A stretch of DNA of 64,000 nt, from contig CALSTG010000002.1 in NCBI GenBank assembly GCA_943789205.1, positions 124,001 to 188,000 of the forward strand. Reading direction: 5' to 3'. A program made the translations under genes and the position numbers. Below are positions 1-64,000 of the stretch, piece by piece. The notes beneath the pieces are model-generated. The model had not been told where the DNA came from. It did no database searches and saw only the letters and a list, made by a program, of their open reading frames with translations. This stretch comes from an uncultured Flavobacteriales bacterium. Its GTDB lineage: Bacteria; Bacteroidota; Bacteroidia; Flavobacteriales_D; Crocinitomicaceae. Position 1 is the stretch's first letter. Every line of letters starts with the position of its first letter.

Positions 1-1379
1 AACGGTTTTTGAATGTACCTACCTCACAAGCAAACAATATAACAACTGGCAGAATTTATCAATCGGTAATAGAAAAAGAACGAAAAGGAGATTTTTTAGG
101 TAAAACCGTTCAAGTAATACCGCATGTCACAGATGAAATAAAGCAACGTATTCAATTGTTATCTAAAAATAACAAATACGATATTGTTATTACAGAGATC
201 GGTGGGACTGTTGGGGATATTGAATCTCTGCCTTATATTGAAGCTGTTCGACAAATGATGTGGGAACATGAAAAGGATTGTCTTGTTATTCACCTTACCC
301 TCATCCCCTACTTATCTGCAGCTGGAGAGCTCAAAACAAAACCGACACAACATTCAGTTAAAGCATTACTTGAATTAGGGGTTCAACCAGATATCCTATG
401 TTGCCGTTCAGAGCACGAATTAGATTTAAATTTACGAAGAAAAATAGCTAAGTTTTGTAATGTTTCCATGAATGCTGTTATAGAAGCAAGAGATGCCTCC
501 TCAATATATGATGTTCCTTTATTAATGCAAGCTGAGGAGCTCGATAGTGTGGTGCTTGAAAAGCTTGGATTGTCTAGAAAATCGACGCCTGAATTGAAAA
601 TGTGGAAACATTTCTTAGAAAGGCTTAAAAATCCCAAGACGGATGTTAATATTGCACTAATTGGCAAATATGTAGAGCTTAAAGATTCCTACAAGTCAAT
701 TAGCGAGGCTTTTATTCATGCTGGCGTATCGAATGATACTAAAGTTAATTTAAATTGGATCCATTCAGATAAACTCGATAAGTCAAATGTAGAGAAGCAA
801 TTGTCTCAAATGGATGGAGTTTTAGTTGCGCCTGGTTTTGGTTCGAGAGGTGTGGCAGGAAAAATAGATGCCGTTCAATTTGCTAGGGAACGTGAAATTC
901 CATTTTTAGGAATTTGTTTAGGAATGCAATGTGCTGTGATAGAATTTGCAAGAAATGTCTTAGACCTTGATGATGCAAATACTACCGAAATAGCTTCAAA
1001 AACGAGTGCACCAGTAATTGCTATGATGGAAGAACAGAAAAGTATTTCAGATTATGGTGGAACCATGAGACTTGGAGCTTATAAATGTCAGCTGAACCCT
1101 AAGTCAAACATAGGTAAGGCTTTTCATTCTGACCTCATTTCAGAGCGTCATAGACATAGATATGAATTCAATAGTGAATATCGTGATTTATACGAATCAA
1201 ATGGGATGATTGCGACAGGAATCAACCCGGATACTGGTTTGGTTGAGGTCGTTGAAATCCCGAAGCACCCTTGGTTTGTAGGTGTTCAATTTCATCCGGA
1301 ATATAAAAGTACCGTAGATCAACCACACCCTTTATTCGTTGCGTTTGTAGGTGCAGCACTAAAAAATAAAAAGAAATAG
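1..1379 (+). CDS. pyrG: CTP synthase (5' truncated by window edge)
   Basis: Makes CTP from UTP, ATP and glutamine. The reading frame is open from base 3, where the codons before the first possible start (TTG at 9) read Arg-Phe, matching the ERF stretch of the synthetase domain, so roughly the first 80 residues lie upstream of the window and position 9 is not the true start. Visible are the NNITTGRIY and EIGGTVGDIES segments of the amidoligase domain and a class I glutamine amidotransferase domain with the nucleophile in GICLGMQC (about codon 303) and the His/Glu pair in QFHPEY near the end. Two bases separate it from yidC, so the two are probably co-transcribed. Identification is firm. Confidence 0.97.
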   Translation, partial: RFLNVPTSQANNITTGRIYQSVIEKERKGDFLGKTVQVIPHVTDEIKQRIQLLSKNNKYDIVITEIGGTVGDIESLPYIEAVRQMMWEHEKDCLVIHLTLIPYLSAAGELKTKPTQHSVKALLELGVQPDILCCRSEHELDLNLRRKIAKFCNVSMNAVIEARDASSIYDVPLLMQAEELDSVVLEKLGLSRKSTPELKMWKHFLERLKNPKTDVNIALIGKYVELKDSYKSISEAFIHAGVSNDTKVNLNWIHSDKLDKSNVEKQLSQMDGVLVAPGFGSRGVAGKIDAVQFAREREIPFLGICLGMQCAVIEFARNVLDLDDANTTEIASKTSAPVIAMMEEQKSISDYGGTMRLGAYKCQLNPKSNIGKAFHSDLISERHRHRYEFNSEYRDLYESNGMIATGINPDTGLVEVVEIPKHPWFVGVQFHPEYKSTVDQPHPLFVAFVGAALKNKKK

Positions 1380-1381
1380 AA

Positions 1382-3238
1382 ATGGATCGTAATACCCTAA
1401 CAGGACTTGTATTAATTGGTTTATTATTAACCGTTTTTACCATAATAAATAAACCTAGCGAGGAAGAGCTTAAAGCCCAACAAGAGAAAGTTGAAAAAGC
1501 AAAATTAGCGCAATCAAAAGCTAAAGATAGTATTGAAGTGCGTACGCCTCAGCGTGATGTTGTTGATACACTTGTCTCAGACTCTACAATAAAGCAGAGT
1601 CTAATTCCATCTGTAAAGGATAGTGTTTTTATAAGAACTACAGATAAGTTTAGGATTGAATTTTCTACGAAGGGTGGGCAGATTTCAGCCATGTATCTCA
1701 ATGATTATAGAAGCTATTTAGATTATAACAACAATGTTAAAAGTGCACTTTGCTTATTCAAAAAAGGCGACCACCTCACCTCCTACTCTTTCTATGATGG
1801 AGATAAGAGAATTCAAACCAAAAACTTAGACTTTACGCTGAAAAATGAATCTCAAAACAAGGTTGTGCTTGAGGCTCCCTATAAATCTGGGTTGATCAGA
1901 CAAACATACATTCTCAAGGAAAATTCATACAACATAGATTATCAGGTTTCATTTGTGAATCTCAACGATATCTCTAAGGATAACATTCAATTAAATTGGA
2001 AAGCATCCTTCTTACAAACTGAAAAATTATTATCTGAACAAAGAAGGGTTTCTACAATTTGCTTTGATGAGAATGAAGAGGGTTTTGATTATCTAAGCGA
2101 GACATCTGAAGATGATAAGTCATTTGAAAATGAGGTGAATTGGATTGCATACAAGCAATCTTACTTTTCGTCATTTTTGAAACCCAAATCATCCTTTCAA
2201 AAGAAAGGAACCTCAATTAAAGTGTCAACTTATGAGGAGGGAAGCTCCAAAGACACTACGCATATTAAAGACTTTTCATCGAGCCTTACGCTTAATCTTG
2301 ATAAGAACTCGAACAATACGGCTAGCTTCTCATGGTATTTTGGACCGAATGATTATGAAATACTGAATGATTATGACGCAGAATATGATAATATATTAAA
2401 TTTTGGATGGGGCTTGTTCAGGTGGATCAATATATATGCTGTTCAACCCGTCTTTAACTTCTTGTTGTCTATGGGGCTAGGTCTAGGTCTTGCTATTTTC
2501 TTACTAACGTTTCTCATTAAAATGGCACTTATGCCAGTTCAATGGAAAATGTTTGTTTCTTCTGTTAAAATGAGAATTCTAAAGCCAAAAACAGAAGCCT
2601 TAAACGCGAAGTACCCGAACAAAGACGACGCGATGAAGAAACAAATGGAAATGATGAATCTTTATAAGCAATCTGGTGCTAGTCCCCTATCCGGATGTCT
2701 GCCAATGCTCATTCAAATGCCGATTCTTTTGGCTGTGTTTCGATTCTTCCCTTCGTCCTTTGGTTTGAGACAGCAGTCTTTTTTATGGGCTGATGATTTA
2801 TCTTCTTATGATTCAATTTTTGACTTTGGTTTTAGTATTCCTTTATATGGTGACCATATTAGTTTGTTTACATTATTAATGTCTGCAACAACTGTAGCAT
2901 ATACTTTTATGAATAGTGGCAATGTTCAACAGCCAACACAACCTGGAATGCCAAATATGAAAGTGTTAATGTATCTCCTTCCTGTAATGATGATTTTCTT
3001 TTTTAACAATTATGCATCAGGATTGAGCTACTATTATTTCATATCAACGCTCTTTTCGATCTTAATTATGTTCATGATTAAACGATTCTTTGTGGATGAG
3101 GAGAAACTAAAACAGAAAATGGAAAACATGGCTACAACAGCAGCTGCATCAGGTCCTAAAAAGAAATCGCGTTTCCAAGAAAAACTTGAAGAAATGCAAA
3201 AGAAACAACAAGAGGCACTAAAAAACAAAAAGAAGTAA
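1382..3238 (+). CDS. yidC: Membrane protein insertase YidC
   Basis: Inserts and folds inner-membrane proteins, alone or with SecYEG. The 618 residues have the Gram-negative layout: an N-terminal membrane anchor (about residues 5-23), a large periplasmic beta domain (about 85-340), then the conserved hydrophobic core beginning near [16 protein letters not shown], with the helical hairpin region [19 protein letters not shown] and further membrane segments up to about 560, and a lysine-rich cytoplasmic tail ending KNKKK. Starts 2 nt after pyrG and its stop overlaps the next start by one base (TAATG). Length and motifs fit Bacteroidota YidC. Confidence 0.97.
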
Positions 3239-3894
3239 TGAAATTTTTTATTGATACTGCGAACCTGGATGAAATTAAAGAGGCGCATAGTTTAGGAATT
3301 CTAGATGGTGTAACGACAAATCCATCATTAATGGCCAAAGAAGGTATTACTGGTGAAGAAAATATTATCAACCACTACAAAGCCATTTGTAATATTGTCG
3401 ACGGTGATGTAAGCGCTGAAGTAATTAGTACAGATTTCGAGGGTATGATTGCTGAAGGTGAAAAGTTAGCAGCACTTCATGCAAATATTGTTGTTAAAGT
3501 ACCAATGATTTTGGAAGGGATAAAAGCGATAAAATATTTCACAGAAAAAGGGATTCGTACGAATTGCACCTTAGTTTTTTCTGCCGGTCAAGCTTTACTT
3601 GCTGCAAAAGCCGGTGCTTCTTACATTTCGCCATTTTTAGGCAGGTTGGATGATATTTCATCTAACGGGCTAGAGCTCATCAATCAAATCAAAACGGTAT
3701 ATAATAATTATGCTTTCGATACGGAAATTCTTGCGGCGTCCGTGAGGCATCCAATGCATATCATTCATTGTGCTGAAATTGGAGCTGATATAATGACTGG
3801 TCCACTTAAAGCCATTAAAGCTTTAGCCAATCACCCATTGACGGATTTAGGGCTTCAAAAATTCTTAGAAGACCACGCAAAGGGAAATAAGTAA
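3238..3894 (+). CDS. fsa: Fructose-6-phosphate aldolase / type 3B transaldolase
   Basis: Small TIM-barrel class I aldolase of the TalC/FSA/MipB group. Begins [16 protein letters not shown], with [13 protein letters not shown], the Schiff-base lysine in NIVVKVPM (about residue 85) and the [20 protein letters not shown] and PFLGRLDD stretches. At 218 residues it has the usual length of this subfamily, shorter than classical transaldolase. Family members either move a dihydroxyacetone unit (transaldolase) or cleave fructose 6-phosphate; sequence reading alone does not separate the two. It overlaps both neighbours by one base, so translation is probably coupled within the pyrG-yidC transcript. 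Confidence 0.92.
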
Positions 3895-4355
3895 TGTTTT
3901 CCAGGGAGGAAAAAAAGCAAATGAATATTGATTTCTGGGATGGCTTTAAGTCATATATGAGGAAGTCAAAATCTTCAGTACTCCCAAGAGTCAATTGGTT
4001 GGCTTACCCGACGGACCTTAAACATACATACCTAAGATTGTTTTGTGATGATTCAATTACGGCTGTGCGTTATGACATACAATTCAAAGATAACGATGTT
4101 AGGTCTTTGTTTTGGGAGCAGCTCAACGAGCTTAAAAAGCTCTTGAATGCCACTATGAATATAGAAACGAGGTGGGTTGAGCATATGGATTCTAATGGAA
4201 TGGTCATCAGTAGAATTTATTGGGAGTCACAAGACTGGAGCTTGTATAAAACTAAGGATTGGAAAAAGATGTATCGATTTTTGCAAGACCGACTTTTGGA
4301 GTTTGATCTTTTTTACCAAGAGTATAAAGAAATTCTTATTAATTTGATAAAATAA
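3894..4355 (+). CDS. DUF4268 family protein
   Basis: A 153-residue cytoplasmic protein without signal peptide or membrane segment. The core from about residue 11 (NIDFWDGFKSYMRKSK) with the W-rich stretch RIYWESQDWSLYKTKDWKK and a C-terminal helix of acidic and aromatic residues (FDLFYQEYKEIL) is typical of DUF4268, a domain also found attached to restriction or DNA-binding proteins; here it stands alone. Function not known. ATG overlaps the aldolase stop by one base (TAATG). An internal ATG at codon 10, just before NIDFWDGF, could be an alternative start. Confidence 0.8.
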   Translation: MFSREEKKQMNIDFWDGFKSYMRKSKSSVLPRVNWLAYPTDLKHTYLRLFCDDSITAVRYDIQFKDNDVRSLFWEQLNELKKLLNATMNIETRWVEHMDSNGMVISRIYWESQDWSLYKTKDWKKMYRFLQDRLLEFDLFYQEYKEILINLIK

Positions 4356-4363
4356 CAAATACA

Positions 4364-5155
4364 ATGATCAAAGTAGTTAAAATTATTTTTGTGTTTCTTA
4401 CGCTTTATTCAAGTGCTCAAGTTACCGTTTACACTACGGATTTTCAAAATGGACTTCCTGGTGATTTTACCTTTATAAATAACGATGGTAACGCGCCATT
4501 TGACCCAAGTTATTCGGCGCCTTGGATCTGTATTGAGGATCCAGAAAATCCAAGTGATAGCATTGCAGCAAGCACCTCCTATTTTGTAACGCCGGACACT
4601 GCGGATCGTTGGATGATTACTCCAGAATTATCTCTAGGTGCATATGGCAACCAAATCAATTGGAATGCAAAATCACAGGACGCCTCATTTCCGGATGATT
4701 ACTATGTACTTGTTTCCACAACGGATAATTCATTGGAAAGCTTTGTTGATACTGTCGGGTACATTGAGGGTGAAAACTTTGAGTGGACCGAGAGGCTGGT
4801 TGACTTGAGTGATGCCGGTTATAATGATCAAAGTGTTTACGTTGCTTTTGTTTTGCGTACATATGATGGCTTCAAATTGTATATAGATGATATTGAGGTG
4901 ATAAAAGAAGATGATGCAGGAGTCAATACGTTTACTAATTTCACTTATGAGCTTTATCCAAATCCAGTTAAAGTAAAGCTTCAAATCAATTGTAATATCA
5001 GCATAGATGAAATAATTATATTAGATTATAAAGGTCGTAAAGTTTATATTGGACAGGATAAAAATATAGATGTCAGTGAATTCAATCCAGGTCTTTATAT
5101 GATCAATGTCAAAACTTCCTTAGGGGAAGTGACTAAAAGATTTATTAAATACTAG
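4364..5155 (+). CDS. Secreted protein with T9SS type A sorting domain
   Basis: A 263-residue exported protein: signal peptide (MIKVVKIIFVFLTLYSSAQ), then a beta-rich domain of the choice-of-anchor-J / cleaved-adhesin type (YTTDFQNGLPGDF, APWICIED, DRWMITPELSL, FVLRTYDGFKLYIDDIEV), then a C-terminal type IX sorting domain starting at YELYPNPVKVKLQI and ending GLYMINVKTSLGEVTKRF. The C-terminal signal predicts passage through the T9SS outer-membrane pore and attachment or release at the cell surface. Substrate or binding partner unknown. Starts 8 nt after the DUF4268 gene. Confidence 0.85.
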   Translation: MIKVVKIIFVFLTLYSSAQVTVYTTDFQNGLPGDFTFINNDGNAPFDPSYSAPWICIEDPENPSDSIAASTSYFVTPDTADRWMITPELSLGAYGNQINWNAKSQDASFPDDYYVLVSTTDNSLESFVDTVGYIEGENFEWTERLVDLSDAGYNDQSVYVAFVLRTYDGFKLYIDDIEVIKEDDAGVNTFTNFTYELYPNPVKVKLQINCNISIDEIIILDYKGRKVYIGQDKNIDVSEFNPGLYMINVKTSLGEVTKRFIKY

Positions 5156-5159
5156 ACCA

Positions 5160-5822
5160 TTGGTTCATTTGGTTCAGAGTCGTGTTAAAGCTTATTTCTT
5201 AGATAAAGAAGGTAGTCATGATTGGTATCACATTAAAAGAGTTTTGGAGCTTAGCCGAGAAATCCATGCTATTGAAGGAGGTAATAAAGAGCTTGTAGAG
5301 TTGTGTGCTCTTCTTCACGATGTCTCGGACCACAAGTATAATGGAGGTGATTACGAGCTTGGAGGAGCCGTTGCAAGAGAATGGATTATGGACGCAGGGG
5401 GAAGTGATGAGCTGGCAAATCAAGTTTCTTTAATTGTACCTAAAATTTCATACAAAGGTGCTAATGTCGAGGATCAGAAGCTGCCTATTGAAGGGCAAAT
5501 AGTAAGAGACGCTGATCGACTTGATGCGATCGGTGCGATTGGTGTAGCTCGGGCTTTTGCATATGGTGGTAGTAAAAATAGACCTTTATTTAACCCAGAT
5601 ATCAAACCAGTGATGCATGATTCAAAGGAAGCTTATTTAAACGCTAAAACACACACGGTAAATCATTTCTATGAAAAATTACTGAAGATAAAAGATAGAA
5701 TAGAAACGGCTTCAGGAAAAATAATCGCAAAGCAAAGACATGAATTTATGGTTTCGTTTTTAGAACAATTTCATAGTGAATGGAATATAAAAGCTTCTTA
5801 TGACGATTGGTTCAAGAGCTGA
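5160..5822 (+). CDS. HD domain hydrolase (YedJ-like)
   Basis: A 220-residue metal-dependent phosphohydrolase of the HD superfamily. The metal-ligand motifs are H (SHDWYHIKRV, about residue 20), HD (ALLHDVSDHKY, about 57) and D (IVRDADRLDAIGAIGVARA, about 115), the last being characteristic of the YedJ group, whose natural substrate is not settled. The only start that keeps the conserved N-terminus is TTG at 5160; no ATG or GTG exists upstream in frame after the previous gene's stop. Its last 25 bases overlap the 3' end of the convergent GSCFA gene. Confidence 0.85.
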   Translation: MVHLVQSRVKAYFLDKEGSHDWYHIKRVLELSREIHAIEGGNKELVELCALLHDVSDHKYNGGDYELGGAVAREWIMDAGGSDELANQVSLIVPKISYKGANVEDQKLPIEGQIVRDADRLDAIGAIGVARAFAYGGSKNRPLFNPDIKPVMHDSKEAYLNAKTHTVNHFYEKLLKIKDRIETASGKIIAKQRHEFMVSFLEQFHSEWNIKASYDDWFKS

Positions 5823-6736
5823 TCAATCAAAAGGTTCTGTTTTTCAATCCATTCTTGATGCTTTTCGCTTTCAGTTGTGTTTTTATTGATTTCCTTATGT
5901 CTTTTAGCTTTGTTGAGTTTAGCAATCTTTTGTGAAATTTCACTGTTACTCTTATTCAGATATGCTTGGTCAAACAATCTCCAAACCTCATTAATAGCTT
6001 GGTCACTAGGATGAATTAGATCTGTATTAAAAAATCTATAATCTCTTAAAACATCGTTAATAAATTCAAATGAAGGGAAGTAGCTAATGTTTTTTTTTCT
6101 TTCTAAAAGCTCAATAGCAGCGGACAATCTGGATTTACTTCTATTGTTTGCTACCAAACCATCTTTGATATGACGGACGGGACTTACAGTAAAAATAATA
6201 TTTAGTTCAGGGTTCCATGATTGTAATTCTTCAATAATTGCTTCCCAAGATTCATACATCTCATCCATTGAAGTAGCCTCCTTATTAAATAATTCTGAAG
6301 GTTGCTTGTGACAATTCGCAACGATTTTATTAAGCGTTTTATGCCTATAGCCTATTGATGTGCCAAATGTTATAAATAAAAAGGCATGTCCGGATATTTG
6401 CTGTTTCAGTTGTTTTCGTTTAGAAATCACAAGATCTTTATGGGCTTTAGCCGAAACAGATTGTAGTTTATGAGCAGAACCCCAGTCTGTAACATATGTA
6501 TTTTGATTTAAAAGGTTTAAATCAACTGAATCGGTTATGCTTGCCCTTAACATGTCAATTATGGGTTGTGGATGAAATGTTGTCCCAAATGGATTGGAAA
6601 GAACGTTAAAACCATGCTCATGCGCTAAATGACCGATATGGTCAGAAAAACAGCTACCGAGAAAACATAATTTGTCTTTAAAGTCTATATTGAAATCAGC
6701 GGTGTATTTCGGATATGGTAAATGAAACTTTGACAT
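5798..6736 (-). CDS. GSCFA domain protein
   Basis: A 312-residue cytoplasmic protein with the family signature near the N-terminus (KLCFLGSCFSDHIGHLA, with the typical GSCF core) followed by SNPFGTTFHPQPI and FLFITFGTSIGYR, and a C-terminal NTDLIHPSDQAINEVW stretch. The fold is related to SGNH/GDSL hydrolases: the GSCF serine is a plausible nucleophile and the DLIHPS segment a plausible Asp-His pair, but no substrate is established. The region after about residue 255 is charged and low-complexity. Start overlaps the recN stop by one base; gene order recN-GSCFA is common in Flavobacteriia. Confidence 0.85.
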   Translation of the reverse strand: MSKFHLPYPKYTADFNIDFKDKLCFLGSCFSDHIGHLAHEHGFNVLSNPFGTTFHPQPIIDMLRASITDSVDLNLLNQNTYVTDWGSAHKLQSVSAKAHKDLVISKRKQLKQQISGHAFLFITFGTSIGYRHKTLNKIVANCHKQPSELFNKEATSMDEMYESWEAIIEELQSWNPELNIIFTVSPVRHIKDGLVANNRSKSRLSAAIELLERKKNISYFPSFEFINDVLRDYRFFNTDLIHPSDQAINEVWRLFDQAYLNKSNSEISQKIAKLNKAKRHKEINKNTTESEKHQEWIEKQNLLIDQLLNQSS

Positions 6737-8376
6737 TAACTCATAAGTGATTTGGCGGTTGCTAAAGCGGCTTTGGAGACATCTTCTCCGCTCATTAAAC
6801 GTGCTACCTCATAAACGCGTTCCTCTTCATTTAAATCACGCACGTAGGTTTGTGTAAGTTCTTCTCCCTGTTTTTTCTCTACAACGAGATGTGATTCAGC
6901 TTTAGAGGCTACTTGAGGAAGGTGAGAAATTACTATAAGCTGTGATTGTTGCCCCATACTTTTTAACAATACACCTATTTTATCTGCGACATCACCAGAG
7001 ACCCCTGAATCGATTTCATCAAACAGAATGGTAGGCATATTCTTCTCCTCTGATATTTGTTTGAGTAATGCTAGCATTAATCTTGAGAGCTCTCCTCCAC
7101 TTGCTGCATTTTCTATCTCAATCATTTCATAACCTTTGTTCGCAGAAAAGATCATGCTAAGGTTTGTAATACCTGTTCGCTTTAAATCATTTCTTGAAAT
7201 TTCAAAATCCAATTTCGTTTCAGGAAGTTTAAGTTTTTCTAGTTCCAATTTAAGCTTTGAAGTGATGCTATTCTTTCCATTTAATCTATTTGAATGAAGT
7301 GCTTCAGCCCTTTTAAAGAGCTCATCTTTTAGTTGAAGAAATTCCTTCTCTGATTTAACGATTGAATTATTTAATTCTTCTAGGTTCTCTTGTTTTTTAG
7401 AAAGTGTGTTTTGCAGCTCTAATAGTTCTGTCTGATCTGAAAGCTTATGTTTTATAAGAAGGCGATTATAGTCATCCCATAATTGTAACACAATGGTTTT
7501 ACGTTCAGGATCCTCTTCCATACTATCAATGTAATAGGAAGATTCTGAAGAGATATGGCTTAAATCATTCTCTAAATTATGTAATCTTTCTAAAATTTCC
7601 GTAAGCGCTTTGTCTTTGGAAGCTAGTTTATCTAGTTTAAAAATGTACTGCCTAATTTGTGCATAAATACCATTTTCTTCTGTGAATTGCGTCGTTTGAC
7701 TTAAAATAGCACGAATATCATCAGCATTTTCTAATTTGAACAACTCAGCTTCTAATGCTTTATAATTGATTTCTTTAAGCTTTAACTCACTAAGCTCTCC
7801 CTGTAAAAAAAGATGATAATCTCTGTCTTTATTGGCTTTTTCTAATTTCAGCTTTAAATTATTTAGCAACTCTTTTTGTGATAGATACGCATCGAAATGA
7901 TTTGAAAAGTCAACAGCCATTTGTTCGTTTCCCGATAACAAATCATAAAGCTCAAGCTGTGTCGTTTTAGATTTTAGTTCAAAGGTGTTGTATTGCGAGT
8001 GCACCATAAGCTTTTTGGAGGAAAAAGCTTTCAAAGTGCCCAAAGAAACAGGAGAATCATTAATAAATGCTCTTGATTTTCCATCACGAACAATTTCTCT
8101 ACGTATAAGTACGGTTTTATCAAAATCAAGATTGTGCGTCTCAAAAAAAAACTGATCACCAGGTGTTGCGTCAATAACTGCCTCTACGATTGCTTTTTTA
8201 CCGTACGCACCAACTAGGCTAGAATGTGCCCTTTCTCCTAAAAGTAACGAAAACGCATTAAGTAAAATAGATTTACCCGAACCTGTTTCACCTGTGAGTA
8301 CTGTAAATCCATCGTTTAAATCAAGTTCAAGGTCCTGGATTAACGCAAAATTGGAAATGCGCAGTTTCTGAATCAT
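6736..8376 (-). CDS. recN: DNA repair protein RecN
   Basis: SMC-like ATPase acting early in double-strand-break repair. It has Walker A (GETGSGKSILL, about residue 30), a long central coiled coil (about 160-380), the ABC-type signature (ASGGELSRLMLAL), Walker B (PTILFDEIDSGVSG) and the terminal HLPQVA switch. The 546-residue length is normal. Start sits 3 nt downstream of the PorD-like gene in the same transcription unit; no SOS box is expected or seen in this phylum. Confidence 0.97.
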   Translation of the reverse strand: MIQKLRISNFALIQDLELDLNDGFTVLTGETGSGKSILLNAFSLLLGERAHSSLVGAYGKKAIVEAVIDATPGDQFFFETHNLDFDKTVLIRREIVRDGKSRAFINDSPVSLGTLKAFSSKKLMVHSQYNTFELKSKTTQLELYDLLSGNEQMAVDFSNHFDAYLSQKELLNNLKLKLEKANKDRDYHLFLQGELSELKLKEINYKALEAELFKLENADDIRAILSQTTQFTEENGIYAQIRQYIFKLDKLASKDKALTEILERLHNLENDLSHISSESSYYIDSMEEDPERKTIVLQLWDDYNRLLIKHKLSDQTELLELQNTLSKKQENLEELNNSIVKSEKEFLQLKDELFKRAEALHSNRLNGKNSITSKLKLELEKLKLPETKLDFEISRNDLKRTGITNLSMIFSANKGYEMIEIENAASGGELSRLMLALLKQISEEKNMPTILFDEIDSGVSGDVADKIGVLLKSMGQQSQLIVISHLPQVASKAESHLVVEKKQGEELTQTYVRDLNEEERVYEVARLMSGEDVSKAALATAKSLMS

Positions 8377-8379
8377 AGG

Positions 8380-9285
8380 TTAATTTAATATCGCTTGGAA
8401 TTTAGAGCTATTTCCTGGGTCCAATCTTTTTAAAAGATTTACGAAATCTGTTTTTTGCTTCGTATCTGATTCCGAAAGTAAGCTTTTGAGCTCATCAGTT
8501 TTACAATAAACAAAATTAATAATATTCACAGTGTTCGGTCTAGTTTGAACAACAGGCTTAAGTTTAAGTAGTGCCTTGTAAATTTCTTTTATCCCATCCT
8601 TTTTATCCTCATAAAGCTTATCAATCCCTTTTCTATGATAGGCATACATACAATCTCTTAAAGGTTGAAAAAGCTGCTGTAGGGAATTGTCAACGAGCCA
8701 ATACCTATTTCTCTTTCCAGTTTCACTTGCCTTCCAACCCGCAGCACCAGAAGTTTGGGCGTTAGAAACAATTTGCTGTGCTTCCGTGAAATAAGGAGTG
8801 CCAGCATTGGGGCTGAACGTATCATAGTCTGTACCTATCATAAATAGGGCATAAAAAGAAAGTATAGACGACAAGTTGTCTCTAAAAGCATTTTTGGCAT
8901 AATACAGAGGTGTGTTTCTTGAATAAGAAAAAACAACATTTTCATCCATAAAATTAAACACCAAAGAATTGTAGCTAGAATTAAAGGCTGGTCTACTCAT
9001 GAGCACCTGTATTGAGCCACTAAAGGTGCCCATTGTCGGTATATTCTTGATCTGAAGCTGAATGGAGCAATTGATACGCTCTTCAATATTAAATTTGTCT
9101 TTTGTCCATTTCGTACTATTCATGAAGTCAAAAATAACTTCTTCTAATTGCTCTAAAGCTTGTTGCTCTGTTGTAGTCACCTCAAGTTTGGCATCCGTTA
9201 TAATTGAAACCTGACAGTTTAATTCTTGGGCATCGTAAAATTGAGTAAAGCCTGTAATTAATATCAATAATAGTATTCTATGCAT
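8380..9285 (-). CDS. DUF4835 family secreted protein (PorD-like)
   Basis: A 301-residue exported protein with signal peptide (MHRILLLILITGFTQFYDAQ), then the DUF4835 domain: LNCQVSII start, FMNSTKWTKDKF, NFMDENVVFSYSRNTPLYY, FYALFMIGTDYDTFSPNAG, and GAAGWKASETGKRNRYWLV. Family members sit between coaBC and recN across Bacteroidota, and the Porphyromonas member has been linked with type IX secretion under the name PorD; that link is family knowledge recalled, not shown here. Probably periplasmic. Overlaps coaBC by 8 nt. Confidence 0.85.
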   Translation of the reverse strand: MHRILLLILITGFTQFYDAQELNCQVSIITDAKLEVTTTEQQALEQLEEVIFDFMNSTKWTKDKFNIEERINCSIQLQIKNIPTMGTFSGSIQVLMSRPAFNSSYNSLVFNFMDENVVFSYSRNTPLYYAKNAFRDNLSSILSFYALFMIGTDYDTFSPNAGTPYFTEAQQIVSNAQTSGAAGWKASETGKRNRYWLVDNSLQQLFQPLRDCMYAYHRKGIDKLYEDKKDGIKEIYKALLKLKPVVQTRPNTVNIINFVYCKTDELKSLLSESDTKQKTDFVNLLKRLDPGNSSKFQAILN

Positions 9286-10474
9286 CTAATCCTTCTATTA
9301 AGTCAATAAGTTGAATAGCAATTTTAAACTTATCTTGAAGCTCAAATGTTTCAAGCTTCCCAGTATTACCAAAGACAGTAACTTTATTCTGTTCGCCCCC
9401 GAAGGTCGCTCCTTCATCTTTTGTCGAATTTAAAACAATCAAGTCTAAGTTTTTTTGCTTTAATTTTATTAACGCATTTTCCTCTTCATTATTTGTTTCA
9501 AGCGCAAATCCTATTACTTTTTGCACTTTATTTTTATTAGAAGAGGCCCATTTTAATATATCCGGATTTTGTTCGAGCACAATTGTCTCAATACCATCGC
9601 GTTTTTTGAGCTTAATTTTTGCTGTATTTTGAGGTTTAAAATCAGCAACTGCAGCAGTAAATACACCAATTGAACTTTGATGCCAATGCTTTTTAACTTC
9701 ACTAAGCATATCCTCCGCAGTTGTGACATCTATCCTATTCAAATGGGGATGTTCTAGAATTTCTTTTGATGGCCCTGAAATCAGATCTACTTCGTATCCC
9801 CTTATTAATGCTGCTTTGGCTATTGCAAATCCCATTTTCCCTGAGGAATGGTTCGAGATATATCGTACGGGGTCAATTGCTTCTTGTGTTGGCCCCGCAG
9901 TGATACAAATTCGTTTTCCATTAGTTTTAGTCTGTTTTTCTAAAAATACAGCTATAAATTCAGCGATTTGTTCAGGTTCAGCCATTCTGCCCTCCCCTTC
10001 TAAACCGCTTGCGAGTTCTCCCGATTCTGCTGGGATTAACAAGACCCCATCTTTAGTTAAAACATCAATGTTTCTTAGAAATGACGGATGTTTATACATG
10101 TCCAAATCCATAGCAGGAGCAACAACAGTTTTTCCTTTCATTGAAAAATATGTAGCCAATAAAAGATTGTCGCAAAGACCATTTGCCATTTTGCCAATGG
10201 TATTCATTGTGGCAGGTGCAATTACCAACAAGTCAGCCCATTCCGCGTAAGCCACGTGGTTATTCCATGCCCCAGTTTCTTTATTCCAAAACTCAATAGC
10301 AACGTCATTTTTTGATAATGTGGAAAGAACAAGTGGACTTATAAAAGCAGAAGAGGCAGGAGTCATTATGCATTTGACTTCTGCCTCTTGTTTTTTTAAT
10401 ATGCGAATTAGGAACGCAATTTTGTACGCTGCAATACCTCCGGTGATTCCGAGAAGAATGCGTTTTCCGTACAT
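9278..10474 (-). CDS. coaBC: Bifunctional phosphopantothenoylcysteine decarboxylase / synthetase
   Basis: Two consecutive steps of coenzyme A synthesis. N-terminal CoaC flavoprotein domain (GITGGIAAYKIAFLIR; HVAYAEWADLLVIAPATMNT; active-site loop PAMDLDMYKHPSF) to about residue 185, then the CTP-dependent CoaB domain (ITAGPTQEAIDPVRYISN, SSGKMGFAIA, AAVADFKP). Length 398 is normal. Lies 3 nt downstream of rpoZ, a neighbour pair seen across Bacteroidota and reminiscent of the rpoZ-coaBC order of Firmicutes. Confidence 0.97.
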   Translation of the reverse strand: MYGKRILLGITGGIAAYKIAFLIRILKKQEAEVKCIMTPASSAFISPLVLSTLSKNDVAIEFWNKETGAWNNHVAYAEWADLLVIAPATMNTIGKMANGLCDNLLLATYFSMKGKTVVAPAMDLDMYKHPSFLRNIDVLTKDGVLLIPAESGELASGLEGEGRMAEPEQIAEFIAVFLEKQTKTNGKRICITAGPTQEAIDPVRYISNHSSGKMGFAIAKAALIRGYEVDLISGPSKEILEHPHLNRIDVTTAEDMLSEVKKHWHQSSIGVFTAAVADFKPQNTAKIKLKKRDGIETIVLEQNPDILKWASSNKNKVQKVIGFALETNNEEENALIKLKQKNLDLIVLNSTKDEGATFGGEQNKVTVFGNTGKLETFELQDKFKIAIQLIDLIEGLDA

Positions 10475-10477
10475 GTA

Positions 10478-10804
10478 TTATTTTTCCTCTTCTTCTGTAT
10501 GCCTTACGTATATTTTATCATCTAAAAGCTCTTGAGCTGCAATAGCAGTAGCTTTTGGAAGACCTTCGTAATGCTTAGAAATTTCGATTTGCTCTCTGTT
10601 TTCAAAAATCTCCTCTAAATTGTCAGTATTACTTGCAAATTCTTGGAGCTTCGAGGTTAATTCCTCTTTAATTTCAGAGCTTATTTGATTTGATCTTTTC
10701 GACATTGCAACAATTGACTCGTAAATATTACCCGTCTTATCTTCAAGATGAATTGTATCTCTTGTTACAGTTGTTTTTTCAGCAACGACATTCTTATAGC
10801 TCAT
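10478..10804 (-). CDS. rpoZ: DNA-directed RNA polymerase omega subunit family protein
   Basis: A 108-residue protein with the omega-like core NIYESIVAMSKRSNQISSEI (about 28-47), then a Bacteroidota-specific linker and EGLPKATAIAAQELLDDKIYVR, which corresponds to the PtalAlqELadgKv segment of omega. Omega helps beta-prime folding and holds the polymerase together. Longer than the E. coli protein because of the insert between the two conserved parts. Position between bamD and coaBC supports the call. Confidence 0.88.
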   Translation of the reverse strand: MSYKNVVAEKTTVTRDTIHLEDKTGNIYESIVAMSKRSNQISSEIKEELTSKLQEFASNTDNLEEIFENREQIEISKHYEGLPKATAIAAQELLDDKIYVRHTEEEEK

Positions 10805-10815
10805 TCTTATTTTCT

Positions 10816-11592
10816 TTAATTACTAAGTTTATTTACCAGCTGATTAAGACTTTTTATCTGATCAGAATCAGGGAAATTGGCCTCAAATTTACGCATTCTT
10901 TCATTAGTTTCATCAATTCGAGCGCTTTTTTTACGTTCAACACTATTGATAGTAAGGTAATAAGAGTTTTTTACCATACTTGAAAATACAGTTTCAGCGT
11001 ATTCAGATGTTGGATATTTCTCCAGAAAAATTTCTGCTGACGTTACCGCTGCTCTATATCTTTCAGTATTTGAATAGAGCAAAACATGATTCATTTCTTT
11101 TGACTCAATCTTAAATCTAAGTTTATCAATAATCTGATTGCAGGAGTCCATTAACTTGGTATTGGGATAAAAATCTACAAATACCTGAACTGCATTAATT
11201 GCCTCTTCTGTTTCTGACTGATCTAAAGAAGATTCTGGTGAATTCTTAACCTTACACATTGCGGCAAGAAACATGAGCTCCTCGTTTTTTGTGGAATAGG
11301 GAAAGCGTTGAACATACGATGAAAAATAATAACCTGCCATGTAATAGTCTTCAGCATTATAATAGCTTTGCCCAAGTCTGTAATAAGCCAACTCACCCTC
11401 TCCTGACTTTGGCGCATGCTGGTATATTTGCTCGTATAAAACAATTGACTTTAGAAAATCTTCATCATCGTACAAAGAATTGGCTAGCTCAAATTTCTTC
11501 ACATAGTCGTCACCTTTAATAACTTCATTATAATTTGAACATGCTACTAAAACACAGCTGAATAATAAATAAATTAGATGTTTTTTTTGCAT
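10816..11592 (-). CDS. bamD: Outer membrane assembly lipoprotein BamD
   Basis: Outer-membrane lipoprotein of the BAM complex that inserts beta-barrels. The signal peptide ends in a lipobox (LLFSCVLVACSNYNE, Cys about residue 18). The rest (258 residues in all) is TPR-like alpha-helical: LANSLYDDEDFLKSIVLYEQ, LAYYRLGQSYYNAEDYYMAGYYF, AAVTSAEIFLEKYPTSEYAE. Gene order bamD-rpoZ-coaBC-porD-recN is a recognisable flavobacterial operon. Confidence 0.93.
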   Translation of the reverse strand: MQKKHLIYLLFSCVLVACSNYNEVIKGDDYVKKFELANSLYDDEDFLKSIVLYEQIYQHAPKSGEGELAYYRLGQSYYNAEDYYMAGYYFSSYVQRFPYSTKNEELMFLAAMCKVKNSPESSLDQSETEEAINAVQVFVDFYPNTKLMDSCNQIIDKLRFKIESKEMNHVLLYSNTERYRAAVTSAEIFLEKYPTSEYAETVFSSMVKNSYYLTINSVERKKSARIDETNERMRKFEANFPDSDQIKSLNQLVNKLSN

Positions 11593-11593
11593 T

Positions 11594-12526
11594 TTATTTC
11601 ACCCTTAAATTTTGGCCTATCTGAAGTATTGAGGTAGTTCTGAGACCGTTGAGCCTACATAACGTATTTACTGAAGTTCTATTGCGTTCCGCGATTGCAG
11701 ATAAGGTATCCCCTGAGCGCACTTTATAGTATTTTTTAGCAACATATTCAGTGCTTCCATTAGGTTTCTTTTTCCATTGATCAGAGGGTGTGACTCCAGG
11801 TCGAAACATTGTCTTATGTAGTAGTAAGTTCGTGTTCTTTAATTCTTTCTTTTTAAAATCAATAAGCTCCTCAGGGTTCATTGAAGAATCATAAAACCTC
11901 ACTTCGAAGTGAAGATGTGAACCAAAAGAATGTCCGGTGTTTCCACCGAGCCCTAAAACTTCACCTGATTTTATTTTTTGCCCTGAAAATGCCAACAACT
12001 TACTTAAATGCGCATAATAAGTTTCCAATCCATTATAATGCCGAATAATTACTAAATTACCGTAACCACCGGAGTTCTTCCTTGCATAACGAACGACACC
12101 GTCGAAAGCTGAAACAACGGTATCTCCCGTTACAAGATCTAAATCGATACCATTGTGAAATTTTCCATTCCGATACTTATATCTTGACGTAACGGGGCCA
12201 TCAATTGGCATGGTAAACTCACCTAAAGAATCACCGTCTAAGCATAGCCATACTGTATCCTTCATTTTAGTTAAATCATTGGCTCTAGAATAACAATCGT
12301 TATCATCCCATTTCATGACGTACGGACCGCCAATCTCTTTTGAGCTCATAATTTCATGAATAGCAGGATTTAAAACACCATCGAAAGAGGAATCTTGTAT
12401 CAATTTCCATGATTGATCGGAATAGATAATCATCCTACCTTGCTTTGTATCAATTGTGTCAATAGCTCTTTGAGCCAATAAATTCCCCAATAAAGATGTC
12501 AGAAGAAAGAATAGAATTGTTTTCAT
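11594..12526 (-). CDS. M23 family endopeptidase with C-terminal LysM domain
   Basis: Periplasmic peptidoglycan endopeptidase. Signal peptide at residues 1-18, lead-in region, then an M23 (LytM) domain with zinc ligands in FHNGIDLDL (HxxxD) and HLHFEVRF (HxH), plus the intermediate YYAHLSKLL; a single LysM peptidoglycan-binding domain closes the protein (YYKVRSGDTLSAIAERN to about residue 309). All three metal-ligand positions are intact, so it should be active rather than a regulator. A TAnnTTTG element lies 18-25 bases upstream, so this is probably the first gene of the bamD-recN unit. Confidence 0.92.
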   Translation of the reverse strand: MKTILFFLLTSLLGNLLAQRAIDTIDTKQGRMIIYSDQSWKLIQDSSFDGVLNPAIHEIMSSKEIGGPYVMKWDDNDCYSRANDLTKMKDTVWLCLDGDSLGEFTMPIDGPVTSRYKYRNGKFHNGIDLDLVTGDTVVSAFDGVVRYARKNSGGYGNLVIIRHYNGLETYYAHLSKLLAFSGQKIKSGEVLGLGGNTGHSFGSHLHFEVRFYDSSMNPEELIDFKKKELKNTNLLLHKTMFRPGVTPSDQWKKKPNGSTEYVAKKYYKVRSGDTLSAIAERNRTSVNTLCRLNGLRTTSILQIGQNLRVK

Positions 12527-12543
12527 TTCAAAAGTTCAAGTTG

Positions 12544-12551
12544 CAAAATTA
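12544..12551 (-). promoter_or_regulatory. Bacteroidota -7 promoter element upstream of the M23 gene
   Basis: On the minus strand the sequence reads TAATTTTG, an exact TAnnTTTG match, placed 18 bases before the ATG, giving an expected leader of about 10 nt. No TTG at the -33 position is clear. It sits in the 41-nt gap after the FKBP gene and would start the M23-bamD-rpoZ-coaBC-recN transcript. Confidence 0.45.
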
Positions 12552-12567
12552 CAAATAATGGGCTTTA

Positions 12568-13506
12568 CTATTTAACCTCAAGTATTTTGAGATTGTAAAA
12601 AACTTTTTCATTAGGACGCACTAAATCCATATATCCCTTAGCTCCATATGCAACTTCTGCATCAAGTATTACAAATAACTGCTGTCCATTTTTTGCATTA
12701 TTTAACACCTGTCGCAATCCTTTTGGATAATTTTTCTGTCCCGGAGTGTATGTAACTGGGAAATTAGAGGCGTACGTATTAAAAATGTTTGATCGACTTT
12801 CAGTCGAAGCAATCATATGAAATTTGACTTTTGATTCTTTATTCATTTTATACTTTTTACCAGAACGAAGCTCCCATGTTTTAATCCCATTAGAATCGGA
12901 ACTTGCAGATACAACTCCATGAACTTTTACAAAAAGCCAATTCTCACTATTTGGAGGAATTAGATCTCCGAGACCTTTCTTACCATATGCCAATGCAGAA
13001 GGTATTTTAATTTGAGCTATATCACCAACAGAAAGATATGACAGCGCTTCATCCCATCCTCGGTTTTGCATATTAAATCCCAATACGAATGGTAAATAGG
13101 GCATTTTCATTCGATTGTTTCCATCTATAATTTTACCGTCTGGAAGGCTCAACCGATATTCTAGCATTAAGAGCTCACCTTTCTCTACACTTCTTGTGTC
13201 TTTTTTTTCAATCCAATTTATCAGTATACCACTTGGAGTCTTTAATTGCCCAACGAAATTAAACTCATCTATAATATCATTAATGTTAACGTTAAGGTTA
13301 AATGCAGTATCTATTATTTGATTTTGGAATAAAGAAGAATCGGATAATTTTTCTAGGGTATCTGTTTTAATTTCTTCCTTATCTGTATCAATTTGATTCG
13401 GTAATCTTTTCGATTCAACATTTGATACTGGTTCCTTTTCCACAATATCACAGGCGAAAATTAAAAAAAGCGCAAGAGAAAAAACTCCTATATTTTTTAT
13501 GGTCAT
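12568..13506 (-). CDS. FKBP-type peptidyl-prolyl isomerase lipoprotein, two FKBP domains
   Basis: A 312-residue envelope lipoprotein: lipobox FLIFACDIVE (Cys about residue 19), a charged linker, a first FKBP domain (about 95-200; VEKGELLMLEYRLSLPDGKI, FVLGFNMQNRGWDEALSYL, SALAYGKKGLGDLIPPN) and a second, more degenerate one (about 215-312; VTYTPGQKNYPKGLRQVL, LDAEVAYGAKGYMDLVRPN). Likely assists folding of exported proteins. Abuts the GldI-like FKBP gene, with one shared base. Confidence 0.88.
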   Translation of the reverse strand: MTIKNIGVFSLALFLIFACDIVEKEPVSNVESKRLPNQIDTDKEEIKTDTLEKLSDSSLFQNQIIDTAFNLNVNINDIIDEFNFVGQLKTPSGILINWIEKKDTRSVEKGELLMLEYRLSLPDGKIIDGNNRMKMPYLPFVLGFNMQNRGWDEALSYLSVGDIAQIKIPSALAYGKKGLGDLIPPNSENWLFVKVHGVVSASSDSNGIKTWELRSGKKYKMNKESKVKFHMIASTESRSNIFNTYASNFPVTYTPGQKNYPKGLRQVLNNAKNGQQLFVILDAEVAYGAKGYMDLVRPNEKVFYNLKILEVK

Positions 13507-14024
13507 TATTGTAAGCTTATCAATTCAACATCAATTAATAAAATAGATTGGGGTGGTATTATTTCAGAATCACCTAACAATCCGTGCGCTAAATAACTAG
13601 GTATTATAATCTTTGTTTTTTGACCTGCGCTCATTAACTGTAATACTTCTTGAAGACCTGACTCCTCATCGCTTCGCCCCAGTACGAATTGGTCAGGAAT
13701 TGAATCTGTCTCATAGCATAAGGTTCCATCCAAAAGCGCAATCGACATATTTACGGATACTTGGTCTCCTAATTTAGCGTTGTCGCCCGTTCCTATTCTG
13801 TTTTCTGCAAATTGATAACGCACGCCTGTACCTGTCTCGATCATTTTTAGATCCTTATGATGTTCTAAATATATTTTAATAGCTAATTCTTCCCTTTCAT
13901 GTAGTTCTTGGTTAAAGTCAATTGAATGCTCAACGGACCATTTTTCCTTTTTGACTTCGGACTCAGGATCTTTTACATCACAAGCAAATAGTATACAAAT
14001 TGCTAAATAAACGTATTTGGTCAT
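13506..14024 (-). CDS. FKBP-type lipoprotein, GldI-like
   Basis: A 172-residue lipoprotein with lipobox ICILFACDV (Cys about residue 15) and one FKBP domain (about 70-170; KLGDQVSVNMSIALLDGTLC, FVLGRSDEESGLQEVLQL, GQKTKIIIPSYLAHGLLGD). GldI of Flavobacterium is a lipoprotein of this size and build needed for gliding and T9SS function, and GldI genes are found beside nrnA-type DHH genes, as here. The assignment to GldI rather than a generic FKBP is inference from context and size. Overlaps nrnA by 4 nt (ATGA). Confidence 0.75.
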   Translation of the reverse strand: MTKYVYLAICILFACDVKDPESEVKKEKWSVEHSIDFNQELHEREELAIKIYLEHHKDLKMIETGTGVRYQFAENRIGTGDNAKLGDQVSVNMSIALLDGTLCYETDSIPDQFVLGRSDEESGLQEVLQLMSAGQKTKIIIPSYLAHGLLGDSEIIPPQSILLIDVELISLQ

Positions 14025-15004
14025 TTTATAAGTTTTGAGCTTTCTGCCGTAAGCTTTTGAATCGTATTATGAATATCATCATGACTAAATCCACCTGCTG
14101 CATATTTATGCCCACCTCCATTAAAGTATTTACTAGCAAATTCGTTTACATAAAAAGAGCCTTTTGAGCGAAATGACATTTTAACTTTGCCTTCTTCGTT
14201 TTCCATCATGAACACAGAAATTGAAATACCCTTTATACTTAATGGAACATTAACGAGGCCTTCTGTGTCTCCTTTCTTATAATTAAAGCGCGAAAGCTCT
14301 TCCTGAGTTAAAGAAATGTAACCTATTGGCGTATTTGGGATTTGATGAAATTTATTTGAAATCGCATAAGCTCTCAATAATACCTTTTCTTTAGAGCTTT
14401 CGTCAAAAACCTTTTCATGAATTTTATGTGCTTCCACCCCATTCTCTAGTATTTTTTTTAACACATCATGTGTTTTTGAACTTACGCTTGGAAAACGAAA
14501 CGAGCCTGTATCTGTCATAATACCAAGATATATCGCCTCACTTGCATTTTTATTTAAGTGATGGCTCAATTTGCATTCTTCTAAGACTTCAAATAAAAGC
14601 TGAGCAGTGGAGCAAACTTCTGGTCTTGAGATTATGACATCACAAAATTCAGTAGGGTTCGGATGATGGTCTATCATGACTTTGGGTATCGACCAATTTG
14701 CAACAATAGCCTCCATGTCCTCACCTACCCTATGCGTATGATTGTAATCAAGACACATCATAAGGTCAAATTCACTTTCATTTTGATGAAATTCATCATA
14801 AACAACATAAGGAATGTCTTCAAGAAAAGAAGAAAGATTTCCTGCGGGTAAATCAGGTAATAGAACAAGACATTGCTTGCCAAAAGATTTAAGGAAATGC
14901 GCAAAAGCCACGGAGCTGCCTACAGCATCACCGTCTGGTGATTTATGAGTAGTAATTAAAACCTTGTTTGCCTTTTTGAGCAACGTTACAAAAGCATCAT
15001 TCAT
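14021..15004 (-). CDS. nrnA: DHH/DHHA1 phosphoesterase (NrnA-like oligoribonuclease / pAp phosphatase)
   Basis: Cytoplasmic phosphoesterase that degrades very short RNAs and/or 3'-phosphoadenosine 5'-phosphate. The N-terminal DHH domain has TTHKSPDGDAVGSSVAFAHF, the CLDYNHTHRVG motif and the family-defining MIDHHPNP; then YLGIMTDTGSFRF. The C-terminal DHHA1 domain ends with the substrate-binding loop FNGGGHKYAAGGFSH. All metal ligands look intact. 327 residues, usual for the family. Confidence 0.93.
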   Translation of the reverse strand: MNDAFVTLLKKANKVLITTHKSPDGDAVGSSVAFAHFLKSFGKQCLVLLPDLPAGNLSSFLEDIPYVVYDEFHQNESEFDLMMCLDYNHTHRVGEDMEAIVANWSIPKVMIDHHPNPTEFCDVIISRPEVCSTAQLLFEVLEECKLSHHLNKNASEAIYLGIMTDTGSFRFPSVSSKTHDVLKKILENGVEAHKIHEKVFDESSKEKVLLRAYAISNKFHQIPNTPIGYISLTQEELSRFNYKKGDTEGLVNVPLSIKGISISVFMMENEEGKVKMSFRSKGSFYVNEFASKYFNGGGHKYAAGGFSHDDIHNTIQKLTAESSKLIK

Positions 15005-15013
15005 GCGTTAAAA

Positions 15014-16567
15014 TTACTCTTTCTTTTGCATTTGAGCATCTTCTTCAGGGTCAGGAGGAAACAGTTTTGGTAGATCTTCAAAACCTTGTAACCTATCTAG
15101 CATTTCTTCAAGTTGTGATATAGATATGCTTTTAGCAATAATTTTTTTGTCTTTATCTAAAAGAAAGACTTTGGGTGTACTGAAAATATCATACGTATTC
15201 TGATAATTCAGCGATTCAAGTGTTGTTGGCTTGTTGGGTTCTCCGGGGTACAAAGGCACAAATTTCTCAGGAGTTTCTTTTGCATCGGTATATAATCGGT
15301 CAGTAATTGCAGCATTGATAAATGTAAGTTTGTTTTCACGAATAAACTTTTTCCATTTTCCAAAGTCATCACCAATTGCTTTACCAACAGAGAAGATTTC
15401 AATATTTCTAGCTTTGAATTTTTCTTTGTATAAAGTCTCAAGTTTCGGTGTGGTTTTTTTACAGTGGCCACATTCCGGATCCCAAAAATAGAGAATCGTA
15501 TAATCGGAATTCAAACTATAAAAATCGACCCATACTTGATCTGAGGTGTCTTTTAAATATAGGTTGAATGGTTTTGAGCCAATAGTAAGTCTAAGCTTAT
15601 TTTTCAGATTGTCACACAAATCATCAAACTTATCTTCACCTACCCAAAATGCAGGGGATTCCCCCTCTAAATTATCCGTACAATAATATCTATTTAACAT
15701 TTCAAGATAAACCTTATCCATACCCATAATCTTACTTTTCCCAAAAGAAGAAGTGATCCAACCCACACTATATTCAAACATTTTGGAAGTTGGATTTAGT
15801 CTATCACAAAATTCAAAAGCAAATTTTGTAACTGTATCCCAATGTTGAATCATCATGTTTTGTCCAAAAAAATATTCCAGCTTATTATGGAAAATTGGGT
15901 TGTTCACAAGTGCATCGTTTGTTAAATCGACGTTATCCCAAAAATGCTTTCTGTAATACGTGAATCGAAAATTTGAATCTATGATATCTCCATTGGAATC
16001 AACAGGCGACTCCGGTATAGGAACTTCTGTTGACATTTTAACGATTTTCGATACAAGTTTCTCGGCGTGATTGTTAATTATGTTATTCTGATATGCGACA
16101 ACTCCTTCATTTATCTCGTTAATTTGAGTTGTTAAGGCATTGTACTCCTCACTCTCTGTATCAAGACTTGCTCTTTGTTTACCAAGCTGACCCATTTTAG
16201 ATTTTTGAGAACCTATGAATTTAATATATGGAATAAAAACGTTGTTTTCATCTGATTTTTGTATCCTTAAATTACCCAGGTAATCTGGCCCTTCTGTGGT
16301 GAATTCAATATCTTCGTTGTTATATATAAATTCAAAATATTTTTGACCGGGCATTAATAGTCCAAGTATCCCATTCGCCTGCTTACTTCCGTCAAACTGA
16401 ACAACTCCATTTTTCAACTCACCGGTGTCGGCATAAAACTTTTTTGTTCCAAAATATTTAATCAAATGAACAGTAGTGTCTTTTTGATTTTTTATAGTAA
16501 ACTTTAAATTCTGGGAGAGTGTAATTCCAGAAAACATAATGAATAGAAATAAGAAAGCTGATTTCAT
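15014..16567 (-). CDS. Periplasmic thioredoxin-like protein (DUF5106 + TlpA-like domain)
   Basis: A 517-residue exported protein: signal peptide (MKSAFLFLFIMFSGITLSQ), an N-terminal DUF4369-like beta region (TVHLIKYFGTKKFYADTG), a helical middle part typical of DUF5106, and a C-terminal thioredoxin fold (about 350-500) with active site DPECGHCKKTTP (CxxC, Cys-Gly-His-Cys) and the cis-proline region YDIFSTPKVFLLDKDKKII. Likely a thiol oxidoreductase acting in the periplasm; partners unknown. The extreme C-terminus is acidic then basic (PDPEEDAQMQKKE). Confidence 0.85.
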   Translation of the reverse strand: MKSAFLFLFIMFSGITLSQNLKFTIKNQKDTTVHLIKYFGTKKFYADTGELKNGVVQFDGSKQANGILGLLMPGQKYFEFIYNNEDIEFTTEGPDYLGNLRIQKSDENNVFIPYIKFIGSQKSKMGQLGKQRASLDTESEEYNALTTQINEINEGVVAYQNNIINNHAEKLVSKIVKMSTEVPIPESPVDSNGDIIDSNFRFTYYRKHFWDNVDLTNDALVNNPIFHNKLEYFFGQNMMIQHWDTVTKFAFEFCDRLNPTSKMFEYSVGWITSSFGKSKIMGMDKVYLEMLNRYYCTDNLEGESPAFWVGEDKFDDLCDNLKNKLRLTIGSKPFNLYLKDTSDQVWVDFYSLNSDYTILYFWDPECGHCKKTTPKLETLYKEKFKARNIEIFSVGKAIGDDFGKWKKFIRENKLTFINAAITDRLYTDAKETPEKFVPLYPGEPNKPTTLESLNYQNTYDIFSTPKVFLLDKDKKIIAKSISISQLEEMLDRLQGFEDLPKLFPPDPEEDAQMQKKE

Positions 16568-16606
16568 GTTTTTTTTTGATTAATTTAATTCATTTGATTT
16601 TGCCTC

Positions 16607-16661
16607 GCTCATTTTTTAATTCCTTTTAACAATTCTTTAACCATTAAATTTAAAAATGAGC
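16607..16661. repeat. Inverted repeat spanning the permease stop codon and the gap after it
   Basis: Arms 16607-16621 (GCTCATTTTTTAATT) and 16647-16661 (AATTTAAAAATGAGC) pair over 15 positions with a single mismatch, separated by 25 nt. The second arm contains the stop codon of the permease gene. On the minus strand it would form a hairpin at the end of the permease mRNA, 40 nt before the thioredoxin-like gene. There is no following T-run, so a classical terminator is doubtful; RNA protection, attenuation or a binding site are alternatives. Confidence 0.55.
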
Positions 16662-17822
16662 CCTTATTCGCACAGTTGCATTGTAAAAAATAGCACCAAC
16701 AAAAGTAATAAAGACGATGCAAAGCGCCAATATGCTGTAAGCTGAGACACCTGGCTCTAGAATAATCCCAGATGCAACGAGCTTATTTTCAATTACTTGG
16801 GCGAGGATGTAAAATGTAATTAATGAGATTATTGACATTAATAGAAATACAATAGAGAAATAGCTTAGAAAAACATTTCTGATTTTATCAACAGTATGAC
16901 CTAGTCTAAGCATAACGGATATTTCATAGGTGCAATTGGATAAAATCAATTGTAGATATTGAATCATGAGCATTAGTGATAAGAGTAAAGTTAAAATTGC
17001 TAAGGATACAACTCCCATAATTCCTGCGGACAGGCCACTTTTTAACCTTTCAATAAACAATTGTTCGCTTGAGCTTTCAAGTCCGTTTTCTTCTAAATAT
17101 TTTTCAAGAAGACCAAAAAAGCCCTTCTTTGCTTTTACGACAAGTTGACTTCGCATATCTTCTTTTTCTATAGTGTATTTTCCATTGGCCCAATTCAAGA
17201 ATTCTTTTGGGGCCAATATGGATGAAAATGAATTGGTAAAACCAATTATGGTGGCAGGATAAACATCACGTTGTCCTTTCTTACCTATCAACAAATTCAT
17301 TTTCACACTTGTAATTAAATCCTCAGATAATCGAGGTAATTGACTTGCGGACAAAAAAGTATTTAGCATAATCAAAAAATTACGAGGCATGACAATTGGC
17401 ACAACTTTTTCAGAAGTGTCCCAAGAGAATTTCTCAGAAGGAATGTCAAGGTATTCACGTTCTACAGACTGTAAATAAATATTAGAATTAAATGACGGTA
17501 TTATCGGGTCGTCAATTTGAACCAACACCTCGAATTTATTAGAAAGTATTGCGCTGCATGAAGCAACAAACTCGAGATCTTTAATTTGTTTTATCTGCAA
17601 AGATGTAAAATTTGGTTTTCCAATACCAAGATGCGCACCTCGACCAATTTTTTTCTGAACGACGAGTGTATTGTCATCAAGCAGCTCAGAAGCCTCACCG
17701 TAGTTTTTAGACTTATTAAATAGCTGGACTGCGAGAAGCATTAATGTCAGTCCTAAAACCACACCAATTAAGGCAATAATAAATTGCCATGTATTTTGAT
17801 TTTTAAAAAAGAGTCTTTTCAT
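16650..17822 (-). CDS. FtsX/MacB-type ABC transporter permease
   Basis: A 390-residue inner-membrane protein with the 1+3 topology of the FtsX/LolC/MacB permeases: one N-terminal helix (FIIALIGVVLGLTLMLLAV), a periplasmic domain of about 220 residues, then three C-terminal helices (about 270-295, 318-340, 362-380). It overlaps the ATPase gene by one base and the two must form one transporter. This group moves substrates or transmits force across the envelope rather than importing nutrients; the substrate (lipoprotein, lipid, peptide or cell-wall hydrolase control) cannot be told. Confidence 0.8.
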   Translation of the reverse strand: MKRLFFKNQNTWQFIIALIGVVLGLTLMLLAVQLFNKSKNYGEASELLDDNTLVVQKKIGRGAHLGIGKPNFTSLQIKQIKDLEFVASCSAILSNKFEVLVQIDDPIIPSFNSNIYLQSVEREYLDIPSEKFSWDTSEKVVPIVMPRNFLIMLNTFLSASQLPRLSEDLITSVKMNLLIGKKGQRDVYPATIIGFTNSFSSILAPKEFLNWANGKYTIEKEDMRSQLVVKAKKGFFGLLEKYLEENGLESSSEQLFIERLKSGLSAGIMGVVSLAILTLLLSLMLMIQYLQLILSNCTYEISVMLRLGHTVDKIRNVFLSYFSIVFLLMSIISLITFYILAQVIENKLVASGIILEPGVSAYSILALCIVFITFVGAIFYNATVRIRAHF

Positions 17823-18460
17823 TAAAGATTTATCGTTTTAAGTCCCATTCCTTCCTCTCCATCAAGACTTGTTATAATTATACCTGCTCGTTCCTCATCT
17901 AACCTTTTTAATATTAAAGCTCTACAAAGCTTAGTGTTGGCCTCGTCTAAATGAGAAAAAGGCTCGTCACACAGCAATAACTTGAAGGGCTTGCACAATG
18001 ATCGAATAATGGCTACCCTTTGTTTCTGACCGAAAGAAAGCGTTTTAACTTTTTCATTCCATTTATCTGCAATACCTACTACCCTTAGCATATCTCTAAT
18101 TAAAGCTTCATTGTAACCGTCAGCATACTCAGGAACAAGTCCAATATTTTCAGCTACACTAAGATGGTTGATAAGTTGTAAGTCTTGGAATATTGAGCTT
18201 ATTTTTCTTTTACGCAAGAGTACCCATTCTTGCTCATTTATTTCTAGTATTTTTTTTTGATTTAAATAAATTTCTCCCTTATAATCAGAACGTAAGCCTA
18301 ATAAGAAATATAAAAAAGAGGTTTTACCTTTACCGCTTTGAGCCATGACTTGGTATCGTCCTCCTTGATCTATATGCAATGAAGTATTCCAAACTTCGCT
18401 TTGAATATCAATGTCTTCGAAAACGTTTGGACACACCCTATTGAGTTCTATTTCTACCAT
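17822..18460 (-). CDS. ABC transporter ATP-binding protein (LolD/FtsE-like)
   Basis: A 212-residue ATPase. Walker A reads AQSGKGKTS (about residue 41), so the first glycine of the GxxxxGKT pattern is alanine; the lysine and threonine are kept. Q-loop region SIFQDLQLINHLSV, signature LSFGQKQRVAIIRSL, Walker B KLLLCDEPFSHLD. The switch histidine is not evident: the end reads GIIITSLDGEEGMGLK, with Ser-Leu-Asp-Gly where T-H-D is usual. Works with the permease just downstream. Similar small ATPases are found in Bacteroidota next to FtsX-like permeases. Confidence 0.87.
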   Translation of the reverse strand: MVEIELNRVCPNVFEDIDIQSEVWNTSLHIDQGGRYQVMAQSGKGKTSFLYFLLGLRSDYKGEIYLNQKKILEINEQEWVLLRKRKISSIFQDLQLINHLSVAENIGLVPEYADGYNEALIRDMLRVVGIADKWNEKVKTLSFGQKQRVAIIRSLCKPFKLLLCDEPFSHLDEANTKLCRALILKRLDEERAGIIITSLDGEEGMGLKTINL

Positions 18461-18466
18461 AATTAA

Positions 18467-19366
18467 TTATAAGTGTTTCAATAATTGTTCCAAAAGACCA
18501 ATTTCATGTTTCGGATTTAAACAAATCAAATCTTGATATCGCTTCAGCCACGTTTCTTGTCGTTTTGCGTAATTTCTGGAGTTTTTTTGAATCTTCAAAA
18601 TTGTATTTTCAAGACTTTCTTCTTCTTTTAAGTAACCCAACCACTCTTTATATCCTACGGTGTTTTGAAGTAATAAATTATCCAATAATGGTAATTTTTT
18701 AACCTCTTCAAGCAATCCAGCTTCTAGCATAGTCATTACCCGATCATTTATCTTGTTATAAAGCGTGTTCCTTTCCCATGAAATACAAAACCGAATGGTA
18801 GGATATCCGATACCGTTCTTAGGAATAGTTCTGATTTCGTTTAAGGTTTTACCAGAGGCACGTATAATCTCTAAGCTCCTTAAGATACGCATAGGGTTCT
18901 TTTGATCTATTCTTCGAAATGTTTCCTCATCCTTATCTTCTAACTCTTTTAAAAGAGGTGATATTCCCTTATTTGTCCATTCTGAATGGAGAAGGGCTCT
19001 TATTTTAGCGTCACTAGGTGAAGGATGAAGTCCATCAATCAAAGCATCAACAAACATTCCAGACCCTCCACAAACAATGATGTTTTCATGTCCTTCTTCA
19101 AATAAGTCTTTGATTTTTGAGCGGCCAGCCTTCATGAAACCGGCGCTTGTTAAGGTTAAATCATTTATGGAATGAGAATTTATAAAGTAATGCTTTGCAA
19201 TATTAAGCTCCTTCTCAGAAGGTTTAGCAGTACCTATGGAAAGTTCCTTATAAAACTGTCTTGAGTCAGCTGAGACTATCGGTGCATTTATTTTTTGGGC
19301 TAGCGCTAAAGCCAATGAAGATTTTCCTGAGGCTGTTGGTCCTTGTATAATTATAATTCTACTCAT
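18467..19366 (-). CDS. miaA: tRNA dimethylallyltransferase MiaA
   Basis: Transfers a dimethylallyl group to A37 of tRNAs reading UNN codons. The P-loop is IIQGPTASGKSSLALALA, the catalytic aspartate region SADSRQFYKELSIGTAKPS, followed by KHYFINSHSINDLTLTSAGF and GGSGMFVDALIDGL, and NTVGYKEWLGYL with the C-terminal tRNA-binding QKNSRNYAKRQETWLKRY. 299 residues, normal. Its substrate, dimethylallyl diphosphate, would come from the mevalonate genes at 34-38 kb. The start overlaps the MltF-like gene by 8 nt. Confidence 0.97.
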   Translation of the reverse strand: MSRIIIIQGPTASGKSSLALALAQKINAPIVSADSRQFYKELSIGTAKPSEKELNIAKHYFINSHSINDLTLTSAGFMKAGRSKIKDLFEEGHENIIVCGGSGMFVDALIDGLHPSPSDAKIRALLHSEWTNKGISPLLKELEDKDEETFRRIDQKNPMRILRSLEIIRASGKTLNEIRTIPKNGIGYPTIRFCISWERNTLYNKINDRVMTMLEAGLLEEVKKLPLLDNLLLQNTVGYKEWLGYLKEEESLENTILKIQKNSRNYAKRQETWLKRYQDLICLNPKHEIGLLEQLLKHL

Positions 19367-20744
19367 TCTCTCGCCATAACATGTATCGCGAATATATAGA
19401 TTTTACATAAGTTTTTGCCGGCCCTCTATATGCGCCGTATTTTACTGGAGTTTTTCGGTAATAATTTGGATCGGATAAAAGTTTTATCATTAACTCCACG
19501 TTTTCATCCCATATAGTTGGATTGTATCCAAGTTTTTCTGCCAATCGAACAGCATCTTCAACATGGCCTTTCCCCGCGTTGTATGATGCGAGCGTAAATT
19601 TGAGTCTTTGCTCCCTGGATTCAATATTGTCCCACGCATTATAAAGCTTGTCTATATATTGCATGCCTGCATCTATTTGCACCTCTGGGGGTGAATCCGG
19701 ATAAACATTGAAACTAGGACCCGTATTTGGCATAAACTGCATCATACCGTATGCACCTCCAAAACCTCGTGCTTTTGGGTTGTATCGGGATTCCTGATAA
19801 GCAATAGATGCTAAGAACCTCCAGTCCCAATTTCTTTTCAATGCAGACGCTTTAAACATTTCATCATAATCAGACAAATGTATATCCTCATTGGTGATTG
19901 TATCTTTTTGACGAATGAAAAAATCTGTTTCTTCCATGTAGTCGAAGTATTTATTTCGCAAAACTTTATATGCTTCAGAATAAAGAAAGTCATCTAAAAA
20001 GTAATCTAATTTTTCTTTAAGTAATTTGTCTGACTTTCTAAGACCAAAAGCGATATTCTGCCTAACCGACAATAGAGTTGATATATCTATATTCGTTACA
20101 CATGACTGTTCTATTCTTGCAGTATTTTCCATAGCAATGGTATAATCAATTTCACCGTTGGAGACCTTTTCAATTAAATCTTCTGCTATTGGATAGTTCG
20201 GGAGTGTTCTAACCTCAATATTTGCGCCAATCTCGTCTTCGAGATGCAATATACGCTTTACGAAAGCCGACTTATTTCTTATATAAAGTGTTTTATTTTG
20301 AAGCTCACTGATGTCTCGAATCAAACTATCAGGATTGTTCCGTTGAATTAAAACTTGAAATGAATGGTTGTAGGGTAGTGAAAAAGCATGGAGTTCTTTA
20401 TCGGACATGGTGATTGGCTTGTTACAAGCAATAATATCCCCTTCGAAAGTATTAAGTTTTTTAACGAAACTTTCTGGGTTTGATATCATAACAACCTCAA
20501 GGTCGACACCGATGGAACGCGCAAAAGTATCTAATATATCGTATTCAAAGCCTAAAAATTTATCCTTGTATTCATAAAATGAAACCGCACCATTTTCTGT
20601 TAACACACGTAAGGTTCCTCGCTCAAGAATTGCTGCTAAATCCTTTAATGGTTTGCGCTGTGACAAATCTTTTCCATCATTACTTGTGTTGCAAGTAAGC
20701 ATAAATAATGAGAGTAATACAATTGATCCAATAGAGGTTCGCAT
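19359..20744 (-). CDS. MltF-like membrane-bound lytic transglycosylase
   Basis: Cleaves peptidoglycan glycan strands with formation of 1,6-anhydroMurNAc. Signal peptide/lipobox-like start (IVLLSLFMLTCNTSND, Cys about residue 18), an N-terminal periplasmic-binding-protein domain (about 45-265; FLGFEYDILDTFARSIGVDL, TMSDKELHAFSLPY) and a C-terminal SLT domain (about 285-430) with the catalytic glutamate in ASIAYQESRYNPKA, followed by GAYGMMQFMPNTG and LASYNAGKGHVEDA. Both domains and the 461-residue length match MltF. Short 5-bp hairpin (20748-20764) in its leader, significance unclear. Confidence 0.93.
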   Translation of the reverse strand: MRTSIGSIVLLSLFMLTCNTSNDGKDLSQRKPLKDLAAILERGTLRVLTENGAVSFYEYKDKFLGFEYDILDTFARSIGVDLEVVMISNPESFVKKLNTFEGDIIACNKPITMSDKELHAFSLPYNHSFQVLIQRNNPDSLIRDISELQNKTLYIRNKSAFVKRILHLEDEIGANIEVRTLPNYPIAEDLIEKVSNGEIDYTIAMENTARIEQSCVTNIDISTLLSVRQNIAFGLRKSDKLLKEKLDYFLDDFLYSEAYKVLRNKYFDYMEETDFFIRQKDTITNEDIHLSDYDEMFKASALKRNWDWRFLASIAYQESRYNPKARGFGGAYGMMQFMPNTGPSFNVYPDSPPEVQIDAGMQYIDKLYNAWDNIESREQRLKFTLASYNAGKGHVEDAVRLAEKLGYNPTIWDENVELMIKLLSDPNYYRKTPVKYGAYRGPAKTYVKSIYSRYMLWRENE

Positions 20745-20858
20745 AACACCGCATTTAAGGCGGTCTTTCTTTTACGAATTTCTATATGTTAAGTTGCATG
20801 AAAATCTTCATTTGACAATTTCCTTTTTTTTTTGTTTATTTATGTAAATCCTAAGCCT

Positions 20859-21110
20859 ATGGGAAACGATCAAAATGAAATTTATTCAAAAGTTGTAAGA
20901 GCAGGTAAAAGAACCTATTTTTTTGACATCAAAGCGACAAAAGGAAATGACCTTTACTTGACACTGACTGAGAGCAAGAAAACCTACAATGAAGACGGTG
21001 AAAGCTCCTTCCAGAAGCATAAAATCTTCTTATACAAAGAAGACTTTGAAAAATTCAAGGATGGACTCGACGATGTTCTTCAAAAAATAGAAGAATTAAA
21101 AAATCAATAA
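20859..21110 (+). CDS. DUF3276 / PUR-alpha-like nucleic-acid-binding protein
   Basis: An 83-residue protein, MGNDQNEIYSKVVRAGKRTY then FFDIKATKGNDLYLTLTESK and FLYKEDFEKFKDGLDDVL, the DUF3276 pattern related to the PUR repeat that binds single-stranded DNA or RNA. ATG at 20859 is preferred: the frame is open up to a TTG at 20832, but those nine codons do not resemble the family. Small basic PUR-like proteins of this type are almost universal and strongly expressed in Bacteroidota; exact role unknown. Divergent from the MltF-like gene. Confidence 0.88.
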   Translation: MGNDQNEIYSKVVRAGKRTYFFDIKATKGNDLYLTLTESKKTYNEDGESSFQKHKIFLYKEDFEKFKDGLDDVLQKIEELKNQ

Positions 21111-21147
21111 TTTTTACTTTACCTATCGGTTTTCTAAAATATGTATA

Positions 21148-21155
21148 TATATTTG
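21148..21155 (+). promoter_or_regulatory. -7 promoter element for tRNA-Val
   Basis: TATATTTG, an exact TAnnTTTG, followed by CACTC; transcription is expected to begin around 21162, five bases before the mature tRNA. No convincing TTG in the -33 region. The string TTTGCACTC is shared exactly with the rpsA promoter at 61648. Confidence 0.7.
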
Positions 21156-21166
21156 CACTCGAAATT

Positions 21167-21241
21167 GGGCGATTAACTCAGTTGGTTCAGAGTGCCTCCC
21201 TTACAAGGAGGAAGTCGGGGGTTCGAGTCCCTCATTGCCCA
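21167..21241 (+). tRNA. tRNA-Val (anticodon TAC)
   Basis: Clover leaf read directly: acceptor GGGCGAT / ATTGCCC with one G-T pair, D-arm ACTC / GAGT with loop AGTTGGTTCA, anticodon stem CCTCC / GGAGG with loop CTTACAA giving TAC, five-base variable loop AAGTC, T-arm GGGGG / CCCTC with loop TTCGAGT, discriminator A. The 3' CCA is not encoded. TAC decodes GUA and, with modification, other Val codons. Confidence 0.97.
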
Positions 21242-21248
21242 CAAAAAG

Positions 21249-21276
21249 AAACCTGCTCCTAAGAGTGGGTTTTTTT
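21249..21276 (+). terminator. Rho-independent terminator after tRNA-Val
   Basis: AAACCTGCTC (21249-21258), loop CTAA, GAGTGGGTTT (21263-21272): ten base pairs including two wobbles, followed by TTTT and an AT-rich tail. It begins eight bases after the tRNA end. Confidence 0.85.
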
Positions 21277-21330
21277 ATGTAGTCATTATTTTCTTATTCA
21301 CGTTCTCGTTATTACAAAAGTGAAGTGTAT

Positions 21331-21897
21331 TTAACCTGTGCTAAGCCTTTTGTTATTTTTTTGAAAATCCGAATTCAATCTTAGTTCCGTTGTTTTTTTT
21401 TGAATACTATGTTTGATGCCTGGAGATAAGGTTTCTAAATAGATTTCAGTAAAGAAATGCCTTAATTCATTCATCAATTCTGGATACTTCAATGAAAGTT
21501 TGTGAAGAAATAAATAAGCATAATATCTAGTTCCCGGTTTTAAGCTTAAATCTTTCCATATGACAATGCATTGATCATATAAAGCGCTTTCTTGATTGTC
21601 AGATAGTTCATGCTTCATGATCAACCTAATGAGCTCACGTTGGTGCCCACTTTTTTTATTTTCAATCCCAGATATTAAATCAGACAAGAACGGTTTTATT
21701 CTAGGATCATTTTTTTTGGTTCCTTTGAAAAGCAACCAAACAATTCGAAAATTGTATTCTTTATTGTCAGATGTGGCAAGTTCGATTAACGCGTCAATAT
21801 TACCAATATTGGAATTGATAAATGTTCTTATTTCATTTTGGGAAAGAACACTCCAGCATTTATTGCTTTTTAAAATATTCATTAAATGAGTAGCCAT
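21331..21897 (-). CDS. Hypothetical alpha-helical protein
   Basis: 188 residues, no signal peptide or membrane segment. Not recognised. The sequence is built of amphipathic helices (IDALIELATSDNKEYNFRIVWLLF, NQESALYDQCIVIWKDLSL, YYAYLFLHKLSLKYPELMNEL) resembling HEAT-like or ARM-like repeats, so a protein-binding adaptor is possible. The first codons offer two starts, MATHLM or the second Met five residues later. Isolated between the tRNA terminator and the divergent DUF6787 gene, so it is a single-gene unit. Confidence 0.6.
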   Translation of the reverse strand: MATHLMNILKSNKCWSVLSQNEIRTFINSNIGNIDALIELATSDNKEYNFRIVWLLFKGTKKNDPRIKPFLSDLISGIENKKSGHQRELIRLIMKHELSDNQESALYDQCIVIWKDLSLKPGTRYYAYLFLHKLSLKYPELMNELRHFFTEIYLETLSPGIKHSIQKKTTELRLNSDFQKNNKRLSTG

Positions 21898-21964
21898 AGG
21901 TGAAAATTATAAATTAATTCAACAAAAACATCTATCAAGTTAAAATGATGGTAAGATGATTTTG

Positions 21965-21972
21965 TAACTTTG
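21965..21972 (+). promoter_or_regulatory. -7 promoter element upstream of the DUF6787 gene
   Basis: TAACTTTG matches TAnnTTTG exactly and lies 17 bases before the ATG at 21990; transcription would start near 21979. The -33 region has TTA rather than TTG. It probably drives the three-gene run up to 24094. Confidence 0.55.
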
Positions 21973-21989
21973 TGGCGTCTAATTGATGT

Positions 21990-22298
21990 ATGGAAAAATT
22001 AAAAAAGCGCTGGGGAATATCCTCTAACATTCAAATTATCTTAATTGTACTAGTCTTTGCAGTTAATGGATCATTCGCTACTTGGGTAGCAAAACCTATC
22101 ACGTCTTTTTTAGGACTTACCTCCTCCTCTATTCACCCGCTATTTTATTGGGTACTTCGCATCCTTTTGATTTTCCCAATATATCAAGTTACATTACCAA
22201 TTACAGGTTTTATATTTGGTCAATTCAAGTTTTTCTGGAGCTTTGAAAAAAAGTTTTTAAGCCGATTAGGTTTAGGTTTTCTATTTAAAGACAAATAG
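21990..22298 (+). CDS. DUF6787 family small membrane protein
   Basis: 102 residues with two predicted membrane helices (IQIILIVLVFAVNGSFATWV, about 14-33; FYWVLRILLIFPIYQVTLPI, about 48-67) and the family-typical FGQFKFFWSFEKKFLSRLG near the C-terminus, which is basic and presumably cytoplasmic. Small inner-membrane protein widespread in Flavobacteriia; function unknown. Followed after 35 nt by the steroid-reductase-like gene in the same orientation. Confidence 0.75.
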   Translation: MEKLKKRWGISSNIQIILIVLVFAVNGSFATWVAKPITSFLGLTSSSIHPLFYWVLRILLIFPIYQVTLPITGFIFGQFKFFWSFEKKFLSRLGLGFLFKDK

Positions 22299-22333
22299 TC
22301 GAACTCTTCCATAAAATATTAAATTTAAAAGTT

Positions 22334-23080
22334 ATGACTTTTGAAATCATAAATTATTGTTGGATTATAATTGCATTTGCAGTACTTGTAGTGCTTATTG
22401 GTTTTAATATTCGTGCTCCTTATGGAAGGCATGCCACTAAGGAATGGGGACCAATGATTGATAATAAATGGGGCTGGGTATTCATGGAGCTTCCTGCACT
22501 GATTTTAATGCCTTTATTATCGTTCTTTGGCCCTTCACCTAAAACAGATCTCACCTATCTTCTTATTGGTCTTTGGTGTTTTCACTACGTATATAGGACT
22601 TTAGTTTTTCCATTTAAGCTTAAAACGAAAAATAAAAAAATGCCAATTGTCATTGTACTTAGTGCTGTTATTTTTAATGGCGTTAATGGTTTTTTAAATG
22701 GCTATTTCTTAGGATATATGAATACATGCGCTATTGATCCACATGCATACCATGTTTACATTGGTTTTTTCTTATTTCTTTCAGGGCTTTATATAAATAG
22801 GAGCTCAGATCGCACGCTCATTTCTCTTCGTGAAAAAAAAGACGGCTATCAAATTCCTAGCGGAAGATTATTCGATAGGATTTCCTGTCCAAATCATTTC
22901 GGTGAGATTGTTGAGTGGATAGGTTTTGCAATTCTAGCATGGAATATATCTGCACTTACATTTGCAATATGGACCGCCTGTAATTTAATACCTCGTGCTT
23001 TAAATCACCATTCTTGGTATAATGAATATTTTGAGACCTACCCTCAAAAAAGAAAAGCTATAATCCCTTATATCCTCTAA
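22334..23080 (+). CDS. 3-oxo-5-alpha-steroid 4-dehydrogenase family protein
   Basis: A 248-residue polytopic membrane protein (about six hydrophobic segments) whose second half has the steroid 5-alpha-reductase C-terminal domain: GRLFDRISCPNHFGEIVEWIGFAILAW (key part CPNHFGEI), then ALNHHSWYNEYFETYPQKRKAIIPYIL, the NADPH-site ending of the family. Reduces a carbon-carbon double bond conjugated to a keto group, using NADPH. The bacterial substrate is unknown; the organism is not expected to make sterols, so a polyprenyl or imported steroid-like lipid is possible. Only 3 nt separate it from the SDR gene. Confidence 0.85.
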   Translation: MTFEIINYCWIIIAFAVLVVLIGFNIRAPYGRHATKEWGPMIDNKWGWVFMELPALILMPLLSFFGPSPKTDLTYLLIGLWCFHYVYRTLVFPFKLKTKNKKMPIVIVLSAVIFNGVNGFLNGYFLGYMNTCAIDPHAYHVYIGFFLFLSGLYINRSSDRTLISLREKKDGYQIPSGRLFDRISCPNHFGEIVEWIGFAILAWNISALTFAIWTACNLIPRALNHHSWYNEYFETYPQKRKAIIPYIL

Positions 23081-23083
23081 TCA

Positions 23084-24094
23084 ATGACGCAAAATGTACT
23101 TCTTACTGGTGCAAGTGGCGGAATTGGATTCGAGGTTTTTCAGCAATTGCTGAATACTGAAAAGTGCAATCTCGCTATTTTTATTAGAAATAGCAGGAAA
23201 AATAAAAAGCGCTTCAAGGCTTATGCTAAACAAGTCAAAATCATATATGGTGACCTATCAAACCAGGAGAGTTTGAAACAAATCTATGAGCCGTATGATA
23301 CTGTTATACATCTTGCAGCAATCATACCTCCTATTGCCTATAAATCAGAATCAAGCACCTATAATGTGAATGTATTAGGAACCCAATTACTCATTCAGCA
23401 TTTTGAATCTTATTGCCCTAAAGCTTTTTTTATGTTCAGTTCCTCTGTTGCGATTTATGGAGATCGATTAAAGAATCCTGAAATAAGGGTCTCCGACCCT
23501 TTAGATGAAGTTGATGCAGACTTTTATGTTCAATCTAAAATTAAGGCAGAGGAAGTCGTTCAGCAATCAAGATTGGAATGGACAATTTTTAGGTTGACAG
23601 CAATACTAGGTGTGAACAACCATAAGATAACTGGGCTCATGTTTCATATGCCTTTAGATACACCTATGGAAATCACCACTCCATCTGATGCGGCAAGAGC
23701 TTTTGTAAATGGACTAGAACGAAAAAAAATGCTGTCCAAGAAAATCTTTAACCTTGGCGGAGGAAAATCTTTTAGAACAAGCTACAGGGAATTACTTGCG
23801 GAAAATTTCAAAATTAATGGTTTGGGTAAATTGAACTTCCCGGAAAAGACTTTTGCTGAAAAAAACTTTCATTGCGGTTTTATGATGGACAGTGATGATC
23901 TTGAGGATATTTTGCAATACAGAAGACATACACTTTCTGATTATTATCGCCTGAATAGAGATGCAGTTCCAATTGTTCGAAAATACTTGACCATACCGTT
24001 TAGAGGGCTTATTAAGTTCTTTTTACGACAAATGTCGGAACCTTTACGAGCCTCTAAAAGTAATGTAATAAAAGAGCGTGAACGTTTTTTTTAA
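23084..24094 (+). CDS. NAD-dependent epimerase/dehydratase (extended SDR)
   Basis: 336 residues. N-terminal Rossmann motif LLTGASGGIGFEVFQQLL, downstream VIHLAAIIPP, FMFSSSVAIYGD (catalytic Ser region) and YVQSKIKAEEVV (YxxxK), so the catalytic residues are present. The C-terminal part diverges from known sugar epimerases and ends in a basic amphipathic segment (IPFRGLIKFFLRQMSEPLRA) that could touch the membrane. Tight spacing with the 5-alpha-reductase-like gene suggests that both act on the same lipid-like substrate, perhaps as a 3-beta-hydroxysteroid dehydrogenase/reductase type pair; this is inference. Confidence 0.82.
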   Translation: MTQNVLLTGASGGIGFEVFQQLLNTEKCNLAIFIRNSRKNKKRFKAYAKQVKIIYGDLSNQESLKQIYEPYDTVIHLAAIIPPIAYKSESSTYNVNVLGTQLLIQHFESYCPKAFFMFSSSVAIYGDRLKNPEIRVSDPLDEVDADFYVQSKIKAEEVVQQSRLEWTIFRLTAILGVNNHKITGLMFHMPLDTPMEITTPSDAARAFVNGLERKKMLSKKIFNLGGGKSFRTSYRELLAENFKINGLGKLNFPEKTFAEKNFHCGFMMDSDDLEDILQYRRHTLSDYYRLNRDAVPIVRKYLTIPFRGLIKFFLRQMSEPLRASKSNVIKERERFF

Positions 24095-24147
24095 TATCCT
24101 TACATTTACATCACATTAAACATTACGTTCTTGATGGAACGATTCTT

Positions 24148-25416
24148 ATGAAATTTGAAAACCTAAAATTAATCCCTTCCATAATTAAAGCTTTGGAAGA
24201 CCAAAATTACACCCACCCTACCTCAATACAAGAAAAAGCAATACCACTCATACTCAACAACCAAGATGTTTTGGGTAGTGCACAAACAGGCACAGGAAAG
24301 ACGGCTGCGTTTGCCATACCTATTATACAGCATTTAGCAAAGGATAATAAAATTACGAGTGGCAGAAGGCGGGTAAAATCATTAATTGTTACTCCAACAA
24401 GAGAGCTAGCTATTCAGATTGGAGAAAGTTTTACGGCATATGCTAAGTACACACAAATCAAAAACACAGTTATATTTGGAGGTGTGAAACAAGGCGCCCA
24501 AGTGAATGCTATGCATAGAGGTGTTGATGTTCTTGTGGCGACACCTGGACGCCTGTTAGACCTTATGAATCAAGGTTTTATTTCACTTAACGATATTCAA
24601 TATTTCGTACTAGACGAGGCCGACCGAATGCTAGACATGGGTTTTATTCATGACATTAAAAAGATTATTGCTAAACTTCCAAAACAACGACAATCTTTGT
24701 TCTTTTCGGCCACCATGCCAAAAAACATCGTTGAGTTGTCAAGGCAAATTCTAAAAAATCCTCAAAAAATAGCAGTCAACCCAGTTTCGTCAACGGCAGA
24801 AACCATTCAGCAATTCTTATATAAAACAAATAAGTCCAATAAACCAGCGCTACTTCTGCATATTCTTAAAGATCCGAAGATTGAGCAAGTTTTAGTTTTT
24901 TCTCGGACAAAACATGGCTCAGATCGTATTGTTAGAAATCTCAAAAAGAAAGATATAAATAGTGCTGCTATTCATGGTGATAAGTCCCAAAATCAAAGAC
25001 AGCGAGCACTAAAAGAGTTTAAGCAAGGTAAAGTGAATGTTCTTGTGGCAACCGATATTGCAGCAAGAGGAATCGACATTGATAAACTTCAACATGTGAT
25101 TAATTATGATATTCCAAACGAATCTGAAACCTACGTTCATCGAATTGGACGATGCGGACGAGCTGGCGAAGATGGTGTTTCCATATCCATTTGTGATGCA
25201 GAAGAGCTCGCCTATATCCGAGATATTGAAAAATTAACAAAACAAAGCATTTCTATTATTGACGACCATCCTTTTCCACAGACGGATAAACCAATGACTG
25301 CTGCTGAGAAGAAACAATTTGAAAAAGAAAAACAAAGGAAGAAACAAGAATTCTTTGCAAATAGGAATAAAAAAAGAGGTGCTCAAAACCCTGGCTTTAG
25401 AAGAGGTAGAAGATAA
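24148..25416 (+). CDS. DEAD-box RNA helicase, RhlE-like
   Basis: ATP-dependent RNA helicase of ribosome assembly and cold adaptation. All motifs are visible: Q motif (YTHPTSIQEKAIP), I (AQTGTGKTAA), Ia (TPTRELAIQI), Ib (ATPGRLLDL), II (VLDEADRMLDMG), III (FFSATMP), IV (VLVFSRTKHGSDR), V (ATDIAARGIDI), VI (YVHRIGRCGRAG). The C-terminal tail is Lys/Arg-rich (KKRGAQNPGFRRGRR), as in RhlE proteins. 422 residues. The leader contains a small hairpin CGTTC-TTGATG-GAACG (24126-24141), which may matter for cold regulation but is short. Confidence 0.95.
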   Translation: MKFENLKLIPSIIKALEDQNYTHPTSIQEKAIPLILNNQDVLGSAQTGTGKTAAFAIPIIQHLAKDNKITSGRRRVKSLIVTPTRELAIQIGESFTAYAKYTQIKNTVIFGGVKQGAQVNAMHRGVDVLVATPGRLLDLMNQGFISLNDIQYFVLDEADRMLDMGFIHDIKKIIAKLPKQRQSLFFSATMPKNIVELSRQILKNPQKIAVNPVSSTAETIQQFLYKTNKSNKPALLLHILKDPKIEQVLVFSRTKHGSDRIVRNLKKKDINSAAIHGDKSQNQRQRALKEFKQGKVNVLVATDIAARGIDIDKLQHVINYDIPNESETYVHRIGRCGRAGEDGVSISICDAEELAYIRDIEKLTKQSISIIDDHPFPQTDKPMTAAEKKQFEKEKQRKKQEFFANRNKKRGAQNPGFRRGRR

Positions 25417-25428
25417 AGTGAATGAACT

Positions 25429-25878
25429 ATGATTCAAAAAATAGAACATAGTAAAAAATCAGAGGCAGAAGAAATAAGTCGCGTATTTCAGGTTTCTTAT
25501 AAAATAGAAGCACAACTTTTGGGTGCTAAAAAATTCCCCCCACTTTCAAGAACTATAATATCTTATAAAAACTCCAAAAATGATTTTTTTGGATTTTATG
25601 AACATAACAATATTGTAGCAGTTATTGAAATGAAACGAGAGCAATTATCCATGCATATTCAAAGCCTTGTTGTAGATCCAAAATATTTTAGATTGGGTAT
25701 TGCAAGCAAACTCATTCGTTTTGTGTTGAATCAATATGAAAGCAATCAGTTTACCGTTGAAACCGGTAGAGATAACGCTCCTGCGAGAAAGTTATATGAG
25801 CGCTTTGGGTTCCGGTTGGTCAAAACATACACTGCCACGGAAGATATTGTTAAAGTGAGATACATGTGTAATTTCTAG
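25429..25878 (+). CDS. GNAT family N-acetyltransferase
   Basis: 149 residues with the GNAT acetyl-CoA site SLVVDPKYFRLGIASKLIRF (motif A, R-x-x-G-I-A) and the C-terminal TVETGRDNAPARKLYERFGF motif. Acceptor unknown; the overall pattern (side-chain rich N-terminus KKSEAEEISRVFQVSY) resembles small-molecule or peptide acetyltransferases. Starts 12 nt after the helicase stop, probably the same transcript. Confidence 0.87.
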   Translation: MIQKIEHSKKSEAEEISRVFQVSYKIEAQLLGAKKFPPLSRTIISYKNSKNDFFGFYEHNNIVAVIEMKREQLSMHIQSLVVDPKYFRLGIASKLIRFVLNQYESNQFTVETGRDNAPARKLYERFGFRLVKTYTATEDIVKVRYMCNF

Positions 25879-25912
25879 TTCTCTTTTTACCAAGCTTGTT
25901 TATATTTAAGGT

Positions 25913-28492
25913 ATGCGCCGTATTATTCATCTTTTGTTTTTTTTAATATTTACATTTCCTATTAATGCTCAGGGCAATACGATTACAAGATCGTTGATTG
26001 ATAATTGGTCCTTTAAAGCATCAAATGATAGTGTTTGGCTGAAAGCATCGGTTCCTGGTACTATACACACAGATTTAATGGCCAATGGTATCATCGAAGA
26101 CCCTTACTACCGACTAAATGAGCGAAAGATACAATGGGTCGATAAAAAAGATTGGATTTATCAAACGACCTTTAATCTTAATAATCAAGAATTTAATAGA
26201 CAGAATCACGAATTAAATTTTAAGGGTCTGGATACATATGCCAATGTTTACCTTAATGATAGCATAATATTGAAGAGTAATAATATGCACCGAACTTATA
26301 TTGTTAATGTAAAAGAATACTTATTAAAGGGAGCAAATGTTTTGCGAATTGTTCTTGAGTCCCCAATAAAAAAAGGTTTAGAATTGTACGATACTCTTGA
26401 TTATGTCCTCCCTGTCTCGGCAAATGATCAAGCTGAAACAGGCGAAGTTCCGGGAGGAAAACGCATCAATGTTCATACAAGAAAGGCTGCTTATCATTAT
26501 GGTTGGGATTGGGGTCCGAGATTGGTGACCTCTGGAATATGGAGGCCCATCACAATGCGCTCATGGGATGATTTTAGAATATGTGATTTTATAATAAATA
26601 CGAGTCTAAATGGAGATGTGGCAACTATAATGGCGCAAATTGAAATAGAATCTAGTTTTGATAACATTAATACACTGCTTGAATTGAAGCTTGACGATAC
26701 GATAATTAGCAGTTCTAAGCTTCGAATTCAAAAAGGAAAACAACAATACAGCATTCCGATTAAAATAGACAAGCCTGAACTGTGGTGGCCAAATGGTCTC
26801 GGTAAACAACACCTTTATAATATTAAAGCAGATTTAAAACGTAAAGAAATAGTGAGCACTGTTTCTAAGAATTTTGGTATTCGAAATATTGCACTCATCT
26901 CAGATAGCGCATTACGTCAACCCAATTTCTATTTTGAGGTAAATGGTACACCCACATTTGCAAAAGGAGTTAATTACATTCCTCAAGATGTTTTTTTACC
27001 CAGAGTAAGCAATAGTGATTACCAACGTATTCTTCAAGCCGCTAAAGATGCAAATATGAATATGATTCGAGTATGGGGCGGCGGAGTATATGAAGACGAT
27101 CGTTTTTACGAGCTTTGTGACTCTCTAGGTTTAATGGTTTGGCAAGACTTCATGTTCGCATGTGCTATGTATCCTGGAGATGATGGTTTTTTAGAGAATG
27201 TAAAAAAAGAGGCCATTGACAATGTTAAGCGACTAAGTCAGCATCCCTCAATCGCTTTGTGGTGCGGAAACAATGAGGTCCTCGCGGCGTGGAAAAGATG
27301 GGGGTGGGAACAAACTGCAAACAAAGAACAGTCTCCTAAAGTCGCTCAGCAAATATGGCATAGCTACGACACTTTATTTCATAAAATACTACCTTCAATA
27401 GTACGTCAATACCATAAAGAAGTAAATTATTGGGCCTCCTCTCCAAGTGCCTCCGAGGGCCTCCCCGAAGAATATAGCCACGGTGATACCCATTATTGGG
27501 GTGTTTGGTGGGGAAAAGAACCTTTTCAAAATTTCAATACAAAAATTTCAAGCTTTATGAGTGAATATGGTTTCCAATCATTTCCGGAATACGCAAGCTT
27601 TAAAAAATATGCCGAGAACCAAGACAAAAGTATCTATTCAGAGGTAATGAAAGCACATCAGCGCTCAAGTATTGGGAATTCAACCATCGAAGAATACTTG
27701 AAACGCAACTACAGAATCCCTATTGATTTTGAAGCGCAATTGTACATGAGTCAGCTTTTACAGGCGGAAGGTATTCAGATTGGAATTGAAGCCCATAGAA
27801 GAAACAAAGAGAGGTGTATGGGGTCTTTGTATTGGCAGCTGAATGATTGTTGGCCTGGAGCCTCTTGGTCAAGTATTGATTATTATGGGAAATGGAAAGC
27901 ACTGCACTACAAAGTGAAAGAAAGCTTTGCTCCAGTAATCGTAAGCTATGAATTTGTTGATGACAATCTGCAAATAAGTGTAGTTTCTGATTTGACCACC
28001 TCTTTTCAGGGAGCATTGAATATCACGCTTTCAGAGTTTAAAGGCATTGAGGAAATCCTAAACTGGACTCAAAAGGTAAACCTCGCACCAAATGAATCTA
28101 AAGTAGTTTTAACCATTCCGAAGGATGGTCTTCCTAAAGCTAAAAACCAACTGTACACCTATCTTAAATTAGCATTAAGAGATGAGAACGGAATTCGTGC
28201 CTCAAAAAATATCTATTTTAAGCCCTTTAAGGAACTTGTCCTCCCTCGTCCTAACCTTAGTTTTGAGACGGAATATGATAAAAGTAATGTTCTCTATCTC
28301 ACGGTTAAAAGCGACTATTTTGCAAAAGGAGTGCACGTGACCTGCGATGGCGATCAAAATTTTTCGGATAACTTTTTTGATATGCCTATCAATGGTAAAA
28401 AAACAGTTTCTATTCAGCTAGACCCATTAACGGATATCGATGCAATCATCAATTCAATTCAGGTCAGAAGTCTTTGGAATAGTATGCGGTAA
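25913..28492 (+). CDS. Beta-mannosidase, glycoside hydrolase family 2
   Basis: Removes terminal beta-mannose from mannan-derived oligosaccharides or glycans. 859 residues with signal peptide (RRIIHLLFFLIFTFPINAQ), so periplasmic or surface. GH2 sugar-binding domain with WSFKASNDSVWLKASVPGTIHTDLM; immunoglobulin-like domain; TIM barrel with GVNYIPQDVFLPR, RVWGGGVYEDDRFYELCD, VWQDFMFACAMYPGD, acid/base Glu in LWCGNNEVLAAW and nucleophile Glu in FMSEYGFQSFPE; then YWQLNDCWPGASWSSID. The HTD and MYP features are typical of mannosidases rather than galactosidases. No SusCD pair is adjacent. Confidence 0.93.
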   Translation: MRRIIHLLFFLIFTFPINAQGNTITRSLIDNWSFKASNDSVWLKASVPGTIHTDLMANGIIEDPYYRLNERKIQWVDKKDWIYQTTFNLNNQEFNRQNHELNFKGLDTYANVYLNDSIILKSNNMHRTYIVNVKEYLLKGANVLRIVLESPIKKGLELYDTLDYVLPVSANDQAETGEVPGGKRINVHTRKAAYHYGWDWGPRLVTSGIWRPITMRSWDDFRICDFIINTSLNGDVATIMAQIEIESSFDNINTLLELKLDDTIISSSKLRIQKGKQQYSIPIKIDKPELWWPNGLGKQHLYNIKADLKRKEIVSTVSKNFGIRNIALISDSALRQPNFYFEVNGTPTFAKGVNYIPQDVFLPRVSNSDYQRILQAAKDANMNMIRVWGGGVYEDDRFYELCDSLGLMVWQDFMFACAMYPGDDGFLENVKKEAIDNVKRLSQHPSIALWCGNNEVLAAWKRWGWEQTANKEQSPKVAQQIWHSYDTLFHKILPSIVRQYHKEVNYWASSPSASEGLPEEYSHGDTHYWGVWWGKEPFQNFNTKISSFMSEYGFQSFPEYASFKKYAENQDKSIYSEVMKAHQRSSIGNSTIEEYLKRNYRIPIDFEAQLYMSQLLQAEGIQIGIEAHRRNKERCMGSLYWQLNDCWPGASWSSIDYYGKWKALHYKVKESFAPVIVSYEFVDDNLQISVVSDLTTSFQGALNITLSEFKGIEEILNWTQKVNLAPNESKVVLTIPKDGLPKAKNQLYTYLKLALRDENGIRASKNIYFKPFKELVLPRPNLSFETEYDKSNVLYLTVKSDYFAKGVHVTCDGDQNFSDNFFDMPINGKKTVSIQLDPLTDIDAIINSIQVRSLWNSMR

Positions 28493-28522
28493 ATATTATT
28501 TTTAAAGGCAATTTAATTGACG

Positions 28523-28540
28523 AAACATTACCAATGTTTT
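28523..28540 (+). terminator. Possible weak terminator after the beta-mannosidase gene
   Basis: AAACATT (28523-28529), loop ACC, AATGTTT (28533-28539), seven base pairs followed by one more T then C. AT-rich stem and only a short T-run, so termination would be partial at best. Located 30 nt after the stop codon. Confidence 0.35.
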
Positions 28541-28569
28541 CAATGTTGTTAAAAAACAAATAAATAGCC

Positions 28570-29268
28570 ATGAAAAAAAACTTTAATTACATCCTGATTC
28601 TATTAACATTCATTTGTACTAAAACAATGAAAGCTCAAGAATCTGTTGATCAACTTGGGGCTTGGTATATGTATTTCTACAATACAACTTTTAAGGACAG
28701 TCAATGGGGAGTGCAAGGAGATCTTCAATATCGAAATTGGAATTTTGGTGGAGACTTAGAGCAACTACTAATCCGAAGCGGAATAACTTTCAAGCCAAAG
28801 AACACCCAAATCAAATTCACTTTGGGTTATGGGAATATTACTTCTGGAACTATTGGTTCGAGTGATGCAACTTCTGGAGAACACCGAATATATCAGGAAG
28901 CACTATATCCCGTGAAGTTTGGAAGTCGAATCTATACCAATCATCGTTTTCGTTACGAGCAAAGATTTGTTGAAAATCAAAACCTTCGTTCTCGTTATCG
29001 ATATAACCTATTCATTAATGTCCCCCTAAATAAAAAGACCTTAGAAAAGAAGGCCCTATACCTCGCACTATATAATGAAATATTCATTAATGGACAGAAA
29101 GAGATTGGAAACGCCAGCACCGTTGAATTATTTGACAGAAATAGAGCTTATGCAGCAATTGGTTATGTGATTAAAAATGGCATTAGAGTTCAAATAGGCG
29201 TTATGAATCAAACAACAAATAGCCAAGGTAAGAACCAACTTCAAGTAAGTCTTCATCACAAGTTTTAA
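28570..29268 (+). CDS. DUF2490 family outer-membrane-like protein
   Basis: 232 residues: signal peptide (MKKNFNYILILLTFICTKTMKAQ), then alternating amphipathic beta strands (WGVQGDLQYRNWNFGGDLEQLLIRSGITF, RIYTNHRFRYEQRFVE, RSRYRYNLFINVPLN, AYAAIGYVIKNGIRVQIGVMNQ) and a terminal strand ending in Phe (QLQVSLHHKF), as in outer-membrane beta-barrels. Fits DUF2490, small porin-like barrels of Bacteroidota of unknown function. Single gene between two AT-rich gaps. Confidence 0.85.
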   Translation: MKKNFNYILILLTFICTKTMKAQESVDQLGAWYMYFYNTTFKDSQWGVQGDLQYRNWNFGGDLEQLLIRSGITFKPKNTQIKFTLGYGNITSGTIGSSDATSGEHRIYQEALYPVKFGSRIYTNHRFRYEQRFVENQNLRSRYRYNLFINVPLNKKTLEKKALYLALYNEIFINGQKEIGNASTVELFDRNRAYAAIGYVIKNGIRVQIGVMNQTTNSQGKNQLQVSLHHKF

Positions 29269-29298
29269 TCTGGAATCATTTCGGAATACAAAAGTTTA

Positions 29299-29327
29299 TT
29301 GAGTTAAGTTACGTTTAACTATTTTTG
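29299..29327 (+). promoter_or_regulatory. Promoter upstream of the cysteine-motif secreted protein
   Basis: TTG at 29299-29301, 18-nt spacer, then TATTTTTG at 29320-29327, a full match to the Bacteroidota TTG / TAnnTTTG consensus with the right spacing. The expected start near 29334 leaves a leader of about 40 nt before the chosen ATG at 29374. Confidence 0.65.
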
Positions 29328-29373
29328 GAATGACTATTGTTTACAGTAATTGAAAACATATAAATTAAGTTGT

Positions 29374-30525
29374 ATGAAATATATAATATCTTTCCTATTG
29401 TCAATCTTGATTGCCGCTCCTTTTAATGCTCAGGAAACTATGAGAATCCAAGATGTCAATCTAGAATGGATTGATGATTATTATTTGGGAGATAGCATAC
29501 TTAAAAAAAGACTTCAAAATTTCTATAAAGATTTGAATGAGGCATCAAATCCATTTGAAACTGAAGCGCTCTTCTACGAACTTCGAGATCTTTGCGAGTC
29601 ACTTACTTATGGTATTGAACTAAATGAAGAAGATGATTTCGTGTCATACGAAAATGACATGAACGATGCCATTCAAGTTCTTGGCTCATTCAATTTACCG
29701 GGGTTTGATTTTACATGTGCAGGGGAATGCACCATGTTTTATGTTAGACCGCATTATGGACCTATTCTTGACGTTGCGTCATACACGCCAGGACTTCATG
29801 ATGATATAGCCTTGAAGATTATTACAGATACCTGGGGAGTTTTAGAGGATGAATCGCCGAGCTTTCAAATGGTTGAATGTTGTGCATGTCCAGGTTCAAA
29901 CAGACTCGGAAGCGGCGAGCAATATGCGCTATTAAGGAGAATAAACAAGTTTACGGATAATCATGATCTATTTGTAGATGAACTTGAATCGATTAAATCG
30001 ACTATGAAAAATTATATCCTTTATAATGATGGCTTCCCTATGGATGAGGCAGCTGTTATAGATGAGTTCAATCTAATTAGAAATGAACTTAGTTTTAACG
30101 AAAAAGAGTTAGACATATTAATGAAAAAAGATATTTTTCAGTCTATTACACTAAACTACTCTATTGAACAAGGTCAGTTTTATGTGAATGGTAAGCAAGT
30201 TCCGACAGGCTGTATTGCACAACTAAAAACAGAGCTAAATGGAGACAATTCGCAGGCAGTCATATATCTTGACCGGACAAGTCTTAGGGGCTGCATGAAT
30301 TCCAATATCGCATATCCTGGTGGAAATGAAGAAGCCCTGTCATATACTATAAATGACTCTCTGAGTAATGACACTTATAAAATAACAGTTTTTGAAGCTG
30401 TTAATGGTAGTCTTGGAGTTTCTGCTGACAAAATTATTGTTCAATTTGTTAAGCGTGATTACCTTCTAGAGGATGATGAGAAGATATATGTCCTCAGCTT
30501 ATCTAAAATCGGTGATTGGAAATAA
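29374..30525 (+). CDS. Hypothetical secreted protein with CCxC...LGSG motif
   Basis: 383 residues from the ATG that begins the signal peptide (MKYIISFLLSILIAAPFNAQ); the frame is open to a TTG at 29350, but that would bury the signal. Not a known family to me. The middle part (about 50-230) aligns with the protein at 32506-33327: LPGFDF, ECCACPGSNRLGSG versus DICCDCAQESALGSG, LF..EL..IKSTMKN-LY and a following EFNLI. A separate C-terminal beta-rich domain (about 245-383; GQFYVNGKQVPTGC, IYLDRTSLRGCMN) is absent from the paralogue. Cysteines suggest disulfides or metal binding in the periplasm. Confidence 0.7.
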   Translation: MKYIISFLLSILIAAPFNAQETMRIQDVNLEWIDDYYLGDSILKKRLQNFYKDLNEASNPFETEALFYELRDLCESLTYGIELNEEDDFVSYENDMNDAIQVLGSFNLPGFDFTCAGECTMFYVRPHYGPILDVASYTPGLHDDIALKIITDTWGVLEDESPSFQMVECCACPGSNRLGSGEQYALLRRINKFTDNHDLFVDELESIKSTMKNYILYNDGFPMDEAAVIDEFNLIRNELSFNEKELDILMKKDIFQSITLNYSIEQGQFYVNGKQVPTGCIAQLKTELNGDNSQAVIYLDRTSLRGCMNSNIAYPGGNEEALSYTINDSLSNDTYKITVFEAVNGSLGVSADKIIVQFVKRDYLLEDDEKIYVLSLSKIGDWK

Positions 30526-30569
30526 AAATTAAAGTTTAACTTTAACTATCTCTTCATATTTTTAATACC

Positions 30570-30590
30570 TTAGTGTTAAAATGACACTAA
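30570..30590. promoter_or_regulatory. Perfect inverted repeat upstream of the FabH-like gene
   Basis: TTAGTGT (30570-30576), spacer TAAAATG, ACACTAA (30584-30590): a 7-bp perfect inverted repeat with 7-nt spacer, 31 bases before the ATG. Could be an operator for a dimeric regulator or a weak terminator of the preceding gene; a TTATATATTA stretch follows. Confidence 0.35.
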
Positions 30591-30621
30591 TTATATATTA
30601 AAAATAAATACCCTACACTTC

Positions 30622-31686
30622 ATGCATAACATAATTTCGGGTTCAGGTAGCTATATTCCAAAAATAACTAAAACCAATGCTGACTTTATTAACGCTAGTT
30701 TTTATGATGAGAACAAAAGACCTCTGCCCTACGGCAATGATGTAATCATAGAAAAATTCAAAGCTATTACGGGGATTTCAGAGCGCCGTTACATTGGAAA
30801 TGAACTTCAGAATAGCGATATCGCAACTGAAGCTGCAAAAATTGCCATTAAGAATGCCTGTGTAGATCCTGAAACTATAGATTATATTATTCTTGCTCAA
30901 AACTTCGGTGATGTCAGTGCCACTTCAAATCAATGTGACTTTCTTCCAAGTATTGCGTCTAGGGTGAAACATAATTTAAAAATAAGTAATCCGAATTGTG
31001 TTGCTTATGATTTGATTTTTGGATGCCCTGGATGGGTTCAGGCAGTAATTCACGCCGACGCTTTTATTAAGTCAGGTTTAGCTCAGAAAATATTGGTGAT
31101 TGGTTCTGAAACATTGTCTAGAGTTGTGGACCCAAATGATCGAGACTCTATGATTTATTCTGATGGCGCTGCGGCATGTATTCTTGAGAAGTCTCCTGAT
31201 AAAACTTCTGGGATACTAAGTACTGCTGCACAAAGCCACACTATTGAAGAAGCACACTACTTGTTCTACGGTCCGTCCTACCATCCTGAAAAAAACACCA
31301 ACACTAATTACATCAAAATGCATGGTCGTAAAATATACGAGTTTGCACTTAATAATGTGCCCAAAGCAATGAAGGTGGCCTTAGATAAAAGTGATATTGC
31401 TATTCAAGATGTTACAAAAATATTGATTCATCAGGCCAATGAAAAAATGGATGAAGCCATCATTCATAGATTTTATAGACAATATGGTATCAAAGCACCG
31501 GAAGGTATTATGCCCATGAGTATCCATAAATTAGGCAATAGCTCTGTAGCAACCGTACCTACACTTTTTGATTTGATTGTAAAAGGAAAGTTAGAGGGGC
31601 ATCATATTGAATCAGGTGATGTTTTACTATTTGCGTCTGTTGGAGCAGGTATGAATATTAACGCCTTTGTTTATCGTCATTTGTAA
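30622..31686 (+). CDS. 3-oxoacyl-ACP synthase III (FabH-like)
   Basis: Thiolase-fold condensing enzyme, 354 residues. Catalytic Cys in FGCPGW (about residue 136), His in LIHQANEKMDEA (about 275) and Asn in LGNSSVATVP (about 312), the C-H-N triad of KAS III. SDGAAACILEKS and the glycine-rich ending ASVGAGMNINAFVY also fit. A sequence longer than E. coli FabH and divergent near the N-terminus (NADFINASFYDENKRPLPY) points to a specialised FabH-type enzyme, for example for a secondary lipid, rather than the main initiator. It is not an HMG-CoA synthase by motif. Flanked by unrelated secreted proteins. Confidence 0.9.
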   Translation: MHNIISGSGSYIPKITKTNADFINASFYDENKRPLPYGNDVIIEKFKAITGISERRYIGNELQNSDIATEAAKIAIKNACVDPETIDYIILAQNFGDVSATSNQCDFLPSIASRVKHNLKISNPNCVAYDLIFGCPGWVQAVIHADAFIKSGLAQKILVIGSETLSRVVDPNDRDSMIYSDGAAACILEKSPDKTSGILSTAAQSHTIEEAHYLFYGPSYHPEKNTNTNYIKMHGRKIYEFALNNVPKAMKVALDKSDIAIQDVTKILIHQANEKMDEAIIHRFYRQYGIKAPEGIMPMSIHKLGNSSVATVPTLFDLIVKGKLEGHHIESGDVLLFASVGAGMNINAFVYRHL

Positions 31687-31745
31687 CGAGTTTGAATTAT
31701 AACTACTTTGGTATGGCTATTGCATTCATTTAAAAAAAACAAAAT

Positions 31746-32489
31746 ATGAAAGGGATTTTGCTTATACCATTGCTTCTCATTAGTAATTTTTCATTATTTG
31801 CTCAGTATGAAATGGAATGTTATCATCACAACTATTTAGAAAATCAAAAGGTTTATGCATGGAAATATGATGGGGTCAAATTATATTCAAAGCCTAACAT
31901 TGAATCAACAATTCTATCCATTGTACCTCAGGGAGATCAATTGTTAATTATTGAGCTAATCGAAACTTATTCAGAAGACTTTATTTGTTTTAGTGATACT
32001 GTTTTACGCGATCCTTTAATCGTGTTCAGAAGTCCATTTATAAAAGTTAAATACGGGGAAAAAATTGGCTACGTTCTTGAACATTATTTAAATAAAATGA
32101 AGCCTTTTAATATTGAAAAATTAATTGATTCGGGTAAAGAAATTTTTCAAGAGGTTGTTGAATGGCCTGGAGATTATTCTCCAGGACAAGCAATAAGACA
32201 AGTATTTGACAACGGCATTACTTGCTACACTTATTTTGGTGGTAAAGTATCCTATGATAAATCCTATCTTATCCCTTTTATATCACAAAATAATTTTAAT
32301 CTCATCGCTCTTCAGTTATTAGGTCAATATGGCCGTAATAAAAAAGAGGGTGTGCAATTCGAAAGTGATGGGAAATCTTTTTCATGGTTCATATCAGATC
32401 CAACAGGTGAATCCCCGAGTGAAGAATTAATATCTATTGAATTAACGTCATTCGGAATGGTGTATATGAGGGAGTTCACAGGCTGTTAA
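31746..32489 (+). CDS. Hypothetical secreted protein with SH3-like domain
   Basis: 247 residues with signal peptide (MKGILLIPLLLISNFSLFAQ). Residues about 40-115 look like a bacterial SH3 domain: GVKLYSKPNIESTILSIVPQGDQLLII ... FIKVKYGEKIGYVLEHYL. The remainder (VFDNGITCYTYFGGKVSYDKSYLIPFI and a final FTGC) is not recognised. SH3 domains of this kind bind cell wall or peptides. Lies 16 nt before the second CCxC-motif protein and is probably co-transcribed. Confidence 0.65.
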   Translation: MKGILLIPLLLISNFSLFAQYEMECYHHNYLENQKVYAWKYDGVKLYSKPNIESTILSIVPQGDQLLIIELIETYSEDFICFSDTVLRDPLIVFRSPFIKVKYGEKIGYVLEHYLNKMKPFNIEKLIDSGKEIFQEVVEWPGDYSPGQAIRQVFDNGITCYTYFGGKVSYDKSYLIPFISQNNFNLIALQLLGQYGRNKKEGVQFESDGKSFSWFISDPTGESPSEELISIELTSFGMVYMREFTGC

Positions 32490-32505
32490 ATCAAACATTA
32501 AAAAA

Positions 32506-33327
32506 ATGTGCAAAGTTGGTATTGCTATAATTTTATTTTTTCAGTCGCTTATCGGGTACGGCCAGCAAAGTGATTTTTTTAATGCAGCGTTGCCGACATT
32601 GAATAAATATTTTTCTAAAGACGAAACCCTACACAAAAGAGTAAATGATTTTTATGATTCACTAGATAGCTGTCACGATACATCCACAGTAGATTGGCTA
32701 TTCGGAGAACAAGGTGAAGTTAGCGCACTTTTAGCTAATAATTTTGAACCAAATAAAATTTGGACAGAAGGATTAACCATAGAACACGTATTAATAAATC
32801 TAAATAAATTCCTTCCTGGCTTTCAGTTTAATGAAACTGACGCCGGTGATTTTCATCTTCTGGTATATCCAAATATGCAATTCATATTCGACCATGCCTC
32901 TAAGCACCTGTTAAGAGGGGAGCCTGATGAAACAAGCCTGAAGATCAAAGGGGGCTTTGATATTATCTTTGATGCTTGGAGTTCCGTTAAACATAATTAT
33001 ACTACTTATTGCTACGATATTTGCTGCGACTGCGCACAAGAAAGCGCTTTGGGTTCTGGGTTACATAGTAGGTTGCTTACTGCCATTGTTATATATTCTG
33101 CCCATTCTAATTTGTTTGCCGAAGCCTTAAAAGAAATTAAACAAGGGATTAAAAACGATGTTCTTTATACCTATGCTTTCAGCAGCCCCAAAAAGGCTAT
33201 TCTTGCAGAATTTGCCATAATAAAACCTTTACTAGGGTTAAGCGAGCAAGAAGAGCTGATTTATGAAAAAAAGGAAATGTACCTCGAGGAAACATCCGAA
33301 GAGGACCTTCACAACTATGGGCGTTAG
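32506..33327 (+). CDS. Hypothetical secreted protein, paralogue of the protein at 29374-30525
   Basis: 273 residues, signal peptide-like start (CKVGIAIILFFQSLIGYGQQ). Shares with its paralogue LPGFQFN, the DICCDCAQESALGSG motif (about 180-195), LFAEALKEIKQGIKNDVLY and LAEFAIIKPLLGLSEQEEL. Lacks the second, C-terminal domain. Not assignable to a family by reading; probably periplasmic. Convergent with the UbiA-like gene, overlapping it by 4 nt. Confidence 0.65.
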   Translation: MCKVGIAIILFFQSLIGYGQQSDFFNAALPTLNKYFSKDETLHKRVNDFYDSLDSCHDTSTVDWLFGEQGEVSALLANNFEPNKIWTEGLTIEHVLINLNKFLPGFQFNETDAGDFHLLVYPNMQFIFDHASKHLLRGEPDETSLKIKGGFDIIFDAWSSVKHNYTTYCYDICCDCAQESALGSGLHSRLLTAIVIYSAHSNLFAEALKEIKQGIKNDVLYTYAFSSPKKAILAEFAIIKPLLGLSEQEELIYEKKEMYLEETSEEDLHNYGR

Positions 33328-34232
33328 TACCAAAAAATAGATCCAATCGCCAACACAATAAGGGCCTTGTAGATATTATTGATGCGATTAAACTGTGTTG
33401 GTATTTTTGATGCACGCAAAATAAAAGTAGAAATAAAGATCGTTATAAAACTCGCACCAAAATAATAAGAAATATCTTGTGCCAAAATCTTTGGAAATAA
33501 AACAATAATCATAACCATCGAAGCAATCATAAAAGATAGTATTATGTATTTGCAGTTGCGAATCCCAAAAATGATAGGAATGCTTTTCTCCCCTACAATC
33601 AGATCTCCCTTCAAAGAAACCATTCTTTTAACCACCTCTCTTGTCAATGTCAAAGCTGCAATATAACCAACGAATAGAATTATTGTAAGATTTGTGGTCA
33701 TGTAGTAAATACTAATACTGGCAAAAGGAGAAACCGTAAGCAATGTAGCGCCTAGCTCTCCAGTGAGTGGTTTTTTACGAAGTTTGTGAGAGTAAAACCA
33801 TAAACCAAAGGAAAATAAGGAATTAAAAAGAAAAACTTTCCAACCACAACAGAGTGAGAATCCCAAACCAACAACCAGTAGAAAAAGATAGCTATTAAAA
33901 CAAAAGGATTTGCTTACAATGCGACCGAATATCGTTTGCGTCGGATGATTGATCATGTCCTTTTCAAAATCATAAAAACCATTAATGATATAACCGGCCA
34001 TAACTAAGCAGGCAACACTTAAAATGCTCATATGTAGATATATATCTGTTATTACATCAATCTTTGAAAGATAAGAATTTAACATATACATAGCACTCAG
34101 ATAGAGTGCACAAGTGAGCACAAAAACATTGTACCATCTAACCAAAGAAAACATAGCTAATGCTTTAACTATAAAACGTTCTCTTCTAGATTTAAAAGAG
34201 GGTTTTTCGGTATTAAAATCTGTGGATGACAT
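33324..34232 (-). CDS. UbiA-type prenyltransferase (geranylgeranylglycerol-phosphate geranylgeranyltransferase-like)
   Basis: Membrane enzyme of 302 residues with eight or nine hydrophobic segments. First aspartate-rich motif INGFYDFEKDMINHP (about 88-102) and second VSLKGDLIVGEKSIP (about 208-222) bind the allylic diphosphate through magnesium. Flavobacterial homologues are usually named after archaeal DGGGP synthase. Located at the end of a mevalonate-pathway operon and overlapping the kinase gene by 20 nt, it probably uses a product of that pathway; the acceptor (quinone, glycerol phosphate or other) is not evident. Confidence 0.82.
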   Translation of the reverse strand: MSSTDFNTEKPSFKSRRERFIVKALAMFSLVRWYNVFVLTCALYLSAMYMLNSYLSKIDVITDIYLHMSILSVACLVMAGYIINGFYDFEKDMINHPTQTIFGRIVSKSFCFNSYLFLLVVGLGFSLCCGWKVFLFNSLFSFGLWFYSHKLRKKPLTGELGATLLTVSPFASISIYYMTTNLTIILFVGYIAALTLTREVVKRMVSLKGDLIVGEKSIPIIFGIRNCKYIILSFMIASMVMIIVLFPKILAQDISYYFGASFITIFISTFILRASKIPTQFNRINNIYKALIVLAIGSIFWY

Positions 34233-35151
34233 TTAATGGATAGCCTTGAAGTTTAGACTTCGCTTTTTCAATGTCCTCAGTGAAACCAAGAATAAAGCCT
34301 CCACCACCAGAACCGCATAGCTTGAGATAATAAGCATTTGAATCAATGCCTTCTTGCCATAGCTTATGGTATACTTGAGGAATCATTGGTTTGAAGTGCT
34401 CCAAAAGAATTTTGGACAGACCTTTCATATTGGTCAAAAGTGGCTTCGATTTCTTATTCAGGAATGCATCGATACATGCATCGTTGTATTTCTTGAATTG
34501 CCCCTTTAGCATTTTACGGAATCCCTCTTCTTTACAACGCTCCATAAAGTGTTGTACAAGTGGTTGTGTTTTTCCCGTTGAACCAGTATTCATTAAGAAG
34601 ATCGCTCCTTTACCTGTCGAGGTATCAGGAAGACCTACAGTCCCTACTTCACTTTTTGACTTAATGAGTACAGGCAAGTTTAAATAACAAATTAAAGGGT
34701 CTAGTCCAGAGCTCTTACCATGGTAATAGGACTCTAGGGTTCCAAATATCTTTTTAAGACCAATAAATTCTTCGTTGCTCATATTCGCATCTGAGGCGAT
34801 TTTATCCTGACTGTAATTGTCATAGATTGCGGCAACAATGGCACCAGAGCTTCCTACACCAAAACCTTGTGGAATACTAGAATCAAAGTGCATGCCCTTG
34901 TTTAAGTCCTCGCGAAACTTCTTTAGGTCTAAAACACATGGTAATTTACCTTTCGCTTCGAGGTCTTCAAGGTGTAATAAGAATTTTTCTAGCTTCAGGT
35001 TAGAGTCTTTTGAGGACGCGTCAGGCGTTGCACTGAAAAGCAATTTTCCGTTGTAATCATTGTAAGGAATAGACAAGCCCATTGAATCGTGGATGATTCC
35101 ATATTCTCCGAAAAGAAGAATTTTACTATAATACAAGGATTCTTTAAGCAT
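34213..35151 (-). CDS. mvk: Mevalonate kinase (GHMP kinase family)
   Basis: Phosphorylates mevalonate to mevalonate 5-phosphate. 312 residues, start YYSKILLFGEYGIIHDSMGLSIPY, ATP loop IPQGFGVGSSGAIVAAIY (about 99-116), YHGKSSGLDPLICYLNLPV (third conserved region, with the S-G-L-D core typical of mevalonate kinase), and the C-terminal CGSGGGGFILGF motif. Overlaps diphosphomevalonate decarboxylase by 8 nt in the same operon, which supports the assignment over other GHMP kinases. Confidence 0.88.
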   Translation of the reverse strand: MLKESLYYSKILLFGEYGIIHDSMGLSIPYNDYNGKLLFSATPDASSKDSNLKLEKFLLHLEDLEAKGKLPCVLDLKKFREDLNKGMHFDSSIPQGFGVGSSGAIVAAIYDNYSQDKIASDANMSNEEFIGLKKIFGTLESYYHGKSSGLDPLICYLNLPVLIKSKSEVGTVGLPDTSTGKGAIFLMNTGSTGKTQPLVQHFMERCKEEGFRKMLKGQFKKYNDACIDAFLNKKSKPLLTNMKGLSKILLEHFKPMIPQVYHKLWQEGIDSNAYYLKLCGSGGGGFILGFTEDIEKAKSKLQGYPLNVIHRF

Positions 35152-36223
35152 AATGCTCCATTTTTAGTAGCGGCCCATTTCCAACTTCATCACAAATATA
35201 CTGCTCATTTTGACAGTAAGCAATTAATTCATCCTTGATGAAGTCCAAGGCAAGCTGTTTATATTCAGCAGGATAAAGCAAATGAACATTTGCACCTGCA
35301 TCTAAAGTAATCGTAAAAGGAATGTTGTCTGATGTACGCTTTTCCCAAACTTTGTGAATAATGTTCAAGGTATTTGGTTTAAAGAGCATAAAGTAAGGAT
35401 CAGAGGTCATCATCATCGCATGAAGCGTTAGTGCTTCCTTCTCTACTAACCGATTAAAGTCCAAAATGTTCCCAGATTTGAGGATTTTCTGTAACTCAAG
35501 CATATGATTCCTAGCTTGCTCAAATCGATTTGCAGCAAAGGGATGGTCATTCATGAGGTCATGCCCAAGGGTTGAGCTCACCTTCTTCTCTCCTTTGTCT
35601 ACCAATAATATGGTATCCTGATACGTTTTGAAAACATCGTGAACATCATCATAAGGAACCGCAAAATCATTGCTACTTCCTGTGTAATCAGCATGCGCAC
35701 CCCAGACACCCATCGGACCATATACTGAGCGACATGCACTACCCGACCCTAGCCGGCTTAAAAAAGAAGCCTTCTTGTAAAAGTCAGCATCAGAAAGTCC
35801 TGCTGCTTTGCGCTCAATACTCAGCACACACAATGCCAATGCACTAAAACCTGAGGCCGAAGAAGCGATGCCGCTACTGTGTGGAAAGGTGTTTTCAGTT
35901 TCAATTTTGAATGCATAATGATTGATATAAGGGCAATAGCTTTCTATGCGCTCGAAGAAGGTCTCAATCTTTTTCAAGAATGAAGGTTGCTCTTGACCAC
36001 CAACAAAGACTTTTACGCTGCGTTTGTCTGCTTTGGAAAAAGATAGTTTGGTTGCCGTGTAACAATTCTTGAGTGTGAAGCTAATCGAAGCGTTGGCAGG
36101 AAGCTGCACAGGTTTCTTTCCCCAATACTTCACTAGCGCTATGTTTGATGGGCTTTCCCAAGCTACGGTGCCTGATTCAGGTACGGATAAAGTTGCTTCT
36201 GTGGTATATTCTTCTTGAATCAT
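35144..36223 (-). CDS. mvaD: Diphosphomevalonate decarboxylase
   Basis: ATP-dependent decarboxylation giving isopentenyl diphosphate. Motifs: SNIALVKYWGKKPVQLPANASISFTL (the core ALVKYWGK is diagnostic), HSSGIASSASGFSALAL (ATP loop), RLGSGSACRSVYGPMGVW (the G-S-A-C-R-S segment), HAMMMTSDPYFML and TLDAGANVHLLY (catalytic Asp). 359 residues, normal. Followed by mvk with an 8-nt overlap; an 81-nt gap separates it from the GYDIA kinase upstream. Confidence 0.96.
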   Translation of the reverse strand: MIQEEYTTEATLSVPESGTVAWESPSNIALVKYWGKKPVQLPANASISFTLKNCYTATKLSFSKADKRSVKVFVGGQEQPSFLKKIETFFERIESYCPYINHYAFKIETENTFPHSSGIASSASGFSALALCVLSIERKAAGLSDADFYKKASFLSRLGSGSACRSVYGPMGVWGAHADYTGSSNDFAVPYDDVHDVFKTYQDTILLVDKGEKKVSSTLGHDLMNDHPFAANRFEQARNHMLELQKILKSGNILDFNRLVEKEALTLHAMMMTSDPYFMLFKPNTLNIIHKVWEKRTSDNIPFTITLDAGANVHLLYPAEYKQLALDFIKDELIAYCQNEQYICDEVGNGPLLKMEHYA

Positions 36224-36304
36224 TGCTTAAATGTAAGGTTTAAGAAAGGTGGGTGAAAAGGGTTGCGAAATAATTATCAACAAGGTTTTCATGAAATCTT
36301 TGCG

Positions 36305-37210
36305 CTATAGAATTAAAGACTCAAATTCGTGGATCACAGAGAATCCTTTGCCCGCGAAATACATGCGGTCTTCAGCATCTCCTGTCGCAAGGATAAAATC
36401 TCCTCCCCAAGCGCCAAGCGACTTAACAGCGCCTTTATAATCAGAGAAGTAAAGCTGCTTAGCGGTTGGATAACCCAATACTAAACTCATTATTTCTTCA
36501 TGTTTGGCAATCGCTTCATTGAAGACAACAAGCGAATTTGCATGCATCATTGCTCGGGTTAATGCCGAAATCTGCTCAACAATTGCAGCCAAGTCAATAC
36601 TAGATTTTCTGTCTTGGTATTTATTGACCTCACTACTACTCTTTTGTTTGGTGTTCAGGTACACAAAAAACAGAGAAGCGCTGAAGGCGGGTTTCCATTG
36701 TATTTGGTTGACTTCTGCCAAACCATCACTTAGTTGATAGGTGATCGCCGAATCTGTCATGCCACAAGCTACATCATAGCCACTTCCATTGCTTACCTTA
36801 AAATGCAATTGTATGGGGTCAATACCAAAACATTGTGCCACACAACACAGCAAAGTTGAGCTAGAGCCGAGTCCCCAGTTCGTTGGGAACTCCAAAGCCG
36901 TGGTCACCTCGCCTATTAGTCCATTTACCGTATCAGAAAGCCCTGCTGCAGCCAATAATATTTCTTTAAGAGTATCCGCTATTCGGTCATCAGAGCTGTC
37001 TACAACTGTTAATTCATTACCTTTAAAATGTGCTTCAAACCACGTTTCGCCTTTTATATCGAGACTTCGCCAATGTAGTATGTTATGATCGATTTCTTTG
37101 TAGTGTAAGACCTGGCCTCTCTTTGTCGGAAGCGCCAATGACAAGCTACCATCAAGAATGCTGTATTCGCCGCTTATTAAAAGCTTTCCGTTTGCCCGAA
37201 AAGTTTTCAC
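36305..37210 (-). CDS. GYDIA-type GHMP kinase (candidate phosphomevalonate kinase)
   Basis: 301 residues: ANGKLLISGEYSILDGSLSLALP start, ATP loop NWGLGSSSTLLCCVAQ (about 112-127) and the signature GSGYDVACGMTDSAI that names the family (GYDIA). These GHMP kinases occur in Bacteroidota beside HMG-CoA reductase. Mevalonate kinase and diphosphomevalonate decarboxylase are both present here and phosphomevalonate kinase is otherwise missing, so the simplest proposal is that this enzyme does that step. That is inference. Overlaps HMG-CoA reductase by 4 nt. Confidence 0.85.
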   Translation of the reverse strand: MKTFRANGKLLISGEYSILDGSLSLALPTKRGQVLHYKEIDHNILHWRSLDIKGETWFEAHFKGNELTVVDSSDDRIADTLKEILLAAAGLSDTVNGLIGEVTTALEFPTNWGLGSSSTLLCCVAQCFGIDPIQLHFKVSNGSGYDVACGMTDSAITYQLSDGLAEVNQIQWKPAFSASLFFVYLNTKQKSSSEVNKYQDRKSSIDLAAIVEQISALTRAMMHANSLVVFNEAIAKHEEIMSLVLGYPTAKQLYFSDYKGAVKSLGAWGGDFILATGDAEDRMYFAGKGFSVIHEFESLIL

Positions 37211-38556
37211 TTGTTTTGATTTTGTAACTCCTCTTGGGTAATACCGCGTAATGCGCAGAAATAATCTACCACGGCTTTATGAGAAACTACTTTGTCTGAA
37301 AAATGATCTTTAATGATTTTACGCTCTTCTGCTGTCCCACCCAATTGGTTGATGATGTTCAGCAAGTGCATTTTCATATGTCCTTTTTGGATGCCTGTTG
37401 TCACTAAGGAGCGTACTGCACCGAAATTCTGAGCCAAACCTACACAAGCAATGATTTTCATGAGCTGCGCTGCGTTAGGTTTACCAAGCAATTGGTGTGC
37501 AAACTTTACCATTGGATGCAAGGCCGTCAAACCACCAATGGTTCCAAGCGCCATAGGCACCTCAATCCAGAAACGAAAGTTTCCATTCGTAATGTCTACA
37601 TGTGTTAAGCTGCTATAACTTCCGTCTTTAGCGGCATAGGTATGTCCGCAAGCCTCAATGGCCCTGAAATCATTTCCAGTCGCAATCACGACGGCATCGA
37701 TACCATTGAAAATTCCTTTATTGTGCGTAGTTGCCCTGTAAGGCTCAATCTTGGCAACATGAATCGCTTGCTCGAACTTTTTGGCAAATTCCTCGGGAGA
37801 AAGATCGGTTCCTTCTGTAAGGCTTTCAATTGGGCAAGAAACTTCAGCGCGTACCAAACACTCCGGTGTATAGTTACTCAAGATACACATGATGACCATC
37901 ACCTTTTTATCCGCTTCAGATAGATCGCTGTTTTCAAGTTCACCTTGTAAGATTTTTGAAAATTCCTCCAAGATGCTGTTTATGAAATTGGCACCCATGG
38001 CCTCACAAGTCTCAAACTTCGCCATAAGCTGATAATAATTCGGTTCGTCATCTGTCTTGTTAACGAGTTGTATATCGAGTATACCTCCTCCACGCTTGCG
38101 CATGTTTTCGGTGAGGTCATTGGTTTGCTCAACAAACTTGTGCTTGATGGACTCAAAGAAGCCCAAAAGTGTCTCATATTCTCCGTACCACGCAAAATGC
38201 ACATGCCCCACCTTCGTGGTAGAAACCACTTCTGCTTTAAATCCGCCTCGGTTCATCCAAAATGTAGCGTTCTTTGAAGCTGCAGCTACAACAGAGCTCT
38301 CTTCAATGGCCATTGGCACACAAAAAATCTCGTTGTTGATTAAAAAGTTGGGGGCAATCCCAAAAGGAACATAAAAATTAGAGATTGTATTCTCAATAAA
38401 TTCATCGTGGATCTTCTGTACCTTGGCATCATTGTGCCAATAACTTTTAAGGAGCCCGACACATTCTTCATCTCCATCAAGATACTCATTGGCGATCCAT
38501 TCAATTTTAGCTTCCTTAGAAAGTTTTGAAAAGCCTTTTACTGATTTCTTAGTCAT
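37207..38556 (-). CDS. mvaA: Hydroxymethylglutaryl-CoA reductase, class II
   Basis: Four-electron reduction of HMG-CoA to mevalonate. The class II pattern is clear: ENMRKRGGGILDI (substrate Glu), CEAMGANFINSILE, THNKGIFNGIDAVVIATGNDFRA (catalytic Lys and Asp), GTIGGLTALHPMVKFAHQLLG, and the catalytic His in QKGHMKMHLLN. 449 residues from the ATG at 38556; the frame extends upstream to 38607, but the MTKKSVKGFSKLSKEAK start fits homologues and lies just behind a good promoter. The class is called degradative from Pseudomonas mevalonii, yet next to mvaD and mvk it is surely biosynthetic. First gene of the mevalonate unit. Confidence 0.96.
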   Translation of the reverse strand: MTKKSVKGFSKLSKEAKIEWIANEYLDGDEECVGLLKSYWHNDAKVQKIHDEFIENTISNFYVPFGIAPNFLINNEIFCVPMAIEESSVVAAASKNATFWMNRGGFKAEVVSTTKVGHVHFAWYGEYETLLGFFESIKHKFVEQTNDLTENMRKRGGGILDIQLVNKTDDEPNYYQLMAKFETCEAMGANFINSILEEFSKILQGELENSDLSEADKKVMVIMCILSNYTPECLVRAEVSCPIESLTEGTDLSPEEFAKKFEQAIHVAKIEPYRATTHNKGIFNGIDAVVIATGNDFRAIEACGHTYAAKDGSYSSLTHVDITNGNFRFWIEVPMALGTIGGLTALHPMVKFAHQLLGKPNAAQLMKIIACVGLAQNFGAVRSLVTTGIQKGHMKMHLLNIINQLGGTAEERKIIKDHFSDKVVSHKAVVDYFCALRGITQEELQNQNK

Positions 38557-38574
38557 TTTATTCCGTTTGTCCAA

Positions 38575-38607
38575 CAAAGTTAATAGTTCTATGCTTCTGA
38601 AATGCAA
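38575..38607 (-). promoter_or_regulatory. Promoter of the mevalonate operon
   Basis: Read on the minus strand: TTG (38605-38607), 22-nt spacer, TAACTTTG (38575-38582), an exact Bacteroidota -33/-7 pair. Expected start near 38568 gives a leader of about 12 nt before the HMG-CoA reductase ATG. The remaining bases up to 38700 show no further clear signal apart from TACCTTTA at 38702 (+), a near match that may serve the opposite direction. Confidence 0.65.
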
Positions 38608-38716
38608 TAGAATTATTGAGTTTTAAACAGATTTTGCGCATAGATGTTCATACCCTGTCCTTATATATTTTAGTATCTCAGTGTAATTTTTTAAAAGTTT
38701 TTACCTTTACAGCATA

Positions 38717-38873
38717 GAAATCATTAAGAGTTCCGTGTTATTAACGGATGCCAACCGATCCCTAGCAGGGCACGGTGGAAAAACAATGAGAGGCTCGCAC
38801 CTAAAAACAAACCGCGAATCCCATTTATATTTCTCTTAATGATGAATTGTTTAACCTTTTAAAACTTTTCATT
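38717..38873 (+). promoter_or_regulatory. Duplicated structured leader element, copy 1 (candidate cis-regulatory RNA)
   Basis: Almost identical, without gaps, to 39648-39804 (offset 931). Visible pairings: closing stem TCATTAAGAG (38721-38730) with CTCTTAATGA (38833-38842); hairpin TCCGT...ACGGA (38732-38748); stem CC-ACCG (38751-38757, one bulged A) with CGGTGG (38773-38778) around an inner CCCT/AGGG hairpin; TCGC (38795-38798) with GCGA (38814-38817), which together with AGG/CCT (38791-38793 / 38800-38802) would form a small pseudoknot. A 7-codon ORF MMNCLTF (38839-38862) follows, starting inside the closing stem. It lies directly before the N-formylglutamate amidohydrolase-like gene. I cannot match it to a known riboswitch class. 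Confidence 0.75.
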
Positions 38874-39626
38874 TTGAATAAACTAATATTACATATACCG
38901 CATGCCTCTGATTACATACCTGATTTGACCATGTACAGTGTCGACCAAAAAGCATTTAAACAAGAGATCCTTAAATTAACAGATTGGTATACCGATGATT
39001 TGTTCATATTAAATGATGCCCAGACTATAAAAGCAAATTTTTCTCGGGTTTTTTGTGATGTTGAAAGATTCTCTGAGGATTCAAAAGAAATTATGGCGCA
39101 ATGCGGGATGGGTGTCCTTTATGAAAAAACCGACAATGGTCTAACGCTAAGAATTGTAAATCAGGAGATGCGAAACTATATATTAAAAAACTATTACTGG
39201 CCGCATCATGAGAAGCTAAATCAAGCTGTAAATCAGGAGTTGAAAAAATTCGGTAAGGCAACTATTGTAGATTGCCATTCTTTTCCCAACAAACCATTTA
39301 AGAGAGACCTTGATCAAAACCCCGATAGACCTGATTTTAATATTGGCACCGACGCCTTTCATACGCCTCAAGAACTTATTAGACTATCCGAGACTTTCTT
39401 TAATAAAAAAGGTTATTCGGTTGGAATCGATTGGCCTTACAAAGGCACCATTGTGCCACTAGCTCATTATAAAAAAAACAAAAATGTTCAATCAATCATG
39501 CTTGAGGTAAATCGAGCTTTATACATGAATGAAAACACGAATTCACGTTCAAACCGGTACCTAGTAACAAAAGATATTATTCAAGAATATTTAAGATTAT
39601 TAAAAGAGATTTGTAATCTTTTATAA
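38874..39626 (+). CDS. N-formylglutamate amidohydrolase family protein
   Basis: 250 residues, zinc amidohydrolase of the FGase (HutG) family, known to act on N-formylglutamate or related N-acyl amino acids. LILHIPHASDYIPDL (first His motif), FSRVFCDVERFSED (Arg/Asp motif), YYWPHHEKLNQAV, ATIVDCHSFPNKPF (DCHSF, metal ligand) and SIMLEVNRALYMNE are seen. The start is taken as TTG at 38874 because it aligns exactly with the ATG of the gene behind the second leader copy; the frame is also open back to TTG 38847. No other histidine-degradation genes are nearby, so the substrate is open. Confidence 0.87.
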   Translation: MNKLILHIPHASDYIPDLTMYSVDQKAFKQEILKLTDWYTDDLFILNDAQTIKANFSRVFCDVERFSEDSKEIMAQCGMGVLYEKTDNGLTLRIVNQEMRNYILKNYYWPHHEKLNQAVNQELKKFGKATIVDCHSFPNKPFKRDLDQNPDRPDFNIGTDAFHTPQELIRLSETFFNKKGYSVGIDWPYKGTIVPLAHYKKNKNVQSIMLEVNRALYMNENTNSRSNRYLVTKDIIQEYLRLLKEICNLL

Positions 39627-39647
39627 CTTCTTGCGTTAGAGTAATAG

Positions 39648-39804
39648 AAAATCATTAAGAGTTCCGTGAAAGTCACGGATGCCAACCGATCCTTCGCAGG
39701 GCACGGTGGAAAAAAGATGAGAGGCTCGCACCTAAAAACAAATAGCGAATCCCATTTATATTTCTCTTGATGATGAATTGTTTAACCTTTTAAAACATTT
39801 CATT
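39648..39804 (+). promoter_or_regulatory. Duplicated structured leader element, copy 2 (candidate cis-regulatory RNA)
   Basis: Second copy, in the gap between the amidohydrolase-like gene and an unrelated gene. About 13 differences from copy 1 in 160 positions, concentrated in the loop of the first hairpin (here TCCGTGA-AAG-TCACGGA, a longer stem), the inner loop of the second and the linkers. The closing stem keeps its pairing through an A-to-G change that makes a G-U pair (ATCATTAAGAG with CTCTTGATGAT). The MMNCLTF upstream ORF is kept (39770-39793). The element ends at the ATG 39805. Confidence 0.75.
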
Positions 39805-40485
39805 ATGTCAAATCAATTTGAAAAAAGACTCAGAACTTACTCTGACCTGGCGCTTGTAAAATCTTACAACAAAGACCTTGGCCACAACGGCTGGGTATCA
39901 TCTAGAGGTGAATTTCATATCGCTCTACGTGCCGAGATGTATCGTCGTGGTTTAAATCCTGGTGCCATTATGCACATGCGAGGGTTTCATCTAAAAAAGG
40001 AATTCGAATCTGCACTCGTTGCCATGAATATCCTTCCAATTCAAAAGCTCGGTAAACAAACCTTAGCACAGCTCATCTTGGACACCGAAAGCCAAAAACA
40101 CGAAGTCGTACTGCTTAGTCCAAAACTCGTTTTATTGAATGACCCAATTGTTAGGCTCAAAGAACATCTAGAATATGATCATTCACCTGTCTTATTTGCT
40201 GTTCAGCATGAAAATGTACAAACCATTTTCGATGTTAGTGGCCTACAAGACCAATTCTTGATTGGATTCAATACACGTAACAAAATTAAATCTGTGAATT
40301 GGATCAATGGAGACGCAAGGCATGTATTTCAGATGGCAGTATCCAGTAAGACCTTGTTGAGTATCCCTAAAAAAGTTATTCTCGAATCGTCAAGTTATCT
40401 CCTTGGGAAAAGAACGAATCTCGAAAGATTCATAAATGATATTGTAAAAATTGAATTGGTAAACCCTTTAAACTCAAACTCATGA
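39805..40485 (+). CDS. Hypothetical protein downstream of leader copy 2
   Basis: 226 residues, no signal peptide or membrane segment; not recognised. The N-terminus is basic and helical (MSNQFEKRLRTYSDLALVKS), with WVSSRGEFHIALRAEMYRRG, then LGKQTLAQLILDTESQ and a C-terminal part with alternating strands (VLFAVQHENVQTIFDVSG, SVNWINGDARHVFQMAVSS). Start ATG 39805 aligns with the start of the gene behind leader copy 1, although the proteins are unrelated. Its stop overlaps the next gene's start by 4 nt (ATGA), so these are translationally coupled. Confidence 0.65.
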   Translation: MSNQFEKRLRTYSDLALVKSYNKDLGHNGWVSSRGEFHIALRAEMYRRGLNPGAIMHMRGFHLKKEFESALVAMNILPIQKLGKQTLAQLILDTESQKHEVVLLSPKLVLLNDPIVRLKEHLEYDHSPVLFAVQHENVQTIFDVSGLQDQFLIGFNTRNKIKSVNWINGDARHVFQMAVSSKTLLSIPKKVILESSSYLLGKRTNLERFINDIVKIELVNPLNSNS

Positions 40486-41525
40486 AAAACACACTTAAAT
40501 CCTTAGTTTTTATATCGTTAAGCCTTGTTTCTTATGGTCAAGAAAACATTGACAATAACAATACCATAGAAGAACCGCAATCCTTTCAAATACTCGAAAA
40601 GAATGGCAAGACCCATTATTTCGGACAGGCCTACAAAAACCAAAAAAAAGGTATTGGAACTGAATTTTTGGAGAATGGTTCTATTCGCACAGGTTATTTT
40701 GAAAACGATACGTTTTTAGGAGAATTCATCGTTGCTCCACCTTGGCATTTACTCGATGTTGACTACGAGTTCAAGAGCGATATGCCATTCGAAAAATTCT
40801 CTATAGACTTGACTATAAAAAGAGAAATTGACGACTCCGCATACTTTTATATTGCGCCATTTACCGGAGAGATTAATGGTATTGGATTCTATGGTGGAAT
40901 TCAAACCCAAGGAGGCGGATATACTTCTCCGAATCATAATATAGATGGAAGTTCTTTTTCAATTCTAGGTAGAATTGGAATCTTTTCGAGATGGGGTATT
41001 CGTGATCCAAAAGCTATAAAAATTGCACCCAACGGCAGGTGCGAAAGCAGCGGATATGAAGGTGATTTTGTGAGTGTACGAAATAACCTCGATTGGTCAA
41101 AAGGCACTTACACTTTAGAAATTCGAAATACCCATGAAAGAATAACCATTGATTCCGTACTTCATACTTACGTTGAAATGAGCATATACAATCATCAAAC
41201 GACGGAACTGGTATCAGTTGGAAAGCTAGCCTTCCCTGGTAAACAAATGGTACTAGCAAAAAGAAACTTTATGTTTATTGAGCACTACAGTACGTATAAG
41301 AAACTCGTCGAAATTCCCAAGGGACAAATCACCTTAAGTAAGGTGAAAATCGATGATAAACTCCAAAACATACACAATGTTTGGGACGTCTCAGAAAAAA
41401 AATACCCAATTTGGGCACGATCTTGGACTGAGGGAAATGTCATTCAAATCCAATTTGGAGAGCCATACACACGGACAAATTATGGCGAAACACCAAAGTT
41501 TTACTTCAATAATATCAAAGATTAA
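40482..41525 (+). CDS. Hypothetical secreted protein with MORN-like and DUF3472-like parts
   Basis: 347 residues with signal peptide (MKNTLKSLVFISLSLVSYGQ). Residues about 45-85 resemble two MORN-type repeats (HYFGQAYKNQKKGIGTEFL, GSIRTGYFENDTFLGEF). The following beta-rich region (SAYFYIAPFTGEINGIGFYGGIQ, GRIGIFSRWGIRD, GRCESSGYEGDFVSVRNNLDW) is similar in style to DUF3472 of surface proteins; this is low-confidence reading. No T9SS tail is seen. Coupled by overlap to genes on both sides. Confidence 0.6.
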   Translation: MKNTLKSLVFISLSLVSYGQENIDNNNTIEEPQSFQILEKNGKTHYFGQAYKNQKKGIGTEFLENGSIRTGYFENDTFLGEFIVAPPWHLLDVDYEFKSDMPFEKFSIDLTIKREIDDSAYFYIAPFTGEINGIGFYGGIQTQGGGYTSPNHNIDGSSFSILGRIGIFSRWGIRDPKAIKIAPNGRCESSGYEGDFVSVRNNLDWSKGTYTLEIRNTHERITIDSVLHTYVEMSIYNHQTTELVSVGKLAFPGKQMVLAKRNFMFIEHYSTYKKLVEIPKGQITLSKVKIDDKLQNIHNVWDVSEKKYPIWARSWTEGNVIQIQFGEPYTRTNYGETPKFYFNNIKD

Positions 41526-41821
41526 TGAAGTTCATATTCCTGCCATTATTTAAGAAAAATAAGAACGGTCAATCCCCAAAACAGATAGTATTCAGAAGGC
41601 CTTCAAAAATTGCACTTGAAGCTGTGGTAGAGAATTATATTAAATGGCGTTTCCCAGGTGCAATTTATTGTCATGAAGTCAAGGGCCGTCCCTGGTCTTT
41701 AAGGTGGTATCATTATGAACCCGAACAAAACACCATGGAGCTTTCGGTATTGCTGTATATCGATGAGGATTATTTTGAGGAGATTTCTGTACATTTATAT
41801 GGTGATGCCTTTGTAGGTTAA
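41525..41821 (+). CDS. Small hypothetical protein
   Basis: 98 residues; basic start (MKFIFLPLFKKNKNGQSPKQ) and W/Y-rich middle (YIKWRFPGAIYCHEVKGRPWSLRWYHYEPEQ). Not recognised; no membrane segment is certain. Its ATG overlaps the previous stop by one base (TAATG), which supports that it is translated as part of the 39805-41821 group. Confidence 0.55.
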   Translation: MKFIFLPLFKKNKNGQSPKQIVFRRPSKIALEAVVENYIKWRFPGAIYCHEVKGRPWSLRWYHYEPEQNTMELSVLLYIDEDYFEEISVHLYGDAFVG

Positions 41822-41890
41822 TGCGATAGGTATGAATATTTTGTGTAACATAATAAGTACTTTAGTATTAACAATTGTAAATCCTGAATT

Positions 41891-42673
41891 ATGATAAGAA
41901 GTACTATTGAACTCATTACGGGTATTATTTTTCTTGCTGGTTTAACATTTAAATTCGTTCATTATCCAGGTGCTGCATTATTACTCGTACTAGGCCTAAG
42001 CCTGCTGTCAATTCTATTACTAACTCATTTTTTTAAAGGATCAGCAAAGAACCCCTTATCTTCTCTAATGTATAAACTTTCTATTGGTAATGGAACGATG
42101 TATATTTTAGGGGTTTTGTTCAAAGTAATGCATTGGCCAGGGGCCAGTTTTCTAATAGTTGTTTCTATGCTTTCTATTGCAATGCTACTCGCATTCTCAG
42201 CATTAAAAACAAGAACTTGGTATTATGCACTACTGCCACTATTATTCTCAATAACGGTATTAATGGCCTTGTTCAAAATCATGCATTGGCCACAACCAAA
42301 TCAGCTACTCTTTGGTTCTTATTTTGCTTTTTCAGTACTGCTCATTTGTGTTCTATTATACAGAGCGCAAACCCTAAAAAAAAGCGAGCCATCTTTGGTA
42401 TATACATATTCTGCTTTAAGTGTTTTGGTTTTTATATTGTTCCTTATTGAACTTAAACTTAAGTACGCTACAAACCTTTTTGAATTAGCAGAGAACTCAA
42501 CACGATTGGTTCAGTCTTTTGTTTTGGCAGCAATTGTATTAGGGATACAAAGAATGTTACTTAAATCATCTAATTCTCCAGAAATCCAGAATGATTTTCG
42601 AATTTTAAAAACCATTCAAGGAATTTATCTTATCATGTTAATCATGATGACTCTTGTAGCTGCCTATAATTAA
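41891..42673 (+). CDS. GldL-like multi-pass membrane protein
   Basis: 260 residues with about seven hydrophobic helices. Three segments repeat the motif that marks the GldL membrane hairpin of the gliding/T9SS motor: LTFKFVHYPGAALLL (about 20-34), VLFKVMHWPGASFLI (about 76-90), ALFKIMHWPQPNQLL (about 130-144). GldL itself has one such motif and a cytoplasmic domain with GldM partner; this protein lacks that domain and carries the motif three times, so it is a relative, not GldL. Function unknown; single gene. Confidence 0.7.
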   Translation: MIRSTIELITGIIFLAGLTFKFVHYPGAALLLVLGLSLLSILLLTHFFKGSAKNPLSSLMYKLSIGNGTMYILGVLFKVMHWPGASFLIVVSMLSIAMLLAFSALKTRTWYYALLPLLFSITVLMALFKIMHWPQPNQLLFGSYFAFSVLLICVLLYRAQTLKKSEPSLVYTYSALSVLVFILFLIELKLKYATNLFELAENSTRLVQSFVLAAIVLGIQRMLLKSSNSPEIQNDFRILKTIQGIYLIMLIMMTLVAAYN

Positions 42674-42702
42674 GCTTTTTGATTTTTAAATTCAAATTTT
42701 AC

Positions 42703-42732
42703 TTGACTTAAGCAAAAGGAATAATATCTTTA
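42703..42732 (+). promoter_or_regulatory. Promoter-like sequence upstream of rmuC
   Basis: TTG (42703-42705), 19-nt spacer, TATCTTTA (42725-42732): the Bacteroidota arrangement with the last G of the -7 box replaced by A. The start codon is 66 bases downstream of the -7 box, so the leader would be about 60 nt. Confidence 0.4.
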
Positions 42733-42798
42733 TTAAACAGTGTTCCAAGCTAAGGATAACTGCTAAAATATTAGGTTAACAATACGTATAAAAACGAT

Positions 42799-44226
42799 AT
42801 GGAAATTATAATTGGTATCCTCGCATTTATTCTGGGCGGGACTATTTCATGGCTATATGTCATTCAAAAAACCACAAGAAAAATGGCAACTCTGGAAAGT
42901 GAATTGGCTATAAAAAACGAGAAGAATAGCGATATTCAGACGCTTCAAGAAGCTCATGACCAAACAGAACGCACCTTACTTGAAGCCAACCTAGCTCTAG
43001 AAGCGACAATCACTGTAAAGGCTCAAATTGAAAAGGATTTGAATGCACTTAAATTAAAACTAGAGGAAAAAGAAGCCTCCTACAATACTCTGAATAATGA
43101 AAGTGCAACACTGAAGGCAAATCATGCTGCGCTTCAAGAAAAACTAGACAATCAAAAAAAGGATATAGAAGCTTTAAATAAAAAGTTTGTCACCGAATTT
43201 GAAAATGTTGCAAATAAAATATTAGATGACAAATCTGAAAAATTTACAAAATCTAATAAGACCAACATCGAAGGCCTGCTCAAACCGTTAAGTGAAAAAA
43301 TCACAAATTTTAAAACAAAAGTTGAGGAGGTTTATGACAAAGAGTCAAAAGAACGATTTTCATTGGCTGAACGGGTAAAAGAGTTAGCAACATTAAACAA
43401 AGAAATTAGTGAAGAAGCTAAAAACCTCACAAATGCCCTTAAAGGAGAAGCTAAAACACAAGGTGGCTGGGGAGAGATGATACTCGAGAGTATTTTGGAG
43501 AAGTCGGGCCTCAGAAAAGACAAGGAATACTTTATGGAGCATCAGCTGCTTGATAAGGATGGCAAGGCGATGCGTTCTGATTCAGAGGATAAAAAAATGA
43601 GACCAGATGCCGTTATCAAATATCCAGACAATAGAAGTGTGATCATTGATTCAAAAGTCTCTCTAAATGCTTTTACTCGTTACAGTGAGGCAGAAACTGT
43701 TGAAACACAAAAAGGGGAGTTGAAAGCACATATCGACGCTATTAAAAATCATATTTCTTCCTTAAGTAAAAAGGGATATGACGATTATGATCAAGCACTT
43801 GATTTTGTTATTATGTTTATCCCGAGTGAAGCTGCATATATAGCTGCAATGTCAGGAGATGCAAATTTATGGAGCTTTGCTTATGACAAACGAATTCTTT
43901 TGATGAATCCAACGAATCTTATCACATCTCTAAAGCTTATTGAAGATTTATGGAAACGTGAGTATCAAAATGAAAACGCAATTGAAATTGCCGACCGAGG
44001 TGCAAAACTTTATGATAAATTTGTCGGTTTCGTAGAGAATTTAGAGAAAGTAGGTGGTTACATTGAAAAGGCGCAAAATAGCTACGGTGAGGCATATGGT
44101 CAGTTAAGCACTGGTAATGACAATTTAGTCAGACAAGCAACAAAACTTAAAAAGTTAGGATTGAAAACTAAAAAAGCACTACCGGAACAAATATCTAACG
44201 ATTCATTAGGAAGTAATGATGAATAA
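42799..44226 (+). CDS. rmuC: DNA recombination protein RmuC
   Basis: 475 residues: N-terminal membrane anchor (IIIGILAFILGGTISWLYVI), long coiled coil (about 25-215), then the RmuC nuclease-like domain with KTQGGWGEMILESILEKSGL, RPDAVIKYPDNRSVIIDSKVSLNAF (PD-(D/E)xK-type core) and ALDFVIMFIPSEAAYIAAM, finishing with AQNSYGEAYGQLSTG. RmuC limits inversions at short inverted repeats. Its 3' end overlaps the SDR gene start by up to 11 nt. Confidence 0.95.
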   Translation: MEIIIGILAFILGGTISWLYVIQKTTRKMATLESELAIKNEKNSDIQTLQEAHDQTERTLLEANLALEATITVKAQIEKDLNALKLKLEEKEASYNTLNNESATLKANHAALQEKLDNQKKDIEALNKKFVTEFENVANKILDDKSEKFTKSNKTNIEGLLKPLSEKITNFKTKVEEVYDKESKERFSLAERVKELATLNKEISEEAKNLTNALKGEAKTQGGWGEMILESILEKSGLRKDKEYFMEHQLLDKDGKAMRSDSEDKKMRPDAVIKYPDNRSVIIDSKVSLNAFTRYSEAETVETQKGELKAHIDAIKNHISSLSKKGYDDYDQALDFVIMFIPSEAAYIAAMSGDANLWSFAYDKRILLMNPTNLITSLKLIEDLWKREYQNENAIEIADRGAKLYDKFVGFVENLEKVGGYIEKAQNSYGEAYGQLSTGNDNLVRQATKLKKLGLKTKKALPEQISNDSLGSNDE

Positions 44227-44866
44227 AAAAGCACTTATTATTGGCGCCACAGGCGCAACGGGAACCTCACTCGTAAAACAGCTGCTGGAGAACGAGCATT
44301 ATGATTTCGTAGATGTTTTTGCTCGAAAAGAAGCCTCTTTTACGCATTCGAAGTTAACATGGCATGTTGTCGATTTTAATGCGATTGAAATATGGAAAGA
44401 TCAGCTGAAGGGAGATGTTTTGTTTTCTGCTTTGGGAACAACGCTCAAGGTTGCAGGTAGTAAAGACGCCCAATTCAAAATTGATTATACTTATCAGCAT
44501 AATGTCGCACAAGAAGCCTCAAAAAATGGTGTTTCTACCCTCCTACTTGTTAGCTCCGTAGGGTCAAGTAGCAAGTCTCCTTTTTTTTACCCAAAAATCA
44601 AAGGACAACTTGAGGACGCTGTATGTAAAATGGATTTTGATACTGTACATATTTTTCAACCCCCCTTTTTAGATCGAGGAACCTTTTTACGTAGTAATGA
44701 AAAATCGGGTATTAAATTTTTGAATATTGTAAACAAGCTTGGTGTATTACGTTCACAAATGCCAATGCCTGTAAGTTTTTTAGCCAAACAGATGATTCGT
44801 GTTTCCTATCGCGAAAGTGATGCCAAAGTCAAGACCTACAATCCAAAACAAATCTGGAAGCTATAG
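44216..44866 (+). CDS. NAD(P)-binding atypical SDR (HTATIP2-like)
   Basis: 216 residues: Rossmann motif ALIIGATGATGTSLVKQLL, DVLFSALGTTLKVAGSKDAQF, LLLVSSVGSSSKSPFFYPKIKGQLEDAV, and HIFQPPFLDRG, the pattern of HTATIP2/oxidoreductase-like atypical SDRs that bind NADP but whose reaction is not defined. Two adjacent ATGs (44216 and 44219) are possible starts; both overlap the rmuC end. Confidence 0.82.
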   Translation: MMNKKALIIGATGATGTSLVKQLLENEHYDFVDVFARKEASFTHSKLTWHVVDFNAIEIWKDQLKGDVLFSALGTTLKVAGSKDAQFKIDYTYQHNVAQEASKNGVSTLLLVSSVGSSSKSPFFYPKIKGQLEDAVCKMDFDTVHIFQPPFLDRGTFLRSNEKSGIKFLNIVNKLGVLRSQMPMPVSFLAKQMIRVSYRESDAKVKTYNPKQIWKL

Positions 44867-44929
44867 CTATTTGCGATGTGAACCAATACTCTAGTGAAAA
44901 GAATTAGAAAAGAAAGATTCCTCTAATCA

Positions 44930-45235
44930 TTACGCCACATGCAAATACTCCAATTTCATCACTTCTCCTTTGTGTCCCCAGGAAAGCCTACCAGGCTCAT
45001 TGATTTCGTAATACTTGGTCTGAAACAAGCCATTGGCAAATTTTGGATGCGTTTCAGAGAACTGAATCACAATTTTCTCACGTTGATAAAAACCATCATT
45101 GAGCATGTGCTCGTAAATAAAGGCTTTCCTGCCATCAACCAAAACAGATAGCCCAACTTCGACGGGGTTAACTTTGGTTTGAAAATCAGTAACATGTACA
45201 ACAGGAATTAATCGTGGGGATAATGGGGTTTTCAT
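44930..45235 (-). CDS. Small hypothetical protein
   Basis: 101 residues, soluble, not recognised (VEVGLSVLVDGRKAFIYEHM, KIVIQFSETHPKFANGLFQT, PGRLSWGHKGEVMKLEYLHV). Chosen over the overlapping plus-strand frame because an exact TAAGTTTG promoter box lies 24-31 bases upstream on this strand. Hydrophobic and charged residues alternate as in a small beta-rich fold. Single-gene unit convergent with the SDR. Confidence 0.55.
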   Translation of the reverse strand: MKTPLSPRLIPVVHVTDFQTKVNPVEVGLSVLVDGRKAFIYEHMLNDGFYQREKIVIQFSETHPKFANGLFQTKYYEINEPGRLSWGHKGEVMKLEYLHVA

Positions 45236-45258
45236 AGCTTTCGGTTTTAAGTTCGTCT

Positions 45259-45266
45259 CAAACTTA
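45259..45266 (-). promoter_or_regulatory. -7 promoter element of the small minus-strand gene
   Basis: Reads TAAGTTTG on the minus strand (exact TAnnTTTG), with the ATG 24 bases beyond. A TTG at -33 is not visible. Confidence 0.45.
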
Positions 45267-45344
45267 AATGATCATCTCGTAATTTATTTACGAAGTTCAT
45301 GTGCTTAACGTAGAATCCCCTATTTTAGCTTTAAAACAAACGCT

Positions 45345-46325
45345 ATAAAAGTCAGTATCGTTTTACCGTTTAAAAATGCAAGTCAATTCTTGAAAGATTG
45401 TATTGATTCCATCCGTTTACAAAATCATAAAGACTGGGAGCTGATTGCTGTGAATGACCATTCCACTGACGTTTCTAAAGCTATTATTGAAAGTTACCGA
45501 GATTCGCGAATAAATGTTCTAGAAAATGAAGGTTCAGGCATCCTCCCTGCCCTCCAAACTGCAGAAAAACACCTTGAAGGAGCGTTTGTTACACGCATGG
45601 ACGCCGATGACATTATGCCACAGAACAAACTTACAGCCTTGTTGAAAATATTAGTCCAAAAAACTAATGGAGTGATTGCTACGGGTACCGTAAAATATTT
45701 TTCTTCGAATAATGTATCTGAAGGTTATCGGCGCTATGAAAGATGGCTTAACGAAACTGCCAACAAGCAACTTTTCTATAAGCGCATATACAGGGAATGT
45801 GTCGTTGCTTCACCTAATTGGATGATGAGGCGTTCTGATTTTGACATTATGAATGGTTTTAGCCTACTTACCTATCCAGAAGATTATGATATGGTTTTTC
45901 ATTGGCGCAAACATGGTTTTAAAATCGAATCTTGTAATGAATGTACCCATTATTGGCGTGAGCATGAAGACCGCATAAGTCGAAACTCTAAAATCTACCA
46001 GCAGGAAAGTTTTTTTAGACTTAAGCTTGGTTACTTTTTACAGGAGTTTAAAGAAAAGGATATTAACCTACTTGGAACGGAAAAGAAAGGAATACTCCTA
46101 GCAAAGATGCTGCAGGAACAGAAAATTCCATTTCGTTGGTTTACCAATGTCCTTAAATTGGTTGGCCAGAAAAAACACGATATAATACTAGAAAACATTT
46201 CTACACTTCCTCCCACTGGTGTTTGCATCTCATCGATTTATCCAAACAAAAAACAACGTGAAGATCTTGAGTGTTATTTAAAGATAACAGGTTATGAATT
46301 GGGAGACAACGCTCACTTTTTTTAG
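45345..46325 (+). CDS. Family 2 glycosyltransferase, probable ATA start
   Basis: GT-A fold transferase. The conserved beginning of GT2 enzymes is encoded upstream of the first usual start codon (TTG 45390): from 45345 the codons read (ATA)KVSIVLPFKNASQFLKDCI, so initiation at ATA 45345 is inferred, or the natural ATG has been lost. Then WELIAVNDHSTDVS, FVTRMDADDIM (DxD metal site), VVASPNWMMRRSDF and GFSLLTYPEDYDMVFHW. An extra C-terminal Rossmann-like part (LLGTEKKGILLAKMLQ to the end) is common in flavobacterial members. Acceptor unknown; no polysaccharide cluster is adjacent. Confidence 0.83.
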   Translation: MKVSIVLPFKNASQFLKDCIDSIRLQNHKDWELIAVNDHSTDVSKAIIESYRDSRINVLENEGSGILPALQTAEKHLEGAFVTRMDADDIMPQNKLTALLKILVQKTNGVIATGTVKYFSSNNVSEGYRRYERWLNETANKQLFYKRIYRECVVASPNWMMRRSDFDIMNGFSLLTYPEDYDMVFHWRKHGFKIESCNECTHYWREHEDRISRNSKIYQQESFFRLKLGYFLQEFKEKDINLLGTEKKGILLAKMLQEQKIPFRWFTNVLKLVGQKKHDIILENISTLPPTGVCISSIYPNKKQREDLECYLKITGYELGDNAHFF

Positions 46326-46397
46326 TCTATTTTGAGGCAAATAGGCTCAAACAAAAGACATTCGACATTCAAATTAAAAAACTGTTGTTTCCACTGT

Positions 46398-47141
46398 CTA
46401 ATAAGGCTCAACTTCTAAAGGACGAAACTTGTTTTTAGCGACTTCTCTAGAAAATGCATTATAATGCCACCATTCTGTGGGTAACTGTCGGAAATTCTGA
46501 CTTGCCATCACTTTTCTCAGCAGCAAGCGATTCTCATATTGTGCTCTTGACAATGCTCCCGTTTTCAAATATTTAGTTTCTTTATTGGGAAATGCAATAT
46601 CCCTAAAATCATCAAATCCAGCACCCATATCCAATGGAACACCATTCGAGTTACAAATTGTAATATCAACCGCACAACCCATATTGTGCAAACTTAAATT
46701 CGCGGGATTTGATACATATTTACCTCTTTCTTTTACTGGTACAGTGTCAAGCGCATTCCACATCAAACGTTGGACACTAACCGGTCTCGCCGCATCGTAA
46801 ATCAAAAGATGAAGCCCACTATCTATTGCACTTAGGTAGCTTTGGCAATAAGCAAGGCGCTGTGCGACCTCGACTTGAAGGTATGCCCTTTTTGTGCGCT
46901 CATAAAGAATAAGACCCATAAAATTATCTTCAGTTGCATACTTTAAATCAATAAAAATATCTCCTGAATAGCTTTTAACATCCACCAAACCTTCAAATGT
47001 TTCTGGCCCAAGATTTTCAACGACAGGTATTTCTTGAGGTACCTCTTTAGTATTTTCTTTGGGTGATGAAACTACCTTTGTTTCTGCATCAGAACAAGAA
47101 ACAATAAAGACTAGAACTGATAAAAATGATAACTCCCTCAT
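46398..47141 (-). CDS. D-alanyl-D-alanine dipeptidase-like lipoprotein (M15D, VanX-like)
   Basis: Zinc dipeptidase cleaving D-Ala-D-Ala or similar cell-wall peptides. Lipobox FLSVLVFIVSCSDAE (Cys about residue 16) puts it in the envelope, unlike cytoplasmic VanX, so a role in cell-wall peptide recycling is likelier than vancomycin resistance. Motifs: YDAARPVSVQRLMW, SLHNMGCAVDITICN (His/Asp zinc ligands), MGAGFDDF, and LPTEWWHYNAFS (catalytic Glu and zinc His). 247 residues. ATG overlaps the dapA stop by 4 nt. Confidence 0.9.
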   Translation of the reverse strand: MRELSFLSVLVFIVSCSDAETKVVSSPKENTKEVPQEIPVVENLGPETFEGLVDVKSYSGDIFIDLKYATEDNFMGLILYERTKRAYLQVEVAQRLAYCQSYLSAIDSGLHLLIYDAARPVSVQRLMWNALDTVPVKERGKYVSNPANLSLHNMGCAVDITICNSNGVPLDMGAGFDDFRDIAFPNKETKYLKTGALSRAQYENRLLLRKVMASQNFRQLPTEWWHYNAFSREVAKNKFRPLEVEPY

Positions 47142-47999
47142 TTCAGCAAAGCTTTCATTTCTGAATGAATCTTATCTTTTAGCACATTGGAAACTGGAAC
47201 TAAAGGCAAACGCATGTGGTTCGAGCAAATACTTCGATAAACCAGCGCCTCTTTGACACCGCCGGGATTCCCTTCTTCAAATAACAATCGGATCATATCA
47301 AATAGCTCAAAATGCTCCTTTTTCGCGTGATATATTTCATTGTTTAATGTTCTGTTAACCATACTACTAAAACGCTCAGGTAGGGCATTAGCTATAACTG
47401 AAATCACACCCTCCACACCCATTGTGATTAATGGCATTGTAATCGCATCGTCACCCGACAGAACTGTAAAATCTTTGGGTTTGTTTTTTAGGATCTCCAT
47501 GATTTGATCAAAATCACCCGAAGCCTCTTTCATAGCTACAATATTTTGGATTTTAGCAAGTTCTAATGTCGTTGCTGCGGATACATTTGAACTCGTTCGA
47601 CCAGGTACATTATATAAGATTATAGGCAGCTCTGTTTTACTCGCAATCTCTTTATAATGAGCAATAATGCCTGCTTGTAATGGTTTGCTGTAGTATGGCG
47701 AAACAGAAAGTAAACCATCTACCCCTGACGGTAAAAATTTCAGTTTTGCACATATCTCTGCTGTATTATTCCCACCTAGACCATATACGATCGGAAGTTG
47801 TTTTTGATTAACTTCAATGACATGATTGAGCACTTGCATTTTTTCTTCCTGATTAAGCACAGGTGATTCCCCAGTGGTACCTTGGACTACTAAAAAATCT
47901 GTCCCTCCAGAAATTTGGAGTTTAACAAGTCTTGTTAAGCCATCAAAATCGATTGATCCGTCTTCATGAAATGGGGTAACCAATGCAACACCGGTCCCT

Positions 48000-48016
<17 letters not shown>
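47138..48016 (-). CDS. dapA: 4-hydroxy-tetrahydrodipicolinate synthase
   Basis: First committed step of lysine and diaminopimelate synthesis: condenses pyruvate with aspartate semialdehyde. TIM barrel of 292 residues, GTGVALVTPFHEDGSIDF, FLVVQGTTGESPVL (pyruvate carboxylate contact), LYNVPGRTS (proton-relay Tyr, about 137), NIVAMKEASGDFDQI (Schiff-base Lys, about 165). It supplies diaminopimelate for peptidoglycan, which fits the dipeptidase gene just downstream. Start overlaps the DUF6913 gene by 17 nt. Confidence 0.96.
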
Positions 48017-50499
<2,483 letters not shown>

Positions 50500-50509
50500 C
50501 TAAAAGTAC

Positions 50510-51397
50510 TTATTTCTGTGCTTTAAGCATACGCCATTTACCCTGTAAATCCTTTCTTTTTTCAACAGTTTTATAGCCTAAATCAAGAAGTAAATTTCTT
50601 GTGTTTTCTAGGTGTAAATAATGACACTCAAAATAGAGTGCTCCCTTTGTTGATAAATAAGGAAATACAGCTTGAGCTATTTCTTTGTAAAATATTAAAG
50701 GATCGTCGTCAGGAACAAAAAGAGCAATTTCTGGTTCATGGTTTAACACTACGGCATCCATAAGCTCTTTTTCTTTGTGAGGGATATAAGGAGGATTAGA
50801 TACCACAATATCCAAAAGCGATGTTTTCGTAACCCCCTCTAGTACAGGATGAATTTGCTCAGTATTTAAAACATCAACATTTTTAAATGCCACTGGAAGC
50901 TTGAGCGCTAAGGCATTTTCTTCTGCCAAAGCTATAGCATCCTTGGAATACTCCAAACCATTAACTTGAGCCTTCTGAAAAACTTGACTTAAGGCTAGTG
51001 CAATACAACCACTACCACTACATACATCTAAAATATTTTCAGGATGACCATCAGTTTCTTGAACAATCCAATCTACCAATTCTTCAGTTTCAGGGCGTGG
51101 GATTAATCCTCGGGCATCTGACTTAAGCTCTAACCCATAAAACTCTACTTCTCCGAGAATATGCTGGAAAGGCTCATTATTTTTTAGGCGATCAATAATA
51201 TTATTAATTATTTTGGATTCGGCAGTACTAAATTGGTGGCTGCCCATTGAGATTTGTTCAATTGGAGGAATGCTTAGAAATTGAGATAAAATTTGCCTCC
51301 AGATCTGTTGTATTTCATTTAAGGAAAAATTCGGCTCCAAAGCATCTTTAAAAAGGTCTTTTTGTGCTTTAAAATCCAAAAAACGCTCTGCCGTCAT
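50510..51397 (-). CDS. prmC: Peptide chain release factor N5-glutamine methyltransferase
   Basis: Methylates the GGQ glutamine of RF1/RF2. N-terminal helical domain, then the SAM-binding domain: GLIPRPETEELVDWI, NILDVCSGSGCIALALS (motif I), and the catalytic VVSNPPYIPHKE (NPPY). 295 residues, normal. Four-base overlap with the NTF2-like gene upstream and 13 nt to ligA. Confidence 0.95.
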   Translation of the reverse strand: MTAERFLDFKAQKDLFKDALEPNFSLNEIQQIWRQILSQFLSIPPIEQISMGSHQFSTAESKIINNIIDRLKNNEPFQHILGEVEFYGLELKSDARGLIPRPETEELVDWIVQETDGHPENILDVCSGSGCIALALSQVFQKAQVNGLEYSKDAIALAEENALALKLPVAFKNVDVLNTEQIHPVLEGVTKTSLLDIVVSNPPYIPHKEKELMDAVVLNHEPEIALFVPDDDPLIFYKEIAQAVFPYLSTKGALYFECHYLHLENTRNLLLDLGYKTVEKRKDLQGKWRMLKAQK

Positions 51398-51843
51398 TTC
51401 TCTTTTCTCAATGATATAAATTCTTGAATTTTTTCATTTTCAACAAGCACATGAAGATTGTAATATGCAATCTTCCACCTACCCTCTTTAAAAACACAAA
51501 TGCCTGTAGCCCTGCAATCCTCCATCCAAGTTTTAAGACCTTCATCAAACCACGCTGTTTTTAAATCTTCTGAAAAATTCCATATCCTATCAATTGGCTT
51601 GAAATCCCAAGCCTTACCCTTGTCAAAAAATGGTTTGCAAAACTTCTTAAAATCGTCTTTCTCCCATCGCTCACTAGGAGCTGTTCCGAGAAATATAAAA
51701 TCAGCTGTTGTCACTGAGAAATAGGATTCAAATGCTGCTAATGCCGCATCTTTATGCCATTCATCAACAAGTCTATTCAAAGCAGCTTCTTGCCCATAAA
51801 CAAGTGAAGAAGAATAGAGTAAAAGGCCAAGAAAAAGGCGCAT
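51394..51843 (-). CDS. Secreted NTF2-like (SnoaL-type) protein
   Basis: 149 residues, signal peptide (MRLFLGLLLYSSSLVYGQ), then a compact NTF2/SnoaL-like fold: LVDEWHKDAALAAFESYF, FIFLGTAPSERWEKDDFKKF, KTAWFDEGLKTWMEDCRATGI, WKIAYYNLHVLVEN. Such domains bind small ligands or act as simple enzymes; no catalytic residue can be named. Downstream of the subtilase gene by 2 nt. Confidence 0.78.
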   Translation of the reverse strand: MRLFLGLLLYSSSLVYGQEAALNRLVDEWHKDAALAAFESYFSVTTADFIFLGTAPSERWEKDDFKKFCKPFFDKGKAWDFKPIDRIWNFSEDLKTAWFDEGLKTWMEDCRATGICVFKEGRWKIAYYNLHVLVENEKIQEFISLRKEK

Positions 51844-51845
51844 GT

Positions 51846-53225
51846 TTATTTCTTTTTAGACAATTTTTTACAAGCTTTTGCTGCGTTATAAATATTAACA
51901 ACTCCACCGGTAACAGATTTATCCTTAAAACCTTCAACTTTTGGATACTTTACGGATGTTTCATACATCACCTCTTTTATTTCTTTCATTGTTAATTTTG
52001 GAAAATATGACTTCAACATTGCTGCGGCACCTGCTACCATTGGTGCTGCCATTGAAGTCCCTTGAAGATTCATGTAATCACTTTGAGGAACTGCATTGTA
52101 TATCTCAAAACCTGGAGCAAAAACATCTACTCCCTTGGCTCCGAAATTTGAAAATGAGGCTACCAATTCGGCACCTTTATTCTTTGTAGAAGCTCCAATA
52201 GTAACAAAATGATCTAGTGGCGCATCTTGAAAGCTGTACATTGAAGTTGGGTAATTTGGCTCAACATCTATATCCTTGGCGTCATTTCCCGCTGCATGTA
52301 TCAACAATACGCCTTTTTCATCTGCATATTTGAATGCCTCGTAAACCTCTTTTTGATGTGGAGAATAAGCCTTGCCAAAGGACATGTTAATGACTTCCGC
52401 CCCGTTATCAACTGCATATCGAACCGCAAGAGCAATATCTTTATCGAACTCATCTCCATTTGGAACAGCTCTTAAAACCATAATCTTAACATTTTCAGCA
52501 ACACCGTCACCACCTAAATCATTACCTCGAATTGCGCCAATAATTCCAGAGACGTGTGTCCCGTGAAGTGCATCCGGGCCTTCTACATCTGCATTTCCAT
52601 AATTTACATCTGAGAAATCGTCAGGGTCATCACCTATTAAACTACGATCGTCAAAATCAACATTCAAATTAAAATTCATTTGAGATTTGATATAATTTTG
52701 GGCATCTTCAGGAAGCTTATCGAGCATCCCCATATATTGTTCAAATTGCGCTCGACCAGCTGCAACATCTTCTTTAACTTTAAGATACAACTCATACTCC
52801 GCATCTTGCTCAATACTATTTGGGTCAATTCCATCGTATTTCGCTGATAAAGAGGCTAGAATTCTTGTTTTTTCAAGTCTCGCCTCATTAACATGAGCGC
52901 CTTCAGTATTACCTAAAAAATTCCACCCATGAATATCATCAATGTATCCATTATTGTCATCATCTATACCATTACCAGCTATCTCATCGGTATTTATCCA
53001 GATTTTACCCTCAAGATCCTTATGCTCAATATCTACTCCTGAATCAATAACACCGACAATAACTGTTTTTGATTCCTTCTTTTTTAAATATTTATATGCT
53101 TTTTCAGTAAACATACCTTGACCTCCTTGATTGTACCAGTTAAGTGTGCCCTCAAGAGGCTGTGCTATTGTTGACGTTGTACATACAATCGTAAATAATG
53201 CTAAACATTGTCTTAAATTTGTCAT
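51846..53225 (-). CDS. Secreted subtilisin-like serine protease (S8)
   Basis: 459 residues with signal peptide. The triad is complete: Asp in VGVIDSGVDIEHKDL, His in LHGTHVSGIIGA, Ser in LQGTSMAAPMVAG, with oxyanion Asn in HAAGNDAKDID. An insertion of about 90 residues between Asp and His (LEKTRILASLSAKYDG to PDDFSDVNYG) is common in Bacteroidota S8 proteins of this size. No T9SS tail; ends KKLSKKK. First gene of the minus-strand operon that runs through prmC-ligA-dapA. Divergent from the larger T9SS subtilase, 101 nt apart. Confidence 0.92.
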   Translation of the reverse strand: MTNLRQCLALFTIVCTTSTIAQPLEGTLNWYNQGGQGMFTEKAYKYLKKKESKTVIVGVIDSGVDIEHKDLEGKIWINTDEIAGNGIDDDNNGYIDDIHGWNFLGNTEGAHVNEARLEKTRILASLSAKYDGIDPNSIEQDAEYELYLKVKEDVAAGRAQFEQYMGMLDKLPEDAQNYIKSQMNFNLNVDFDDRSLIGDDPDDFSDVNYGNADVEGPDALHGTHVSGIIGAIRGNDLGGDGVAENVKIMVLRAVPNGDEFDKDIALAVRYAVDNGAEVINMSFGKAYSPHQKEVYEAFKYADEKGVLLIHAAGNDAKDIDVEPNYPTSMYSFQDAPLDHFVTIGASTKNKGAELVASFSNFGAKGVDVFAPGFEIYNAVPQSDYMNLQGTSMAAPMVAGAAAMLKSYFPKLTMKEIKEVMYETSVKYPKVEGFKDKSVTGGVVNIYNAAKACKKLSKKK

Positions 53226-53326
53226 CTTTGTTTTTATTGGGTTTATACCTTGTTATTATTTGATTGAGTTCGTTATTTCCAATTAGCGAAAATAATCCAT
53301 AATTTAGATTAAACAAGAATTATACC

Positions 53327-56158
53327 ATGAAATATCTCTCACTTCTTTTCCTTTTATTACTCTTTAATCATGGACTTGGGCAAAAGAATTATTTCACATT
53401 TGGTCAATTTATAGCGCAAAAAGAAGGGGCAATAAAAATGCCTTTTGCAATGAAAAACTCCACAAAAAATAAGTATTTTCTGAGTCAAAATAAGGTAAAA
53501 CTTAAGCATCAAACAAGGAATTTCATTTATTGTAATGCAGATGCCGATTTCATATATGAAGCTTCACAAAATGGTGAAATCGAAGAAGTATATTTTCAAA
53601 TATCCTCACCCACTATCCTTTCAGATAGTGCCATCGTTCATCACAAAGCAGATCTTGTCCATAGCGGATTGGGAGGGCTAGACGCGAGTTATACTGGTAA
53701 AGGTGTAATCATTGGAGTTGTAGACCAGGGTATTGACTTTAACCACCCAGACTTCAAAACTACAAATGGAAGCACTAGGGTGCTTCGTTATTGGGACCAT
53801 ACTGTCGATGATATAAACCATCCTAACTATTACGAGTATTACGAAAAAGGGATCCTTTGGGATAGTTCAGCAATAAATAATGGAACCTGTACAAGTCTTG
53901 AAACCTCTTCTGCTCACGGCTCAACTGTAACTGGAATGGCTGCAAGTAATGGACTAGCAAATGGTACAAATAAAGGTTTTGCCCCTGAATCAGATTTAAT
54001 AATTGTAGAAACAGACTTCAATCAAACGGTAAACAATTGGAAATTAACAATTGCTGATGCTTGTGATTACATTTTTAAAGTTGCAGATTCGCTAGGGAAA
54101 CCTGCAGTAATTAACTTATCTCTGGGTGATTATTATGGAACGCATGATGCAACTGACCCTGCAGCAGAACTCATTGAATCTCTACTTGATGAAAAAGAAG
54201 GTCGTATTGTTGTTTGTGCCGCTGGAAATTCAGGTAGTCAGGGTCCCTATCATGTAAGTGCCGACCTAGATGAAGACACTTCTTTTGTTTGGAGTATTCC
54301 AAACAGCAATCCTACAATCGTTAATGATGTTCCAAACGTTGTTATCTATGATTTTGTTGTTGATACTGCTGAAGCATATTTTAATTACAGTTTATCCGCT
54401 CATAACATCAATAGTGATTATTCAAATAGCGGAGGAACCACATTTGCACCATTTGGAACTGACTTCACCTCTGGCGTTCCACAATTTCAAAATATAAATA
54501 ATGAAAACGGAGAATTAATTGCTGTAGCCTTTATTTACAGAGAGTTTTTTGCAGGGAAAATCATAGGCCAAATTGCTATTACTGGTCCAGGATTCACGCC
54601 TATTGACTCAATAGATTATGTCTTTGGATTTCAAACATTTGGAGCTGGGCACTTTGACTTGTGGGGTGGCTCGTTCTCTGGTAGAAGTGATTTTGTATCT
54701 CAATTACCTGATACAGCTTTAGTACCAGAAATCATTCATTACAATGCACCTGATACTCTTCAAACTATAGTAGATTCATGGAACTGCTCTGAAAAAGTCA
54801 TTTCAGTTGGTAACCTCCGAAATAGAATGAGCCACATCGATTTAAATGGTAATACCTATAATGCATCTCCCGGGATATCAGTTGGAGAACTGTTTTCAGG
54901 CAGTAGCAAAGGGCCTTCTAGAGATGGTGTGCAAAAACCTGACATAACAGCATCCGGAGATATATCCTTAGGTTCCGGGCCCTTCTCATGGCTCAATAAT
55001 CCAGCCTACGCTGGATCTATTGATGAAGGAGGATTCCATATTAGAAATGGTGGTACATCTATGGCTTCACCACAAGTTGCTGGTATCGCGGCGCTATACT
55101 TACAAAAGTGCCCTAGTGCAAGCTATACAGATTTCAAAAATGACCTCCTTTCGAATGCTGACATCGATAATTATACAGGAGTTGTACCGAACTATGGATA
55201 TGGATTTGGCAAAGCCAATGCGCTTAACACTATTTTAGCTAGGCACGAAGATGTAACAATTAATGGACCGGAAGGAATTTGCCCAGGTGAAGTCGCAACT
55301 CTTGATTTTACGTCTGAGGTTACACCATTTGCTATTCAATGGAATACTGGTTCCAATAATACTTCTATAAGCACTGCTGCTCCTGGGGAATATCAAGTTG
55401 TCCTTGAAGGTGAGCTTGGTTGTAAATTTAGCTCTAACACACATACCTTAACGAGCTTTACCAATCCAATAGTGAACGCAGGTAATGACGTACTCCTTTG
55501 TCCGAATTCTACATTTACATTAACTGCTGAGGGAACTGCAGATGTCTACAACTGGAATAATGACGTGGTTCAAAGTGAAGCATTTACAGTGAATGCGGGT
55601 GAATATATTGTAACTGGATTAAACTTATCAGGCTGTAGCGCCTTAGATACTATGTATATCGAGCTCTTATCTACGCTTCCCGTTTCCTATGTAGAACTTG
55701 TTACTGAAATTGGTGTCAATCAGACTGCATTTAATGTGTCTGCAGGAGTCCCAGAAAATGGAACCTATTCAGGGCCTGGAATTATAGGCACAAGCTTTCA
55801 TCCTGCACTTGCAGGGATCGGGACACATGGGATTGCATATACAATAATAGATGGTAATGGGTGTATTAACTCAGACACCTCATTCATAAATGTTTATGAA
55901 GACGCTTCTGTTTTTGATTTTGGCGGTTTGAATTTCTCCTTTTCCCCTAATCCTGTAATTGAATTTGTAAAGATTGAAGTAAATAATCCCATTGAATTTG
56001 AAATCTTAGATATTCGAGGAAGTATTGTTTACAGGGGTCAACTTTTACAAACAGGTGTTTTGAACCTTAAAAAACTTAAACCAGGATCATATATGGTAAG
56101 AGCAAAATTACTCAATAGTAATATTTGGCAGTCAAAAAGGCTTAATAAAATAAACTAA
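53327..56158 (+). CDS. Subtilisin-like serine protease (S8) with T9SS sorting domain
   Basis: 943 residues with signal peptide (MKYLSLLFLLLLFNHGLGQ). Asp in IGVVDQGIDFNHPDF (about 136), His in SSAHGSTVTGMAA (about 201), oxyanion Asn in CAAGNSGSQGP and Ser in NGGTSMASPQVAGIAAL (about 571): all present, but Asn and Ser are separated by about 275 residues, indicating an inserted domain of some 200 residues. After the protease come beta-rich PKD-like repeats with cysteines (GPEGICPGEVATLDF, ITGLNLSGCSALDT style) and a T9SS type A tail (FSFSPNPVIEFVKIEV to the end). Surface or extracellular protease. Confidence 0.93.
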   Translation: MKYLSLLFLLLLFNHGLGQKNYFTFGQFIAQKEGAIKMPFAMKNSTKNKYFLSQNKVKLKHQTRNFIYCNADADFIYEASQNGEIEEVYFQISSPTILSDSAIVHHKADLVHSGLGGLDASYTGKGVIIGVVDQGIDFNHPDFKTTNGSTRVLRYWDHTVDDINHPNYYEYYEKGILWDSSAINNGTCTSLETSSAHGSTVTGMAASNGLANGTNKGFAPESDLIIVETDFNQTVNNWKLTIADACDYIFKVADSLGKPAVINLSLGDYYGTHDATDPAAELIESLLDEKEGRIVVCAAGNSGSQGPYHVSADLDEDTSFVWSIPNSNPTIVNDVPNVVIYDFVVDTAEAYFNYSLSAHNINSDYSNSGGTTFAPFGTDFTSGVPQFQNINNENGELIAVAFIYREFFAGKIIGQIAITGPGFTPIDSIDYVFGFQTFGAGHFDLWGGSFSGRSDFVSQLPDTALVPEIIHYNAPDTLQTIVDSWNCSEKVISVGNLRNRMSHIDLNGNTYNASPGISVGELFSGSSKGPSRDGVQKPDITASGDISLGSGPFSWLNNPAYAGSIDEGGFHIRNGGTSMASPQVAGIAALYLQKCPSASYTDFKNDLLSNADIDNYTGVVPNYGYGFGKANALNTILARHEDVTINGPEGICPGEVATLDFTSEVTPFAIQWNTGSNNTSISTAAPGEYQVVLEGELGCKFSSNTHTLTSFTNPIVNAGNDVLLCPNSTFTLTAEGTADVYNWNNDVVQSEAFTVNAGEYIVTGLNLSGCSALDTMYIELLSTLPVSYVELVTEIGVNQTAFNVSAGVPENGTYSGPGIIGTSFHPALAGIGTHGIAYTIIDGNGCINSDTSFINVYEDASVFDFGGLNFSFSPNPVIEFVKIEVNNPIEFEILDIRGSIVYRGQLLQTGVLNLKKLKPGSYMVRAKLLNSNIWQSKRLNKIN

Positions 56159-56197
56159 ACAATTCTATGCAAAAATGCTTTTGCTACTTTTATAAGA

Positions 56198-56650
56198 ATG
56201 AAATTCAATAAAATCATCACTCATTTTAAGGATCTAAGTGTGAACCATTTCCACGATATTGCAGCTCTGCGAATTAAAATATTTGTTATTGAGCAAAACT
56301 GTCCTTACCAAGAGTTGGACGGAAAGGATAAGGATGCATTTCACCTTTATTACGTTAATCAAAAGAATGAAGTGGTTGCAGCAACCAGAATACTTCCTCA
56401 AGGAATTTCCTACGATGAAGTATCTATTGGCAGAGTTGTTGTAGACGAAACCTTCAGAGGGACTGGTTTAGGGCATGAAATAATGAAACAATCAATGATT
56501 TTTATTAAAGAGCAATACGGCGATGTAGATGTACGCCTATCTGCACAAAAACATCTCGAAAACTATTACGGAAGACATGGCTTCATATCTACAGGTAAAG
56601 AATACCTTGAAGATGGCATTCCCCATGTGGAAATGCTTTCTAAATTTTAA
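56198..56650 (+). CDS. ElaA-like GNAT acetyltransferase
   Basis: 150 residues. ALRIKIFVIEQNCPYQELDGKD is the ElaA signature, followed by TRILPQG, SIGRVVVDETFRGTGLGHEIM (acetyl-CoA loop R-G-T-G-L-G) and HLENYYGRHGFISTGKEYLEDGIPHVEM. Acetyl acceptor unknown for the family. Located 6 nt before the M13 peptidase and probably co-transcribed. Confidence 0.92.
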   Translation: MKFNKIITHFKDLSVNHFHDIAALRIKIFVIEQNCPYQELDGKDKDAFHLYYVNQKNEVVAATRILPQGISYDEVSIGRVVVDETFRGTGLGHEIMKQSMIFIKEQYGDVDVRLSAQKHLENYYGRHGFISTGKEYLEDGIPHVEMLSKF

Positions 56651-56656
56651 TTTATT

Positions 56657-58606
56657 ATGAAAAGAACTATCAACATTACATTACTTTTTACTTGCTTATT
56701 ATGTTTTTCATGGGGACAAAAATCTACCATTGATTTATCGTATATGGATAAAGAAATAAAGGCAACAGATGATTTTTTTATGTTTTCAAACGGAACATGG
56801 ATCAAAAACAATGAAATACCTGCCTCAGAATCACGTTGGGGTAGCTTTAACGAGCTTGATAAAGCCAATAAAATAAAACTTAAAGCAATCCTTAAGGGCT
56901 TTGAAAAAGCGAACGCAGATAAAGGAAGTGACGCACAACTTCTTGGTGATTTTTACAGCTCATATACTAACATGAAGGAACGGAATAAGAAAGGATTCAC
57001 GGAAGTGGAACCTTATCTAGATGCAATCGCTGCAGTAAAAAATACGCAGGAGCTTGTATTATTAATGGCAACATTTAAAAAATTAGGACTTGAATCCTTG
57101 TTTGGCTTTGGAGTGGGGCAAGATTTAAAAGATGTAGAAACTAATATTTATTATTTAAGTCAAGGAGGAATAGGATTGCCCAATAAAGAGTATTACACAG
57201 AATCGGGTAAAAAAGAAATACTTGGAAAGTATCAAGAATTCATGGCAGAAATGTTTTCCTATTTCACAGGTTTGCATGGTGCTGCAATCGCCGAGAATTT
57301 GGTCTTATTAGAAACTGCACTTGCAAAAAACATGTATGCACCAGCTGAATTGAGAATACCAGAAAATACTTATAACAAAAAGAGCTATACTGAAGTTTGT
57401 GAAATAATGGCTCCATTTGATTTTAATACCTATGTAAAAACACTTGAAATAACAAAACCAGATTCAATTATAGTAAGTACACCTCAGTTTTTTTCGAACT
57501 TGAATGTTCTTTTTTCAGACTTTACACTTGACACCTGGAAAAACTATTTACGTTGGAATTTAATGAGAGACGCTGCCCCTTACCTAAATCAGGATCTAGT
57601 TGATCTCAATTTTGGTTTTTATGGAAAGGTTTTAAGTGGGAAAAAGGAGCTTAAAGACATTCAAGATAGAGCCATAGAAGAAATCACCGGGTCGGTATTG
57701 GCTGATGTATTGGGTAAAGCTTTTGTAAAAGCTCATTTTAGCCCCGAAGCAAAGGCTAAAGTTAATTCGATGGTAGACAATCTTCTGAGTGTATTTAGAA
57801 CAAGAATAGACCAACTTGATTGGATGAGTGATATTACTAAAAAAGAGGCCTTGATTAAATTGAATGCAATTGGAAGGAAACTCGGCTATCCTGATACTTG
57901 GGAGGATTATTCAGACTTAAACATTTCCAACACTTCGTATTTCGAAAATATAATCACATTAAATAAATATGCTATTGCTGACAATTTTGCCGACATTAAT
58001 AAACCAGTTGACAAAGAAGAATGGGGCATGCCTGCTCATATGGTCAATGCATACTACCATCCATTACTAAACGAAATTGCTTTTCCAGCAGGAATTATGC
58101 AGCCTCCATTCTTCAATGAGCATGCTGAAGATGCCGTTAACTATGGCAGAATAGGTATGGTCATTGGTCATGAGTTTACACATGGCTTTGATGACATGGG
58201 CTCAAAGTTTGCCGCTGATGGTTCTTTCCGAAATTGGTGGACATCAGAGGACAGGGAATTATTTGAAGAAAAAACAGAAATTCTAGGAGCCACTTACTCC
58301 CAATTTTGTCCAATTACAGATAACTGTGTGAATCCTGACCTAACGATGGGTGAGAACATCGCAGACCTTGGCGGTTTGACAATGGCATATCATGCTTACG
58401 CAATGACTGATGAGTTTAAACAAAACGCCTCGAGAGAAGGCTTTACTCCCGCTCAGCGATTTTTTATATCATATGCTCAATTATGGAAAATTAAGTATAC
58501 AGATGCAGAAATGAAAAATAGAATTGCTAATGATCCCCACTCTCCTGGAATGTATCGCGTGAATGGCCCCTTGATGAACTGCCCTGAATTTTTTCAAAGC
58601 ATTTAA
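56657..58606 (+). CDS. M13 family metallopeptidase (neprilysin-like), C-terminus frameshifted
   Basis: Zinc endopeptidase, exported (signal peptide KRTINITLLFTCLLCFSWGQ). Zinc site VIGHEFTHGFDDMG (HExxH) and the third ligand in MGENIADLGG are intact, plus MVNAYYHPLLNEIAFPAGI. The frame stops early at NCPEFFQSI (649 residues). One T fewer in the run of six at 58589-58594 would continue it as FKAFKVKESDPMRNKEGAVS then RIW-stop at 58664, the usual M13 ending. So the last 20-odd residues are lost by a one-base insertion, natural or artefactual. Confidence 0.93.
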   Translation: MKRTINITLLFTCLLCFSWGQKSTIDLSYMDKEIKATDDFFMFSNGTWIKNNEIPASESRWGSFNELDKANKIKLKAILKGFEKANADKGSDAQLLGDFYSSYTNMKERNKKGFTEVEPYLDAIAAVKNTQELVLLMATFKKLGLESLFGFGVGQDLKDVETNIYYLSQGGIGLPNKEYYTESGKKEILGKYQEFMAEMFSYFTGLHGAAIAENLVLLETALAKNMYAPAELRIPENTYNKKSYTEVCEIMAPFDFNTYVKTLEITKPDSIIVSTPQFFSNLNVLFSDFTLDTWKNYLRWNLMRDAAPYLNQDLVDLNFGFYGKVLSGKKELKDIQDRAIEEITGSVLADVLGKAFVKAHFSPEAKAKVNSMVDNLLSVFRTRIDQLDWMSDITKKEALIKLNAIGRKLGYPDTWEDYSDLNISNTSYFENIITLNKYAIADNFADINKPVDKEEWGMPAHMVNAYYHPLLNEIAFPAGIMQPPFFNEHAEDAVNYGRIGMVIGHEFTHGFDDMGSKFAADGSFRNWWTSEDRELFEEKTEILGATYSQFCPITDNCVNPDLTMGENIADLGGLTMAYHAYAMTDEFKQNASREGFTPAQRFFISYAQLWKIKYTDAEMKNRIANDPHSPGMYRVNGPLMNCPEFFQSI

Positions 58607-58672
58607 GGTCAAAGAATCAGACCCGATGCGTAATAAAGAAGGTGCGGTATCAAGGATTTGGTAACTCTATAA

Positions 58673-60039
58673 TTACAAAGAAGACAAGAAACTTGATCGA
58701 AGGATTTTTTGCTGTGAACCTTGTTGCATATCCTTTATTGTGATTGAATTTGAAGCACGTTCATCTTCCCCAATCATTATTACAAATTTAGCGTTCCGTC
58801 GCATCGGCATATTTAAATTGCTTTTGAATCTTAACATTGTTCGGATAGATTTCACAATCATGTCCCTTAGCTCTAATTTTTTTTGCTAAATCGAGGTTTG
58901 AGATCGTGTCCTCATCTCCAAAATTTAAAATCAAATAAGAGATACTACTCGCTGTAGAGTCAGGAAATAAACTAAGTTCATTTAAAACGTCATAAATACG
59001 ATCGGCTCCAAAGGAGATTCCAATACCTGAAACATCCTTGAGGCCAAATTGTGCCGTAAGGTCGTCATAACGACCACCTCCACAAATACTTCCCATTTTT
59101 ACTTGGTCTGCTGATACTTCAAATATCGCGCCCGTGTAATAATTCAATCCTCTTGCTAATGTAATGTCAAATTCTAACCGCCCATTTTCGAGCCCTAATC
59201 TGTTCAACTTGATTTAAAACAGTTTTGAGCTCCTCAACACCTTCCATTCCTATTTTCGAATCTTTCAAAAAGGCAGAAATCAATTCAACTTTTTCATCAT
59301 TAGAACCTTTATAAGACAAGAGCGGTTCAAGTTTTTTAATTGCGGTTTTAGGAACTTTTTTATCATTCAATTCTTTAAGAACGCCATCAGTACCAATTTT
59401 ATCCAATTTGTCAATTGCAGTAACTATAGAAACTAAAAAAGCCTCTGCTCCACTCTTTTCAGCAATACCCGAAAGTATTTTACGGTTATTAATTTTAATC
59501 GCAAAACCTGGAAGGTTTAATCCAGTGAGCACTTCATCAAAAATCTGAATACATTCCAATTCATACAATAAAGAGCTACTTCCTACAACATCAATATCAC
59601 ACTGAGTGAATTCTTGATAGCGCCCATGCTGCGGTCTATCTGAACGCCATACGGGCTGAATTTGATAACGTTTAAAAGGAAAGGATAGCTCATTTTGATG
59701 TTGTGCAACAAATCGAGCAAAAGGAACCGTTAGGTCATAGCGCAATGCTTTTTCAGATAAAGAATTCGAGAATTTAGAGAGCTCATTGTTTTCCAAAGCA
59801 GATAAATCAGCCTTTTTTACTTTTTCTCCTGAATTTAATATTCGAAAAATCAAACGATCGCCCTCGTCGCCATACTTACCCATTAATGTTGATGTTAGCT
59901 CAAAGCTAGGTGTTTCAATAGGCTGATAACCATATTTTGTAAAAACCTCTTTCATAACATCAAAAATATAAGTCCGTTTTTTGACATCATCAGGGAGAAA
60001 ATCCCTCGTGCCTTTAGAAATCCGTGGTTTATTTGACAT
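58673..60039 (-). pseudogene. hisS: Histidyl-tRNA synthetase, split by two frameshifts
   Basis: Charges tRNA-His. Three overlapping frames make one protein: 59167-60039 (class II core: SKGTRDFLPDDVKKRTYI, LRYDLTVPFARFVAQ, RYQIQPVWRSDRPQHGRYQE), about 58788-59207 (ITLARGLNYYTGAIFEVS, GSICGGGRYDDL, the HisA motif, and GIGISFGADRIYD) and 58673-58861 (anticodon domain, FVIMIGEDERASNSITIKDM). Each junction is explained by one extra base, near 59203-59211 and near 58800. The gene is essential, and no second copy is in the window, so sequence error is more likely than inactivation. A further shift near the very end cannot be excluded. Stop codon at 58673 is 9 nt from the restored M13 stop. Confidence 0.88.
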
Positions 60040-60920
60040 TATTTATTGTTTTCTTGAAGATACATTTGATAGACCATTCCGTCAGAGAGCCCTACTTTAG
60101 GAACATGAATCAATTTTGATTTAAAATTCGCTAAGATATTCGTGTAGATTTCTAAAGCGGGTACAATTACATCCGCTCGATCGGGGCGCAATTGAAATTT
60201 TTTCATTCTTTCACTCAAATCAAGAGATTCAAGTTCATTTTTAAGACGTGTTAACTCTTCAATACTCGCAGCATCATTAGGACCATGAGCTAGTAATTTG
60301 TGAGCTTTATTTATATTTCCACCTGTACCGAAAATAAGGTACTCTTCAAACGGTAAAAGATAATCAGAAATCCATGCTGTAATTTCTTCCCAAACCTCAG
60401 GATTTATTTTGCCTCTAAGCATACGTAAAGTTCCGACCTTAAACGATTTAGAACCGACCTTTTCACCTTTTTTAAATATATTTATTTCTGTAGAGCCACC
60501 ACCAACATCAATGACTACGAACGGACGTCCTTTGTCAAAATCTAAAAGCATAAAAGTGCCCAGGATGACATTTGCCTCCTCTGCTCCTGAAATTATGTTA
60601 AGGTCAATCCCAGTTGCACTTTTTATATCAGTCACTATTTGCGCTGCATTTTCAGCTTCGCGCATTGCAGAAGTTGCATAAGCTTTCAATTCCTTAACCT
60701 CAAAAATATCAGTAATTATTTCAAAAGCCTTCATCGTATTTATGAGGTTGAGCTTCTTCTTAACATCAATTCGACCCAAAGAAAAAACGTCATCACCCAA
60801 GCGTAGTGGTATTCTCGTGTAAGAAATCTTTTTTACAAAAGACCTTCCGGAATCATGAACAACCTCACCTATCAGCAAACGGGCAGCGTTTGTTCCAATG
60901 TCAATAGCTCCATATTTCAT
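60039..60920 (-). CDS. Ppx/GppA family exopolyphosphatase
   Basis: 293 residues, actin-like ATPase fold: GAIDIGTNAARLLIGEV (phosphate loop), AYATSAMREAENAAQIV, VIDVGGGSTEINIFKKG (second loop) and a C-terminal RPDRADVIVPALEIY. Degrades polyphosphate and/or guanosine pentaphosphate; this is the short form without the HD-like second half. A TAATTTTG box (60926-60933, minus) lies only 5 nt from the ATG, which would give a nearly leaderless mRNA. One-base overlap with hisS. Confidence 0.93.
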   Translation of the reverse strand: MKYGAIDIGTNAARLLIGEVVHDSGRSFVKKISYTRIPLRLGDDVFSLGRIDVKKKLNLINTMKAFEIITDIFEVKELKAYATSAMREAENAAQIVTDIKSATGIDLNIISGAEEANVILGTFMLLDFDKGRPFVVIDVGGGSTEINIFKKGEKVGSKSFKVGTLRMLRGKINPEVWEEITAWISDYLLPFEEYLIFGTGGNINKAHKLLAHGPNDAASIEELTRLKNELESLDLSERMKKFQLRPDRADVIVPALEIYTNILANFKSKLIHVPKVGLSDGMVYQMYLQENNK

Positions 60921-60994
60921 AGTTACAAAATTAAAAATCTATTTAATGTACGAATTGCTATTGTCGTGATTTGTGTTTTTTGTTCCTTTGTAAA

Positions 60995-61579
60995 ATGAAA
61001 AAAATCAACTTTTCATTTACCAATAATGAGCAACCCAAAAAAGGAAGTGTACTTATTTCTGATCCTTTCTTGAACGACCCATATTTCGGACGTTCTGTTG
61101 TCGTACTTTGCGAGCATAATGAAGATGGTACTTTTGGATTTGTATTGAACAACTACGCCGAGATTGATTTACATAAAATTGATTCTAATTTCCCTGACAT
61201 CCATGCAAAAATTGGCTTTGGAGGCCCTGTTTCCAAGGACAGCTTATTCTTTATTCACTCATTAGGCGCAAAAGTTGACAATTGCTTGAAAATTCAAAAA
61301 GAACTATACTACGGTGGTGATTTTGATCAGATTTGCAACATTCTTAAGGAGAATCCTGAAGCAAAAGATAAAATTAGATTTTTCATTGGTTATTCCGGCT
61401 GGGATAAAGAACAGCTTGAAGCTGAAATAAAAGAAAATTCATGGATTACTGTAAACAACGTAAATCACGAGCTTATTCTTGATACAAATCTTGATGATTT
61501 GTGGAAGACGACATTAGAAATGCAGCAAGGTAAATTCAAAATGATTTCCAAGTTTCCAAACAATCCAAATGACAATTAA
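60995..61579 (+). CDS. YqgE/AlgH family protein
   Basis: 194 residues from the ATG at 60995 (the frame continues upstream to 60971, but MKKINFSFTNNEQPKKGSVL fits homologues). Family features: GSVLISDPFLNDPYFGRSVV, CEHNEDGTFGFVLNN, FGGPVSKDSLFFIHS, FFIGYSGWDKEQLEAEI and NSWITV. Widespread soluble protein, function not established. Divergent from ppx with about 75 nt between; the sequence TTG-N19-TTCCTTTG (60961-60990) is promoter-like but would start at the ATG itself. Confidence 0.93.
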   Translation: MKKINFSFTNNEQPKKGSVLISDPFLNDPYFGRSVVVLCEHNEDGTFGFVLNNYAEIDLHKIDSNFPDIHAKIGFGGPVSKDSLFFIHSLGAKVDNCLKIQKELYYGGDFDQICNILKENPEAKDKIRFFIGYSGWDKEQLEAEIKENSWITVNNVNHELILDTNLDDLWKTTLEMQQGKFKMISKFPNNPNDN

Positions 61580-61643
61580 AGATTGGGTTAATTTATTTTT
61601 TTAGTATTTGCGCTTAATGTCTTTATTATTATGAAGAAATCAC

Positions 61644-61651
61644 TATCTTTG
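61644..61651 (+). promoter_or_regulatory. -7 promoter element for rpsA
   Basis: TATCTTTG (exact TAnnTTTG) followed by CACTCTGAAAA; start expected near 61658, giving a leader of about 87 nt. Shares TTTGCACTC with the tRNA-Val promoter. Confidence 0.65.
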
Positions 61652-61663
61652 CACTCTGAAAAT

Positions 61664-61725
61664 GGTCACCCTCCTTTTATAATGTGATCTTTATAAATCC
61701 TTTCAAGGTTTAAGGAGACTTGAAA
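61664..61725 (+). promoter_or_regulatory. Structured 5' leader of rpsA
   Basis: Two hairpins: GGTCAC (61664-61669) with GTGATC (61684-61689), six pairs with one wobble; and TTTCAAG (61701-61707) with CTTGAAA (61719-61725), seven perfect pairs around the loop GTTTAAGGAGA, which holds an SD-like AAGGAG. An out-of-frame upstream ATG (61731) opens a 24-codon ORF ending at 61805, inside rpsA. Layout would suit translational control by S1 itself, as known for E. coli rpsA; inference only. Confidence 0.45.
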
Positions 61726-61744
61726 TACAAATGTTTAAAGCCCC

Positions 61745-63517
61745 ATGGCAACAACAAAAACAACGCAGGGAACTGCAGATTTTGACTGGGAAGCTCTTCA
61801 ATTAGATGGGTACAGTCAAGTAGAAAGGTCAGAAATGTCTGACGTATATGAAAAAACCTTAACGTCAATAAACGAAAAAGAGGTTATCCAAGGTACAGTC
61901 GTACATCTCACTAAAAAAGAAGTAATCATTAACATCGGGTACAAATCTGAGGGTGTTATTGCTGCAAATGAGTTTCGTTACAATGCGGATCTTAAAATTG
62001 GTGATGTAGTTGACGTGTATGTTGAATGTAGAGAAGATAAGACAGGACAACTTATTGTTTCTCACAAAACAGCAAGAATGCACAGTGCGTGGATTCGAGT
62101 GAATGAAGTATTAAAAACTGGAGAAGTAATAACAGGTCACGTAAAGTGCAGAACTAAAGGTGGATTAATCGTCGATGTCTTTGGTATCGAGGCATTCTTA
62201 CCTGGTTCGCAAATTGATGTTAAACCAATCCGTGATTATGATGTATATGTTGGAAAGAACATGGAATTCAAAGTTGTTAAAATCAATGAAGAATTCAGAA
62301 ACGTTGTTGTTTCTCACAAAGCGCTTATAGAAGCAGAACTTGAAGAACAAAAGAAACAAATTATTTCTGGTCTTGAAAAAGGACAGGTTCTTGAGGGTAT
62401 CGTTAAAAACATTACCTCATACGGTGTATTCATCGATTTGGGTGGTGTTGATGGATTGATTCACATCACAGACCTCTCTTGGGGTCGTGTTTCGCATCCC
62501 GAAGAAATGTTGGAACTAGATTCTAAAATTAATGTAGTTATTCTTGACTTTGATGATGAGAAGAAAAGAATTGCACTTGGTTTAAAGCAATTACAACCGC
62601 ATCCTTGGGATTCTTTAAATGCTGAGTTAGCTGTTGGAGATAAGGTTACTGGTAAAGTAGTCGTGATGGCTGATTATGGTGCTTTTATTGAAATCGCGGC
62701 TGGTGTTGAAGGGTTGATTCACGTTTCTGAAATGAGTTGGTCACAACATTTACGTTCTGCTCAAGATTTCATGAAAATTGGAGACTCAGTCGAGGCTGTT
62801 GTTTTAACGCTTGATCGTGAAGAAAGAAAGATGTCTTTAGGTATCAAACAATTAATGCCAGACCCGTGGAGTAATATTGATACTAAATATGCGGTCAACA
62901 CGCAACATACTGCAAAAGTCAGAAACTTTACAAACTTTGGTGTATTTGTAGAATTGGAAGAAGGTGTCGATGGATTAATACATATTTCAGACCTTTCATG
63001 GCAAAAGAAAATCAAGCATCCATCTGAATTCTGCAAGACAGGAGAAGCAATGGAGGTAATTGTACTTGAAATTGATCAAGAAAATCGAAGAATTTCTCTG
63101 GGTCACAAACAACTTGAGGAAAATCCATGGGAAGTATTTGAAGCAACCTTTGCTGAAGGTACTGTTCACAGCGGTACGATAATCGAAATGAAGGACAAAT
63201 CAGGAATCGTTTCTTTACCTTATGGTTTAGAGGGAATCTGCCCAGCAAAACACTTAAAGAAAGCAGACGGAAACAATGCTGGTGTGGAGGAAGTACTCGA
63301 TTTTAAGGTTATTGAATTTAATAGAGATGCACGCAAAATCGTTGTTTCGCACATCAGAACACACGAAGAGCATGCGGAACCTGCAACATCTTCTAGACCA
63401 TCTAGAAAATCAAATGCAAACAATCTCAATGCAATCAATAAAAATGCAGAAAAGTCTACACTTGGAGACCTTGATGCATTAGCTGAGTTGAAAGAAAAAA
63501 TGGACAAGAAAAAATAA
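61745..63517 (+). CDS. rpsA: 30S ribosomal protein S1
   Basis: 590 residues with consecutive S1 RNA-binding domains: EVIQGTVVHLTKKEVIINIGY, GEVITGHVKCRTKGGLIVDVF, GQVLEGIVKNITSYGVFIDLG, GDKVTGKVVVMADYGAFIEIA, TAKVRNFTNFGVFVELEEG, and a last, more divergent one (TVHSGTIIEMKDKSGIVSL). The LIHITDLSWGRVSHPEE and LIHVSEMSWSQHL repeats are typical. Lys/Ser-rich tail. Brings mRNA to the ribosome, especially important where Shine-Dalgarno sequences are scarce, as here. Confidence 0.97.
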   Translation: MATTKTTQGTADFDWEALQLDGYSQVERSEMSDVYEKTLTSINEKEVIQGTVVHLTKKEVIINIGYKSEGVIAANEFRYNADLKIGDVVDVYVECREDKTGQLIVSHKTARMHSAWIRVNEVLKTGEVITGHVKCRTKGGLIVDVFGIEAFLPGSQIDVKPIRDYDVYVGKNMEFKVVKINEEFRNVVVSHKALIEAELEEQKKQIISGLEKGQVLEGIVKNITSYGVFIDLGGVDGLIHITDLSWGRVSHPEEMLELDSKINVVILDFDDEKKRIALGLKQLQPHPWDSLNAELAVGDKVTGKVVVMADYGAFIEIAAGVEGLIHVSEMSWSQHLRSAQDFMKIGDSVEAVVLTLDREERKMSLGIKQLMPDPWSNIDTKYAVNTQHTAKVRNFTNFGVFVELEEGVDGLIHISDLSWQKKIKHPSEFCKTGEAMEVIVLEIDQENRRISLGHKQLEENPWEVFEATFAEGTVHSGTIIEMKDKSGIVSLPYGLEGICPAKHLKKADGNNAGVEEVLDFKVIEFNRDARKIVVSHIRTHEEHAEPATSSRPSRKSNANNLNAINKNAEKSTLGDLDALAELKEKMDKKK

Positions 63518-63537
63518 TTCTTGATCTTAATATTTAG

Positions 63538-63564
63538 AAAAGGGGAGCCTCTCCCCTTTTTTTT
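63538..63564 (+). terminator. Rho-independent terminator after rpsA
   Basis: AAAAGGGGAG (63538-63547), loop CCT, CTCCCCTTTT (63551-63560), ten base pairs without mismatch, followed by four more T. Lies 20 nt after the rpsA stop. Confidence 0.95.
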
Positions 63565-63616
63565 ATGCCATTTTTTTTGAGAAGTGTTGAAAAGAGATGA
63601 AAACCAATTCGAGTTA

Positions 63617-63650
63617 TTGGAAAACCAAATGAATTTATATTGTAAATTTG
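63617..63650 (+). promoter_or_regulatory. Promoter of the Fur-family gene
   Basis: TTG (63617-63619), 23-nt spacer, TAAATTTG (63643-63650), matching the Bacteroidota consensus. The ATG is only 9 bases after the -7 box, so the mRNA would have almost no leader. Confidence 0.5.
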
Positions 63651-63659
63651 TTCTTTGCT

Positions 63660-64000
63660 ATGAGTGAAAGTACACTACAAGAGACTGTCAAAGGAATCTT
63701 TTCTGCTTATTTAGAAAAGAATGGACATCGAAAAACCCCAGAGCGTTTCGCCATTTTGGATGAGATATATGCGCATGACGGTCATTTCGATATCGAATCA
63801 CTCTACCTTAAAATGAAGAGCCACAATTACAGAGTTTCTCGAGCCACACTATACAATACGATTGAGCTTCTATTAGCGTGTAATTTAGTCAGTAAACATC
63901 AATTTGGGAAAAATATTGCACAATTTGAAAAAGCACATGGGTCAAAACAACATGATCATGTTATATGCACTGACACAGGAGAAGTACTTGAGTTTTGTGA
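63660..64000 (+). CDS. Fur family transcriptional regulator (3' truncated by window edge)
   Basis: ATG at 63660; 113 codons are visible and the frame is open at the window end. Translation gives a winged-helix domain ([56 protein letters not shown]) and the start of the metal/dimerisation part with [17 protein letters not shown], the H-D-H motif of Fur proteins. Controls iron, zinc or peroxide genes; which metal cannot be decided from this part. Confidence 0.93.

Follow-up and report, generated by a model that had tools for sequence, protein, structure and literature searches.

Why should the same non-coding leader stand in front of two genes whose products appear unrelated? The question is raised by a locus in a window of 64,000 nucleotides, by which we mean the whole stretch of DNA analysed, from an uncultured Flavobacteriales bacterium. 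Positions 38717-38876 and 39648-39807 of this window align without gaps and are identical at 146 of 160 positions, leaving 14 differences, where the closest of 200 shuffles reached 57 of 160. The match breaks off at the start codons, TTG at 38874-38876 and ATG at 39805-39807, and a weaker likeness (24 of 36 positions identical, with a one-base offset) runs 5' of both leaders from a common TGTAAT box (38682 and 39612), so that the promoter region is apparently part of what is repeated. The first-pass annotation had reported a gapless 160-nt repeat with about 13 differences that begins before the first stem and stops at the start codons; the repeat and its 3' limit hold, and the weaker likeness continues upstream. 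Behind copy 1 lies an FGase-family amidohydrolase gene (38874..39626, + strand; PF05013, E 8.5e-46), whose TTG start was chosen by alignment with copy 2, and behind copy 2 lies the gene of an unnamed two-domain protein, D1-D2 (39805..40485, + strand), which has no Pfam match at E<=1 and whose domains recur separately behind related RNAs. By eye, the two proteins have in common only a few residues, read from the leader if an upstream TTG is used, in agreement with the earlier view that they are unrelated. The strict core pattern of the leader occurs in the window only at these two sites, with a chance expectation of 0.00.

We favour, at a probability of about 0.72, the reading that each copy is a riboswitch of Rfam family RF01725 (SAM-I/IV) acting as a translational OFF switch by SAM, with the 5' strand of helix P1 as the switching strand. 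This reading builds on the family match, the kept SAM-contact positions, pairing and covariation in the aptamer and in an anti-P1 helix, the recurrence of gene families behind the RNA and, more weakly, a helix over the start codon; from sequence, we infer SAM binding, the OFF direction and control at translation. RF01725 matched copy 1 at 45.2 bits and copy 2 at 46.0 bits, with a gathering cut-off of 41.1; Infernal alignments of both copies span the full model, and RF01725 is the best clan match of each, so that membership of the leaders in this known aptamer family is supported. The leader, which the first-pass annotation could assign to no riboswitch class, therefore carries an aptamer of a class already described in Rfam and is not novel in that respect. 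A cmscan search of the window returned three matches over Rfam cut-offs, namely one tRNA and the two RF01725 copies. Near the leaders, families other than RF01725 gave only matches far below family cut-offs; a formylglutamate, glutamate or folate switch was not retained, and no support was found for the N-formylglutamate, glutamate and folate ligands suggested earlier. A tRNA reading of the leaders was likewise discarded (no tRNA in 38600-39900), as was a phage origin (0 exact core-pattern matches in viral contigs).

The leaders share with SAM-I/IV riboswitches the P1-P2-P3 core, an uninterrupted P2, the CAACC/GGUG core and a hairpin 3' of P1, as well as a score above the gathering cut-off. 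They differ in two features, the proposed switching through the P1 5' strand and genes of unknown function, that are not described in the accessible part of the report on that family (PMC2864571), where the 'SAM-I-IV-variant' is typically found in metagenome sequences (Weinberg et al. 2010). With SAM-I riboswitches (RF00162), the leaders have the clan and the ligand-contact positions in common, but they lack the P2 kink-turn and pseudoknot and the internal P4, P2 aligning as a plain hairpin and RF01725 fitting better, and they carry C43-G59 instead of G43-C59. As far as the accessible text of the open-licence literature searched extends, we found no description of the genes under these leaders or of their platform. 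At E<=0.001, RF01725 was detected in 54 of 299 genomes of the order (51 over the cut-off) and in 34 of 395 genomes of the phylum (30 over the cut-off). The strict core was recovered in 56 named stretches, by their titles 34 of Flavobacteriales, Flavobacteriia, Crocinitomicaceae or Crocinitomix, 10 of other Bacteroidota and 12 of other phyla; not every one of the 56 is an RNA, and some of the 12 outside Bacteroidota look like chance or SAM-I.

In copy 1, the aptamer core occupies 38721..38789 (+ strand, as for all RNA elements below), with P1 at 38721-38725/38785-38789, J1/2 at 38726-38730, P2 at 38732-38737/38743-38748 and P3 at 38751-38761/38768-38778, followed by the P4 hairpin (38791-38793/38800-38802, in the region 38791..38818) and a possible pseudoknot, with one mismatch, between the 3' side at 38814-38818 and the P3 loop at 38762-38766. 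The corresponding elements of copy 2 are the core at 39652..39720, P1 at 39652-39656/39716-39720, J1/2 at 39657-39661, P2 at 39663-39668/39674-39679, P3 at 39682-39692/39699-39709, P4 at 39722-39724/39731-39733 (region 39722..39749) and a pseudoknot of 5 bp between 39745-39749 (GCGAA) and the P3 loop at 39693-39697 (TTCGC). Pairs were counted on alignment A6, comprising 22 leaders hand-chosen from 37, of Flavobacteriales type and with the start codon in reach, in which three leader ends, copy 1 included, were lengthened manually so as to reach the start codon. On these 22 leaders, P1 was paired in 96.4% of cells, P2 in 98.5%, and P3 and the 3' hairpin P4 in 100% each. The aptamer pairs, pseudoknot included, were formed in 89.1% of cells, and their covariation score was reached by 0 of 500 shuffles; for further pair types, 399 of 500 shuffles were as high. 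In the SAM clan, the P3 loop forms a pseudoknot with the 3' tail. Here that pseudoknot is weak (42.5% of cells on the 22 leaders; own partner above foreign in 30 of 54, p 0.04) and in copy 1 imperfect, which counts against the SAM OFF-switch reading. The anchors CAACC and GGU were present in 100 of 100 hits, these hits coming from a model that rewards both. With the RF01725 match, the covariation and the many relatives, the earlier proposal of a structured cis-regulatory RNA before both genes is borne out.

Positions in the pocket were assessed with the SAM-contact list and SAM-I numbering in the accessible part of PMC6890682. Leaders less than 85% alike were kept as a non-redundant set, 61 of 100, in which the pair next to the pocket is C43-G59 in 54 and the SAM-I-like G43-C59 in 7. 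Among the 54 C43-G59 leaders, A6 and G58 are each conserved in 53, U7, G11 and A12 in all 54, and A45, A46 and U57 are also kept; SAM is the likely ligand. The flip of the pair is not new as such, given that the Rfam consensus of RF01725 has lower-case c and g at 43-59.

The flipped pair nonetheless bears on another reading, rather unlikely in our estimate, by which the SAM-clan fold was kept and C43-G59 goes with a different compound. The prevalence of C43-G59 over G43-C59 in the non-redundant set would suit such a change, position 59 lies within 5 A of SAM in SAM-I (PMC6890682, accessible part), and the gene contexts of the two types differ. First genes were picked by a mechanical rule, which probably admitted a few spurious frames and gave one for 52 of the 54 C43-G59 leaders. 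Behind the 7 G43-C59 leaders, it returned metH, metK, a Cys/Met PLP enzyme, two Na+/H+ antiporters, a TonB plug and one gene without a match; behind the 52 non-redundant C43-G59 leaders, metK comes first three times and few of the remaining genes have a Pfam match at E<=0.001, there being 26 families of which the 25 listed read as about seven proteins. The genes behind the leaders are mostly without a Pfam match. That few are methionine genes weighs against the SAM OFF-switch reading, as does the ordinary SAM-I riboswitch (82.9 bits, canonical) that the window's genome holds beside its two RF01725 matches over the cut-off and that precedes a gene reading like metH. There is also a precedent in the spermidine-sensing SAM-I variants, which share with the leaders the SAM-clan fold and an unusual gene context and one of which also precedes metK (PMC10853860, accessible part). 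However, the spermidine class is described there as changed in J1/2 and in the P3 internal loop; the leaders lack these changes and, unlike that class, retain all eight contacts listed above (A6 and G58 in 53 of 54), and none of the genes seen behind these RNAs was a polyamine gene. Additionally, the flip is that of the RF01725 consensus itself, metK does occur behind the C43-G59 type, the three cases in 52 being counted for the SAM reading, and the G43-C59 set is small, its metH member being a SAM-I RNA under the RF01725 cut-off. In its fullest form, to which we likewise give little credence, the alternative would make the C43-G59 branch a separate class that senses another ligand than SAM, or a second one besides SAM. 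A shortage of this ligand would then lead to expression, from ECF-like promoters, of a hidden regulon made up of D1, D2, FGase, DUF3472-like and other unnamed families. Should the ligand not be SAM, the leaders would add one more variant class to a fold that is already well studied.

For the SAM OFF switch that we prefer, the central element is a strand that can pair with the 5' strand of P1. The latter together with J1/2, AUCAUUAAGAG, is complementary to CUCUUAAUGAU in copy 1 and CUCUUGAUGAU in copy 2, about 100 nt downstream; the anti-P1 strand of copy 1 (38833..38843) is complementary to 38720-38730 and that of copy 2 (39764..39774) to 39651-39661. Tested against shuffled downstream DNA in 71 hits, the best anti-P1 helix reached p<0.05 in 44, among them 25 at p<0.01, and fell short of p<0.05 in the other 27. 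In 42 of 54 leaders, the own partner scored higher than foreign partners did on average, and in 22 of 54 it outdid 95% of them; among the seven G43-C59 leaders, of which this test counted 4, the own partner lay above the foreign mean in 2. On the 22-leader alignment, the helix was formed in 85.9% of cells, with a covariation score attained by 0 of 500 shuffles and by no slid register; pairs changed on both sides were as many in 86 of 500 shuffles. In another subtype, divergent partners are found, GUAUUUCGA with UCGAAAUAC. Because related sequences can exceed shuffles without structure, the slid registers and divergent partners weigh more for the anti-P1 helix. As in P1-helix-regulated strand-exchange riboswitches, P1 here competes with a helix of the expression platform, but the accessible part of a review of that group names the P1 3' strand as the switching strand (PMC11477058), whereas the leaders would switch the 5' strand. 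The P1 5' strand as switching strand would be an unusual platform, and this proposed 5'-strand expression platform, with the set of unnamed genes under the leaders, is what looks new and testable in the present system; the presence or absence of exactly one promoter-RNA-FGase unit in relatives, described below, looks new as well.

A second helix, the putative sequestrator, joins the start region to a segment that overlaps the anti-P1 strand. In copy 1 (38839..38875), 38839-38846 pairs imperfectly with 38868-38875, into the start codon, and in copy 2 (39770..39806), 39770-39777 pairs with 39799-39806, into the ATG. With leaders lacking a near start left out, 42 of 71 leaders entered the shuffle test of this helix, of which 25 gave p<0.05 and 17 gave p>=0.05; 32 entered the own-versus-foreign test (28 of the C43-G59 type), of which 26 paired better with their own partner (Wilcoxon 8e-6). 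On A6, it was formed in 78.3% of cells, as high in 14 of 500 shuffles, and two of the five A6 measures did not rise above shuffles (reached by 188 and 61 of 500 shuffles). The start-codon helix is moderately supported, and its covariation is weaker than that of the anti-P1 helix. When the 22 leaders were folded with either the aptamer or the anti-P1 helix imposed, the region from -9 to +6 was more paired with the aptamer in 19 of 22, and the start codon alone in 17 of 22. Computed energies, which leave out ligand and pseudoknot, favour the anti-P1 helix by 7.7 kcal/mol in copy 2 and 10.4 kcal/mol in copy 1, to the detriment of the SAM OFF-switch reading; the choice would thus have to be made during transcription, or SAM and the pseudoknot must pay. 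A simple scan of the + strand of 38600-39900 found no terminator-like site, which is in line with control at translation.

The proposed mechanism would run as follows. With SAM bound, P1 would be closed and the anti-P1 strand free to fold back over the ribosome-binding region and the start codon, turning translation off. With SAM scarce, the P1 5' strand and J1/2 would leave the aptamer and pair with the anti-P1 strand, which would open the start codon and turn translation on. Copy 1 would in this way control the FGase gene and copy 2 the D1-D2 gene, and probably also the DUF3472-like gene that overlaps it, each copy apparently under its own promoter. Some leaders of another family (G217, G049) have a different platform, in which a strand of the pseudoknot covers the start codon directly (CGACA with UGUCG). 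We also observed two loci (L012, L054) where metK starts inside the riboswitch hit and part of the AUG lies within the pseudoknot strand UGUCG, a direct mask of the start codon. A short leader peptide, ATGATGAATTGTTTAACCTTTTAA, noticed by eye, was not adopted, several relatives having no ATG.

The same aptamer might instead switch in another manner, that is, ON with SAM, through Rho-dependent termination or through RNA decay, a reading we regard as distinctly unlikely. Start sites in Bacteroidota make little use of Shine-Dalgarno pairing, so that masking of the start codon is something we infer only, and in 5 of the 22 leaders the aptamer state brings no gain of start-codon pairing. Against these points stand the 19 of 22 leaders in which the aptamer state makes the surroundings of the start more paired, and the metK members, which would argue for an OFF switch.

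Under the SAM OFF-switch reading, the leaders would be transcribed from promoters that seem to belong to the repeat. The promoter-like region of copy 1 (38682..38717, + strand) has a TGTAAT box at 38682-38687 and lacks a CGTTA box, and copy 2 has a box pair (39612..39638, + strand), TGTAAT at 39612-39617 and CGTTA at 39634-39638. Upstream of the 22 leaders, which are related and not independent, a TGT[AT][AC] box was found in 15, a CGTTA-like box in 14 and both properly spaced in 11, with shuffle means of 3.4, 1.4 and 0.15, respectively, and a maximum of 2 for both boxes. The two-box pattern TGTAAY ... CGTTA precedes leaders of different genes and looks like an ECF-sigma promoter, the class to which we take such patterns to belong. 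In the window's genome, the pattern is not enriched (13 matches versus 12 of a reversed control), and no ECF regulon is therefore inferred.

The order RNA-FGase-RNA-D1D2 between HMG-CoA reductase and a 260-aa gene is conserved in the window's genome and two others (G000, G240, G286) and is also present in G242, where the left side is off the contig. The same locus with one RNA and without FGase is found in G298, G147 and a TMED16 record (L132), the right side of G147 lying outside the stretch and L132 carrying additional DNA on its left side. G147 combines the left flank of copy 1 with a promoter and an RNA similar to copy 2. The relatives thus carry or lack exactly one promoter-RNA-FGase unit, as recombination between repeats would do. 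Within a genome, the leader copies differ at 1 (G286), 5 (G242), 13 (G000) or 17 positions (G240), and such near-identity suggests occasional gene conversion, or recent duplication. That the leaders merely mark a mobile or duplicated RNA-bearing cassette, with a regulatory role that is secondary or lost, would fit this exact presence or absence of one unit and the nearly identical copies (from 1 difference in G286 to 17 in G240), but is very improbable in view of the covariation in the aptamer and anti-P1 helix, the two promoter boxes upstream of 11 of the 22 leaders, the repeated association of the RNA with the same gene families across several bacterial families and the lack of any exact core-pattern match in viral contigs. 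On the evidence of these relatives, the earlier alternative of a duplicated cassette is right in part, and the first-pass interpretation as a whole is partly supported.

A riboswitch reveals the signal that its gene answers to, and if the leaders bind SAM, several unnamed Bacteroidota protein families would be tied to low SAM and their function made testable. On sequence grounds, the repeated leader seems to control functionally uncharacterised genes by refolding in an unusual way, and this would point to an unstudied low-SAM response. The FGase protein scores 55.9 bits against the HutG N-formylglutamate deformylase equivalog TIGR02017, far under its cut-off of 278.75. FGase genes stand directly behind the RNA in G000, G240, G242, G286 and G149, and behind D2 in G288 and G272. 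D1-D2 is a fusion of two small domains, D1 of about 70 aa and D2 of about 115 aa (AlphaFold pLDDT 88.8). A DUF192-like fold of D2 is possible; membership in DUF192 (PF02643) found no support in the sequence, there being no Pfam match and an hhalign probability of 0.24% against four DUF192 proteins. The DUF3472-like gene (40482..41525, + strand), whose start overlaps the D1-D2 stop, has a weak Pfam match (18.8 bits, cut-off 24.8), and its relatives lie directly behind such RNAs in G210 and G079. When the first gene that could be classified was taken for each of the 61 non-redundant leaders, D2 came up 8 times, D1 twice and the D1-D2 fusion 3 times, this last count being low by one because the G147 leader, which stands for the window's group, was left unclassified; D1 also occurs as a separate gene after D2 (L034, L028, L005). 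Within 4.5 kb downstream of the 100 hits, which are not independent and often have short flanks, D2 was found 31 times, D1 21, DUF3472-like 12, FGase 7 and metK 6, and the same families recur behind the RNA in several bacterial families. D1 gave 18 matches at E<=1e-8, of which 12 are at RNA loci (eight being profile seeds) and 6, some on short contigs, are at loci without a SAM family by cmscan at E<=0.1; the notion that D1 is tied to the RNA was accordingly rejected. A search for phage or defence families related to D1-D2 and its relatives found none that convinces, the best E values being 0.002 in PHROGs and 0.0079 in PADLOC, for one member each.

Several further observations concern these genes and their neighbours. 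A Planctomycetota MAG (L158) has an RNA of the same core, with P1 by eye, before an FGase gene (PF05013, E 6.9e-41); because cmscan does not call this RNA at E<=0.01, L158 is a lead. A second RNA-like stretch of the same core follows that FGase, as in the window (L158:4841-6250), and the neighbouring ORF at 4684-4962 looks cut short. The flipped pair is also seen in two SAM-I riboswitches (RF00162), one from a Planctomycetota MAG (L142:4363-4989) and one from a Myxococcales MAG (L133:3490-4285), which precede proteins that resemble each other by eye and do not look like products of methionine genes. One unnamed protein family is, by eye, the first gene behind the C43-G59 leaders L074, L075, L077, L082, L099 and L049, and the L082 leader is also present in a record titled Aliifodinibius. 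The window's genome has a second FGase gene (G000:C1:550175-550837), at which no RF01725 match was found. Finally, two hypothetical proteins of the window, encoded at 29350-30525 and 32506-33327, are related, a profile of the first finding the second at E 3.5e-142.
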